Shown here: piece after piece, positions 1 to 42,275 of the stretch
How positions within the stretch are numbered: position 1 is the stretch's first letter
How the letters are laid out: each line of letters begins with the position of its first letter
Assembly: GCA_029242745.1 (NCBI GenBank)
Contig: JAQWTI010000042.1
Span: 1-42,275 of the forward strand
DNA length: 42,275 nt
Source: Acidimicrobiales bacterium
GTDB lineage: Bacteria > Actinomycetota > Acidimicrobiia > Acidimicrobiales > MedAcidi-G1
Reading direction: 5' to 3'
Notes under the pieces: model-generated
Seen by the model: only the letters and a program-made list of their open reading frames with translations
What the model was told of the DNA's origin: nothing
Databases searched by the model: none
Position numbers and translations under genes: made by a program

Positions 1-1
1 G

Positions 2-169
2 CGCAAGTTGCTGCCGTTGGTTACACCGTCCATTCTGGACATTTCGTTCCTTCAGGTCGATCAGACCGATGGTGACGGTTCAGAAGCCCACGTTGTCGAG
101 TTGGCAACGAGTTGGATGACCGACAACGCCGACCACGTCAAAGCGTGGATCGCCGAAGCGGCCGGTTGA
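2..169 (+). CDS. Substrate-binding protein of a glycine-betaine-type ABC transporter, C-terminal fragment
   Basis: Only the last 55 codons lie in the window, in a frame starting at base 2 and ending at TGA 167-169. The end of the protein reads ...LATSWMTDNADHVKAW, which resembles the C-terminal helix of OpuAC/ProX-type glycine betaine or proline-betaine binding proteins (a motif of the form W-x(2)-N-x(2)-V-x-x-W). If so, it would be an extracytoplasmic ligand-binding lipoprotein. The next gene is a permease of the different polar amino-acid (HisM) type and lies beyond a strong hairpin, so this fragment more likely ends an upstream operon than serves that permease. Family assignment rests on the tail alone. 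Confidence 0.5.
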   Translation, partial: RKLLPLVTPSILDISFLQVDQTDGDGSEAHVVELATSWMTDNADHVKAWIAEAAG

Positions 170-230
170 TTCAACTGAATCGCTGAACTGGTTTCCTGTT
201 CCCCGAGAGGGGGACGAGGACCGGTAGTAA

Positions 231-261
231 GAGGGGCCGGGGCCAAAGGCCCCGGCCCCTC
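231..261 (+). terminator. Perfect 14-bp GC-rich inverted repeat, probable terminator
   Basis: Bases 231-244 and 248-261 are exact reverse complements (almost pure G and C) separated by the triloop AAA. The repeat lies 62 bases after the stop of the binding-protein fragment and about 100 bases before the next start. There is no T-tract after it, which is common for actinobacterial terminators. The symmetry would let it act in either direction, but there is no convergent gene here. Confidence 0.7.
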
Positions 262-360
262 TCCGTCAACAACATGGTCCCCCATGCGACAGCAAACTCA
301 CATAACAGGTAAAGTCCAGCGTCTTGCAATGGAGCAGGAGTTCAAGGTGAGGATCACCAG

Positions 361-1188
361 ATGAGCGAGTTCCGATCAACTCCCGATGGACGAATAACCG
401 ACGAGCGTCCGTGGTGGGATGTTTTCCCCTGGTGGTCGTTAATCATCGTCACATTGCTTGCCTGGATGGGCTGGCAGATCATCGACAGTCCTGATTACCG
501 ACTCGCTTGGGAAAGAATAATCCCGGGACTAGCACTAACACTGCAGTCAACTGTCTACGCGTTCGGCATCTCACTATTCATCGCGCTACTAGCCGGCACC
601 GGACAAATGTCCCGCAACGTAGTAATTCGAAATCTCGCGCGCACCTACGTTGAATTCGTCCGAGGCATACCGATGCTTCCCCTAATCTTCACGGTGGCGC
701 TGATTGTTGTACCTGAACTTACTGAGTTGCTGAATGCCCGGCTGACTAAGTGGTTTGACTGGGAGTTCAAACTCTCGTTCCAGATGCGGGCAACTGTGAC
801 CTTGGCAGTCATCTACGGCGCCTACATGGCCGAAATCTTCAGAGGCGGAATCCAATCCATTCCTCCGGGGCAGAGCGAAGCGGGGCGGTCACTGGGCCTC
901 AGTCGGCGCCAGACAATGAAGTCAGTGGTTCTCCCTCAGGCCATGCGAGCGATCATCCCACCGATGGGGAACGACTTCATTGCCATCCTCAAAGACACTT
1001 CCCTACTCTCAGTCCTAGGTGCCCTTGAAATCACACAAAGGGCCCGCCAATTCTCCGCTAGCACGTTTAAGTTTCGGGAGGGATACTTCGTCTCGGCCTT
1101 CATCTACCTTGTACTCACCCTCAGCCTCTCAGTCCTCCTGGGTGTCTTAGAAAGACGTATGACCCGAGACCGAGAGGGTGAAAGATGA
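361..1188 (+). CDS. Polar amino-acid ABC transporter permease (HisM/GlnP type)
   Basis: Integral membrane subunit of an amino-acid importer, 275 residues, a little longer than the usual 220-250 because of an N-terminal extension before the first hydrophobic segment (about residues 24-42). Further membrane segments are near 55-80, 100-118, 145-160 and 240-262. The cytoplasmic EAA loop that docks on the ATPase is clear around residues 175-200 ([14 protein letters not shown], then [17 protein letters not shown]). ATG 361 has an AGGTGAGG Shine-Dalgarno at 344-351. The stop overlaps the next start as ATGA, so the ATPase is translationally coupled. Substrate specificity cannot be read from the sequence, and no matching binding protein is visible in the window. 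Confidence 0.9.
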
Positions 1189-1952
1189 CGACAGTCGTGC
1201 CAGGCTCTGATCGCTCTAAACCCATGATTTCCCTCAAAGGGGTGTCGAAGACGTTCGGCCGGAACATCCGCGCCGTAATCGACATCGACCTAGATGTAGC
1301 TGAGGGTGAGGTAGTGGTCATCGTAGGTCCCAGCGGCTCAGGCAAATCGACCGTTCTGCGCTGCATCAACCTATTGGAAGTCCCGACAGCAGGAACCGTT
1401 ATGGTTGACGGCTTCGATATGACGTCTTCAGACACCAACCTTGACCAGGTACGAGCCGAGGTTGGCATGGTGTTCCAACAGTTCAACCTCTTTCCACATC
1501 TCAAGGCAATCGAGAACATCACTCTCGCTCAGCGAAAGGTGCGTAATCGATCCCAAGAAGAAGCCACTGACGTCGCGATGCGTCAACTCACACGCGTTGG
1601 AATCCCAGAAAAAGCAGATTCCTACCCCCGTCAATTGTCGGGTGGACAGCAGCAGAGGGTCGCCATAGCGAGGTCGCTGGCAATGGACCCCAAGGTAATG
1701 CTTTTTGACGAGCCGACCTCGGCGTTAGATCCAGAAATGGTTAAGGAAGTCTTAGACGTGATGCTCGGTCTCGCCCACGACGGTATGACCATGGTCGTCG
1801 TAACCCATGAAATGGGCTTCGCCAAGGCTGCCGCTGACCGACTCGTATTTATCGACGAGGGAGAAATCGTGGAAGTCGGACCCCCGGAAGAAGTCTTCGC
1901 ACATCCCACTCAGGAACGCACGCAAGCATTCTTCAACAAGATTCTCCACTAG
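1185..1952 (+). CDS. Polar amino-acid ABC transporter ATP-binding protein (GlnQ type)
   Basis: Cytoplasmic ATPase that drives the permease encoded just upstream; 255 residues, the normal length. Walker A is GPSGSGKST (about residues 48-56), the Q-loop is in [12 protein letters not shown], the signature is [16 protein letters not shown], Walker B with D-loop is [12 protein letters not shown], and the switch histidine is in VVVTHEM. ATG 1185 overlaps the permease stop by four bases. An internal ATG lies about 13 codons in, near where the typical family N-terminus begins, so the first residues could be spurious. The nucleoside transporter ATPase follows after 8 bases, so the two transport systems may share a transcript. 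Confidence 0.95.
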
Positions 1953-1960
1953 GACCGACT

Positions 1961-3514
1961 TTGCAAATGGCTCCTGACTCAACCACTCCGCCAGTGGTGC
2001 AACTATCGGGAATCACAAAGCGCTTTCCTGGCGTGGTAGCCAATGACAGAGTTGACCTACAGGTGGCAAACGGCGAAATTCACGCAGTGGTTGGTGAAAA
2101 TGGAGCCGGCAAGTCAACCTTGATGAAGATCCTCTACGGGATGATTCCTGCAGACGAGGGCCAAATGCTCGTCGGTGGTGCAGAGGTTCGCTTTTCCTCA
2201 CCCTCAGAGGCCATAGATTCCGGGATAGGTATGGTCCACCAGCACTTCATGCTGGCTGATCACCTGACAGTGCTCGAGAACGTGATTCTGGGTGCTGAAC
2301 CTACCAAACGGGGCATCATTGATCGGACGGCCGCCCGTCGCGACTTAGAAGACCTAGGGCGCTCCTACGGCCTTGACCTTGATCCCGAGGATTTTGTCGA
2401 GTCACTTGAGGTTGGTGAACGACAACGAGTCGAGATCATCAAAGTGCTCTACCGCGGAGCAAAGGTCCTCATCTTGGATGAACCAACGTCAGTACTCGTT
2501 CCTCAAGAAGTCGAGAAACTATTCCATAATCTGCGTGAACTAAAGAGTCGTGGGCACACGATTATCTTTATCGACCACAAGCTGGACGAGGTTCTTGCTA
2601 TTGCTGACACCATCACCGTTTTACGTCATGGCCGCACAGTGGCAACCGTGTCGTCGAGTGATGTAACAACGGCCGAATTAGCCGAGTTAATGGTTGGCTC
2701 AGAGTTGCCGAAGCCGTCAACCGAACCTCGGGTACCTGACCCCCATGTCACCCTTTCGGTGCGCTCGGCAACTGTCTTGGGAGATGACGAACGTCCTCTC
2801 GTCGACGCAGTGGATCTCGATGTTTATCGGGGAGAAATACTGGGAGTAGCCGGCGTGGAAGGCAACGGTCAAGGCGAACTCGTCGAAGCCATCCTCGGAC
2901 TTCGAGCGCTGAGTGAAGGTGAACTCTTTCTCGACGGGGAGCAAATAACTCATTGGCCGGTGCGTCGACGACGAGAAGCCGGCCTTGGCTACGTGCCAGA
3001 AGATCGTCACCGCCGGGGGTTGCTACTTGACGCACCGCTTTGGGAAAACGCGATGCTTGGCCATCAAACCCAGCGACCCTTTGCACGCGGAGCCTGGTTG
3101 AATCGTTCAGGGGCACGAGAAGCCACCGCGCAAATTGTGGCTGATTTCGATGTCCGGACACCAGGCGTCGACACAAAAGCACGTGCCCTGTCAGGTGGGA
3201 ATCAACAGAAACTGGTTATCGGTCGAGAACTATCAGCGCAACCACGGATGCTGATAGCTGCCCATCCGACGCGAGGGATCGATGTAGGCGCCCAAGCAGC
3301 AGTTTGGGACGAACTTCGCAAAGCACGTCGTAACGGCATGGCAGTTCTGCTCATATCAGCAGATCTGGAAGAACTGATAGGCCTCGCGGATCGTCTGGTT
3401 GTCATGCTGCGCGGTCGAGTGACAGCCGAAATGGATCCGTCCACTGCTACACCGCGCCTCTTGGGAAGCCACATGACCGGCGCTTCTGCAGACGAACAGG
3501 GCACTAAAGAGTGA
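1961..3514 (+). CDS. Nucleoside-type ABC importer, duplicated ATP-binding protein (YufO/NupA-like)
   Basis: Protein with two ABC cassettes, typical of BmpA-associated nucleoside importers and of the sugar RbsA family. Cassette 1 has Walker A GENGAGKST (about 45-53), a degenerate signature LEVGERQRVEI and Walker B VLILDEPTSVL. Cassette 2 has a degenerate P-loop region GVEGNGQGELVEAI, a canonical signature LSGGNQQKLVIGREL and the family's unusual Walker B region MLIAAHPTRGIDVGA. Assignment to nucleosides rests on the two following permeases and a downstream adenosine deaminase. The start is ambiguous: TTG 1961 is six bases from AGGA 1951-1954, and an in-frame ATG at 1967 is equally reasonable. 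The stop overlaps the next start (GTGA). Confidence 0.9.
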   Translation: MQMAPDSTTPPVVQLSGITKRFPGVVANDRVDLQVANGEIHAVVGENGAGKSTLMKILYGMIPADEGQMLVGGAEVRFSSPSEAIDSGIGMVHQHFMLADHLTVLENVILGAEPTKRGIIDRTAARRDLEDLGRSYGLDLDPEDFVESLEVGERQRVEIIKVLYRGAKVLILDEPTSVLVPQEVEKLFHNLRELKSRGHTIIFIDHKLDEVLAIADTITVLRHGRTVATVSSSDVTTAELAELMVGSELPKPSTEPRVPDPHVTLSVRSATVLGDDERPLVDAVDLDVYRGEILGVAGVEGNGQGELVEAILGLRALSEGELFLDGEQITHWPVRRRREAGLGYVPEDRHRRGLLLDAPLWENAMLGHQTQRPFARGAWLNRSGAREATAQIVADFDVRTPGVDTKARALSGGNQQKLVIGRELSAQPRMLIAAHPTRGIDVGAQAAVWDELRKARRNGMAVLLISADLEELIGLADRLVVMLRGRVTAEMDPSTATPRLLGSHMTGASADEQGTKE

Positions 3515-4638
3515 GTATTCGACGCGTCAGCCTCGCCCTTGCTGCACCTGTATGCGCATTCGTTTTCTCGATAGGCCTGTCCTCACTTGTTCTCTTAGCA
3601 TTTGGTACCAATCCAATGGACGCCTGGTCCGAGATGCTCTCGTACGGGACCCGCCTGGAAACATTCGTTGAAACAGGCAACCGGGCCACGCCTCTGTACC
3701 TCGCGGGGATTGCCGTTGCTATCGGCTTTCGGATGAACCTCTTCAACATCGGCGTCGAAGGCCAGTACGTACTGGCCGCGCTCTTAGCCGCGTCCGTCGG
3801 CGCCGCTGTCGATCTACCACCAGTTCTCCATATTGGTCTCATCATCGCCGTCGCCATGAGCGTTGGTTCAGCCTTCGCCGGGGTGGCCGGCTACCTCAAA
3901 GTCCATCGAGGGGTCCATGAGGTGATCTCCACCATCATGTTGAACGCCGTCGCTCTGGCAGCCGTGGGATTCCTCCTACGCACCTGGCTCCTCGATGAAA
4001 GTGACACCACCCTCAATATCACTACGCCAGAAATTGCACCTTCTGGCTGGTTCCCAAATCTAAACAAACTTGTAGAAGTGTTTACACGAGAGATCAGCCG
4101 GGGTCGAGAACTCTGGGGCTTCATCCTCGTTGCGGCGGTTGTAGGCGTTCTCTTCCATGTCTTCCTCAACCGCACCCGCCCCGGTTACGACCTCCGAGCT
4201 ACCGGCCTCAATCCATTTGCGGCTGCTGCTGGAGGCGTTGATCCCGAGGCCACAGTTGTCCGAACCATGCTGTTGTCAGGTGCTGTCGCCGGCCTCATCG
4301 GTCTCCCCCAAATTCTCGGCGACGCCCATACTTACGACTTGGGATTTGCTCGAGGCCTCGGTTTCACCGGTATCGCTGTAGCACTGGTAGGTCGTAACCA
4401 TCCAGGTGGCGTAGCGGTTGCCGCGCTGCTATTTGGCTGGCTGGACAGCGCAGCACCCATTTTGGATGTCCGGGGCGACGCACCGCGTGAGATTGTTTCG
4501 ATTCTCCAAGGCGTGGTGGTCCTATCCGCTGTAGTCGCCTACGAGGTGGTCAATCGAATCCGACAGTCTGCCGAAGCCCGCGAGGCCGCAGTAGCCAGCC
4601 AACAGTCACTTGAGTCTGTTAGCAGGACCACCACATGA
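3511..4638 (+). CDS. Nucleoside-type ABC importer permease 1 (YufP/NupB-like)
   Basis: Hydrophobic protein of 375 residues in the BPD_transp_2 family (relatives of branched-chain amino-acid and ribose permeases). Diagnostic stretches are AIAVAIGFRMNLFNIGVEGQ near residue 75 and VHEVISTIMLNAVAL near 130, both typical of the larger of the paired nucleoside permeases. The start is GTG 3511 inside the stop of the ATPase gene (GTGA), and the end overlaps the next permease start (ATGA), so the three subunits should be made in concert. The C-terminus after the last membrane span is a polar tail of about 30 residues. No BmpA-type binding protein is encoded in the window. Confidence 0.92.
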   Translation: MSIRRVSLALAAPVCAFVFSIGLSSLVLLAFGTNPMDAWSEMLSYGTRLETFVETGNRATPLYLAGIAVAIGFRMNLFNIGVEGQYVLAALLAASVGAAVDLPPVLHIGLIIAVAMSVGSAFAGVAGYLKVHRGVHEVISTIMLNAVALAAVGFLLRTWLLDESDTTLNITTPEIAPSGWFPNLNKLVEVFTREISRGRELWGFILVAAVVGVLFHVFLNRTRPGYDLRATGLNPFAAAAGGVDPEATVVRTMLLSGAVAGLIGLPQILGDAHTYDLGFARGLGFTGIAVALVGRNHPGGVAVAALLFGWLDSAAPILDVRGDAPREIVSILQGVVVLSAVVAYEVVNRIRQSAEAREAAVASQQSLESVSRTTT

Positions 4639-5888
4639 CGAATCTTTTGAAAACCTCCACCGTGCTGCGCTGGATGCTTGCCGCACTTGGAGTAGTAGTC
4701 GTCCTGTCCGTGGTGCAGGAACTCGCCCGACCAACGACCATTGACCTCATCTCCTCCGGCACCGCTGAATCAACGTTACGCAGAGCCGTGCCCATTCTGC
4801 TGGCTGGTTTGGGTGGGATCTGGGCCGAAAGGGCAGGCGTAGTAAACATCGGCCTCGAAGGGATGATGGTCCTCGGAACATGGTTTGGTGCCTGGGGAGC
4901 ACTCGAGTTTGGCCCCTGGTGGGGACTGGCAATTGGCATAGCAGGCGGTGCCGCAGGTGGTCTGCTTCACGCCGTAGCCACCGTTACCTTCGGTGTCGAC
5001 CACATTGTCTCTGGCGTAGCGGTGAACATCCTCGCACCAGCTCTAGCCCGGTTTCTGTCAGGAGAGGTGTTTTCTGGAAGATCCGGTGGCGGCATAACAC
5101 AGTCGCCCCGGGTCGAATCGGTAGGTAGCCTTGATCTCCCGTTCTTGTCAGGTGGCGACCTGCTCGGATGGGGAACGCCCAACCTGTTTGGCTGGACTGC
5201 CTCCCAAGACTGGCTGCTCGTATCCGATGTAGCAGCCGTCCTGTCCGGCATCACCAGAAGCCTTTCCTGGGCCTCCCTCCTGGCACTTTCCCTAATTCCC
5301 CTCTCTATTTTTATCCTGTGGCGAACTCCCTACGGTCTACGCATCCGCGCTTCCGGTGAACACCCGGTAGGTGCTGACAGCCTTGGGGTATCCGTATACC
5401 GGATGAAATTCACCGCAGTTGTCATCAGTGGGGGTCTAGCTGGTTTCGGTGGAGCATTCATCGCCATCGAACAGACCGGCGTCTACCGGGAAGGTCAAGT
5501 GCAAGGCCGGGGCTTTATCGGGCTAGCTACGGTCATCTTCGGAAACTGGCAACCCGCAGGCGCCTTCCTCGGATCACTGCTTTTCGGATTCGCTGATGCG
5601 TTGCAACTTAGGGATCGTACGGCTGTGCACGCCTTGCTGTTACTGGTGGGAATTGTTCTCATTGGACTAGCTGTCCGAGCTGGAGTGAACAACAAACGTA
5701 GTTCCGCAGCAATGCTCCTTATTACCTCTGCAGTCGTCCTCTGGTGGTACGCAGTTACCGAAGAGGTGGCCAGTGAACTGCCCCCGATTACCCCGCACCT
5801 AGCCACCCTTCTCGTTCTAATTTTTGCCACCAGCCGCCTTCGAATGCCGGCCGCAAACGGACTTCGCTACCGACGCGGCCAGGAGTAA
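4635..5888 (+). CDS. Nucleoside-type ABC importer permease 2 (YufQ/NupC-like)
   Basis: Second membrane subunit, 417 residues, longer than many homologues (about 310) through an extra loop around residues 150-190 and an additional hydrophobic C-terminal region. Family hallmarks are RRAVPILLAGLGGIWAERAGV followed by VVNIGLEGMM and then VDHIVSGVAVNILAPALAR. The late YGLRIRASGEHPVGADSLGV segment is the cytoplasmic coupling loop. The start overlaps the previous stop as ATGA, and the dioxygenase-like gene follows after 7 bases. It is predicted to form a heterodimeric channel with the preceding permease. Confidence 0.92.
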   Translation: MTNLLKTSTVLRWMLAALGVVVVLSVVQELARPTTIDLISSGTAESTLRRAVPILLAGLGGIWAERAGVVNIGLEGMMVLGTWFGAWGALEFGPWWGLAIGIAGGAAGGLLHAVATVTFGVDHIVSGVAVNILAPALARFLSGEVFSGRSGGGITQSPRVESVGSLDLPFLSGGDLLGWGTPNLFGWTASQDWLLVSDVAAVLSGITRSLSWASLLALSLIPLSIFILWRTPYGLRIRASGEHPVGADSLGVSVYRMKFTAVVISGGLAGFGGAFIAIEQTGVYREGQVQGRGFIGLATVIFGNWQPAGAFLGSLLFGFADALQLRDRTAVHALLLLVGIVLIGLAVRAGVNNKRSSAAMLLITSAVVLWWYAVTEEVASELPPITPHLATLLVLIFATSRLRMPAANGLRYRRGQE

Positions 5889-5895
5889 CCTTCAG

Positions 5896-6771
5896 ATGCC
5901 AAGATTTCTGAACGCTGAACAAATCGACCACTGGGAACGATACGGCTACGCAGTACTTAGTGACTTCGTGGCCCCCGCTGTGGTCGGTGCCCTGCGGGCC
6001 CGGGTCGACGAAATTGTGTCCAAGTACGTTGAAGAAGGCGTACCCGACGGAGCGGCCACTGTTTTTTCAACCACTGAACAGACCCACGCTCAAGACACCT
6101 GGTTTCTGGAATCCGCCGACGTGGTTCGCCCGTTTTTTGAGAATGGGGCCTTTGACTCCAATGGCCATCAGGTGGTTCCCATGGAACTGGCGCTGAACAA
6201 ATTAGGGCACGCCATACACGACCTCGACCCAGTGTTTGGACCGTTTTCGCGAAACGATGCTATGGCCGCCTTAGCGGACGACCTGGGTTTCGTTGAGCCT
6301 CTCCTCCTTCAATCCATGGTTATCTTCAAGCCACCGCGAATTGGTAGTGAGGTGGTCTGCCACTGTGACCATTCCTTCCTATGGACTGAACCCCAGACGG
6401 TGGTCGGATTTTGGTTTGCCCTAGACAACGCGACTGTGGAAAACGGTTGCATGTGGGCCATTCCCGGAGGTCACACCAAAGGGCCCCGAACCCGATTCCG
6501 AAAAGTTGGCCATGGCACGACCACCGACCTGATCGACGAGACCCCGTATGACATGGGTGACCTAGTGCCATTAGAGGTAGAAGCGGGAACCTGCATCGCC
6601 TTCCACGGCTGCCTCCCCCACTGGAGCGCTCCCAACACCTCAGATCAACCCCGCCTTGCTTACACGCTCCACCTCATTGACGGTACGGCCGAGTACCTAT
6701 CTGACAATTGGCTGCAGCGCAGTTCCAACCTGCCACTACGCGGGTTCGGACCCCTTCCTGAAGCTAGATAG
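5896..6771 (+). CDS. Phytanoyl-CoA dioxygenase (PhyH) family Fe(II)/2-oxoglutarate oxygenase
   Basis: Predicted non-haem iron oxygenase with a jelly-roll fold, 291 residues. The metal triad is visible: H156 and D158 in VCHCDHSF and the distal histidine H242 in CLPHWSAPN, followed by R253 in QPRLAYTLH, which would bind the 2-oxoglutarate carboxylate. ATG 5896 was chosen because AGGAG lies at 5881-5885; a longer open frame from 5824 would overlap the permease and lacks such a signal. PhyH enzymes hydroxylate varied small molecules. Its place between a nucleoside importer and adenosine deaminase suggests a modified nucleoside or a moiety released from one, but that is inference and the substrate is unknown. 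Confidence 0.87.
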   Translation: MPRFLNAEQIDHWERYGYAVLSDFVAPAVVGALRARVDEIVSKYVEEGVPDGAATVFSTTEQTHAQDTWFLESADVVRPFFENGAFDSNGHQVVPMELALNKLGHAIHDLDPVFGPFSRNDAMAALADDLGFVEPLLLQSMVIFKPPRIGSEVVCHCDHSFLWTEPQTVVGFWFALDNATVENGCMWAIPGGHTKGPRTRFRKVGHGTTTDLIDETPYDMGDLVPLEVEAGTCIAFHGCLPHWSAPNTSDQPRLAYTLHLIDGTAEYLSDNWLQRSSNLPLRGFGPLPEAR

Positions 6772-6815
6772 CCTGATCTATCGCAACCAATGAAATCATC
6801 AGTCCACTGCTCGAC

Positions 6816-7874
6816 TTGGACACCATCCGGGAAGCACCCAAGGTCCTCCTGCACGACCACTTGGATGGGGGCCTACGCCCATCCACGGTCCTCGAATTAG
6901 CCGATGCAGTAGGACACGTGCTGCCCGCAGCCGACGAAGCCGCTCTGTCTGCATGGTTTCATCGTGGTGCCAACCGCCTAGACCTAGGTCTCTACCTTGA
7001 GACCTTTGAACATACTGTCGGCGTCATGCAGACCCCCGAGGCTTGTCACCGGGTAGCTGCGGAATGCGCAGCGGATCTCGCCGCTGACGGCTGCGTGTAC
7101 GCCGAAATCCGCTTCGCCCCCGCACTACTCACCGAACAAGGCATGGTGCTTGATCAAGTACTCGAAGCCGTACTAGCTGGATTTGCCGACGGCTCAATGG
7201 GTACGGGCTTGGTTGTTCGAACGCTGGTGACGGCAATGCGGACCTCAACTGATTCGCGGCAGGTGGCTGAGACGGCGGTCAGGTACCGAGATCGCGGTGT
7301 GGTCGGCTTCGACATCGCCGGTCGAGAGGCTGGCTACCCCCCCACACTGCACCTGGACGCTTTTCAATACCTGCAAAGGGAGAACTTTCACTTCACCATC
7401 CACGCTGGTGAGGCTTTTGGGCCTGCATCGATCTGGGAGGCGTTGCAGTATTGCGGGGCTGAACGCTTAGGTCACGGCGTCCGGATTTTGGACGACATAA
7501 CTACCGACACTGATGGCGAGGTTCGGCTCGGCCGACTGGCCTCCTTTGTTCGGGACCGGCGAATCCCGTTGGAACTCTGCCCGACGTCCAATGTTCATAC
7601 CGGCGCGGCAATCGACATATCTTCACACCCCATCGGGGACCTGAGCCGACTCGGTTTCCGGGTCACAGTCAACACCGATAATCGGCTGATGAGCAATGTT
7701 TCGATGACCTCAGAGATGGCTGCCCTCCAAGATGCCTTCGCCTGGGGGTTGGACGATCTTCGATGGCTGACCATCAATGCCATGAAAAGCGCCTTTCTAG
7801 CCTTCGACGAGCGTTTGGCAATCATCGACAATGTCATCAAACCCGGGTACAGGACCCTTGCGGGGTCGAGTTGA
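6816..7874 (+). CDS. add: Adenosine deaminase
   Basis: Zinc amidohydrolase converting adenosine or deoxyadenosine to inosine or deoxyinosine; 352 residues, normal length. Zinc ligands and catalytic residues are all present: H13 and H15 in [10 protein letters not shown]196 and E199 in HAGE, H220 in LGHGVR, and D288 in VNTDNRLMS. No ATG exists in frame after the upstream stop, so translation starts at TTG 6816 or possibly CTG 6807, with no clear Shine-Dalgarno. The stop overlaps the next ATG (TGATG). It is co-directional with the nucleoside importer, which fits import followed by deamination of purine nucleosides in the cytoplasm. Confidence 0.93.
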
Positions 7875-8512
7875 TGCCCACGCTTTCGGAGGCAGATTCA
7901 CGCACGTTGGTGGCAAAATCTGGTATCACCGTTTCTGAGTGGGCTACCGCTACTGATCCCAACAGCGCAGTCGATGCGTCACGGGCTATGGGTTTTCCGG
8001 TGGCGATAAAACTATGCGGTAACACCATCACCCATAAGACCGAACGCGGCCTCGTGAAACTCTCGCTGACTTCAGACGACGACGTCCGGGTGGCAGCCGA
8101 AACTTTGCTGGCGGCGACCACACCTGACGACGGTGATGTCGAACTACTGGTATCAACCATGGCTAGAGGCGATCGAGAGTTCATCGCCGGGCTGGTCCGG
8201 GACCCACAATTTGGTCCGTGCGTGATGCTGGGCATAGGTGGGGTACTTGCTGAGGTGTTTGCCGATGTGGCCTTTCGACTAGCTCCGCTAGACCGACTAG
8301 ATGCGCATGAACTAATCGAAGATCTGGGCGCCCAAGCGGTACTCGGTTCTTTCCGTGGCCAACCTCCCGTTAATCGCGAGGCGCTTATCGACATCCTCTG
8401 TGCACTAGGTGCGTTGTCCGACGATCCAACTATCGTCTCGATCGACCTGAACCCCTTGATCGTGGTAGACGGTCTTCCGGTGGCCGTTGACGCGCTAGTC
8501 GAGCACACCTGA
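7874..8512 (+). CDS. ATP-grasp subunit of a split ADP-forming acyl-CoA synthetase
   Basis: Protein of 212 residues matching the ATP-grasp_5 domain (beta part) of acetate/acyl-CoA ligases that make acyl-CoA, ADP and phosphate. Typical features are the N-terminal KSGITV, GFPVAIKLCG and HKTERGLVKL segments, a central GDREFIAGLVRDPQFGP stretch, and a C-terminal SIDLNPL motif. ATG 7874 overlaps the adenosine deaminase stop (TGATG); an upstream in-frame extension to 7763 would run inside that gene and has no support. Its stop in turn overlaps the next ATG. In many bacteria this domain is fused to the CoA-binding part; here the two are separate adjacent genes. Confidence 0.88.
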   Translation: MPTLSEADSRTLVAKSGITVSEWATATDPNSAVDASRAMGFPVAIKLCGNTITHKTERGLVKLSLTSDDDVRVAAETLLAATTPDDGDVELLVSTMARGDREFIAGLVRDPQFGPCVMLGIGGVLAEVFADVAFRLAPLDRLDAHELIEDLGAQAVLGSFRGQPPVNREALIDILCALGALSDDPTIVSIDLNPLIVVDGLPVAVDALVEHT

Positions 8513-9972
8513 TGCCCCGCGACCTGAGCTCCCTGTTTGAACCACGTGGCGTCGTAGTAACCGGTGTATCTAGTCATCCAGGCAAGTTCGGCTTCGTCAC
8601 CCTCCACAACTTGCTCTCTTGTGGATATCAAGGTGAAGTTTTCGCCGTAGGGCGCGAAAACGGAACAGTTCTAGATCAACCAGTCTTGGCGTCTATCGAA
8701 ATGCTGCCCGATGGTGCAGCCGAACTCCTAGTGGTGTGCACCCCAGTGTCAGCTAACGAAGAAATCCTTCGTGCCGCTGCTGCGCGTGGCGTCCGAGCCG
8801 TGTTCGTCGCCGCTGGAGGCTACTCAGAGGCGGGGGACGAAGGCGCAGCGGCTGAGGCCCGTTTAGTCGACGTAGCCAATGAGTTGGACCTTGTGTTGGC
8901 CGGGCCTAATGGACAAGGTATCACCTCTCCCCCCGTGGGCCTATGCGCCCAGATAGTGGCGCCCTTCCCTCCACCCGGCCGAATCGGCGTGGCATCCCAG
9001 TCCGGCAACTTTGTCTCAGCGTTTCAGAACTATTCCAAGCAGACCGAAGTCGGTATCAGCCGTTCTGTTTCAGCCGGTAATGCCGCTGCGACTGGGATCG
9101 CCGACTATCTAGAGTGGTTTGCCGACGACCCGCAGACCACTGTTGGACTTTGCTACCTAGAAGGCCTTACCGCTGGAAGAGAGTTCTTCGAACGAGTACG
9201 CGAAATAACAATGAGGATGCCCGTAGTGGTGGTCAAGGGGGGGGCGACCAGTGGCGGTCAACTAGCAGCGGCATCTCACACTGGAGCGCTTGCTTCAAAC
9301 GACCGGATTTTCGACGGTATGGCTCAGCAGGCTGGCATGGTTCGAGCAACTAATATCGAATCCGCCTTTGAAGCTGCAGCAACCTTCGCTACCCAACCCC
9401 TACCGAGTGGTAGCGGTGTTCTGATACTGACAACGGCGGGCGGTTGGGGTGTCGTGACAGCTGACGCGGTAACCGCCCACCGGGACCTGACACTTGTACC
9501 TCTACCAGACGACCTATTAACAGCAATAGACAAGATGCTCCCACCGAGATGGAGCCGAAATAATCCTGTGGATCTGGCCGCCGGTGAGACACGTGACACC
9601 ATTCCTGAACTTTTAGACATGGTCGCTGGCCATCCGGACATCGATTCAGTCGTGCAACTAGGTCTAGGAATTCAAGGCAACACCGCCGCCATGACGCGTC
9701 GTGGACCGTTCTATCCCGGCCACGGCCTAGAACGCATCGTGGGCTTCCATGACCGCCAGGAGCGCCGCTACGCCCAAGCGGCTGCTGCGGCATCCATCAA
9801 CCATCAAAAGCCCGTACTGGTGGCCTCTGAGTTGGCCGTCACGCAGCCCGACAACCCGATGGTCGCAGCGGTTCGTGAAACAGACCGGCTTTGTTATTCC
9901 TCAGCCGACCGGGCCGTAACCGCTCTGGGCTTGCTGGCGCGCTATGCCGCTTGGCGCCGGGCCCGCCTCTGA
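8512..9972 (+). CDS. CoA-binding/succinyl-CoA-ligase-like subunit of an ADP-forming acyl-CoA synthetase
   Basis: Protein of 486 residues. Domain order: CoA-binding Rossmann domain (about residues 5-135, LFEPRGVVVTGVSSHPGKFG), then succinyl-CoA-synthetase-like domains. The phospho-histidine loop is AASHTGALASND near residue 260, where the active-site His would carry phosphate between ATP and acyl group. It overlaps the ATP-grasp gene by TGATG, as expected for two parts of one enzyme. It is the last gene of the run that starts at 361, followed by a 213-base gap to a convergent gene. The acyl substrate is unknown; the operon suggests a carboxylic acid formed from an imported nucleoside-like compound. 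Confidence 0.88.
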   Translation: MPRDLSSLFEPRGVVVTGVSSHPGKFGFVTLHNLLSCGYQGEVFAVGRENGTVLDQPVLASIEMLPDGAAELLVVCTPVSANEEILRAAAARGVRAVFVAAGGYSEAGDEGAAAEARLVDVANELDLVLAGPNGQGITSPPVGLCAQIVAPFPPPGRIGVASQSGNFVSAFQNYSKQTEVGISRSVSAGNAAATGIADYLEWFADDPQTTVGLCYLEGLTAGREFFERVREITMRMPVVVVKGGATSGGQLAAASHTGALASNDRIFDGMAQQAGMVRATNIESAFEAAATFATQPLPSGSGVLILTTAGGWGVVTADAVTAHRDLTLVPLPDDLLTAIDKMLPPRWSRNNPVDLAAGETRDTIPELLDMVAGHPDIDSVVQLGLGIQGNTAAMTRRGPFYPGHGLERIVGFHDRQERRYAQAAAAASINHQKPVLVASELAVTQPDNPMVAAVRETDRLCYSSADRAVTALGLLARYAAWRRARL

Positions 9973-10166
9973 CCTGGGTGATCACGCGCTAGCCCTGAAC
10001 TACAAGGCAGACGACCACGGAAGGAATCGTCGGACCCTGGAATCAGCAGAGACATCGTCATCTCGTCAGGGTCGGACTGAACTTCCCTAAGGCCGCTCCA
10101 ACTAGCACCCCAACATTTCTCACCAGGACCGAGTGCAGTCCAGCAAAGTGGACAGCGACTAGACAA
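9942..10166 (-). CDS. Possible small cysteine-containing protein (uncertain)
   Basis: Open frame of 74 codons from TTG 10166, 19 bases after the stop of the winged-helix gene on the same strand and running 31 bases into the convergent acyl-CoA synthetase gene. The N-terminal part reads RCPLCWTALGPGEKCWG, a C-x2-C-x10-C pattern reminiscent of half a zinc ribbon; the remainder is not recognisable. There is no ATG or GTG and only a weak GGA upstream. It could equally be non-coding spacer, so it is given low confidence. It covers most of the 9973-10185 gap, in which nothing else was seen. Confidence 0.2.
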   Translation of the reverse strand: MSSRCPLCWTALGPGEKCWGASWSGLREVQSDPDEMTMSLLIPGSDDSFRGRLPCSSGLARDHPGQRRARRQAA

Positions 10167-10185
10167 CCGATCCAGACGAAGAGAA

Positions 10186-11379
10186 TCAGCGGCGCGCAGA
10201 CCGTAAAGCCGAAGCGAGATTCCCCCGCTCTCCTATATCAACACCATCCATACCGAGAAACTCTGCGAGACGATCCAACTCGACCGAGAGTTCGGTGGCG
10301 ACGTGTTCGCGATCAACGTCGGCCTCAGCGAAGACCCCTCTAGCCATCAAGCGCCTTGCCTGTCGATCAGCTTTGACATCTACCCGACCGACCAACTGGT
10401 CGCCCAACAGAAACGGCAACACGTAATAGCCGTACTCCCGCTTGGGTTGGGGAACGTAGATCTCTATTCGATATCGGAACCCAAACAGCCGCTCTGCGCG
10501 GGGTCGGAACCACACCACCGGATCAAACGGTGAGAGTAAGGCTCGTGCTCGTACTGTTTGAGGACACACGGCATCAGGATGCAGGAACGCTGGATCTTGC
10601 CAGCCTTCGACTGATGCTGCCACCAGGCGACCGGACTCGACCAACTCGGACAGGGGTAATCGAACATCACGTGTTTTGATGCGGAAGTAGTCGGCGAGAT
10701 CAGCAGCCGTACCCACTCCACAACAACGTGCTGCTATCTCAAGTAAATCCTGTTTGGCCTCACCTTCAGACGGGCTGGGGAGCGCCCTGATACCAGGCGG
10801 CACGATTCCAGCAAATGTCTCATAGGTGCGCTCAAAGGTCCCGGTACGTCGACTGCCAACTTCACCTATGCGAAACAGCCAATCCATAGCCCGCTTACCG
10901 TCTGACCGGCCATCCCACCATGACCCTTCACGTGGTCGAGGATCGCTGAGATCACCTGCGGCAATTGGGCCATTCACTCGCACCTCATTGAGTACCGCCA
11001 TCACATACTCAGCATCCTCACTAGCCATTCTGGCCAGCTCGGGCCATGTCTGGCCAGACCTAGCCAGATCCTTAAACCATCGCAGAATAGGCTCAAGATC
11101 TACAGGGACAACGGAGGCCTCGTGGGACCAAGTCTCAAATAACTCGCCAGACTTCCAGAGCCAAATATCGAGACGATCTCGGTCATAAACACCGAGTCGG
11201 CTGTAGACGGGCAGGTAGTGAGATCGACATACGACCTGCACCGAATCGAGTTGCAGCAAACCAATCCGACTCATAACGCGCCGGAAGTGACGGACGTCAA
11301 CCCGCCCAGTTGGCTGCGGGTCGCAGAACCCCTGTGCGTACAGAGCGACGCGCCGAGCACCCGAAGCGCTGAGGGACAC
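10186..11379 (-). CDS. Winged-helix DNA-binding protein of the YcaQ/AlkX family (DUF1006, HTH_42)
   Basis: Protein of 397 residues, the usual size for the family whose E. coli member is a DNA glycosylase acting on interstrand crosslinks. Recognisable stretches are the N-terminal GLLQLDSVQVVCRSHYLPVYSR, the LWKSGELFETWSHEASVVP segment, and the C-terminal LLSPFDPVVWFRPRAERLFGFRYR block. The catalytic QxQ/QxD motif of characterised members is represented by LLQLDSV near residue 41. GTG 11379 is the start, 11 bases after the crotonase stop on the same strand. A role in repair of alkylated or crosslinked DNA follows from the family; nothing else in the window supports it. Confidence 0.85.
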   Translation of the reverse strand: MSLSASGARRVALYAQGFCDPQPTGRVDVRHFRRVMSRIGLLQLDSVQVVCRSHYLPVYSRLGVYDRDRLDIWLWKSGELFETWSHEASVVPVDLEPILRWFKDLARSGQTWPELARMASEDAEYVMAVLNEVRVNGPIAAGDLSDPRPREGSWWDGRSDGKRAMDWLFRIGEVGSRRTGTFERTYETFAGIVPPGIRALPSPSEGEAKQDLLEIAARCCGVGTAADLADYFRIKTRDVRLPLSELVESGRLVAASVEGWQDPAFLHPDAVCPQTVRARALLSPFDPVVWFRPRAERLFGFRYRIEIYVPQPKREYGYYVLPFLLGDQLVGRVDVKADRQARRLMARGVFAEADVDREHVATELSVELDRLAEFLGMDGVDIGERGNLASALRSARR

Positions 11380-11390
11380 CGGTAGGGAGA

Positions 11391-12245
11391 TCAGACGCCG
11401 TTTCCGACCCCGCCGCTAAAGGGCAACAGGTCATCAAATTTGCTGTCACGTTCCTCAGCTTTTGCGGCAAAAGCCTCAGCCATATCTGAAGGCTGGAACA
11501 TTCCGGCCTGCCAGGTAGCGATGTAGTCCAACGAATCAGCTGTCGAATGGTCGCGACTGTAGGTAATCATCTCTTTTGAGCCGTAGACGGCCAATGGTGG
11601 TTTAGCCGCAATTGCCCTTGCAATCTCATGAACCCCAGATAACAGGGCGTCATGGTCGGCAAACACTTCGTTGACTAGGCCAACTGACTTCGCCTCGTCA
11701 GCCAGCATCCGTCGGCCCGTGTAGGCCAACTCCCGACAGACGCCCTCAGGGATGAGTTTGGGTAGTCGCTGCAAAGTACCCACATCAGCGGTCATACCAA
11801 TGTTGATTTCTTGGATGCAGAAAAAGGCCTCAGCCGAGGCATAGCGCATGTCACACGCCGTAACCATGTCCACGGCTCCACCAATGCATCCACCTTGGAT
11901 GGCGGCCAGCACAGGCATCCGTGTTCTCTCGAGGACCGAGAACGTTTCTTGGAGGTGCAGCACGTTAGATCGCATATTGGCCCGAACCTGACCTTGGGGA
12001 GCACTTTTATCTGGACGCTCCACACCTGTGAACACTGCCAGATCCATACCAGCTGAGAAATGTCGGCCGGTAGAGGCCAAGACCACTACACGGACCTCAC
12101 CGGTGGCGTCCAACTCCCTTACAAGAATTGGGAGTTCATCCCAGAAAGCCGGCACCATGGTGTTGAGTTGGTCCCCGCGACTGAGGGTCACCGTGGCTAC
12201 GCCACTGTCATACTTGATGTCGAAACAGGTATACCCATCGCTCAT
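11391..12245 (-). CDS. Crotonase-family protein, probable delta(3,5)-delta(2,4)-dienoyl-CoA isomerase
   Basis: Enoyl-CoA hydratase/isomerase fold, 284 residues from ATG 12245. The oxyanion-hole segments are HFSAGMDL and GGCIGGAVDMV. Three acidic residues match the isomerase ECH1 rather than classical hydratase: Asp in GGAVDMVTACD, Glu in IQEINIGM, and Asp in the TADVGTLQRLPK motif, which is nearly diagnostic for dienoyl-CoA isomerases. Such enzymes shift double bonds during beta-oxidation of unsaturated fatty acids. A longer frame up to 12296 exists, but its extra 17 residues look non-homologous. It is followed on the same strand by the AlkX-like gene. Confidence 0.86.
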   Translation of the reverse strand: MSDGYTCFDIKYDSGVATVTLSRGDQLNTMVPAFWDELPILVRELDATGEVRVVVLASTGRHFSAGMDLAVFTGVERPDKSAPQGQVRANMRSNVLHLQETFSVLERTRMPVLAAIQGGCIGGAVDMVTACDMRYASAEAFFCIQEINIGMTADVGTLQRLPKLIPEGVCRELAYTGRRMLADEAKSVGLVNEVFADHDALLSGVHEIARAIAAKPPLAVYGSKEMITYSRDHSTADSLDYIATWQAGMFQPSDMAEAFAAKAEERDSKFDDLLPFSGGVGNGV

Positions 12246-12314
12246 GCCCAAGACGGTAGACCCCCATTGCGAGGTCCAAGCCATCCGGTGGCCCACTTCA
12301 GAATGATCGCAAAT

Positions 12315-13319
12315 TTAACCCAAGATGGAAGTGGCCACTGACGACAGTAGACGGCCCGGCCGAGCGCCCAAGTGGCTTATCGCCTCTGCCGCAGCAATGC
12401 TGCCCAGCCGGGCGGCATGGGGCAGATCAGCGCCGCGGCTCAGTCCAAACAGGACTCCCGCTGCGTAGAGATCGCCAGCACCTGTGGTGTCCACCACCGC
12501 TTCGAACTCATCTGCCTCTATCCGGATGCGATCCCTACCGGCAACCACCATCGACCCGTGCTTTCCCAGGGTCACGAAGGCGAGGTCGACCTCGGACGCC
12601 ACCGCGTCGGCTGCCTGATCTACCTCATCAACCTCAAACAGTGAACAGATCTCTGACGCGTTGGCAAACACCACATCTACCCGATCGGCCAACAGCTCCA
12701 ACCACTCCTCGCGATGGCGCTCCACACAGAACCCGTCAGACAAGGTGAGAGACACTGTCCGCCTAGCGGCGTGGGCCACGTCCATTGCATGTCGGATAGC
12801 CCCCTTAGCCTCCTCCGTGTCCCAGAGGTACCCCTCGCAGTAGAGGTGCGCGGCCGAGGCCACCAAGTCGTCGTCTATCTCTTTGACTGTCAAATGGGCC
12901 GAAATCCCAAGATAGGTATTCATGGTCCGCTGGGCATCGGGGGTGACCTGAATAAGACATCTGGCCGTCGGCTCGGCACCGCCTACCCCAGGAACACCAA
13001 AGTCGACACCCACATGGCGCATCTCGCGACGAAACACCTCTCCTAAGAAGTCGTCCGCCACCTTGCCTATGTACGCCGCCCTGCCACCGAATGAGGCAAC
13101 CCCCACCATGGTGTTGGCCGCAGATCCACCTGATTCCTCCAACCCTGGAGGCATCGCTGCATAGAGTTCCACAGCTCGCTCAGTGTCAACGAGTGTCATT
13201 CCACCTTTGGATAGGCCATGCCGGCCAATGAAGTCATCATCAACTTCAGCCAGCACATCAACAATGGCATTACCCACGCCAACAACGTCCAGTGTGTTTT
13301 CTACCTGGTTAGTGGCCAC
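12315..13319 (-). CDS. PfkB-family carbohydrate kinase, adenosine-kinase-like
   Basis: Ribokinase-fold kinase, 334 residues. The N-terminal motif is DVVGVGNAIVDVLAEVDD, the substrate-binding segment is ESGGSAANTMVGVASFGG, and the C-terminal PfkB signature with the catalytic base is DTTGAGDLYAAGVL (Asp of GAGD). The overall pattern resembles the adenosine kinase and sugar kinase branch common in alphaproteobacteria and actinobacteria, so adenosine or another nucleoside is a reasonable substrate, supported loosely by the adenosine deaminase locus in the same window. The start is GTG 13319 with GGGAGG four bases upstream, back to back with the aminopeptidase gene. Confidence 0.87.
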   Translation of the reverse strand: MATNQVENTLDVVGVGNAIVDVLAEVDDDFIGRHGLSKGGMTLVDTERAVELYAAMPPGLEESGGSAANTMVGVASFGGRAAYIGKVADDFLGEVFRREMRHVGVDFGVPGVGGAEPTARCLIQVTPDAQRTMNTYLGISAHLTVKEIDDDLVASAAHLYCEGYLWDTEEAKGAIRHAMDVAHAARRTVSLTLSDGFCVERHREEWLELLADRVDVVFANASEICSLFEVDEVDQAADAVASEVDLAFVTLGKHGSMVVAGRDRIRIEADEFEAVVDTTGAGDLYAAGVLFGLSRGADLPHAARLGSIAAAEAISHLGARPGRLLSSVATSILG

Positions 13320-13321
13320 AG

Positions 13322-13342
13322 GCCCTCCCGGTCGCGGAGGGC
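13322..13342. promoter_or_regulatory. Inverted repeat formed by two back-to-back Shine-Dalgarno sites
   Basis: Bases 13322-13328 (GCCCTCC) and 13336-13342 (GGAGGGC) are exact reverse complements with a 7-base spacer. The right arm is the Shine-Dalgarno of the aminopeptidase gene (TTG 13346) and the left arm, read on the minus strand, that of the kinase gene (GTG 13319), each about four bases from its start. Only 26 bases separate the two start codons. Confidence 0.6.
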
Positions 13343-13345
13343 ACT

Positions 13346-15922
13346 TTGGCCCGCTGTCCTAACATCATGCCTGCTAACGATCAGAGATTAGATACTGGCC
13401 GACGACTGACCGGTACGGTGCGACAGGTGACCCACCCTCATGGCCAAACAGGCCGACTCCCAAGGACAGCAATTCCCCACCACTACGCCCTTGAGATCTG
13501 CCCAGACCTCGAACATGGTACGTTCACCGGCACCGTCACTATCGATGCAGAAGTGGTCGAGGCGTCTGAAGTCGTGATCCTCAACGCTGCTGATCTCACG
13601 GTACTGTCAGCAATTGCGGTTACGGGTGGCGTCGGAGACGACTTCACAGTGTTGCTGGACGCTGAGGCAGAGCAGGTTGTGCTCAGCGGACTCTCTCTGT
13701 CCGTTGGACCAATTCAACTAGTTCTCAGCTTCGCTGGGGTTTTGAACGACCAACTGCGGGGCTTCTATCGGAGCACACTTGTACTTGATGGCGAAGAGTG
13801 CTCCATCGCTACCACTCAGTTTCAGTCCACTGACGCTCGCCGCGCATTTCCATGCTTTGACGAGCCCGACCTGAAGGCCACCTTCGCTATCTCTCTCGTT
13901 GTCGACTCAGGACTGCTGGCCATTTCCAATGGTTCTGAGGTGTCCCGTACAGCAATCGGTAATGGAACTGACCGGGTGGTATTCGCCGACACGATCCCTC
14001 TCTCCACCTACCTAGTGGCATTCGTAGTTGGTCCACTGCACGCGACCGAACCCGTTTACGTCGACGGAGTACCAGTGCGGATAATCCACTCTCCAGGGAA
14101 GGCCGACCAGACCGCATTCGCTCTTGAAGTTGCCGCCCACTCTCTGCGCTGGCTCGCCAACTGGTACGACATTGCCGTCCCGGGTGCCAAAGTCGACCTG
14201 GTGGCCTTACCTGACTTCGCTTTTGGCGCTATGGAAAATCTCGGGTGCATCACATTTCGCGAAGTTCTACTGCTAGTGGACCCACAGACCGCCGACCAGC
14301 GTGAATTGGAGAGCGTGGCCGCCGTGCTCAGCCATGAACTCGCTCATCTGTGGTTCGGTGATCTAGTGACGATGCGTTGGTGGAACGGCATATGGCTGAA
14401 CGAAGCTTTTGCCACATTTATGGAAATGAAAGCCGTTGAGACATTCCGGCCCGATTGGGAGGTGTGGGCCGGGTTCACAGCTGCACGCGCGGCAGCTATG
14501 GATATAGACGCTCTGGCTGCCAGTCGGCCTATCGAGTACCCAGTGATAACTCCAGCTGATGCTGAATCCATGTTTGATCTACTTACGTACGAAAAGGGTG
14601 CGGCAGTCGTACGCATGTTGGAACAGTTTTTGGGCGAGGAGGTATTCCAGGAGGGCGTTCGCCGCTACCTGACCACCAACCTTTATGGAAATACCGATAA
14701 TGGTGACCTTTGGACTGCTCTCGAAGAGACCTCAGGCCAGCCAGTGGGAGACCTCATGGAGAACTGGATATTCCGCTCTGGTTTTCCCATCATCGAGGCC
14801 GTCTCATCGACCAATGGCTCCAGTTGGACTTTTTCCCAGCAACCATTTCGCTACCTCACCCCCGACGACGCAAAGACCTCTATCTGGCAGGTACCAATTC
14901 GAGTTCGGACTGCGGGCGGGGAACAACGTGCTCTGCTGGGCGCCGACCCCATAACTCTTAGGTTCGATGAGCCGCTATTGAGCATGAATGCTGGGGCTAC
15001 CGGCTTCTACCGCAGCATCGGCTTGGATGAGGTTGAGCCTTCAGTCTTAACTCACGTAGAGCGTGCGGCGGCACTTGACGATCAGTGGGCCATCACCTTG
15101 GCCGACCTTGCTGCTCCCAATTCCTTCATCACCTTCGCTCGGACCTTTACCGACCGGCCGGGTGGCGAGTCCGACCTAGCGGTCTGGCAGGCCATTCTGC
15201 GTAGTCTTTCGACTATCGACCTGGTAGCCCCGGAGCGCCACCAGCAAACTGTCGAGGACGCCACTGGTCTTCTGGCAGAGATCGTTGCGCGCCTCGGGTG
15301 GAACCCCAAAACTGGTGAGGACGATCGGACCCGCCAGCTACGTGGATCGGTCCTCGTCGCCGCAGCCCTGTACGGCGACGACGTCGAGGTAATCGCCGAA
15401 GCTCAACGGCGATGGGCTAACCCAGACCCCGCTAGCGATCCTGCCGTAACAGCTGCGGTGGTCTCAATCGTGGCATCTTTTGGCAATGGTGCAATCCGAG
15501 ATGAGTGTCGGCGTCGAGCCGATGAAGCGACCACCGCTCAGGAAGAGCAACGGCATTTGCGGGCACTGGCACTCTTCCCTGGCAATGCAGAAGTCAGCGT
15601 CCTCCTGGAAGAGTTGCATAGCGGCAAGATCCGCACTCAGGACGCTCCGTTTCTATTTCGCTCAGCTCTAGCCCACCCGACCGCTCGGGCCATAGTGTGG
15701 CGATCGGTTACCGAACGGTGGGACGAACTGACAGGCCGCCTGCCGTCTAACAGCATCCCCCGGATGCTCGAAGGTGTCCGAGCGCTCGTGACCACTGTGA
15801 CCCCAGACGTTGACACATTCCTTGATGCCCATCCGGTGCCCCAGGGGACTCTTATGGTCGCCCAGCATCGCGAACGTCGCTTGGTTAACCAACGGCTACG
15901 GCAACGACTTCTGGTCGAGTGA
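13346..15922 (+). CDS. pepN: M1-family aminopeptidase N
   Basis: Zinc metallo-aminopeptidase of 858 residues, the normal length for actinobacterial PepN. The exopeptidase motif is FGAMENLG, and the zinc site HELAH followed 18 residues later by Glu in LNEAFA gives the HExxH-x18-E pattern. The N-terminal beta domain begins near IPHHYALEICPD; the C-terminal ERAP1-like helical domain covers roughly residues 540-850. There is no signal peptide, so it acts in the cytoplasm in peptide turnover. TTG 13346 has GGAGGG four bases upstream; ATG 13367 is an alternative start without a well-placed Shine-Dalgarno. It is convergent with the lipoprotein gene eight bases downstream. Confidence 0.95.
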   Translation: MARCPNIMPANDQRLDTGRRLTGTVRQVTHPHGQTGRLPRTAIPHHYALEICPDLEHGTFTGTVTIDAEVVEASEVVILNAADLTVLSAIAVTGGVGDDFTVLLDAEAEQVVLSGLSLSVGPIQLVLSFAGVLNDQLRGFYRSTLVLDGEECSIATTQFQSTDARRAFPCFDEPDLKATFAISLVVDSGLLAISNGSEVSRTAIGNGTDRVVFADTIPLSTYLVAFVVGPLHATEPVYVDGVPVRIIHSPGKADQTAFALEVAAHSLRWLANWYDIAVPGAKVDLVALPDFAFGAMENLGCITFREVLLLVDPQTADQRELESVAAVLSHELAHLWFGDLVTMRWWNGIWLNEAFATFMEMKAVETFRPDWEVWAGFTAARAAAMDIDALAASRPIEYPVITPADAESMFDLLTYEKGAAVVRMLEQFLGEEVFQEGVRRYLTTNLYGNTDNGDLWTALEETSGQPVGDLMENWIFRSGFPIIEAVSSTNGSSWTFSQQPFRYLTPDDAKTSIWQVPIRVRTAGGEQRALLGADPITLRFDEPLLSMNAGATGFYRSIGLDEVEPSVLTHVERAAALDDQWAITLADLAAPNSFITFARTFTDRPGGESDLAVWQAILRSLSTIDLVAPERHQQTVEDATGLLAEIVARLGWNPKTGEDDRTRQLRGSVLVAAALYGDDVEVIAEAQRRWANPDPASDPAVTAAVVSIVASFGNGAIRDECRRRADEATTAQEEQRHLRALALFPGNAEVSVLLEELHSGKIRTQDAPFLFRSALAHPTARAIVWRSVTERWDELTGRLPSNSIPRMLEGVRALVTTVTPDVDTFLDAHPVPQGTLMVAQHRERRLVNQRLRQRLLVE

Positions 15923-15930
15923 ACTGGCTG

Positions 15931-16464
15931 TCATTTTTCAGCCGGAGCAGCGTCGAGACGAAAGGCTCCCTCGGAATCGAGCAGAGTGGCGATCAAGGGG
16001 ATCTCTCGTCCGACGGCATCGGTTGCCCTACAGAAAAATTTCTCACCCGCATACGCCACCCGGACGGCTGGTGTGCAGGTCACGGATACGTCCACCCCCG
16101 TATCGACCATCAACCGCTTAGCGGCCCAGCCGGAAAGATCTACCCCGGTAACCACATTCGCTGGAGTTTCGACACGAATTCGCCCATCTAGTGCCGGCCT
16201 GTGCACTATGACCGGCACTTCAGTGCCTGCGACCAATGCTGTGCAACGCACTGCACCCAGACGCCCAGAATCCAGATCCTCACAATTCACTTCTGTCACC
16301 AGAGTGGGGTGGCCAGGCAGCAAAATTGCCGGAACTTGCTGCTCCACTTCGCCAACGTTCATCGTCATCGTCATCGACCCATCCCCTCCACAAGCCGCAC
16401 CAACAAGGGCAACGGTCAGGGTGGTTAATCCCACTCGGCAGCGAATGCGAGAGCCTCGTCCCAC
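15931..16464 (-). CDS. Secreted lipoprotein with two DUF4333-like repeats
   Basis: Protein of 177 residues with an arginine-rich N-terminus, a hydrophobic stretch TTLTVALVGAAC and GGD after the cysteine, consistent with a lipoprotein signal although the residue at -3 is Gly. Two repeats follow, each with one cysteine pair: VNCEDLDSGRLGAVRCTA and VTCTPAVRVAYAGEKFFCRA, each ending in a short beta hairpin. This resembles the actinobacterial DUF4333 domain, whose function is unknown. GTG 16464 overlaps the end of the reductase gene by 40 bases; GTG 16434 is an alternative but would shorten the signal peptide. It is convergent with pepN. Confidence 0.7.
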   Translation of the reverse strand: MGRGSRIRCRVGLTTLTVALVGAACGGDGSMTMTMNVGEVEQQVPAILLPGHPTLVTEVNCEDLDSGRLGAVRCTALVAGTEVPVIVHRPALDGRIRVETPANVVTGVDLSGWAAKRLMVDTGVDVSVTCTPAVRVAYAGEKFFCRATDAVGREIPLIATLLDSEGAFRLDAAPAEK

Positions 16465-17657
16465 GAAACATCCTGTTCTAGTAGACCCTTGGACTGCATC
16501 ACATGTCTGGGCCTATTCATGCCTAGCGCCCCAAGAAAGCGGCCTTCATGCCCATAGAAGGCCACGAAGCGGTGCTCGTCGACGGAGCCAGTCATAACCC
16601 GGACATCTGCATCAGGACTACTGCGGCCAGCTAATTGGACCTTGCGATCGTACTGATCGCTCCAGAACCAAGGTACGGGATTGAACGGCTGGGCCTCCTC
16701 ATCGGTCTGCAAGAGTCGACGGGCAGCGTGAGCCCCTTGCTGGACGGCGTTGTCCCAATGTTCCACCCTCATTGACTCGCCATAGCGGACGTTGAACCAA
16801 CGGGCTACATCACCGGCAGCGACCACATTCGGAGCCGCCAAGCAGGTCGCATCGCATACCACCCCATCGACCAAGTCCAGACCTGAGCCCTCCATCCAAT
16901 CCACGTTGGGAATAACGCCGATGCCGGCTACCAGCAAGTCTGCGGAAACCTCGGTTCCATCGACTAAACGCACACCGACCACTCGGTCACCCCCACTCCG
17001 GGTCGGGGCCGTCAGAACCTCATCTACTCCAACTCCGGTCCGCAAATCCACACCATGACTGCGATGCAAATCAGCTAGCACCATTCCCATTTCTTGTCCA
17101 AGAACACGACTAAACGGCGCTTCTAGGGCCTCCACCATGGTCACCAACATCCCACTATTTACCGCCGTGGCTGCGACCTCGGCACCAACAAATCCAGCAC
17201 CCACCACAACCATCTGCTCAGCTCCGTCTTGTAGGGCTGTTCGAATGGCCTCAGCGTCGTCGAGCGTTCGAAGAGTGTGCACCCCCATCACACCATCAGT
17301 ACTCGGCAGTGTTCGGCAGCGCGCACCGGTAGCAAGAATTAATCCGTCGTAAGATTCGCTTACTCCATTGACTTCCAAAAGTTGGGAGGCCACATCTAAC
17401 CCTGTGGCTCGCTGCCCTAAACGGAGGTCCAGGTCCAGAGCGTCCAACTTGTCGACATCACCTAGGGCAAGTTGGTCCCGCCTGACGTCGCCGGCCAGAT
17501 ACTTCTTGGAGAGTGGAGGTCGGTCGTAGGGCTCATGCTGTTCGTCGCCAACGAGGCTGATAAGCCCTTCAAAACCGTCTCTACGCAGAGTTTCAGCAGC
17601 CCAGTAGCCCGCTAGAGAAGCTCCGACAATTGTGATCCGCTCCCGTAGCAGAGTCAC
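16425..17657 (-). CDS. FAD-dependent ferredoxin reductase (NAD(P)H:ferredoxin oxidoreductase)
   Basis: Pyridine-nucleotide-disulfide-type flavoprotein of about 410 residues, the length of reductases that feed cytochrome P450 or Rieske oxygenase ferredoxins. The FAD-binding motif is IVGASLAGYWAAE, the NAD(P)H motif is VVVGAGFVGAEVA, the second FAD motif is NVVAAGDVAR, and there is a C-terminal reductase domain beginning at VPWFWSDQYD. It takes electrons from NAD(P)H and passes them to the ferredoxin encoded directly upstream. The start is GTG 17657 with AGGA about eight bases upstream; TTG 17660, directly after the ferredoxin stop, is the alternative. No oxygenase partner is adjacent. Confidence 0.9.
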   Translation of the reverse strand: MTLLRERITIVGASLAGYWAAETLRRDGFEGLISLVGDEQHEPYDRPPLSKKYLAGDVRRDQLALGDVDKLDALDLDLRLGQRATGLDVASQLLEVNGVSESYDGLILATGARCRTLPSTDGVMGVHTLRTLDDAEAIRTALQDGAEQMVVVGAGFVGAEVAATAVNSGMLVTMVEALEAPFSRVLGQEMGMVLADLHRSHGVDLRTGVGVDEVLTAPTRSGGDRVVGVRLVDGTEVSADLLVAGIGVIPNVDWMEGSGLDLVDGVVCDATCLAAPNVVAAGDVARWFNVRYGESMRVEHWDNAVQQGAHAARRLLQTDEEAQPFNPVPWFWSDQYDRKVQLAGRSSPDADVRVMTGSVDEHRFVAFYGHEGRFLGALGMNRPRHVMQSKGLLEQDVSWDEALAFAAEWD

Positions 17658-17660
17658 CAA

Positions 17661-17852
17661 TTATTCCTGCAGGGAGATTGCTTGTTTGGGGCAGCGCTGC
17701 ACAGACTCTTCCAAAACAACCCGTCGTTCGTCTCCAGGGGTGTCGTTAAGAATGTATAAGAAGTCATCGTCACGTACCTCAAATATGTCTGGAGCGATCT
17801 GCATGCAGATCGCATTACTCTCACAAAGGTCGAAGTCGACAAGTACTCGCAT
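17661..17852 (-). CDS. Small ferredoxin, three-cysteine [3Fe-4S]/[4Fe-4S] single-cluster type
   Basis: Protein of 63 residues. Cysteines occur at C10 and C16 (LCESNAICMQIAPDIF) and C54 in QRCPKQAIS, a C-x5-C...C-P pattern with the second ligand of the classical four replaced, typical of the [3Fe-4S] ferredoxins that serve actinobacterial P450s. ATG 17852 has AGGAG eight bases upstream. It is transcribed with the reductase, which begins immediately after its stop, so the two form an electron-transfer pair. Confidence 0.93.
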   Translation of the reverse strand: MRVLVDFDLCESNAICMQIAPDIFEVRDDDFLYILNDTPGDERRVVLEESVQRCPKQAISLQE

Positions 17853-17930
17853 AACTGTGCTCCTCTCGGTGGCGGCCGGTAGTCCGGATTTAAACCCAAC
17901 TAGGACAAGAATCTAGACGCCAAAGGCCTG

Positions 17931-19100
17931 TCAGGGCTTGTTTGCTCCGACTACCCACATTGCGAAGTACTGAGCCCCACCACCGTAGGCATGGCCAAAG
18001 GCCTTTTGCGCCCCGTCTACCTGATGCTCACCAGCCATTCCTCGAACCTGCAAAGCAGCTTCCGCAAACCGGATCATGCCCGAAGCACCGATGGGGTTAG
18101 AGGAAAGCACTCCCCCTGAACAGTTGACTGGCAAACCTCCACCGTCGATCCCTGTTGAACCATCCTCCACCATTCGCCACCCTTCGTCTCGTTCGGCAAA
18201 TCCCAAACTCTCTAGCCACATGGGTTCGTACCATGAGAAGGGCACATAAATCTCGGCAACATCGATCTCAGTCCGAGGGTCAACGATGCCGGCCTTGGCA
18301 AACACTTCGGCAGCGCAATCGCGACTGGCCTGAGGGCTGACCTCGTCACGACCTGGAAAATTATTTGCCTCTGAACGCATCGCCGTCCCGTGCACCCATG
18401 CCACCGGCCCACCAGCTGCATCGCCAGCAGTTTCATCACCTAAGACCATTGCGCACGCCCCATCTGAAGATGGACAAGTTTCGGAGAACCGTATGGGGTC
18501 CCAAAGCATCGGGGCGTCCACCACCTGGTCAAACGTCAGATCAGGCTGATGGAGGTGAGCGTAAGGGTTGAGGAGGGCATGTCGACGATCTTTGTAAGCC
18601 ACCATGCATCCGATTAAATCTGGGGCACCAGAACGGGCCATATAACGGCGAATAATGGGTGAGAAATAGCCGCCGGCTCCTGCGTTGATGGACACTGAGA
18701 AGGGCTGAGGTAGCGATAAGGCCCACGTCGCGTTGGACTCAGACTGCTTTTCAAAGCCCAAGGTGAGAACTCGTTGGTGGATGCGTCCCTGAATCAGTGA
18801 GGTGGCGACTAACGCCGTCGAGCCACCCACTGAGCCTGCCGTGTGAACTCGGAGGATCGGCTTGCCCACACATCCAAGGGCATCGGCTAGAAATAACTCA
18901 GGCATCATCAGACCTTCGAAAAAGTCCGGTGCCTTGCCTATCACCACAGCGTCAATATCCGCCCAAGTACACGATGCGTCTTCGAGAGCCCGCAGCGCCG
19001 CCTCACGCACCAGTCCAGCAATCGACACATCACCGCGTGTCGACTGGTACTTTGTCTGCCCAACACCGAGCACCGCTGTGTGCTCTCCCAAAGATCCCAT
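17931..19100 (-). CDS. Thiolase-like (Ltp2/SCP2-type) protein without the nucleophilic cysteine
   Basis: Thiolase-fold protein of 389 residues. At the position of the acyl-accepting cysteine the sequence reads RVHTAGSVGGST (about 84-95), so the nucleophile is absent. The usual HPxG loop is SNPIGASG, and the C-terminal CxG motif is replaced by GHAYGGGAQYF with Tyr near 372. Loss of the cysteine with retained fold is known from Ltp2/DitF-type lipid-transfer proteins that act as retro-aldolases in steroid side-chain degradation with a DUF35 partner. The gene lies 2 bases after a second thiolase homologue and downstream of a DUF35 gene, so a C-C cleaving aldolase is more likely than a classical thiolase. 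Confidence 0.85.
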   Translation of the reverse strand: MGSLGEHTAVLGVGQTKYQSTRGDVSIAGLVREAALRALEDASCTWADIDAVVIGKAPDFFEGLMMPELFLADALGCVGKPILRVHTAGSVGGSTALVATSLIQGRIHQRVLTLGFEKQSESNATWALSLPQPFSVSINAGAGGYFSPIIRRYMARSGAPDLIGCMVAYKDRRHALLNPYAHLHQPDLTFDQVVDAPMLWDPIRFSETCPSSDGACAMVLGDETAGDAAGGPVAWVHGTAMRSEANNFPGRDEVSPQASRDCAAEVFAKAGIVDPRTEIDVAEIYVPFSWYEPMWLESLGFAERDEGWRMVEDGSTGIDGGGLPVNCSGGVLSSNPIGASGMIRFAEAALQVRGMAGEHQVDGAQKAFGHAYGGGAQYFAMWVVGANKP

Positions 19101-19102
19101 AG

Positions 19103-20170
19103 TCAGTCTCCCTCTATCAGGCAGACCAGATTCTGCTGCAGGCAGGGTCCAGACGAGCCATGAGCCAGAGCTCTATCGGCGTCTCCAGAGGCGATCTGAC
19201 GAGCCGCCTCAGCCACACGCATCAGGCCCGCGGCCATAAGGGTGTCTCCGGCCAATGATCCCCCTGATGGATCGATCCTCACATCACCACCGAGACCCAT
19301 ACCTACGGTTAGAACATGAACTTGGGCTGTGCTGGCAGCGTGTAGTTCAGCGATATCCACACTGCCGGCACTGAAGCCAGCACTATCGGCAGCGCGCATA
19401 GCCGCCAATGCGGCTGACGGTGCCGTAACAAGGTCGCGCACCCCCAAGCCATGAGCATCAATCCGGTGGTCAATACCACGGATCCATGCCGGTCGATCGC
19501 AAAGTTCACGGGCTCGATCTCCGGCAGCAAGGATCACTGCGCATCCGCCATCGGCCTCGGCCGCTAGGTCCGCAGCACGTAGCGGATCAGCAACCATGGC
19601 GGTAGCCATCACGTCAGCCACCGTCATCTGTGCTGAGGCCCGTAATGCGTTCGGGTTGCCCACAGCGTTGCGCTGACTACGCACGGCGATGGCGGCAAGT
19701 TCTTCAGCAGTAACAGCCCCAGACTCGATAAGAAGGCGGGCCTGGAGAGCGGCCACTGCGTGGGCGTCGGGCCAGAGGGGAGCGACGGTATACGGGTCTA
19801 ACTGCACGGCTAAGACGTCGCGTCTAGATCCAGGAGAGGACTTCCCGTAGGAGTAAACAAGTGCGATATCGATCTCGCCGATCTGTAACTTCACCCACGC
19901 TTCGTAGAGGGCGAAAACTCCATCCATCTCCACGTGGCTCTCGTTGATCGGTGGAGAGGCACCAACCGCGTCCAACGTCTGCACGAAAGAGAAACCCTGT
20001 CCAGCTAGAAAGTCGCTGCTACCCGAGCAGGTGAAGCCGACGTCAGCCTGAACGAGGCCCACGGCGTCGCGTGCCTCGTTAATCAGAGGCACCATTAACT
20101 GCACATCTGTTTTGAAGGTGAGGGCTTCCACCTGGTGAATCGCTGAAGAAACGACGGCGATCTCACGCAT
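19103..20170 (-). CDS. Second thiolase-like protein with degenerate active site
   Basis: Thiolase-superfamily protein of about 355 residues. It lacks the nucleophilic cysteine; the corresponding stretch is PPINESHVEMDGVFALYEA. The HPxG loop is degenerate (PSGGSLAGDTLMAAGL), but a cysteine is retained near the C-terminus in HGSSGPCLQQN. ATG 20170 overlaps the DUF35 stop by 8 bases (GTG 20173 is an alternative), and the next thiolase homologue starts 2 bases after its stop. The order DUF35 - thiolase-like - thiolase-like suggests one heteromeric complex in which this subunit may be partly structural. Substrate is unknown; a CoA-activated lipid or steroid-like acid is inferred from the family. 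Confidence 0.82.
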   Translation of the reverse strand: MREIAVVSSAIHQVEALTFKTDVQLMVPLINEARDAVGLVQADVGFTCSGSSDFLAGQGFSFVQTLDAVGASPPINESHVEMDGVFALYEAWVKLQIGEIDIALVYSYGKSSPGSRRDVLAVQLDPYTVAPLWPDAHAVAALQARLLIESGAVTAEELAAIAVRSQRNAVGNPNALRASAQMTVADVMATAMVADPLRAADLAAEADGGCAVILAAGDRARELCDRPAWIRGIDHRIDAHGLGVRDLVTAPSAALAAMRAADSAGFSAGSVDIAELHAASTAQVHVLTVGMGLGGDVRIDPSGGSLAGDTLMAAGLMRVAEAARQIASGDADRALAHGSSGPCLQQNLVCLIEGD

Positions 20171-21173
20171 CACTCATTCCCTCTCCCAACCAGGCCCGGT
20201 TACCTGCTTGTTCGACGGGCACGTCGGGCTCCCCACTGGGTTCCCAGTACAAGATGTTTTCGGCCGTTGCCCCTAGTTCTTCGTCCGCCTTCCATACCGC
20301 CTGCACCCGCATGCCTATTCGAACCTCATCGTTCTCACAGCCAGAAACCAGGCCAAGGAATCCGATGTCGGCACCATCTAGATGAATCCATGCGCTGACG
20401 TAAGGTGTCGGGAGGTCACTTCGTCCAGGAATAGGTAGATGAGTGACACAGAAGTTGCCGATGTGACCGGCGTGAGGAAGCTCCACCATTTCGGTGGTTT
20501 CCACACCACTACGGGGATCCACTCCGCGCGGTGGCACGAACACGGCTCCGTCTACCGGTGACCGGTTACCCAAAATACGTTTTTCGGCATAGGCACGGAG
20601 GTACTCCTGAGCCGCTGCGCTGGGGATGAAGTCATACTCAAGTCGGATAGGCGTCCGGATGGAACGGACTGGATCAGCTACGGCACTTTTTTCAGTCCGA
20701 TCTGGCTGGCCGGTTCCGGTGCCTTCCGGGACAAACCCCAATAGGTCGGTGATGTGACCAACCCGTTCCTCTCGCCATACGGCCTCAACCCTCATCCCCG
20801 TTGCCATGTCGGCCACTGAATCAACAAGTACTCCATGCAGCATTGGCGTATTCGCACCGTCGAGCCGCACAAGCGCCAATCCATGAGGGTCATCCCATGG
20901 TGAGCCCGGACGTGGGGGGTCCACCCACGTCCACGTCTCGACGACACCCACCGATGCAACATCGACAATCTCGCTGAGGGGGTTCCCGGTGTCAGGATCG
21001 ACCTCAGCAGCTGGGACAAATACCCAGCCATCTGCCCGTCGCGAACCTACGATTCGTCGATCCCGCAAGCCGGTCATGAATGCTCCCACCACTGGACCAG
21101 TGGTCCGGGTAAACGGGTACTCAATAACCAAATCAGCCCGCAACCGTCCTTGAGCCGGCAATTCTTTGCTCAC
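20163..21173 (-). CDS. Double DUF35 OB-fold protein lacking zinc-ribbon cysteines
   Basis: Protein of 336 residues built of two similar halves (about 10-150 and 170-310). Each half has the DUF35 layout: an N-terminal helix, a short ribbon region (GSRRADGWVFVP and GNRSPVDGAVFVPPRG), an SE/TEMVE strand, then an OB-fold ending in GMRVEAVW or GMRVQAVW. In typical DUF35 proteins the ribbon carries four zinc-binding cysteines; here both halves have none. DUF35 proteins are partners of thiolase-like enzymes, and the next two genes encode such enzymes. The start is GTG 21173 with AGAGGT just upstream. The tandem fusion may match the two thiolase-like subunits, one half each; that is inference. Confidence 0.82.
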   Translation of the reverse strand: MSKELPAQGRLRADLVIEYPFTRTTGPVVGAFMTGLRDRRIVGSRRADGWVFVPAAEVDPDTGNPLSEIVDVASVGVVETWTWVDPPRPGSPWDDPHGLALVRLDGANTPMLHGVLVDSVADMATGMRVEAVWREERVGHITDLLGFVPEGTGTGQPDRTEKSAVADPVRSIRTPIRLEYDFIPSAAAQEYLRAYAEKRILGNRSPVDGAVFVPPRGVDPRSGVETTEMVELPHAGHIGNFCVTHLPIPGRSDLPTPYVSAWIHLDGADIGFLGLVSGCENDEVRIGMRVQAVWKADEELGATAENILYWEPSGEPDVPVEQAGNRAWLGEGMSDA

Positions 21174-21218
21174 ACCTCTACCCTCGTTCGCCGTTATCTA
21201 CTCCATCGGTAGTTTCGA

Positions 21219-22301
21219 CTAGAAGTCAATAACTTGGCGGATCACGTCGGCGTCGCCCATGCAGGCCATAGCGTCGTTCACTTCGTCGATCCGGATACGA
21301 CGGGTGATCATTCCTTCTAGGTCCAAGCGACCAGCCTTATAGAGCCGAAGAAACCGATTGAAGTCGGTACGCACATCGGCACCTCCGTACATCGACCCAA
21401 CAAGGGTCTTCTCAGAGAAGAACATCTCGAAGGCCGAAAGGGCGAATGTCTCCTCAGCCCTACCTACTCCGACAATGCACGCTGTGCCACCGCGACGAAT
21501 CATGTCGAAGGCCTGACGCATGGTGGCCGGCATCCCGATGCACTCCAAGGAGAAGTCGAACCCCTCGCCGCCAGTGATCTCCGCCAGTGCTGCTGGAAGG
21601 TCTTCAGGCGTCACTCCATGTGTGGCACCAAACGCTTTAGCCCTGTCCAACTTGCCCTCGTGAAGATCAACCGCCACGATCTCTGATGCCCCGGCGATAC
21701 GAGCGCCCTGAATGGCCGCTATACCTACGCCGCCGGCTCCGATGACCAGTACCGACGACCCAGGGGTGACTTTGGCAGTATTGAGCGCCGCGCCCACGCC
21801 AGTGGTAACACCACAACCGACGAGGGCGGCAACGTCTAGCGGTACATCGTTATCGATCTTGATAGCGGCGATGCCAGGGACAATGGTCTCCTCGGCGAAC
21901 GTTCCACAGCCCGTCATCGAGCCGACCAGCTGATCGCCTCGACGAAACTGCTGGTTCAGGAACATCGACGTCATTCCGTTTATGCATAAGTTGGGCTGGC
22001 CTCGACCCGTGCAGTACAGGCAGGTCCCACATGGAGGGGAGAACGCAATGATCACATGATCGCCAGGCGTTACATGGGTTACGCCCTCACCCACAGCGAC
22101 AACCTCCCCCGCCCCTTCGTGGCCCAGTACCGCTGGAGGGGCCAGTGGAATAGTTCCGTTCATTGCCGAGAGGTCTGAGTGGCAGACGCCACTGTGGGCG
22201 ATCTTCACTTGGACATCACCGGGGGCGATGTCTCGAAGGGTCACGTCATCAGCGATAACTAGTTCCTCAGTGGGCGCCTCGGTCAGGATCGCAGCGAGCA
22301 T
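21219..22301 (-). CDS. Zinc-dependent alcohol dehydrogenase (MDR superfamily)
   Basis: Medium-chain dehydrogenase of 360 residues. Catalytic zinc ligands are in GVCHSD, GHEG and the ALVGCGV segment; the structural zinc site is CGTCLYC...C (C-x2-C-x2-C-x7-C). The NAD-binding motif is VIGAGGVGIAAIQG. It resembles the actinobacterial branch that includes mycothiol- or NDMA-type alcohol dehydrogenases; the substrate cannot be fixed. ATG 22301 has GGAGAA seven bases upstream. It is first in a same-strand run that continues with the DUF35 and thiolase-like genes 45 bases downstream, so it may oxidise an alcohol or aldehyde made or used in that pathway. Confidence 0.93.
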   Translation of the reverse strand: MLAAILTEAPTEELVIADDVTLRDIAPGDVQVKIAHSGVCHSDLSAMNGTIPLAPPAVLGHEGAGEVVAVGEGVTHVTPGDHVIIAFSPPCGTCLYCTGRGQPNLCINGMTSMFLNQQFRRGDQLVGSMTGCGTFAEETIVPGIAAIKIDNDVPLDVAALVGCGVTTGVGAALNTAKVTPGSSVLVIGAGGVGIAAIQGARIAGASEIVAVDLHEGKLDRAKAFGATHGVTPEDLPAALAEITGGEGFDFSLECIGMPATMRQAFDMIRRGGTACIVGVGRAEETFALSAFEMFFSEKTLVGSMYGGADVRTDFNRFLRLYKAGRLDLEGMITRRIRIDEVNDAMACMGDADVIRQVIDF

Positions 22302-22510
22302 TTCGGTTTCTCCATTCTTGGCACCCCTACGGTGCCGATTTGTCTGAAGGTACTGTTCCGCCGATCAAAGAGAGAAACCCAACGGTTAGGTCCGTTACCA
22401 GAGGCTAATGAACTGACGGCGAGCACCTAAGGCCCGCTGACAGAATTGAAGACATCTAACACACCGCAACCAAGAGACTGAGTTCGGGTAGGGCCACTGT
22501 TGGAGTCCTG

Positions 22511-22999
22511 TTAGGTCTCCTCCAAATTCTTGTCAGCTGCAACGATCCCGTCTGCGTCGGCTCATAGCCACATACCAGGGGCCATTACCACCCCACCCCG
22601 CTGACCGGAACATTGCGGTCCCCCGCTCCTTGCTTCACACTTCTGCGAGGACACGTACCGAAGGCACGGACACCAACCGCTGAAAGTCGCAATTCTTCAA
22701 CATTCCAGACACAGCCGTCGACCACAATCCCGAATCCCGGCCCAGTCCTTGCCTGTCGCTAATGCTCCCAGGTTGCCTCCAACGAGGGCACACCGATACG
22801 AGCCGCCTACGGCGATAACCAATACCTGGTCCTCACCACGTTCAATTAGCGCATCTCAGACCAGCGTGTTGACTTCAAAAGCCGAGAGAGTCGATACTCG
22901 ACCTCGAAAACTCGAATGACCCCCGAAGGAAGCAAATTCACCTGCAAGCACTCGCAAAGCACCACCATGTTCGTCACAAAGAACTGAGGTGGGTGTCAT
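22511..22999 (-). pseudogene. Decayed RraA-family gene (RNase E regulator / HMG-aldolase family)
   Basis: Reading on the minus strand from ATG 22999, three frames together give almost a full RraA protein: CDEHGGALRVL and FASFGGHSSFRG, then EVNTLV[TGA]DALIERG, then [20 protein letters not shown]; after a frameshift near 22735-22745 [12 protein letters not shown] and FGTCPRRSVKQGAGDRNVPV; after another near 22590-22600 ADADGIVAADKNLEET ending at TAA 22511-22513. Lesions: TGA 22856-22858 at an Arg/Lys position, two frameshifts, and TGA 22562-22564 where the family has Tyr. The ATG lies 8 bases after the stop of the ArsC-like gene, so it was once in the same operon. This explains the otherwise gene-free stretch 22302-23007. 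Confidence 0.82.
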
Positions 23000-23007
23000 C
23001 TTTCCAA

Positions 23008-23391
23008 TCAACTCTCAGTAATGAACTGATAAAGGCGCTCCTTGGGGCGTCCAACGGCCGCGACTAACGGACCCGCAACTTCTAGATCACCCCTAATCAG
23101 GATGGGTCGCTGCAATAAGGCCTTACGGCGGGCCAACAATTCGACAACTGCGTCAATATCACCCACGTAGTTCTCTTCAACAAGTTCCAACTTCTTGAAC
23201 TGTGAGTCTTTTCGGACCAAATCGCCAACGGGGTCGATCAACCCGTTGGCGATACGTCTCAGAAGCGCCTCATCTGGTGGCTCCTTCATGTAGAGAACAA
23301 CATCGATGTCGACCCCCAACTCCTCGGCGACCGCCAAGGCATTTTTAGAAGCATGTCAATGGGGATTATGTAAGACAGTCAAGTTCGCCAT
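23008..23391 (-). CDS. ArsC/Spx-family reductase with in-frame TGA at the catalytic cysteine (predicted selenoprotein)
   Basis: From ATG 23391, with AGGAG five bases upstream, the frame reads MANLTVLHNPH-TGA-HASKNALAVAEEL and continues to TGA 23008-23010: 127 residues including the recoded one. TGA at 23356-23358 is residue 12, exactly the place of catalytic C12 in E. coli plasmid ArsC (HNP-x-C). The anion-binding arginines are conserved: R60 in DLVRKD, R95 in LLQRP, R115 in VGRPKE. Downstream of the TGA is a 7-bp hairpin with loop GGUC. Without recoding, only a truncated 109-residue frame from TTG 23337 lacking the active site would remain. Predicted role: selenol-based thiol/oxyanion reductase; arsenate as substrate is not established, as no ars genes are nearby. 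It lies between a 101-residue unknown gene and the rraA remnant. Confidence 0.85.
23322..23339 (-). promoter_or_regulatory. Candidate bacterial SECIS hairpin of the first ArsC-like gene
   Basis: On the minus strand, CCTTGGC (23339-23333) pairs with GCCGAGG (23328-23322), seven pairs including one G-U, closing the tetraloop GGUC (23332-23329). The stem begins 16 bases and the loop 23 bases after the in-frame TGA, within the spacing used by bacterial SelB-dependent SECIS elements. The GGUC apical sequence is the same as in the E. coli fdhF SECIS loop. The hairpin lies wholly within the coding sequence. Confidence 0.75.
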
Positions 23392-23421
23392 AGGAACTCC
23401 TATTACACCTAGTCAATGGAT

Positions 23422-23727
23422 TTAATCGTGGTACTCAACATGGGCTCGCAGGTGGGTCCCTGCCTGATCAGTCCACCCTCTGGATCGGGCATACTCGAAC
23501 ATGTCAGAGAAACCCTTGTCCCAAGCCGCATCTGAACTGCCAGACAGCCAGTGCCGAACAGCATCCTCAGAGATCCAGAGGTGTTTGCCGTCGGCTCGAG
23601 TTTCCTTACCAATGGCTTCCGCCAGGTTCTCAGTGCTAAATCGTGCGTGCGCATCTACGTGAAAGCCAGTGAAAACATCGTGTTCGTCTAGCCAAACCGT
23701 ACCAATCTCGTCAATTCGAATGATCAT
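23422..23727 (-). CDS. Conserved-looking small protein of unknown function, 101 residues
   Basis: Not recognised. The protein is acidic and rich in aromatic and charged residues (GTVWLDEHDVFTGFHVDAHARF, then HLWISEDAVRHWLSG, then MFEYARSRGW), has no cysteine, no signal peptide and no membrane segment, so it should be cytoplasmic. The amino-acid composition is that of a real protein. ATG 23727 lies 40 bases after the crotonase stop, and the ArsC-like selenoprotein gene starts 30 bases after its own stop, all on the same strand, so co-transcription is likely. A functional link to the ArsC-like protein is possible but unproven. Confidence 0.65.
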   Translation of the reverse strand: MIIRIDEIGTVWLDEHDVFTGFHVDAHARFSTENLAEAIGKETRADGKHLWISEDAVRHWLSGSSDAAWDKGFSDMFEYARSRGWTDQAGTHLRAHVEYHD

Positions 23728-23767
23728 CAGTCCAGTGCCTGCTCAAGCTTCACCATGCTCACTAATC

Positions 23768-24625
23768 CTAGAAACCCCGCCAAGCAGGTTCACGGCGCTC
23801 ACGGAAACTGGAAATCCCCTCGGCGGCGTCAAGGGTCCCATTGTTCAGTTCCACAGCCCAAGCCTCGTTATCTTCAAGTGTGCGCCGATCAACGTCTAGA
23901 GAACGGTTGACTAGCCATTTGGTCAACATCAAACTACGAGTAGGGCCACTGGCCAACCGTTCGGCCCACTCAGTAGCGACCTCTATCAGGTCGTCACCAG
24001 GTGCTACCCGATTGCAAAGCCCAAGGTTCAAAGCCTTCTCAGCGCTAATGTCTTCCGCAAAGAACATCAACTCCTTGGCTTTTTGCAAGCCGACCAGTCG
24101 CGGCAGAATCCAGGCGCCGAGACCATCAGGCACCAGCCCCCGACGCGCGAACACCTCAATAAACTTTGCATTGTCAGCCATGACCACCAAATCACAACAA
24201 AACGCTAGGTGTGCGCCCACACCTGCCGCAGTGCCGTTGACCGCTGCGATCACCGGCAACTCACTGTCGAGAATCGCCGGCATTAATTTGAGTTGACCCT
24301 CGAGCATCATCCGACGGGACTCACCAACCGCTAGCGGAGGTGCGCCGTCAGGCCGCGGAGCGCGCTCGCGACCGACGCTTATGTCAGCACCAGAACAGAA
24401 GAGCTTCCGTCCCGTCGCAGTGATCACTATCGCCCGAGCCTCGAAACGACCGTTGCAGCCATTGATTAACCCAACCATCCGATCGCGCATACCGGGCGAC
24501 AAAGCGTTCCCCTTCTCAGGGTTGTCAATGGTTATCCAGGCCACCTGGTTTCGAATCTCAAACTGAATCTGCTTCTCAAGATCCATATCTCCGAAATCAC
24601 GCGACTCAGTCATGTCTTTAGTCAT
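23768..24625 (-). CDS. Enoyl-CoA hydratase/isomerase family protein
   Basis: Crotonase-fold protein of 285 residues. Oxyanion-hole segments are LFCSGADIS and NGTAAGVGAHLAF. The region of the two catalytic glutamates reads KFIEVFARRGLVPDGLGAWILPRLVG, with the first Glu kept (FIEVF) and the second replaced by Asp (PDGLG), a common variation among isomerases and broad-specificity hydratases. It is probably part of fatty-acid or related acyl-CoA degradation. The start is uncertain: ATG 24625 gives the full frame, with further in-frame ATGs at 24613 and 24586; homologues usually begin nearer the last. It follows the PII gene by 72 bases on the same strand. Confidence 0.87.
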   Translation of the reverse strand: MTKDMTESRDFGDMDLEKQIQFEIRNQVAWITIDNPEKGNALSPGMRDRMVGLINGCNGRFEARAIVITATGRKLFCSGADISVGRERAPRPDGAPPLAVGESRRMMLEGQLKLMPAILDSELPVIAAVNGTAAGVGAHLAFCCDLVVMADNAKFIEVFARRGLVPDGLGAWILPRLVGLQKAKELMFFAEDISAEKALNLGLCNRVAPGDDLIEVATEWAERLASGPTRSLMLTKWLVNRSLDVDRRTLEDNEAWAVELNNGTLDAAEGISSFRERREPAWRGF

Positions 24626-24697
24626 CAGTTGTGACGGTAGCCGTCTCTTCCCCTCGGTACGACCACGGGGTACCCCGGAAAGGGTCGATGACCGACC

Positions 24698-25128
<431 letters not shown>

Positions 25129-25174
25129 TCAGAATGCAATTAATGCAGGAATGTTAATCTCATTATTGTCTGTC

Positions 25175-25188
25175 TGTATCAATACAAT
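25175..25188 (+). promoter_or_regulatory. Second TGTATCAA site and overlapping -10 element of gntR (leaderless start)
   Basis: TGTAT-CA-ATACA (25175-25186) is a short palindrome sharing TGTATCAA with the upstream repeat. It overlaps TACAAT (25183-25188), which fits a -10 hexamer; only 8 bases separate this from ATG 25197, so transcription would begin at or next to the A of the start codon. No Shine-Dalgarno is present. Binding here would block initiation, consistent with autorepression. Confidence 0.6.
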
Positions 25189-25196
25189 ACACAATA

Positions 25197-25652
25197 ATGA
25201 AATTCGCCCCTGCAATTATCGAGTCAACTGATCCGGCAGGTAGACCCCGCCGTCTGGTCCTTCGCCTCAATAGCGATGGGATGGTCCCCTTCCATGAACA
25301 ACTCCGAGCGCAACTCTCAGTCATGGTTGCTGTCGGCCACGTTCTTCCTGGCTCTCGCCTTCCTACGATCCGCAACATGGCCAAGGACCTCAATTTGGCA
25401 CCGGGCACCGTTGCTCGGGCCTACCGCGAAATGGAAGCCGACGGTGCAGTAGTGGGACGTGGTCGACAGGGAACCTTTGTAGTCGACGAGCCACCACATT
25501 CTGAACCATTACGCCAGCGCCGTGAGCGCCTTGAACTGGCTGCTGACCACTTCGCGTTTGAGGCCCAGCAACTGGGCCTAGGCCGTGAGGACACTCACCA
25601 TCTGCTAACTGAAGCTCTCATTCGATTGGCCGACCCCGAACAGTTCGACTAA
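25197..25652 (+). CDS. Short GntR-family regulator (YtrA-like, no effector domain)
   Basis: DNA-binding regulator of 151 residues. The GntR winged helix spans about residues 30-100: PFHEQLRAQLSVMVAVGHVLPGSRLPTIR, then LAPGTVARAYREMEADGAVVGRGRQGTFV. After it there is only a short helical tail (about 105-150), as in the YtrA subfamily, so it has no ligand-binding domain of the FadR or HutC kind. YtrA-type regulators usually control adjacent ABC exporter genes; here the divergent neighbour is glnB and the next gene is a convergent SDR. Two copies of its likely operator TGTATCAA lie upstream. It appears to be leaderless. Confidence 0.9.
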   Translation: MKFAPAIIESTDPAGRPRRLVLRLNSDGMVPFHEQLRAQLSVMVAVGHVLPGSRLPTIRNMAKDLNLAPGTVARAYREMEADGAVVGRGRQGTFVVDEPPHSEPLRQRRERLELAADHFAFEAQQLGLGREDTHHLLTEALIRLADPEQFD

Positions 25653-25665
25653 TTCGCCTCAAGAA

Positions 25666-26568
25666 CTAGAGCCCAAACACAGATGCGGGCTCACTACCTT
25701 TGGCAATCGATTCATGGACAGCGTCACCCACTTCGTCGACAGCGAACCGCCGCTTACCCACAGAGACCACGGGGCCATGCTGCCACCCGTCACAAACGTT
25801 CAACTGACCACCGGTGGCCTCAAAGATTCGGCCGGTCACATCACACGCCACACTGCCGAGCCACACCATCAACGGGGACACGTTGGCGGGATCCTTTGCG
25901 TCCCACTCGACATCAGGGGCAGCGGCATAGATGACACCTTCGGTCATGCGCGTTCGAGCATCAGGAGCAACCCCGTTGACCAGCACACCGTACCGACCCC
26001 ACTCGGCGGCTGCCTGGACAACTAGCAAGGCGATTCCCGCCTTGGCAGCAGCGTAATTACCCTGTCCGATGCTCCCCATCAGACCGGCTCCAGAAGACGT
26101 CATGACGATTCGGCCAGCCACTTCCTCATCGGCCTTGGAGCGGTCCCGCCAGTAGGTGGCGGCATGACGAGCCGGGGCGAAGTGTCCCTTTAAGTGGACT
26201 CGAATTACCGAGTCCCACTCGTCTTCGTCCATGTTGGCCAGCATCCGGTCTCGTAAGAATCCAGCGTTGCAAACCAGCGTGTCCAGACGTCCCCATGTTT
26301 CGACAGCCCGAGCCACCATGGCCTCAGCTTGCTTCCAGTCCGCCACATCAGCCCCATCAACAATTGCCTTGCCGCCCATGGCCTCAATAGCGGCCACCAC
26401 CTCGTGGGCTGGGCTGTCTACAGCGTCGCCGGCCTGCCCCTCACGACCCACACCCAAATCGTTTACCATCACGTGAGCACCCTCTGCAGCGAAAGCAAGG
26501 GCATGGGCGCGACCAAGACCCCGACCCGCCCCAGTCACAATCACTACTCGTCCGTCACAACTTCCCAT
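25666..26568 (-). CDS. Short-chain dehydrogenase/reductase (MFE-type 3-hydroxyacyl-CoA dehydrogenase-like)
   Basis: SDR of 300 residues. The cofactor motif is VTGAGRGLGRAHA, followed by NDLG; the catalytic tetrad is Asn/NAG in CNAGFLRD, Ser in MTSSGAG, and Tyr/Lys in GNYAAAKAG. The VAPDARTRMTE stretch and the 300-residue size resemble SDRs of the peroxisomal multifunctional enzyme type 2 group that oxidise 3-hydroxyacyl-CoA; substrate is inferred. ATG 26568 is chosen because AGGAA lies about nine bases upstream; the frame extends to 26595. It is convergent with the GntR gene and follows the asparaginase gene on the same strand after an 80-base gap. Confidence 0.88.
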   Translation of the reverse strand: MGSCDGRVVIVTGAGRGLGRAHALAFAAEGAHVMVNDLGVGREGQAGDAVDSPAHEVVAAIEAMGGKAIVDGADVADWKQAEAMVARAVETWGRLDTLVCNAGFLRDRMLANMDEDEWDSVIRVHLKGHFAPARHAATYWRDRSKADEEVAGRIVMTSSGAGLMGSIGQGNYAAAKAGIALLVVQAAAEWGRYGVLVNGVAPDARTRMTEGVIYAAAPDVEWDAKDPANVSPLMVWLGSVACDVTGRIFEATGGQLNVCDGWQHGPVVSVGKRRFAVDEVGDAVHESIAKGSEPASVFGL

Positions 26569-26648
26569 CAAATTTGTTCCTTCAGTCCTCGCCACTTGCG
26601 ACTGGTCACCCTAGGTAAACCGATCTAGTCACCAGCCACTGGCCACAA

Positions 26649-27611
26649 TCAGATTACGCGCACCTTGCCTACAACAGTTCCCGTACGGTTGATGAGCGAC
26701 TTCGATCCTGTGGCTGGAAGACGCCCGATCTCTGTCAAAAGATGGACCACGGCCGCTTCAGCAGCCCGCCCAGCACCATCGCGTACCTTCAGAGCCAATC
26801 CGACTCGATCCTCAGGGAGACCGGCACAAAACACGCCCTCGGCACCAGTCTTCACCACTGTGGCGCCAGAAGCCGCCCTGATGATGTCTGTACAGGCACG
26901 ACCACTACCAGCCACGTGGAATGGCTCAGACCGCATCGCTTCCAGCAACCGGTTAGCGGGAGATCCAACCGGCGCTGCGCCCAGCACCGCCCAACCTGCA
27001 GCCAGTAGGTCGAGAGGCACCGCCCAGACTGGGATCCCGCATCCATCTATCCCTGGTACTTGGTTGGTGAGATCAATCTGACAGGCCTCTGCTATCGACG
27101 GGGTCACATAATCAGCCTGAAGGGGGTGGGTTGGATCTAGATATTCCTCCATCGTCAAACCAAGATGGCGGATAACGGTCAAGAAGCCAGCATGCTTACC
27201 TGAACAATTGTTCATAATCGGATCTGGCTGACGACCAGCAACCTTGAGCGATATCGCCGAAGGTTCATGCATGGGTGGATGGGAGCCGCAGGCCAGGTCT
27301 CCAGAACCCAGACCAAGGCGCTCCAGCCAGGCAGTTACCGCACCGACATGACTTACCTCGCCACCATGACTGCCGCACGCCAGAGCCAGTTCGACGTTAC
27401 CTAGATCAAAAGCATCAGCCGCGCCGGTAACCACCAGAGGTAGCGCCTGGAATGGCTTGGCCGCCGAGCGAGGCATCACATACCGACGGAAATCACCATG
27501 AGAACGAACTAGACGACCACCAACTTCAACGATGGCCACATCAACCTCGTGTCGACTCTCGACCCGATCGCCTCGGATGAACTCGACCACTAGTGGCTCA
27601 GGGCTCACCAT
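26649..27611 (-). CDS. L-asparaginase, Rhizobium etli AnsA-like (asparaginase II, PF06089) family
   Basis: Protein of 320 residues in the class unrelated to bacterial type I/II asparaginases and related to serine-beta-lactamase-like folds. The catalytic Ser-Lys pair is in MPRSAAKPFQ (SxxK). The metal ligands of the characterised rhizobial enzyme are matched by NNCSGKHAGF (Cys and Lys) and GIDGCGIP (Cys). It would hydrolyse asparagine to aspartate and ammonia in the cytoplasm. ATG 27611 was chosen; the frame extends to TTG 27638 but without better signals. It is followed by the SDR, and the upstream gene on the same strand (DUF6356) ends 19 bases before it. Confidence 0.88.
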   Translation of the reverse strand: MVSPEPLVVEFIRGDRVESRHEVDVAIVEVGGRLVRSHGDFRRYVMPRSAAKPFQALPLVVTGAADAFDLGNVELALACGSHGGEVSHVGAVTAWLERLGLGSGDLACGSHPPMHEPSAISLKVAGRQPDPIMNNCSGKHAGFLTVIRHLGLTMEEYLDPTHPLQADYVTPSIAEACQIDLTNQVPGIDGCGIPVWAVPLDLLAAGWAVLGAAPVGSPANRLLEAMRSEPFHVAGSGRACTDIIRAASGATVVKTGAEGVFCAGLPEDRVGLALKVRDGAGRAAEAAVVHLLTEIGRLPATGSKSLINRTGTVVGKVRVI

Positions 27612-27630
27612 GCTTTGCACCGAGACAGAA

Positions 27631-27900
27631 CTAAGCAACCAAGGAGTCTTGAGTGAGAGTCTCAGCCGCCTCTACACCCCGATGCCCATGAATTCGGGCG
27701 TGCAGCCGGTCAATGGCTCGACTAGCCGTCGTCTGGCAAAGCGCTGGGAAAACGGCATGTACAGCCGCTGCCACCCCTGCCATGACCAATGTCCCAGCAA
27801 CCGAGAGCGCAAAGTGAGCATGCTGCAACCAAGTTTCACCAACCGAGGTTGGGTGAGCCGTGAAGAACGTAAAGGGGCTGGAACTACGACGCGTAACCAT
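27631..27900 (-). CDS. DUF6356 family small membrane protein
   Basis: Protein of 89 residues from ATG 27900, or 105 from an in-frame ATG at 27948. It matches the short DUF6356 pattern: FFTAHPTSVGETWLQHAHFAL, then a hydrophobic segment LVMAGVAAAVHAVFPALC, then a TTASRAIDRLHARI helix. One membrane-associated segment is predicted; function is unknown. It is followed on the same strand by the asparaginase gene. The 27948 start would put it immediately beside the AT-rich divergent promoter region and could be leaderless; neither start has a clear Shine-Dalgarno. It overlaps the frame of a spurious 212-codon open reading frame that runs antisense through the AsnC gene. Confidence 0.68.
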   Translation of the reverse strand: MVTRRSSSPFTFFTAHPTSVGETWLQHAHFALSVAGTLVMAGVAAAVHAVFPALCQTTASRAIDRLHARIHGHRGVEAAETLTQDSLVA

Positions 27901-27944
27901 GGCATGACCGTACGGAATACCTACTGGGATGTTCGTGCGTTTAT

Positions 27945-28012
27945 ACATAATATTCGCTTTATAACGCAATATTTTTACTATGTATATTTTTATGTCGTAA
28001 TATAATTGCATC
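27945..28012. promoter_or_regulatory. AT-rich divergent regulatory region with TATAAT -10 of asnC (leaderless)
   Basis: This stretch is strikingly AT-rich compared with its surroundings. TATAAT at 28001-28006 is a consensus -10, and ATG 28013 begins six bases later, so the asnC transcript should start at the start codon itself. Upstream are nested repeats: TACATA (27945-27950) with TATGTA further right, and two AATATT elements flanking a TTTATAA core. These are plausible binding sites for the AsnC/Lrp protein, which commonly represses itself. Confidence 0.65.
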
Positions 28013-28474
28013 ATGGACAATATCGACCGTGATCTACTTCGACTACTCCAAACCGACGCGTCGCTCTCCACGTCCGAATTGGGTGACAAGGTTGGCCTCT
28101 CGGCGACCTCTTGTTGGCGACGAGTCCAACGCCTAGAGAAACAAGGAATCCTGCAAGGCCGGGTTGCCCTAGTGGATCCAAAATCCGTCGGCCGGGGGTT
28201 GACCGCCCTGGTGGAGATCAGAGCTACTGACCATTCCCCTAACTGGTTAGAGCAGTTCACGCAAGGCATCAGCGAGTTCCCTGAGATCGTTAACGCCTGG
28301 AGAACCAGCGGCGAAGTGGATTACATGCTCCGAGTTCTAGTTCGCGATATCGCCGCCTACGACGACTTCTACAAACGAATGACCCAGCGCGTCAACTTCT
28401 CAGGCTTCCGATCGATCTTCGTCATGGAAGAACTCAAATCCACCACCGCCATCCCACTAGACGACCTGGTCTGA
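28013..28474 (+). CDS. Lrp/AsnC-family transcriptional regulator
   Basis: Protein of 153 residues. N-terminal AsnC helix-turn-helix: DNIDRDLLRLLQTDASLS, then LGDKVGLSATSCWRRVQRLEKQGI (about residues 3-50). The C-terminal RAM ligand-binding domain covers about 65-145, with SGEVDYMLRVLVRD as the usual effector-site segment. These regulators sense amino acids. The divergent neighbours are the DUF6356 protein and asparaginase, so a role in asparagine or amino-acid-responsive control of that unit is likely, though inferred. No Shine-Dalgarno precedes ATG 28013; the TATAAT six bases upstream indicates a leaderless mRNA. Confidence 0.93.
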   Translation: MDNIDRDLLRLLQTDASLSTSELGDKVGLSATSCWRRVQRLEKQGILQGRVALVDPKSVGRGLTALVEIRATDHSPNWLEQFTQGISEFPEIVNAWRTSGEVDYMLRVLVRDIAAYDDFYKRMTQRVNFSGFRSIFVMEELKSTTAIPLDDLV

Positions 28475-28486
28475 CTCACAAGCCAA

Positions 28487-28960
28487 TTAGCGGGTAACGC
28501 CGACTACTGCGCCAGAAGTGGCCTTCACTAGATCCTTGGGTTTAACAGGAAACACTGAATCCGGTGTGCCAGCTGCTGCCCACACTTCCTCAAAGTCCAT
28601 TAAATGGGGATCAACCACAGTACGTAATGGCACGGTATGGCCCAACGGCGGGGTACCACCGATAGCAAAGCCGGTGGCTGCCCGGACCTCACTGGCCCCA
28701 GCAATCCGAATCTCAGTTCCCAGGTAGGTCGCCAAGCGCTCCTCGTCGACCCGACGACCACCAGAACAGAGCACCAGCACCGGGCGGACGTCAGCAACGA
28801 ATACAAGCGACTTGACTATCTGGTCCACGTGGCAACCCACGGCCTTTGCCGCATCAGCCGCTGTACGAGTCCCATCTGGATACCGCTGAACCTCAATTGT
28901 CAACCCCGAGGCCTCAGCCTCGACTGTGAAGCGCTCAATGGCGTCGCTGCGACGGCTCAT
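28487..28960 (-). CDS. YbaK/ProX-type aminoacyl-tRNA deacylase (prolyl-tRNA editing family)
   Basis: Freestanding editing-domain protein of 157 residues that removes wrong amino acids (for example Cys or Ala from tRNA-Pro). Recognisable are the conserved lysine in DQIVKSLVF, the GFAIGGTPPLGH loop that forms the aminoacyl pocket, and the C-terminal VWAAAGTPDSVFPV motif. ATG 28960 was chosen over TTG 28969 in the same frame. It is convergent with asnC (12-base gap) and divergent from the second ArsC-like gene. Exact tRNA specificity cannot be told from the sequence. Confidence 0.9.
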   Translation of the reverse strand: MSRRSDAIERFTVEAEASGLTIEVQRYPDGTRTAADAAKAVGCHVDQIVKSLVFVADVRPVLVLCSGGRRVDEERLATYLGTEIRIAGASEVRAATGFAIGGTPPLGHTVPLRTVVDPHLMDFEEVWAAAGTPDSVFPVKPKDLVKATSGAVVGVTR

Positions 28961-29004
28961 GCTCTTCAAACTCCCAGGGGAACGGGGCAGCCTTTAAATC
29001 AGAC

Positions 29005-29038
29005 CACCGAGATTAATGAAAGACACACCACCTCGGTG
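29005..29038. repeat. 7-bp inverted repeat between ybaK-like gene and second ArsC-like gene
   Basis: CACCGAG (29005-29011) and CTCGGTG (29032-29038) are exact reverse complements with a 20-base spacer. The repeat is in the 131-base divergent intergenic region and could be an operator or a weak hairpin in the leader. No clear promoter hexamers were identified. Confidence 0.35.
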
Positions 29039-29091
29039 AGTCAATCAGATGATCCTAGGGGAGCTCGGGCCAAGCGGATACCGTCCGGCGC

Positions 29092-29463
29092 ATGCCTTCT
29101 ATAGATCCACGCCGGCTACTACTAGTGCACAACCCCGGCTGAGGAAAATCTCGAGGCGCTTTCGAATTACTCGAGGAGCGCGGCGTCGAGTTCGACGTCA
29201 TCAAATACCTAGATGAGCCACTGGATCGCACCATGCTGATTCGGATTCTGGATCTGGTGAATCTGTCCCCGAGCGAAATGGTTCGCCGTGACGCCAACTT
29301 CGCCGAACTGGGCGTGGACCCTGACAGCCTAGATGACCCAACTGCAGTGGTGGACCTTCTATTGGCTTACCCCATCTTGATGCAGCGGCCTATTGGGGTT
29401 CTCGGCGAGAATGCCATCGTGGCCCGACCGGCTGAACGCATCCTTGACCTTCTGAACGTCTGA
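29092..29463 (+). CDS. Second ArsC-family reductase with in-frame TGA at the catalytic cysteine (predicted selenoprotein)
   Basis: From ATG 29092, the only start codon after the upstream stop, the frame reads MPSIDPRRLLLVHNPG-TGA-GKSRGAFELLEERG and runs to TGA 29461-29463: 123 residues. TGA 29140-29142 is residue 17. E. coli plasmid ArsC has C12, R60, R94 and R107; here the recoded residue is 17 and the arginines are R65 (MVRRDANF), R99 (LMQRPIG) and R112 (ARPAER), all at +5, so the alignment has no gaps. Without recoding, only an open frame from an internal ATG at 29233 is left. The acyl-CoA ligase gene starts 17 bases downstream. Predicted role: cytoplasmic selenol-dependent reductase; the physiological substrate is unknown. 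Confidence 0.85.
29156..29181 (+). promoter_or_regulatory. Candidate SECIS hairpin of the second ArsC-like gene
   Basis: GCGCT (29156-29160) pairs with AGCGC (29177-29181) and, after a small internal loop, TCGA (29162-29165) pairs with TCGA (29171-29174), leaving the loop AUUAC. The loop starts 23 bases after the TGA, the same distance as in the other ArsC-like gene. An alternative fold pairs CTCGAG 29150-29155 with CTCGAG 29170-29175 around a 14-base loop starting with G. Neither has a GGUC loop, so support is weaker than for the first gene. Confidence 0.45.
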
Positions 29464-29480
29464 CGCCACGCTCGAACCCA

Positions 29481-31010
29481 ATGAAATCCACGCCTCCTGA
29501 ACCGCTAATGACCCGCACATTAACTAGAGCTGCCCAGAGGTATGGCGACCGCGTGGCCTTCCGCCTCGTGTCAGGTGCCGAGTTGTCCTACCAAAACTTG
29601 GACCAAACATCCGACGAGGTGGCCGCCGGATTAGCCACCCGAGGTGTGGGCCCTCGCAGCGTCGTCCTACTCTCCCTGCCATCTGGCTTGGCCTACGTCG
29701 TGGCATACGCAGCAGCTGCCAAACTCGGCGCAACTACGGCAGGAGTCAACCCTCGAATGAGAGCCCGAGAGCGGGAGTTCATCGTCGACACCGTGGACCC
29801 CGATCTCATCTTGGCCACTGAACCACTCTCTGACGGAATACCAACCGACCGTCGAGTTGAACTGGTGAAAGTTGACGAAAACCAAACCAAGGAGTCCAAA
29901 TACATCCTGCGCGAGCTTAGACGCAAGGGAGACGACGTCCCCGCATTGCCAGTTGACCCTGACCGTCCAACCTGTATCTGTTTCACCTCCGGCTCAACCG
30001 GAAACCCTCGAGGCGCTTGGTTTTCTGACCGGCAGCTAGAAGCCGTTCAGGGGCTGGACATAGGCGGAATCTGGGGCTCCGGTGGACACCTGGTGAGTGG
30101 CACAGCGTTTGCCCATGTCGGGGTAATGACAAAACTGTGTTGGCAGTTAGCTTCGGGCACAACAATTCACGTCATGGACTATTGGTCAGCTTCCGAACTG
30201 CTCAATCTCGTCGAGCAGTACAAACTACCCACCGTTAACGGTGTTGCCGCCCAGATTGCCCTACTCATGAAGGAACCAAACTTCGATAATCGGGACCTGT
30301 CCTCCGTTAAAGCCATCGTGGCCGGAGCCGGTCCCTCTCCCCCAGCATTGGTCGCCGAGGCGCGGGAACGGTTCGGTGCTCCATACGTAATCCGGTACTC
30401 CTCAACTGAATCCGGCGGCGTGGGCCTAGGAACGGCGCTGGATGCCGACGATGCTGAGGCACTTTACACAGTGGGGCGCCCACGCCCTGGGGTGGCAGCC
30501 GAACTCCGCTCTGCAGATGGACACCCAGTTCCCCGCGGTGAAGTTGGCGAACTCTGGCTCCAAACACCGAGTGCCATGTCTGGCTACTGGAACGACCCCG
30601 AGGGCACTGCCGAGGCTCTAATAGGTGGCTGGCTCCGGACCGGCGACCTAGCCAGCATTGACGAGGCTGGCTGCTTTCGCCTCGCTGGGCGGACCAAAGA
30701 GATGTTCATCCGGGGCGGCTACAACGTTTATCCAATTGAAGTCGAAGCAGTTCTGGGAACAAACCCAGCGGTATCCCAAGTGGCAGTAGTGCCACGACCC
30801 GACCCGACCATGGGAGAAGTGGGCGTGGCCGTAGTTGTACCCACCGACCCAGACCATCCTCCCACATTGGAGGACCTAGTGGCCGATAGTCGAGAGCGGC
30901 TTTCGAACTACAAACTGCCCGAAGCTATACGAATCGTGGATCAACTTCCCCTGAACAGCGGCGACAAGTTAGACCGACTGACCTTGGCTTCATACGAAGC
31001 CCAATTCTGA
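29481..31010 (+). CDS. AMP-forming acyl-CoA synthetase/ligase
   Basis: ANL-superfamily enzyme of 509 residues activating a carboxylic acid with ATP to acyl-AMP and then acyl-CoA. The P-loop motif is FTSGSTGNPRGA (about 167-178), with Arg in place of the usual Lys. A5-like YSSTESGGVG, the A8 hinge region RTGDLASIDEAG...GRTKEMFIRGGYNVYP, and the catalytic lysine in NSGDKLDRL near the C-terminus are all present. The acid specificity is unknown; medium or long chain fatty acids or aromatic acids are possible. ATG 29481 lies 17 bases after the ArsC-like gene, so the two are likely co-transcribed. It is convergent with rsgA, 8 bases away. Confidence 0.92.
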   Translation: MKSTPPEPLMTRTLTRAAQRYGDRVAFRLVSGAELSYQNLDQTSDEVAAGLATRGVGPRSVVLLSLPSGLAYVVAYAAAAKLGATTAGVNPRMRAREREFIVDTVDPDLILATEPLSDGIPTDRRVELVKVDENQTKESKYILRELRRKGDDVPALPVDPDRPTCICFTSGSTGNPRGAWFSDRQLEAVQGLDIGGIWGSGGHLVSGTAFAHVGVMTKLCWQLASGTTIHVMDYWSASELLNLVEQYKLPTVNGVAAQIALLMKEPNFDNRDLSSVKAIVAGAGPSPPALVAEARERFGAPYVIRYSSTESGGVGLGTALDADDAEALYTVGRPRPGVAAELRSADGHPVPRGEVGELWLQTPSAMSGYWNDPEGTAEALIGGWLRTGDLASIDEAGCFRLAGRTKEMFIRGGYNVYPIEVEAVLGTNPAVSQVAVVPRPDPTMGEVGVAVVVPTDPDHPPTLEDLVADSRERLSNYKLPEAIRIVDQLPLNSGDKLDRLTLASYEAQF

Positions 31011-31018
31011 TGTCCCTT

Positions 31019-32032
31019 TTAGCGGCGACGACCCCGTGAGACCCGGCGCTCTCGATCCACCTCACGCTTTCGCTGCTCAGCCAGTTCAGAGCGTAAAGAC
31101 CGATAGCGCTCAACTCGACGCCGGTCAACCCGACCGGCCGCCACCTCGGAGCGAACTGCGCAATCCGGTTCGGCGTCATGCACGCAATCGGCAAACCGAC
31201 ATTCAGTTGAACGCTCCTCAAGATCGCCAAACACTCGAGCGAGAGAATCCTCAGCATCCCAGATTCCCACGGCTCTGATACCAGGCGTATCTACCAGCAA
31301 GCCTCCCCCGGGACGCAACACTAGTTCCCGGCTAACCGTCGTGTGTCGGCCCTTAGCATCGCTAGCCCTTACGGCTCCAGTGGCCAACAACTCATCGCCC
31401 ACTAAAGCGTTGATCAGCGTTGATTTCCCGGCACCTGACTCGCCCAGCAGAGCCACTGTCTTCCCTGGCTCCATCAGTGCCGCAACCAAATCATGCCCTG
31501 ACCGGTCGTCCCCAAGACCCACAGTCAAAACCTCAATATCAGGAGCGAGCGCCCGGACAGTAGCTGCCACCTCCAACGCCGCCGTGGGTTCCGAGTCGGC
31601 CTTGGTTAGAACCACGACCACCTCAGCGCCACTATCCCACCCCACTACCAGAAACCGCTCAAGGCGTCCTACCGGCAGAGGCCGATCCAACCCATGAACG
31701 ATGAGAACTAGGTCTACGTTCGCGACAAGCACCTGCTCAACAACTTCTTCAGACGGATCCCGACGGGACACCGTGTTTGTTCGTTCTAATACGCGAGAGA
31801 TGACCGGTCCCAACTCGAGATCGTCGACTACCACCACCCAATCACCTGTGGCCGGCGCTACTAGACCTTGAGAACGCTGGGAGTCAGAAAGCACTCGCAA
31901 CTGGCCCTCTTCCGTCACCACATCGCACTCCCCGCGGTCTACCCGCACGATTCGCCCAAGGCGACCGTCATCAGGGCGCTCATCTTTGCGCCAACCGAAG
32001 GTGTCCAGCAGGTCAGATTCCATTGTCCCCAA
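31019..32032 (-). CDS. rsgA: Ribosome small-subunit-dependent GTPase A
   Basis: Circularly permuted GTPase of 337 residues that assists late 30S subunit maturation. Motif order G4-G5-G1-G3 is visible: VVVLTKAD, then GESGAGKST (G1), then LVDTPGI (G3). It has an N-terminal OB-like region and a C-terminal zinc knuckle CRFADCVHDAEPDC (Cys, Cys, His, Cys). The start is taken as TTG 32032 because AGGAG lies eight bases upstream; an in-frame ATG at 32023 is the alternative. It is on the same strand as the exporter operon and follows it after 54 bases, but is probably a separate unit. Confidence 0.93.
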   Translation of the reverse strand: MGTMESDLLDTFGWRKDERPDDGRLGRIVRVDRGECDVVTEEGQLRVLSDSQRSQGLVAPATGDWVVVVDDLELGPVISRVLERTNTVSRRDPSEEVVEQVLVANVDLVLIVHGLDRPLPVGRLERFLVVGWDSGAEVVVVLTKADSEPTAALEVAATVRALAPDIEVLTVGLGDDRSGHDLVAALMEPGKTVALLGESGAGKSTLINALVGDELLATGAVRASDAKGRHTTVSRELVLRPGGGLLVDTPGIRAVGIWDAEDSLARVFGDLEERSTECRFADCVHDAEPDCAVRSEVAAGRVDRRRVERYRSLRSELAEQRKREVDRERRVSRGRRR

Positions 32033-32086
32033 TGCTAGAGCTCCTACCTGGGGTCAATCAGCCCAAGCAAACAACCCGCCGAGCAA

Positions 32087-33274
32087 TTAGCCCAAACGAA
32101 GAGTCTCAAGCGGCTCAAGGCGAGCGGCTTTAGATGATGGGTAGAGCCCAGCCACCACAGCCACTCCGACCGACACCAACGCCCAACCAGCCAAGCCAGC
32201 CACGCTCAACACCATCGTGTAACCACGCTGAGAAGCCACCGCCCACACCACGCCGGCACCCACTAAGGCACCAAAAATTCCTCCGAATACACCCACCACA
32301 AGAGCCTCAAACAAAAATTGAACAGCGATTGTTCCCCGGCTGTGTCCAAGTGCTCGACGAATACCTATCTCGGAGGACCGTTGAATGACTGAAATAGACA
32401 TCACATTGGCAATTCCTACGCCCCCGACGATGAGTGCCAAACCACCCATCATCTTGGTCAGATTATTGAGGCTCTCGTCTACTTGAGACTGTGCGTCCAG
32501 CAGGTCTGTAGGTACGGAGGCACTGGCCCCGTCAGGTCCACCAAGGCTGACCACAATGGGGATCTCTTTTGCCACTAGGGCGGTGTTCGTAGGTGCCCTC
32601 ACGTACAGCCGGCTCGGATCTGGTTCGTCCAAAGTCCAATCAGCAACCGCCGCAGAGAAGGTCAAGAACACCGCCGAGTCCATGGACGGTTCGAGCAGCA
32701 CCCAGTCCAGCACTCCAACCACCCCATATTCCAGGCCATTAAGTTCAATGGTTCGCGCTTCGCCAGCCAGGTAGCCGTACTCATCCGCCAGATCGCGACC
32801 AATCACTGCAACTCGGGCGCCAGATTTCTCATCAAATGCATTAAGAAATCGCCCCGACACCATGGGCACGTCGAGGGTGGTGGGAAGTTCGGGACCCGTG
32901 GCGATCACCGGCACCGGAAATGCTCGGTAGTAGTCCTCAGCGCCCGCGAAAGGAACAGTCACGATGTCGGACAACTGCCGGGTGCCCGTCACTGTGGTCA
33001 CATCGGGCAGACGCCCTACTCGAGCCACCGCATCGGCCTCGATTACCGGGTCCTGACCAAAGCCCAGTCCAGCCGATGCGTTCACCACTATGAGGTCCGT
33101 ACCGAGCTGTTGGAGTTTGGCCTTCAGGTAACCCTTGGAACTCTCATTTATGCCGATGGCGGCCACAATGGCCGACACCCCCAAGATTGGCCCAAGCATG
33201 ATGAGTAATGTCCGGACCTTGCGGGCCGTTAGACCGGCGGTGGCCACTCCGACTAATTCACGAAAGCGCCTCAT
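32087..33274 (-). CDS. MacB/FtsX-type ABC exporter permease
   Basis: Protein of 395 residues with the MacB topology: one membrane segment near residues 22-45, a large extracytoplasmic periplasmic-core-type domain (about 50-275), then three membrane segments. The hallmark IANVMSISVIQRSSEIGIRRALG is at about 290-312, and the C-terminal AARLEPLETLRLG tail matches the family. The start overlaps the ATPase stop by four bases. With the ATPase and the HlyD-like adaptor it would form an exporter of peptides, lipids or other envelope-active compounds, or a mechanotransmission system; substrate is not deducible. Confidence 0.93.
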   Translation of the reverse strand: MRRFRELVGVATAGLTARKVRTLLIMLGPILGVSAIVAAIGINESSKGYLKAKLQQLGTDLIVVNASAGLGFGQDPVIEADAVARVGRLPDVTTVTGTRQLSDIVTVPFAGAEDYYRAFPVPVIATGPELPTTLDVPMVSGRFLNAFDEKSGARVAVIGRDLADEYGYLAGEARTIELNGLEYGVVGVLDWVLLEPSMDSAVFLTFSAAVADWTLDEPDPSRLYVRAPTNTALVAKEIPIVVSLGGPDGASASVPTDLLDAQSQVDESLNNLTKMMGGLALIVGGVGIANVMSISVIQRSSEIGIRRALGHSRGTIAVQFLFEALVVGVFGGIFGALVGAGVVWAVASQRGYTMVLSVAGLAGWALVSVGVAVVAGLYPSSKAARLEPLETLRLG

Positions 33275-34065
33275 AATCTGCTGCCCACCACCACGCCACC
33301 ACGAAGAACGTCGTCTGCCACGATCTTCCCGTCCAACATCGAGATCTTGCGACTAGCCGAATCAGCAACGTGTAGGTCGTGGGTGACGATGCAGACGGCA
33401 CGCTCTGGCGACTGCAAGTCATCAAAAATCTGCAAGACATTCTCAGCGTTCTGACTGTCGAGGGCGCCGGTCGGCTCATCAGCTAGCACCACCCCAGGTT
33501 CCGTCGAAATGGCTCGGGCAATAGCCACCCGTTGCTGTTCACCACCGGACATCTGCACCGGGCGATGGTCATGTCGGTTACCTAAACCGACCTGCTCAAG
33601 CGCAGCCAGTGCTTGCGATCGCCGTTGCCGTCGAGTCAGACCCCTGTACAGCAGCGCCGTCTCCACATTGCCGAGAGCAGTTAGGTGGGGAATCAGGTGG
33701 AACTGTTGGAACACAAAGCCAATTGCCTCACCCCGCAGACGAGATCGCTCGGCATCAGGCAGAAGCGTCACATCGGTTCCACGAATTCGAACCGCCCCCT
33801 CGGTTGGGAGATCCAGAACTCCAAGTAGCCCTAGCATCGTGGACTTTCCCGAACCCGATGGACCCACTATCGATAGGAACTCTCCAGCCCGAATATCCAG
33901 CGAGACGTCGTCCAAGGCCCGCACCTCGACCTCAGTGCCGTAAATACGAGATACACCCTCGAGGGCCAGCAGAACCTCTCCACCAGATTCATGAACCGGT
34001 GACAGATCTGATACGACCATAGATTCACCCACAAAAGTTTCTCCTGCGGACCTCAGATCGGTCAC
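33271..34065 (-). CDS. MacB/LolD-type ABC exporter ATP-binding protein
   Basis: ATPase of 264 residues with a 20-30 residue N-terminal extension compared with LolD. Walker A is [10 protein letters not shown], the Q-loop lies in GFVFQQFHLIPHLT, the signature is [15 protein letters not shown], Walker B is VVLADEPTGALD and the switch His is in CIVTHD. GTG 34065 overlaps the adaptor stop (GTGA), supporting translational coupling; ATG 34020 (with GGTGAA upstream) is a possible internal start that would remove the extension. It supplies energy to the adjacent permease. Confidence 0.93.
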   Translation of the reverse strand: MTDLRSAGETFVGESMVVSDLSPVHESGGEVLLALEGVSRIYGTEVEVRALDDVSLDIRAGEFLSIVGPSGSGKSTMLGLLGVLDLPTEGAVRIRGTDVTLLPDAERSRLRGEAIGFVFQQFHLIPHLTALGNVETALLYRGLTRRQRRSQALAALEQVGLGNRHDHRPVQMSGGEQQRVAIARAISTEPGVVLADEPTGALDSQNAENVLQIFDDLQSPERAVCIVTHDLHVADSASRKISMLDGKIVADDVLRGGVVVGSRL

Positions 34066-36899
34066 GAACGGTCGATTTCTAGGATGACATACTCGCCAGC
34101 CACAGCACCATCGACGATCTCCACGTAGGCGCCATCGAGCATTCCGGTCTCAATAGCTCTTCGCTCAATCAACCCATTAGGTGTTACAACTCGCACTGTC
34201 TCCTGACCACCGTCAGACAACACCGCAGCGATCGGGACGACGACTGCGTTGACTGACTCTTGGACGACCACATCAATGGTGACCACAGCACCGTTCACAC
34301 CCACCAGTTCCTCGACGGCCTCGACGACACCCTCATAGGTCTCGCTATTGCCGCTGACCGTGGCATTGTCATCCAGCTCAACAATGGTGCCGGGTGATTC
34401 CTGATCTCCCGCTTCGAGGTTGACTGTCACGGTCTGACCCTCGGACAACTTCGCCCGATCGGACGGAGAGGCGAAAAGGGTGATGGTTAACGCCGGTTCA
34501 GTTAGATCAAATAGAGGAGTTCCCCGCTGGACGTAGTCGCCCTCCTCCACCGCTACCGTGCCCAAGCGGGCCGGCCAGTCAGCCACCACCATGTCTCCGG
34601 GCAGAAATAGCACATCGTCGTCAATAGTTCGAATCTCGACTTCGACCGATTGCACACCAGCCCGCAGGAGCGCTGTACCGGTAACCACCGCGTAGTCCTG
34701 CCCCGCCTGAGCGCTACCAGAGACCTGATAGTTGACGCTGGTGTCGACCTCCGGAGCCTGATCAGCAATGATCATTATTATCGCAGTGTCGCCTTCGGCG
34801 ACATCACCACCACCTTCAAGGGTCAGTTCGGGCAGATCCGACGACTTGATCACTATCGTGGCTTCGTCCCAATCGCTGAGTCGATAGTTGCGCGCCGGAT
34901 CAGTAATCAGCCGCACTGTTAATTCCTCATCACCCTCTACATCATCATCAGTGCGGATTGGAATAGAGAGCGTGACTCGCTCTTGACCTAACTTCATTGT
35001 GATGTCGCCGTCTGGCGCATTGAAATCAGCGTCAGTCGTCGCGGAGCCCTCAACCACATAGAACACGTCAAGGTCTTCGACTAGTTCAACAGTTGTCTCG
35101 ATGGTGAAGGTGGCTGCTCCACCTTCGACTACCGTCTCGCCGTCGGCACGTAGAACGAGGATGGGTACATCTGGAACTGCGGGATCATCGATGCTGACAG
35201 TGACCTCGTCTGCATCACCCAGAACATAGCGAGCAGCTTGAGTTACTCGAAGAGTCTCGCGCGCTGAAGCAAGTCGATAGTCAAGACGCTGCTGTTCATC
35301 TTTGAGCAACTTAAGTGCATCTTGGGCGGTCTCCAGTTCATTTGAAGGCTCAAGTGCATCGTCGATCGCGTCGTCGCGCGCAGCCACTGCGGCACGCCAG
35401 TCAAGTTCTGTCACATCTTCTAGTGCGGTACTCACAGCATCGGTGACCGCAGCGCTAGCAGCATGCCAATCCAGCCAGGTGACGTCAGAAATACTTCGAG
35501 TAATGTCTTCTGCAACTTTTTCAAAAGTTTCTTGGAGTTCTTCAAGGTTTTCTGCCTCAGCTGGACTGATATCTCCTAGTCGAGCCTGAGCCTGAGTGAT
35601 GATCCCAAGAGAAACCAGTCGCTCCTCCACCGTCGTAATGAAGTCGGTGCCGAAAGTGACCACCTCGGCGGTGTCGTCCACTTGGCCTTGGAGGGTTTCA
35701 AGATTCTCTGCCTCTGCGGGACTTACATCACCAGATCCCGCCTGGATACTTGTGATGATCCCAAGGTTCACCAGTCTCGTCTCAGCCAAGGTGAGCACGC
35801 CGTCTTCAGCCTCTAGATCTTTGACGTCGTGGGCCTTCTCGGCGATATCCACTACCAGCTCGTCAACTCTCTCCAGCAGATCATCAACATCTTTTTGAGC
35901 GTCGTAAATAACAAGTGTCTGTGGAGCAACACTGGCCAACGAACTGAAGTCACCTTCTATAGCCACCTTAAGGTCTTCGTAAGGTTCGCGGTCATCGTCA
36001 AGCACAGTAATGATCTCAAGCGTCACCGAACTTTGGCCCGCCGGCAGGGTCACCGTGAGATCCGGCACCAGGTAGTCATCTTCAGCAGTGACATCACCCG
36101 AAACTGTTATCGGGATCTCAAGGTCGGCAGCTGGAGCCACATCGGCAGTAATCGTCACCCTCACTGGTCGGCCCTCTTCGACTACCACACCAACGGTTGA
36201 AAGGCTGATGGTCGGTACTGGCCTGTCTGCAACCACAACTGCGTCTACAACAGCCGCCGCCGCAGTTACGACGGCCGCTGACTGGCTTTGGCGTAGTACA
36301 TCAACTACTGGAAGTGCTGGACCGATACGTACCGACACGGCATTTACCGCACCCACCGTGTAGCCAGCCGAGTTGCCCTGAAGGCTGACAGTTACGACCT
36401 CATCAGACTCAGGAGTCGCTCCGCTATAGCCGTGGTAAGCCTGCCAGGCAGCAAGCCCTGATCGAGTCTCCTCTGTATAAAGAGTGTCTACATCACCTAC
36501 GTCATAGCCAGCAGCGGAGAGCACCTTCTCCAGCTGGAGAACATCAGCCCCTTCTGAGCCGACGTCAAGTTGGCGGTAAAAAGAGAAGTCCCCGTCGACA
36601 GCGACTGCTTGACGACCGTCAACTGTCAGCAATCCATCACCAGATTCAACAGTCTCTCCATCGGCAATGGCTACATGACTCACTCTGCCATCTAGAGGTG
36701 CCGTTACTACCTGCAATTCATCGCGCCGCAACTCACCTCGAATGGTGATCTCGTCAGTCAGGGTGCGGATTGACACCGATTCAGCAATAGCACGGTCGAC
36801 GCCGGGATCTACTGCAGTGGCCTCTTCGGCCCACGGTTGCCAAAACACCGCAGCCAACGCTCCAGCTGCTACCACTAGGCCTATCAGGAGCTTCTTCAC
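34062..36899 (-). CDS. Exporter adaptor (HlyD/MFP type) with peptidoglycan-binding domain and three Calx-beta domains
   Basis: Very large membrane-fusion-type protein, 945 residues. Order: N-terminal membrane anchor (about 3-20); first half of a lipoyl-like barrel (60-100); PG_binding_1 domain (108-160, VLQLEKVLSAAGYDVGDVD); Calx-beta 1 (228-332, with the acidic VLDDDREPYED); long acidic helical/coiled-coil block (335-560); Calx-beta 2 (577-686); partial Calx-beta 3 (689-760); second half of the barrel and HlyD-like domain (762-945, starting VLFLPGDMVVADW). In ordinary actinobacterial adaptors the VLFLP-type segment follows the PG domain directly, so residues of about 170-760 look inserted. 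A two-fold 52-residue repeat lies at 376-427 and 428-479. GTG 36899 overlaps the preceding stop (GTGA). Confidence 0.87.
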   Translation of the reverse strand: MKKLLIGLVVAAGALAAVFWQPWAEEATAVDPGVDRAIAESVSIRTLTDEITIRGELRRDELQVVTAPLDGRVSHVAIADGETVESGDGLLTVDGRQAVAVDGDFSFYRQLDVGSEGADVLQLEKVLSAAGYDVGDVDTLYTEETRSGLAAWQAYHGYSGATPESDEVVTVSLQGNSAGYTVGAVNAVSVRIGPALPVVDVLRQSQSAAVVTAAAAVVDAVVVADRPVPTISLSTVGVVVEEGRPVRVTITADVAPAADLEIPITVSGDVTAEDDYLVPDLTVTLPAGQSSVTLEIITVLDDDREPYEDLKVAIEGDFSSLASVAPQTLVIYDAQKDVDDLLERVDELVVDIAEKAHDVKDLEAEDGVLTLAETRLVNLGIITSIQAGSGDVSPAEAENLETLQGQVDDTAEVVTFGTDFITTVEERLVSLGIITQAQARLGDISPAEAENLEELQETFEKVAEDITRSISDVTWLDWHAASAAVTDAVSTALEDVTELDWRAAVAARDDAIDDALEPSNELETAQDALKLLKDEQQRLDYRLASARETLRVTQAARYVLGDADEVTVSIDDPAVPDVPILVLRADGETVVEGGAATFTIETTVELVEDLDVFYVVEGSATTDADFNAPDGDITMKLGQERVTLSIPIRTDDDVEGDEELTVRLITDPARNYRLSDWDEATIVIKSSDLPELTLEGGGDVAEGDTAIIMIIADQAPEVDTSVNYQVSGSAQAGQDYAVVTGTALLRAGVQSVEVEIRTIDDDVLFLPGDMVVADWPARLGTVAVEEGDYVQRGTPLFDLTEPALTITLFASPSDRAKLSEGQTVTVNLEAGDQESPGTIVELDDNATVSGNSETYEGVVEAVEELVGVNGAVVTIDVVVQESVNAVVVPIAAVLSDGGQETVRVVTPNGLIERRAIETGMLDGAYVEIVDGAVAGEYVILEIDRS

Positions 36900-37702
36900 T
36901 CGTTGACTCCTTCATCAGTCAGACTCTGCTCGCTAATGCAGCCACGGATGTCATCCATGTCCACGTCACCATCGGGTCCTGAAAAGTCATCGCCCGGGCC
37001 CAATGAACCATCAGCGTCGGGTACTGGATCACTCACAATCCAACCCTTACCGCGGAGGCAGCCACTTAGCCTAATGAACTGCTCATTATCCTCTCGAATC
37101 TGGTCCGGATCCCGCGACGCTCTAGATACCTGAAACTCCTGCATAGCGTCCACGATTCCCGACTGAGCAGCGCACAGAGTCAAGGCCTCAAGGTATGCAG
37201 GCTGGTTGACCGGATCATCGGGCCCAAGATCTGAATTGGGACGACCAATGAAGGTGACTCCCTCTTCATCTAAACAGCCGTTGAACTCCTCGAGTGCATC
37301 CATCATCTTTAGCCCAGCCGGAACGTCCTCTTCAGCCAACGGCACAGTCTCCTTGACGACCTGAGTTGTCGTCGTACTCTCCGCGGGTCCCGGCTCCGGC
37401 TCGACTTGCATACTCGTCTCAGACGCAGTCGCTAAGTCCACAGTGGACTTTGGTGTCGTCGATCCTGGCACCGTGGTCGCAGACGCAATTGTCGTAGTTG
37501 CCCCGACCGTCGTGGATACCACGATCACTGATGGACCATCCTCCGTCAGCAACGTCACTGTGCGAACCGTTTCGCCACCACCGCCACCGCCACAGCCGGT
37601 CATGAACGTCATCAAAATGGCAAGCAAGGAGGCCGAACCAACAAGCACCGTGCCCCTCAAGACGCGAGCCAAAAGAGACTCCGGGACTCCACCAGTTCCC
37701 AT
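36896..37702 (-). CDS. Exporter-associated lipoprotein 1 (four-cysteine domain)
   Basis: Protein of 268 residues from ATG 37702, which lies 19 bases after the preceding stop; the frame extends to 37762 inside the previous gene. It has a hydrophobic signal ending in a lipobox (TFMTGC) followed by poly-Gly, then a low-complexity Thr/Val/Pro linker (about 45-105) and a C-terminal domain with conserved cysteines in EFNGCLDEEG, LEALTLC, LSGCLRGKGW and DDIRGC. The GCLRGKGW stretch resembles the C-M-R-x-x-G domain of small proteins encoded beside actinobacterial PG-binding adaptors. It is a paralogue of the next gene upstream and is translationally coupled to the adaptor gene. Predicted to sit on the outer face of the membrane. 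Confidence 0.75.
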   Translation of the reverse strand: MGTGGVPESLLARVLRGTVLVGSASLLAILMTFMTGCGGGGGGETVRTVTLLTEDGPSVIVVSTTVGATTTIASATTVPGSTTPKSTVDLATASETSMQVEPEPGPAESTTTTQVVKETVPLAEEDVPAGLKMMDALEEFNGCLDEEGVTFIGRPNSDLGPDDPVNQPAYLEALTLCAAQSGIVDAMQEFQVSRASRDPDQIREDNEQFIRLSGCLRGKGWIVSDPVPDADGSLGPGDDFSGPDGDVDMDDIRGCISEQSLTDEGVNE

Positions 37703-37721
37703 TTCCAATTGCTTCACCCAA

Positions 37722-38615
37722 TCACTCCTCGTTCTGTCCAGCCAACGAAATTTGGCTGACACAATCTCTAATGTCGTCAGCCACTATCCCGCCATCAGGG
37801 CCAGCAAATTCGTCTCCAGGGTTCAAGAGTCCCTTCTCGTCAGGTCGTAAATCGCCAATCGTCCAGCCCATACCACGAAGACAGTCGACGAGATCTATGA
37901 ATCCTTCGTTTTCTTCCCGTATCTCTTCGGGTGAGAGGTCCGATCGAGAGGTTTCATAACTCTGAAAAGCATCAGCAACACCAGTTTTGCTATTGCAGAG
38001 ACCGAGCGCTTGCAGATACGCAGGCTGATTGACCGGGGCCTCCGGGCCTTGAGTCCCATCGGGGAAGCCAATCCATGCATAGCCCTCTTTGTCTAGACAG
38101 CCGTTGAACTCGTCGAGGGCGCTCATGAGTTTGATGCCGGGGTTAATCTCTTCCTCCGCTAGTGGGACTGTCTCCTTAACGACCTCGATTGCTGTCGTAG
38201 TCGTCACTGTTGTTGTAGCCGCAATCCCTGTGTCTAAATCAAAGGTCTCTTCGACCATTTCTTCATCCCCCGGTCCGCCACTAACGATTTTCACCGAGGG
38301 CTCAGGAACTGTCGACGTCAGGGAGGGACTATCTGATTGAGCAGGTGAAGAACTACTTACGGCCGAAGCGCCGATCGGAACGGAAGCGTTGGTTGTAGTG
38401 CTCCTAGTGATGGGCGTAAACCCAGCAGGAACAACGATCTCTGCTGCCTGATCTGCAGTGAGGACTACAACTGTGCGTACATCGCTAGTCGCGCTGGTGC
38501 CCCTCGCTGAGCAACCCGTGCCCGCAAACATGAAGATAGCCACCATGATCGACGTCACCATTACTGGTGGTCTGTGAGAGATCAGATGAGCGGCTATGTG
38601 TGAATAAAGAGTCAT
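37722..38615 (-). CDS. Exporter-associated lipoprotein 2 (four-cysteine domain), first gene of the exporter operon
   Basis: Protein of 297 residues with lipobox (MFAGTGC), a Ser/Thr/Val-rich linker (about 40-150) and a C-terminal domain clearly paralogous to the downstream lipoprotein: both share VVKETVPLAEE, EFNGCLD, VNQPAYL and a CLRGxGW motif, with the same four cysteines (FNGC, GLC, VDC, RDC). ATG 38615 is placed directly at an 8-bp inverted repeat and has no Shine-Dalgarno, so it may be leaderless. It begins the five-gene minus-strand operon ending at 32087. Function is unknown; an extracytoplasmic partner or sensor for the exporter is inferred from position. Confidence 0.75.
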   Translation of the reverse strand: MTLYSHIAAHLISHRPPVMVTSIMVAIFMFAGTGCSARGTSATSDVRTVVVLTADQAAEIVVPAGFTPITRSTTTNASVPIGASAVSSSSPAQSDSPSLTSTVPEPSVKIVSGGPGDEEMVEETFDLDTGIAATTTVTTTTAIEVVKETVPLAEEEINPGIKLMSALDEFNGCLDKEGYAWIGFPDGTQGPEAPVNQPAYLQALGLCNSKTGVADAFQSYETSRSDLSPEEIREENEGFIDLVDCLRGMGWTIGDLRPDEKGLLNPGDEFAGPDGGIVADDIRDCVSQISLAGQNEE

Positions 38616-38634
38616 CGATAACCAACGTTATCGA
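38615..38634. promoter_or_regulatory. 8-bp inverted repeat at the start of the exporter operon
   Basis: TCGATAAC (38615-38622) and GTTATCGA (38627-38634) are exact reverse complements with the 4-base spacer CAAC. The left arm touches the ATG of lipoprotein 2. The position suggests an operator that overlaps the transcription start of the exporter operon, or a hairpin at the very 5' end. The rest of the 261-base divergent gap to 38877 showed no convincing gene. Confidence 0.6.
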
Positions 38635-38876
38635 CAATCTAAAGAGCGACGACCATCACTGTGTTTACGCTTTGTCATACTCTGTTTTCATGGAGTGATC
38701 CTCTTTGGGTATCTGGCTCAGCGGCCCGTCGTTCAACTGTGGACAACATCCTCAGAGAGCCGTATTAGGGCGACGTTAGAGACCAAATACGATTCCGTTA
38801 GGTATCGCCACAGCAGTTGCGCTAAATGGGGAATACCGGTGTCAGTTCTTCTATCGCCCGCCCGTAGCCTCGGAAC

Positions 38877-40118
38877 GTGGCTGACTTCTTCCAGAACGGC
38901 GTGATCGCCACCCTTCATGACCTCGGACGGCGACCCACAGATGATCTCGAACAAGAGCTCAAGTCTTGGAGCGCAGATAGGCCCATGTCGCTAGTCATCC
39001 CATGTTTGGTGGCCGATCTAGACGGAGATGCCATCAATCGCATCGTTGAGCAACTATCCGCTGTGCCATATCTCGACGAAGTAGTACTCGGGTTGGATCG
39101 GGCCGATAGAAACGACTTCGCTCGCGCCCACCAAAAATTTGAACGCTTGCCACAACGCCATCGAATTCTCTGGAATGACGGTCCCCGCCTAACAGCCATT
39201 CGCGAGGAGCTGGAGTCCCACGATCTGTCAACCGGCCAGCCAGGAAAAGGGCGCAACGTCTGGTTCTGCCTCGGACATTTCCTAGCCTCCGGACGAAGCA
39301 AGATCGTGGCCCTTCACGACGCCGATATCCGGGACTACGAACGCTCGCTGCCCGCTCGACTTTTGTACCCGGTAGCCAACCCGGCGACCCGGTTTGGATT
39401 TGCCAAGGGTTACTACCACAGAGCCTCAGGCGACGGCCCTGATGCCAACCGGATGTTTGGACGGGTCACACGACTCTTTGTCACACCACTGGTTCGAGCT
39501 CTAGCCGTGACATTCGGGGATCGTGGCTACCTCGAGTACCTAGACAGCTTCCGGTACCCACTAGCGGGCGAATGTGCGATGTCGACCGATGTGGCTGAAA
39601 CTCTTCGGGTGCCCTCGGATTGGGGATTCGAGATTGGCGTTCTGGCTGAGGTGTACCGCCACTTCCCCACAACCCGAGTCTGCCAAGTGGACGTAGCCAG
39701 TGGCTACGACCACAAGCATCGGGAACTCTCAGCCCACGACCCAATGGCTGGACTGCACAGGATGAGCGCGGATATCGCTCGTGCCATCTACCGGAAGTTG
39801 GCTATCGGAGGTGTTGTCCTGAGCGCTGAAGGGTTCCGTTCCTTAGAAGCTGCTTACGACCGCACGGCGCTCGACCTCATCGACCGATATGAGGCCGATG
39901 CCAGATTTAATGGGATGGCATACGACCGACATGCTGAAGAGTCAGCCGTCCAAGTCTTTGCACAGTCCGTCGTGCGCGCTGGGCAGGAATTTCTGGACGA
40001 CCCACTAGAGACGCCGTTTATTCCCAGTTGGTCCAGGGTCCGCTCGGAACTTCCTGACCTGCCTGAAAGGTTGGTGGCTGCTGTAGAAGAGGACCACCGT
40101 GAGGTATCGAATTGCTAG
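38877..40118 (+). CDS. Glucosyl-3-phosphoglycerate synthase-like glycosyltransferase (GpgS, GT81)
   Basis: GT-A fold retaining glycosyltransferase of 413 residues. The N-terminus ADFFQNGVIATLHDL is typical of the bacterial GpgS group; LVIPCLVADLDG begins the nucleotide-sugar domain, and ALHDADIRDY contains the D-A-D metal-binding motif. SGYDHKHRELSAHDP near residue 285 fits the acceptor and metal region. It transfers glucose from an NDP-glucose to 3-phosphoglycerate, the first step to glucosylglycerate, a compatible solute and precursor of methylglucose polysaccharides. GTG 38877 has a weak GGAA upstream. Mannosyl-type activity cannot be excluded. It is convergent with the tRNA gene. Confidence 0.83.
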   Translation: MADFFQNGVIATLHDLGRRPTDDLEQELKSWSADRPMSLVIPCLVADLDGDAINRIVEQLSAVPYLDEVVLGLDRADRNDFARAHQKFERLPQRHRILWNDGPRLTAIREELESHDLSTGQPGKGRNVWFCLGHFLASGRSKIVALHDADIRDYERSLPARLLYPVANPATRFGFAKGYYHRASGDGPDANRMFGRVTRLFVTPLVRALAVTFGDRGYLEYLDSFRYPLAGECAMSTDVAETLRVPSDWGFEIGVLAEVYRHFPTTRVCQVDVASGYDHKHRELSAHDPMAGLHRMSADIARAIYRKLAIGGVVLSAEGFRSLEAAYDRTALDLIDRYEADARFNGMAYDRHAEESAVQVFAQSVVRAGQEFLDDPLETPFIPSWSRVRSELPDLPERLVAAVEEDHREVSNC

Positions 40119-40167
40119 ACAACCCTGTTCCTGTTCTTGGAATAGAGCGTAATCTTAATAGTTGCGG

Positions 40168-40241
40168 TGGAGGTGATGAGAATCGAACTCACGACCTCTA
40201 CGTTGCGAACGTAGCGCTCTAGCCAACTGAGCTACACCCCC
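40168..40241 (-). tRNA. tRNA-Ala (anticodon CGC)
   Basis: On the minus strand the cloverleaf is complete: acceptor GGGGGTG pairs with CACCTCC, including G3-U70, the identity pair for alanyl-tRNA synthetase; D arm GCTC/GAGC; anticodon stem CTACG/CGTAG with loop TTCGCAA (anticodon CGC, codon GCG); T arm with GTTCGATTC. The discriminator is A. The 3' CCA is not encoded (genomic CCG follows), so it must be added after transcription. Confidence 0.97.
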
Positions 40242-40266
40242 GCGACCGGGGGCGATGATATCTGGA

Positions 40267-40737
40267 TCAGTTGGCGCGGCGACTCAGAACTGCCTCATCA
40301 CGCATTCCAGAAGACCGAGTCAGGCCACCCATAAGTGGCCCATCTGCACGAAAGGGAATAACGGTCTCGCGTCGTTCAGCCTCAAGTTGGTGGCGTTGGG
40401 TGACCAATACCGCGTACCCAACCAGAAGCAGATCCACAAGAAAATGGATTATCCAAATTACGCCGCCGACTGCTACGCCGCCGAAGAAGGTGAAACTGGC
40501 TGCTCCACCGAGAGCAAAAAGAAGGTCGCGACGGCGGCGTCTGGCCGAACCGACGTCGCTAGGCACCGACGTGGCTGCCGAATGGAGGGCCCGTAGGCGA
40601 CGGGAGCGGATGCCGCCAACAGGCCGTCCCATCGAAGCGACAGCGACCAGCGGGCGGGTCAGCACGTCCCGATTGCGGACAATTGGTGGCAAGAGAACAG
40701 CAGCCCAGAGAATCCCAAGCCCTAGGAGAATCAACAT
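40267..40737 (-). CDS. SepX/GlpR-like actinobacterial septal membrane protein
   Basis: Membrane protein of 156 residues from ATG 40737, which has GGGGA eight bases upstream; the frame extends to 40821 but those residues look non-coding. Membrane segment 1 is MLILLGLGILWAAVLLPPIVRNR, followed by a basic cytoplasmic region rich in Arg (RSRRLRALHSA, then ARRRRRDLLFALGG), and a hydrophobic pair GGVAVGGVIWIIHFLVDLLLVGYAVLV. This order, a short N-terminal WAxxLxP anchor followed by an RRRR-led hydrophobic hairpin, resembles the actinobacterial SepX (formerly GlpR) divisome protein. The match is by architecture, so function is tentative. It is downstream of moaC on the same strand. Confidence 0.6.
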   Translation of the reverse strand: MLILLGLGILWAAVLLPPIVRNRDVLTRPLVAVASMGRPVGGIRSRRLRALHSAATSVPSDVGSARRRRRDLLFALGGAASFTFFGGVAVGGVIWIIHFLVDLLLVGYAVLVTQRHQLEAERRETVIPFRADGPLMGGLTRSSGMRDEAVLSRRAN

Positions 40738-40835
40738 CGCTCTATCCCCATTTTGCTCCATCCTCCGGTCCGCTTGCACTGCTGTGGATAAGTTGGAAAC
40801 GTAATAGGTGTTCCTTGTCAAATGGTGGATGTCTA

Positions 40836-40874
40836 CGCGCTCAGCGCGCGATTATTCGCGCTAAACGCGCGTAA
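40836..40874. terminator. CGCG-rich overlapping inverted repeats downstream of moaC
   Basis: The 39-base stretch is made of alternating CG blocks separated by short AT runs. GCGCGA (40846-40851) and TCGCGC (40856-40861) form a 6-bp hairpin with loop TTAT; CGCGC/GCGCG (40836-40840, 40844-40848) forms an alternative stem. It lies 16 bases after the moaC stop on the minus strand and upstream of the SepX-like gene. No T-tract follows, so it is either a terminator-like structure or an mRNA end stabiliser. Confidence 0.5.
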
Positions 40875-40889
40875 TAGTCTTACGTTGGA

Positions 40890-41378
40890 TCACGCAGGGT
40901 GGTCATCTCGACACCATTCACCAGAATAACCACCTGATTTCTCGTATAAACCTAATGACTCAATGCTCATGGATCGATCTCTGGACTTACACATGTCGTA
41001 GACCGTCAAGGCCGCTACTGAACATGCGGTTAGCGCCTCCATCTCCACACCTGTGCGCTCGATGGTCTCAGCGATCACCTCGATGTCCACCCAGGCTTCG
41101 CCGACTGCTAGATCTACAACCACCGAACTAAGCATTAGCGGGTGGCACAACGGGATGAGTTCCGAAGTCCGCTTGGCGGCCTGGATTCCCGCCACGCGGG
41201 CTACCGCTAGTACGTCCCCTTTTGGAACTGTGCCCGAGATCAATGCCGTGGCGGTGTCTGACTTCATGACAATCCGAGCCCGAGCCACTGCCCTCCGATG
41301 GGTTGCATCCTTACCACCCACGTCAACCATACGAGCCCGGCCCTCACCGTCAAGATGCGTGAAACCCTCGGAGTCCAT
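40890..41378 (-). CDS. moaC: Cyclic pyranopterin monophosphate synthase
   Basis: Second enzyme of molybdenum cofactor synthesis; converts the MoaA product to cPMP. 162 residues from ATG 41378, normal length. Family motifs are FTHLDGEGRARMVDVGGKDATHRRA (substrate region, begins near residue 5), the ELIPLCHPL loop with the conserved Cys-His, GVEMEALTACS with the active-site Glu, and DMCKSRDR with the catalytic lysine. ATG 41378 is four bases after the moaA stop; GTG 41390 would overlap it by eight. It forms an operon with moaA. Confidence 0.96.
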   Translation of the reverse strand: MDSEGFTHLDGEGRARMVDVGGKDATHRRAVARARIVMKSDTATALISGTVPKGDVLAVARVAGIQAAKRTSELIPLCHPLMLSSVVVDLAVGEAWVDIEVIAETIERTGVEMEALTACSVAALTVYDMCKSRDRSMSIESLGLYEKSGGYSGEWCRDDHPA

Positions 41379-41382
41379 GAGG

Positions 41383-42275
41383 TCAACCACCGATCTGAGA
41401 CATTGAACGAGTTGGCCTTATGAACTCCACCCGCCCAATTCCGTGACCGGCCCACTTTGCCGTTACCGCTCGTTCCATTAGCCCCAGAATCTGTTCGTCA
41501 TCAGCGCCGGAACGCAGCAGGGACCGAACATCAAACTCATCCACGGCAAACAAGCAGTTACGAAACTGGCCGTCCGCAGTAAGGCGGATTCGATCGCAGG
41601 AGTCGCAGAAACTCTGCGTGACACTGGCCACTACACCAATTTCGCCACCTCCGTCGAGATACCGAAACCGGCTGGCTGGCGCCGAGGTCCGGGGGATTGG
41701 CTCCAGTGGGAACACTTCCGCTACACGGGCCACAATCTCTTCGACACCCACAACCTTCTGGTTGGTCCAAGCCTTATCTGCGTCCAGTGGCATGAACTCA
41801 ATGAACCGGACTACCACACCTTTGTCACGGCCGAAGCGGGCGAAGTCGACCAACTCATCATCGTTGACGTCCCGCATCACAACCACATTGATCTTGAGGG
41901 GATTGAGACCGGCATCAAGCGCTGCGTCAATACCTTCCAGGACGCTGTCCAATTCATTTCGCAGTGTCAACTCGGTGAACCGATCAGGCCGAAGCGAATC
42001 CAGCGAAACGTTGATGCGCTTGAGTCCAGCAGCAGCCAGCTTCGAGGCAGCAAGACGTAGGGTGGCGCCATTGGTGGTTAGAGCGAGGTCAACATCTAGA
42101 CCAGCCAACATTTTTACAAGGCGGGGCAGATTTGCCCGCACTGTCGGTTCACCACCAGTGAGACGGATGCTGTCGATTCCATAGCGCTGAACCAGCAGAC
42201 GAGCCACCCGCTCGATCTCCTCGAAGGTGAGCAACTCAGCCCGGGGCAACCAATCTAGACCCTCGGCAGGCATGC
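41383..42275 (-). CDS. moaA: GTP 3',8-cyclase (radical SAM), N-terminus beyond the window
   Basis: First step of molybdenum cofactor synthesis. About 297 residues are in the window; the radical-SAM CxxxCxxC motif lies just beyond base 42275, and the first visible residues MPAEGLDWL normally follow its last cysteine. The SAM-binding RLTGGEPTVR motif is present. The second 4Fe-4S site C-x2-C-x13-C is FCDSC...RNC, and the C-terminus ends in the Gly-Gly tail (MSQIGG) needed for catalysis. It is directly upstream of moaC on the same strand. The protein looks complete apart from the window cut. Confidence 0.96.
   Translation of the reverse strand, partial: MPAEGLDWLPRAELLTFEEIERVARLLVQRYGIDSIRLTGGEPTVRANLPRLVKMLAGLDVDLALTTNGATLRLAASKLAAAGLKRINVSLDSLRPDRFTELTLRNELDSVLEGIDAALDAGLNPLKINVVVMRDVNDDELVDFARFGRDKGVVVRFIEFMPLDADKAWTNQKVVGVEEIVARVAEVFPLEPIPRTSAPASRFRYLDGGGEIGVVASVTQSFCDSCDRIRLTADGQFRNCLFAVDEFDVRSLLRSGADDEQILGLMERAVTAKWAGHGIGRVEFIRPTRSMSQIGG

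Follow-up and report, generated by a model that had tools for sequence, protein, structure and literature searches.

A selenocysteine-containing ArsC-family gene of an Acidimicrobiales bacterium and a candidate tandem-hairpin signal downstream of its UGA codon

An open reading frame (ORF) of an Acidimicrobiales bacterium carries TGA at the position where enzymes of the ArsC family have their catalytic cysteine, which raises the question of whether this codon is read as selenocysteine (Sec), what kind of enzyme would result, and which RNA signal could direct the decoding. The ORF lies in a stretch of 42,275 nucleotides (the window, meaning the whole stretch analyzed) that makes up contig 15 of an assembly of 2.4 Mb with a listed completeness of 94.7%. 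The features of the locus are collected in Table 1.

Table 1. Features of the two-copy ArsC locus, in coordinates of the window
Feature	Coordinates	Strand	Evidence
First Sec-ArsC copy, of clade B, with its TGA at 23358-23356 and, 23 nt after the UGA, the GGUC loop of a canonical SECIS	23008..23391	-	
Aminoacyl-tRNA editing domain protein, divergent upstream neighbor, not an arsenic gene	28487..28969	-	
ArsC-family ORF, 123 aa with Sec17, terminal TGA	29092..29463	+	PF03960, TIGR00014, phmmer against PDB, fold
In-frame TGA at catalytic Cys position (Sec17, HNPG-U-GKSR)	29140..29142	+	Same codon TGA in 64/126 readable curated homologues, Cys in 62
Hairpin 1, proposed spacer; starts 13 nt after UGA, abuts hairpin 2	29156..29181	+	Segment 16-42 constrained; loop sequence drifts
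Hairpin 2, proposed SelB-binding SECIS, GGCGUCG-AGUU-CGACGUC	29182..29199	+	61/61 sequences keep TCGAGTTCGA and can form six inner pairs; null 22.9/61
AGUU apical loop with GU exposed between a pairable A and U, 46 nt from the UGA	29189..29192	+	61/61, positions 43-60 folded alone
Arg65 codon, counterpart of R60 of R773 ArsC	29284..29286	+	Alignment; invariant 15/15
Arg99 codon, counterpart of R94 of R773 ArsC	29386..29388	+	Alignment; invariant 15/15
Arg112 codon, counterpart of R107 of R773 ArsC	29425..29427	+	Alignment; invariant 15/15
AMP-binding enzyme, 17 nt 3' of the ArsC ORF, not an arsenic gene	29481..31010	+	

An in-frame TGA in an ArsC-family gene

Our comparative data indicated that the ORF is almost certainly a functional gene for a selenoprotein of the glutaredoxin type of ArsC. 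Its predicted protein (MPSIDPRRLLLVHNPGUGKSRGAFELL...RPAERILDLLNV) contains one internal TGA, at residue 17, and then runs to a terminal TGA, in agreement with the initial annotation, which had described the rest of the frame as clean to its stop. PF03960 (Pfam ArsC) matched the protein at 30.8 bits, above its cut-off of 24. With Cys substituted for Sec, TIGR00014 scored 90.5 bits (E = 9.7e-26), below its curated equivalog cut-off of 106.05; since that cut-off is the NCBI naming threshold, this match does not by itself justify calling the protein an arsenate reductase. TIGR00014 was the best NCBIfam model for the protein nonetheless, far ahead of the Spx models, which stayed below their own cut-offs (TIGR01617, 34.4 of 75.05 bits; NF002459, 26.2 of 123 bits), and it matched 15 of 15 members tested from clade A, the group to which this ORF belongs, at E values up to 1e-3. 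A phmmer comparison with the PDB aligned U17, R65, R99, and R112 with C12, R60, R94, and R107 of E. coli ArsC (1jzw; residue numbers counted by hand on the printed alignment), which confirms both that HNPG-TGA-GKSR fits the ArsC motif with TGA in place of the nucleophile and that the offset to R773 ArsC is five residues, as annotated initially; the further claim of a strictly gapless alignment did not hold, as HMMER, in the alignment to 1jzw, inserts a single pair of compensating gaps in the stretch from R65 to R99. The HNPxU motif and the three arsenate-binding arginines were invariant, x excepted, in 15 of 15 aligned clade-A members. An AlphaFold2 model of the protein (mean pLDDT, 89.8) placed ArsC structures at the top of a fold comparison with the PDB and Spx structures lower in rank. 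With the E. coli ArsC structures 1jzw, 1i9d, and 1s3c, the window protein has in common the fold, the HNPxC/U loop, and the counterparts of Arg60/94/107, whereas it differs in having Sec for Cys12, a shorter C-terminus, and no ars context that we could find.

The same codon recurs as TGA in relatives. A search of the order gave ArsC matches in 124 of 198 genomes (133 match rows), of which 128 were curated. At the catalytic codon, 64 of these have TGA and 62 have Cys, and two (L086, L147) are unreadable. Five short partial matches (G165, G114, G109, G126, G024) stand outside the curated set, and three of them (G109, G126, G024) contain TAA or TAG. If the last three residues are disregarded, the match contains no second stop in any of the 64 TGA and 62 Cys sequences; random stops in relatives, which the initial annotation had named as evidence that would speak against it, were accordingly absent from the TGA set. 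A GTDB scan found 160 relatives, and among the best 80 there were 71 with TGA (one of them, L229, was missed by the pattern and read by eye) and nine with Cys, assigned by their record titles to Acidimicrobiia and their relatives, Gammaproteobacteria, Binatia, Myxococcales, and others. SelA was found in 57 of the 58 genomes of the order with a TGA sequence vs. 32 of the 59 with Cys only (Fisher p = 5.6e-9), and the one TGA genome in which it was not found, G170, has a listed completeness of 83%. The genome of the window itself has a tRNA-Sec with anticodon UCA, SelA, a SelB (the only one found in the genome) adjoining SelA on contig 46, and a SelD with an in-frame TGA of its own. Searched with PF03960, it yielded the two copies in the window only, each matched only downstream of its own TGA. 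Substitution rates on the two sides of the codon, a comparison proposed in the initial annotation, pointed to purifying selection on both: dN/dS was 0.12-0.34 3' of the TGA in eight pairs, with dS above 1 in some, and pN was 0.04 against a pS of 0.50 in the eight codons 5' of it, pooled over six pairs. Judging from the machinery and the conservation, the UGA at 29140 would be decoded as selenocysteine through SelB and tRNA-Sec. The recurrence of TGA, the Sec machinery, purifying selection, and the co-occurrence with SelA thus uphold the original reading of the gene as a second, distinct selenoprotein ArsC.

These data leave little room for two other explanations of the internal TGA. As TGA is one base from TGC or TGT, and since other stops do occur in three short partial matches of the order search, it could have arisen by nonsense mutation or through misreading of a Cys codon; we consider this very improbable and rejected it, because TGA stands at the same codon across independent assemblies, 64 TGA sequences have no further internal stop, and dN/dS (0.12-0.34) speaks for selection on the protein. 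A genome-wide reassignment of TGA to a sense codon is rated lower still. It would account for read-through of the in-frame TGA in both ArsC copies and SelD, but TGA terminates 11 of the 20 listed ORFs of the window and is thus an ordinary stop here, the genome has a dedicated tRNA-Sec, SelA, and SelB, and the TGA codons of the ArsC and SelD sequences examined coincide with Cys codons of their homologues.

Two ArsC copies and their possible substrate

The two copies in the window share 36% identity (55 bits). In a maximum-likelihood tree of 126 sequences, whose resolution is limited by few columns and which is unrooted, so that gain and loss of Sec are not distinguishable on it, the ORF at 29092-29463 falls in clade A (16 Sec and 4 Cys sequences; support 86/90, marked open) and the first copy in clade B (47 Sec and 1 Cys; support 96/89, starred), while one Sec sequence, L109, falls outside both. 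Seven changes of the Sec label are needed on this tree, at least two of them forced by starred branches. The position of the copies in two separate groups bears out the initial view that the second is not a recent duplicate of the first. Both copies were also present in four relatives of the same family (G054, G096, G128, G156), and in three of these four they share one contig, with the clade-B copy on the minus strand and the clade-A copy on the plus strand, about 2, 8, and 2 kb apart, compared with 5.7 kb here. The two ArsC copies are neighbors of long standing. A single ArsC match, of clade B, was found in G181. Other genomes of the order with two sequences combine Sec and Cys (G134), two Sec (G139), or two Cys (G188, G101).

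The catalysis that we propose is based on the mechanism of R773 ArsC. By analogy, Sec17 would attack arsenate as the nucleophile while the substrate is held by Arg65, Arg99, and Arg112, and a redoxin or low-molecular-weight thiol would then resolve the adduct, a scheme that we regard as somewhat more probable than its alternatives taken together. The conserved arginine triad, a feature of the alignment, argues for arsenate or a similar oxyanion as the substrate. The surroundings of the gene do not point the same way. Besides the editing-domain protein and the AMP-binding enzyme next to the ORF, the window neighbors include an Lrp/AsnC regulator and RsgA; no arsenic gene was present among the ten window neighbors scanned, nor among ten neighbors of five other loci, three of which matched no family. 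A search of the genome (listed as 94.7% complete) for two exporter families, Acr3 and ArsB, gave no match. An ars operon, considered as one reading of the locus, therefore found no support from the neighbors or from the Acr3 and ArsB searches. An arsenite efflux partner is usual for genomes with ArsC, without being strictly defining. The missing Acr3 and ArsB and the lack of a neighboring arsenic gene weaken an arsenate role; the enzyme may detoxify arsenate together with an exporter of another family, or it may act on another substrate.

The latter leads to the possibility that the selenoprotein is not an arsenate reductase but a thiol-selenol oxidoreductase of the Spx/YffB or glutaredoxin type with other substrates. 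We hold this to be possible, at roughly one chance in three, given that Acr3 and ArsB were not found in the genome, that the two sets of ten scanned neighbors (three of those at the other loci familyless) held no arsenic gene, that the TIGR00014 score is below its cut-off, and that Spx structures match the fold as well. It is countered by the invariance of HNPxU (x excepted) and of the three arsenate-binding arginines in 15 of 15 sequences, by TIGR00014 being the best NCBIfam model with Spx models far weaker, and by the motif, which is UxxS here and not the CxxC of Spx. As a separate observation, ORFs of 501-518 aa lie directly downstream of ArsC in L153, L155, and L178 too, so ArsC and the AMP-binding enzyme may form an operon.

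Two hairpins downstream of the UGA

The most unusual part of the locus, absent from the initial annotation, is a tandem-hairpin element that follows the UGA in clade A. RNA positions are counted here from the U of UGA. The clade-A Sec set comprises 61 non-redundant sequences out of 85 (the order search contributing 15 and the best 80 of 160 in the GTDB scan 46), which are related to one another and were thinned only at 95% identity; it consists of the window gene and 60 further homologues from Acidimicrobiia, Gammaproteobacteria, Binatia, Myxococcales, and others. In all 61, the bases TCGAGTTCGA at positions 47-56 are invariant and the six pairs from 44-59 to 49-54 are always possible. When positions 4-66 were folded whole, the six inner pairs of hairpin 2 formed in 55 of the 61, the exceptions being L165, L171, L173, L180, L192, and L199. 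Compensating changes accompany this conservation: pair 46-57 is G-C in 38, G-U in 18, and A-U in 5 sequences and is never mispaired, while pair 45-58 is C-G in 59, U-G in 1, and G-C in 1, the last being a Proteobacteria sequence in which the amino acids changed too. Where Ile (ATC) replaces the Val of codon 15, Asp is GAT in 5 of 5 and the pair is kept; with GTC, it is GAC in 38 and GAT in 18 (giving G-U).

Codon choice within hairpin 2 is more uniform than the protein sequence would call for. Val at codon 15 is GTC in 56/56 cases vs. 139/402 elsewhere in the gene, Glu is GAG in 61/61 vs. 231/336, and Phe is TTC in 61/61 vs. 75/91. Under a synonymous null with local codon usage, the six pairs were expected in 22.9 of 61 sequences, compared with the 61 observed, and with pooled codon usage at most 54% of the sequences had them in 2000 draws. 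The mean synonymous z of segment 43-60 was -1.96 in clade A (n = 61), -0.20 in clade B (n = 48), -0.42 in the Cys sequences of the order (n = 62), and -1.00 in the nine Cys relatives among the best 80 of the GTDB scan. These nulls and segment controls superseded a first profile of synonymous identity, which pooled amino acids and served as a lead only. A pairing suggested by an early RNAalifold run on 15 clade-A sequences, between the UGA region and columns 21-25 alongside 44-59, was gone with 61 sequences, leaving 44-59 alone.

Some observations limit the specificity of hairpin 2. Columns 43-60 can form six or seven of the seven pairs in 19 of 49 other Sec sequences and six of seven in 11 of 71 Cys sequences; the peptide VEFDV in itself favors a palindrome, and this peptide, irrespective of its codons, was part of the seed for the GTDB scan. 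Among the nine Cys relatives just mentioned, one (L157) retains the pairing together with AGUU as its loop, and in six others six pairs are combined with an ACUU loop; as these six keep the stem and the z value of the nine is -1.00, the stem alone is not Sec-specific. The loop G is present in 61 of 61 Sec sequences. L157, a Cys-ArsC of Myxococcales with the motif SKCR, is possibly a reversion from Sec to Cys.

Hairpin 1 is conserved in another manner. Segment 16-42 had a mean synonymous z of -2.05 in clade A (n = 61) and -1.85 in clade B (n = 48), vs. -0.65 in the Cys sequences of the order (n = 62) and -0.23 in the nine Cys relatives. Positions 17-42 tend to pair and end where hairpin 2 begins; at least four pairs within 10-42 were present in 59 of the 61 one-piece folds, in varying registers. 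Folded alone, hairpin 1 has its loop starting 19-25 nt after the UGA in 61/61, with G in the first two places in 21/61 and G followed by G or U in 2/61. Taken together, the controls for segments 16-42 and 43-60 indicate one constrained hairpin in clade B and two in clade A, where both hairpins are conserved. A first test of folding energy over positions 4-51, a span that cuts through hairpin 2, did not single out clade A (mean z, -0.42 in 16 clade-A sequences and -0.06 in Cys sequences), although the 64 Sec sequences as a whole (mean z, -1.11) did differ from those with Cys.

The first copy has a signal of the canonical kind. In these tests, clade B stands for the 48 Sec sequences outside clade A, L109 included. 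The GGUC loop of the first copy, at 23 nt, is the form seen in 32 of the 48, with CGUGC or CGUGA at 17 nt in 8, and other loops in the remaining 8; in the stem, columns 24-33 are paired in 42/48 and include paired changes (G-C in 31, A-U in 7). RNAalifold gave no consensus for the 48, probably because two registers are mixed. The GGUC loop of clade B and the AGUU loop of clade A both hold GU between bases able to pair. One Sec sequence near clade A but outside the 61, L031 of G139, has no hairpin 2, and its loop, GGUC, is at 17 nt; it may represent a state before the tandem element or a separate gain of Sec.

A folded spacer as a possible decoding layout

SelB carrying Sec-tRNA reads a GU loop in E. 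coli, in line with the printed consensus. In the layout that we propose, hairpin 2 with its invariant AGUU loop would be the element bound by SelB. Hairpin 1 would fold away 26 nt, so that a GU loop lying 46 nt from the UGA in sequence would come to an effective distance of about 20 nt (46 minus 26), which would resemble the canonical element of the first copy (23 nt). The start of hairpin 1, 13 nt after the UGA, is near the 11 nt that PMC8659212 quotes for the element of E. coli, and for this reason hairpin 1 could stay folded outside a ribosome paused at the UGA, carrying hairpin 2. We consider it fairly likely that the roles divide in this way, with hairpin 2 binding SelB and hairpin 1 acting as a spacer. 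The general form of the proposal is a bacterial SECIS made of two hairpins, of which the first, free in sequence and located just outside the ribosome entry channel, serves as a spacer that brings a distant GU-loop hairpin to SelB; we give it an even chance.

Alternatively, Sec could be inserted with hairpin 1 as the SelB-binding SECIS, hairpin 2 being a helper or a by-product of VEFDV. Hairpin 1 lies at the canonical distance in a constrained segment (16-42; z = -2.05 in 61 sequences), its loop starts 19-25 nt after the UGA in 61/61 when folded alone, and 15 of 16 clade-A sequences can form some hairpin that conforms to the rules. The rule scan, though, is unspecific: our implementation of the bacterial SECIS (bSECIS) rules of PMC13188914 passed 15/16 clade-A, 48/48 other Sec, and 62/62 Cys sequences and hence did not discriminate. 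The hairpin-1 loop has G followed by G or U in 2/61 and G in the first two places in 21/61, set against AGUU in 61/61 for hairpin 2, and this lack of a conserved G makes the reading weaker; in SelD, moreover, the invariant GU also lies in the second hairpin. Hairpin 1 as the recognized element is thus rather unlikely in our judgement, at about one chance in four, and the layout with hairpin 2 bound by SelB is preferred.

Sec-containing ArsC proteins have been in print since 2005, and the window protein is a further member of a known family. The source papers report 14 sequences from the Sargasso Sea in 2005 (PMC1088965) and 77 sequences with UxxS from the GOS survey in 2008 (PMC2398784), and Sec-ArsC with UxxS is listed in two reviews (PMC9312934, PMC13188914), the latter of which, dated 2026, describes the functions of arsenate reductase and similar selenoproteins as largely uncharacterized. 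The published proteins (ArsC 1, pfam03960/COG1393) are like ours in family, in Sec replacing the catalytic Cys, in UxxS, and in coming from environmental bacteria, and they were reported with bacterial SECIS-like hairpins; a difference here is that two separate Sec-ArsC clades are found within one window. PMC13188914 gives the bSECIS rules as a loop of 3-9 nt with G in the first two places, a stem of 4-16 bp, 16-37 nt between UGA and loop, and a minimum free energy of at most -7.5. Measured by them, hairpin 2 resembles a bSECIS in its 4-nt loop with G second and then U, its pairable N1/N2, and its stem of up to 7 bp (AGUU and at least six pairs in 61/61 sequences), but differs in the position of the loop, 46 nt after the UGA in 61/61, and in the constrained hairpin in between.

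The same review states that some elements break the bSECIS model (PMC13188914), and another paper reports that at least 40 known genes in test genomes escaped a rule-based program (PMC12013277). In the open-licence literature, the SECIS figures of 2005 and 2008 excepted, we found no description of a tandem or 46-nt bacterial SECIS, and the distant tandem-hairpin decoding signal looks new. If the proposal is correct, the recognized loop can sit 46 nt from the UGA in a Sec-ArsC clade that spans several phyla, with a milder form of the layout in SelD; spacing would then be a matter of folded and not of sequence distance, the range of 16-37 nt would be too narrow, and rule-based searches may miss selenoproteins built in this way. 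The window also offers a clean comparative case for the reach of a bacterial SECIS from its UGA, with two related genes in one genome in which one SelB was found and with elements at 23 vs. 46 nt.

A parallel is seen in SelD of the order. Among 30 loci inspected (including L050 and L230-L250), 17 had readable Sec sequences, and G37-U38 was invariant in 17/17. The consensus fold has a hairpin at 14-26 and then a hairpin at 29-47 with G37-U38 in its loop, which would give an effective distance of 20 nt (33 minus 13). In the SelD of the window genome itself, the first hairpin is drawn longer (11-29), and the distance would then be about 14 nt. A bacterial SECIS of Sec-SelD is mentioned in PMC4561486, with reference to a supplementary figure, and the tandem layout of SelD may already be in print. 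Like clade-A ArsC, the Sec-SelD of the order combines tandem hairpins with a second loop in which GU is invariant; unlike it, the loop lies at 33 nt, inside the published range, and the first hairpin is shorter.
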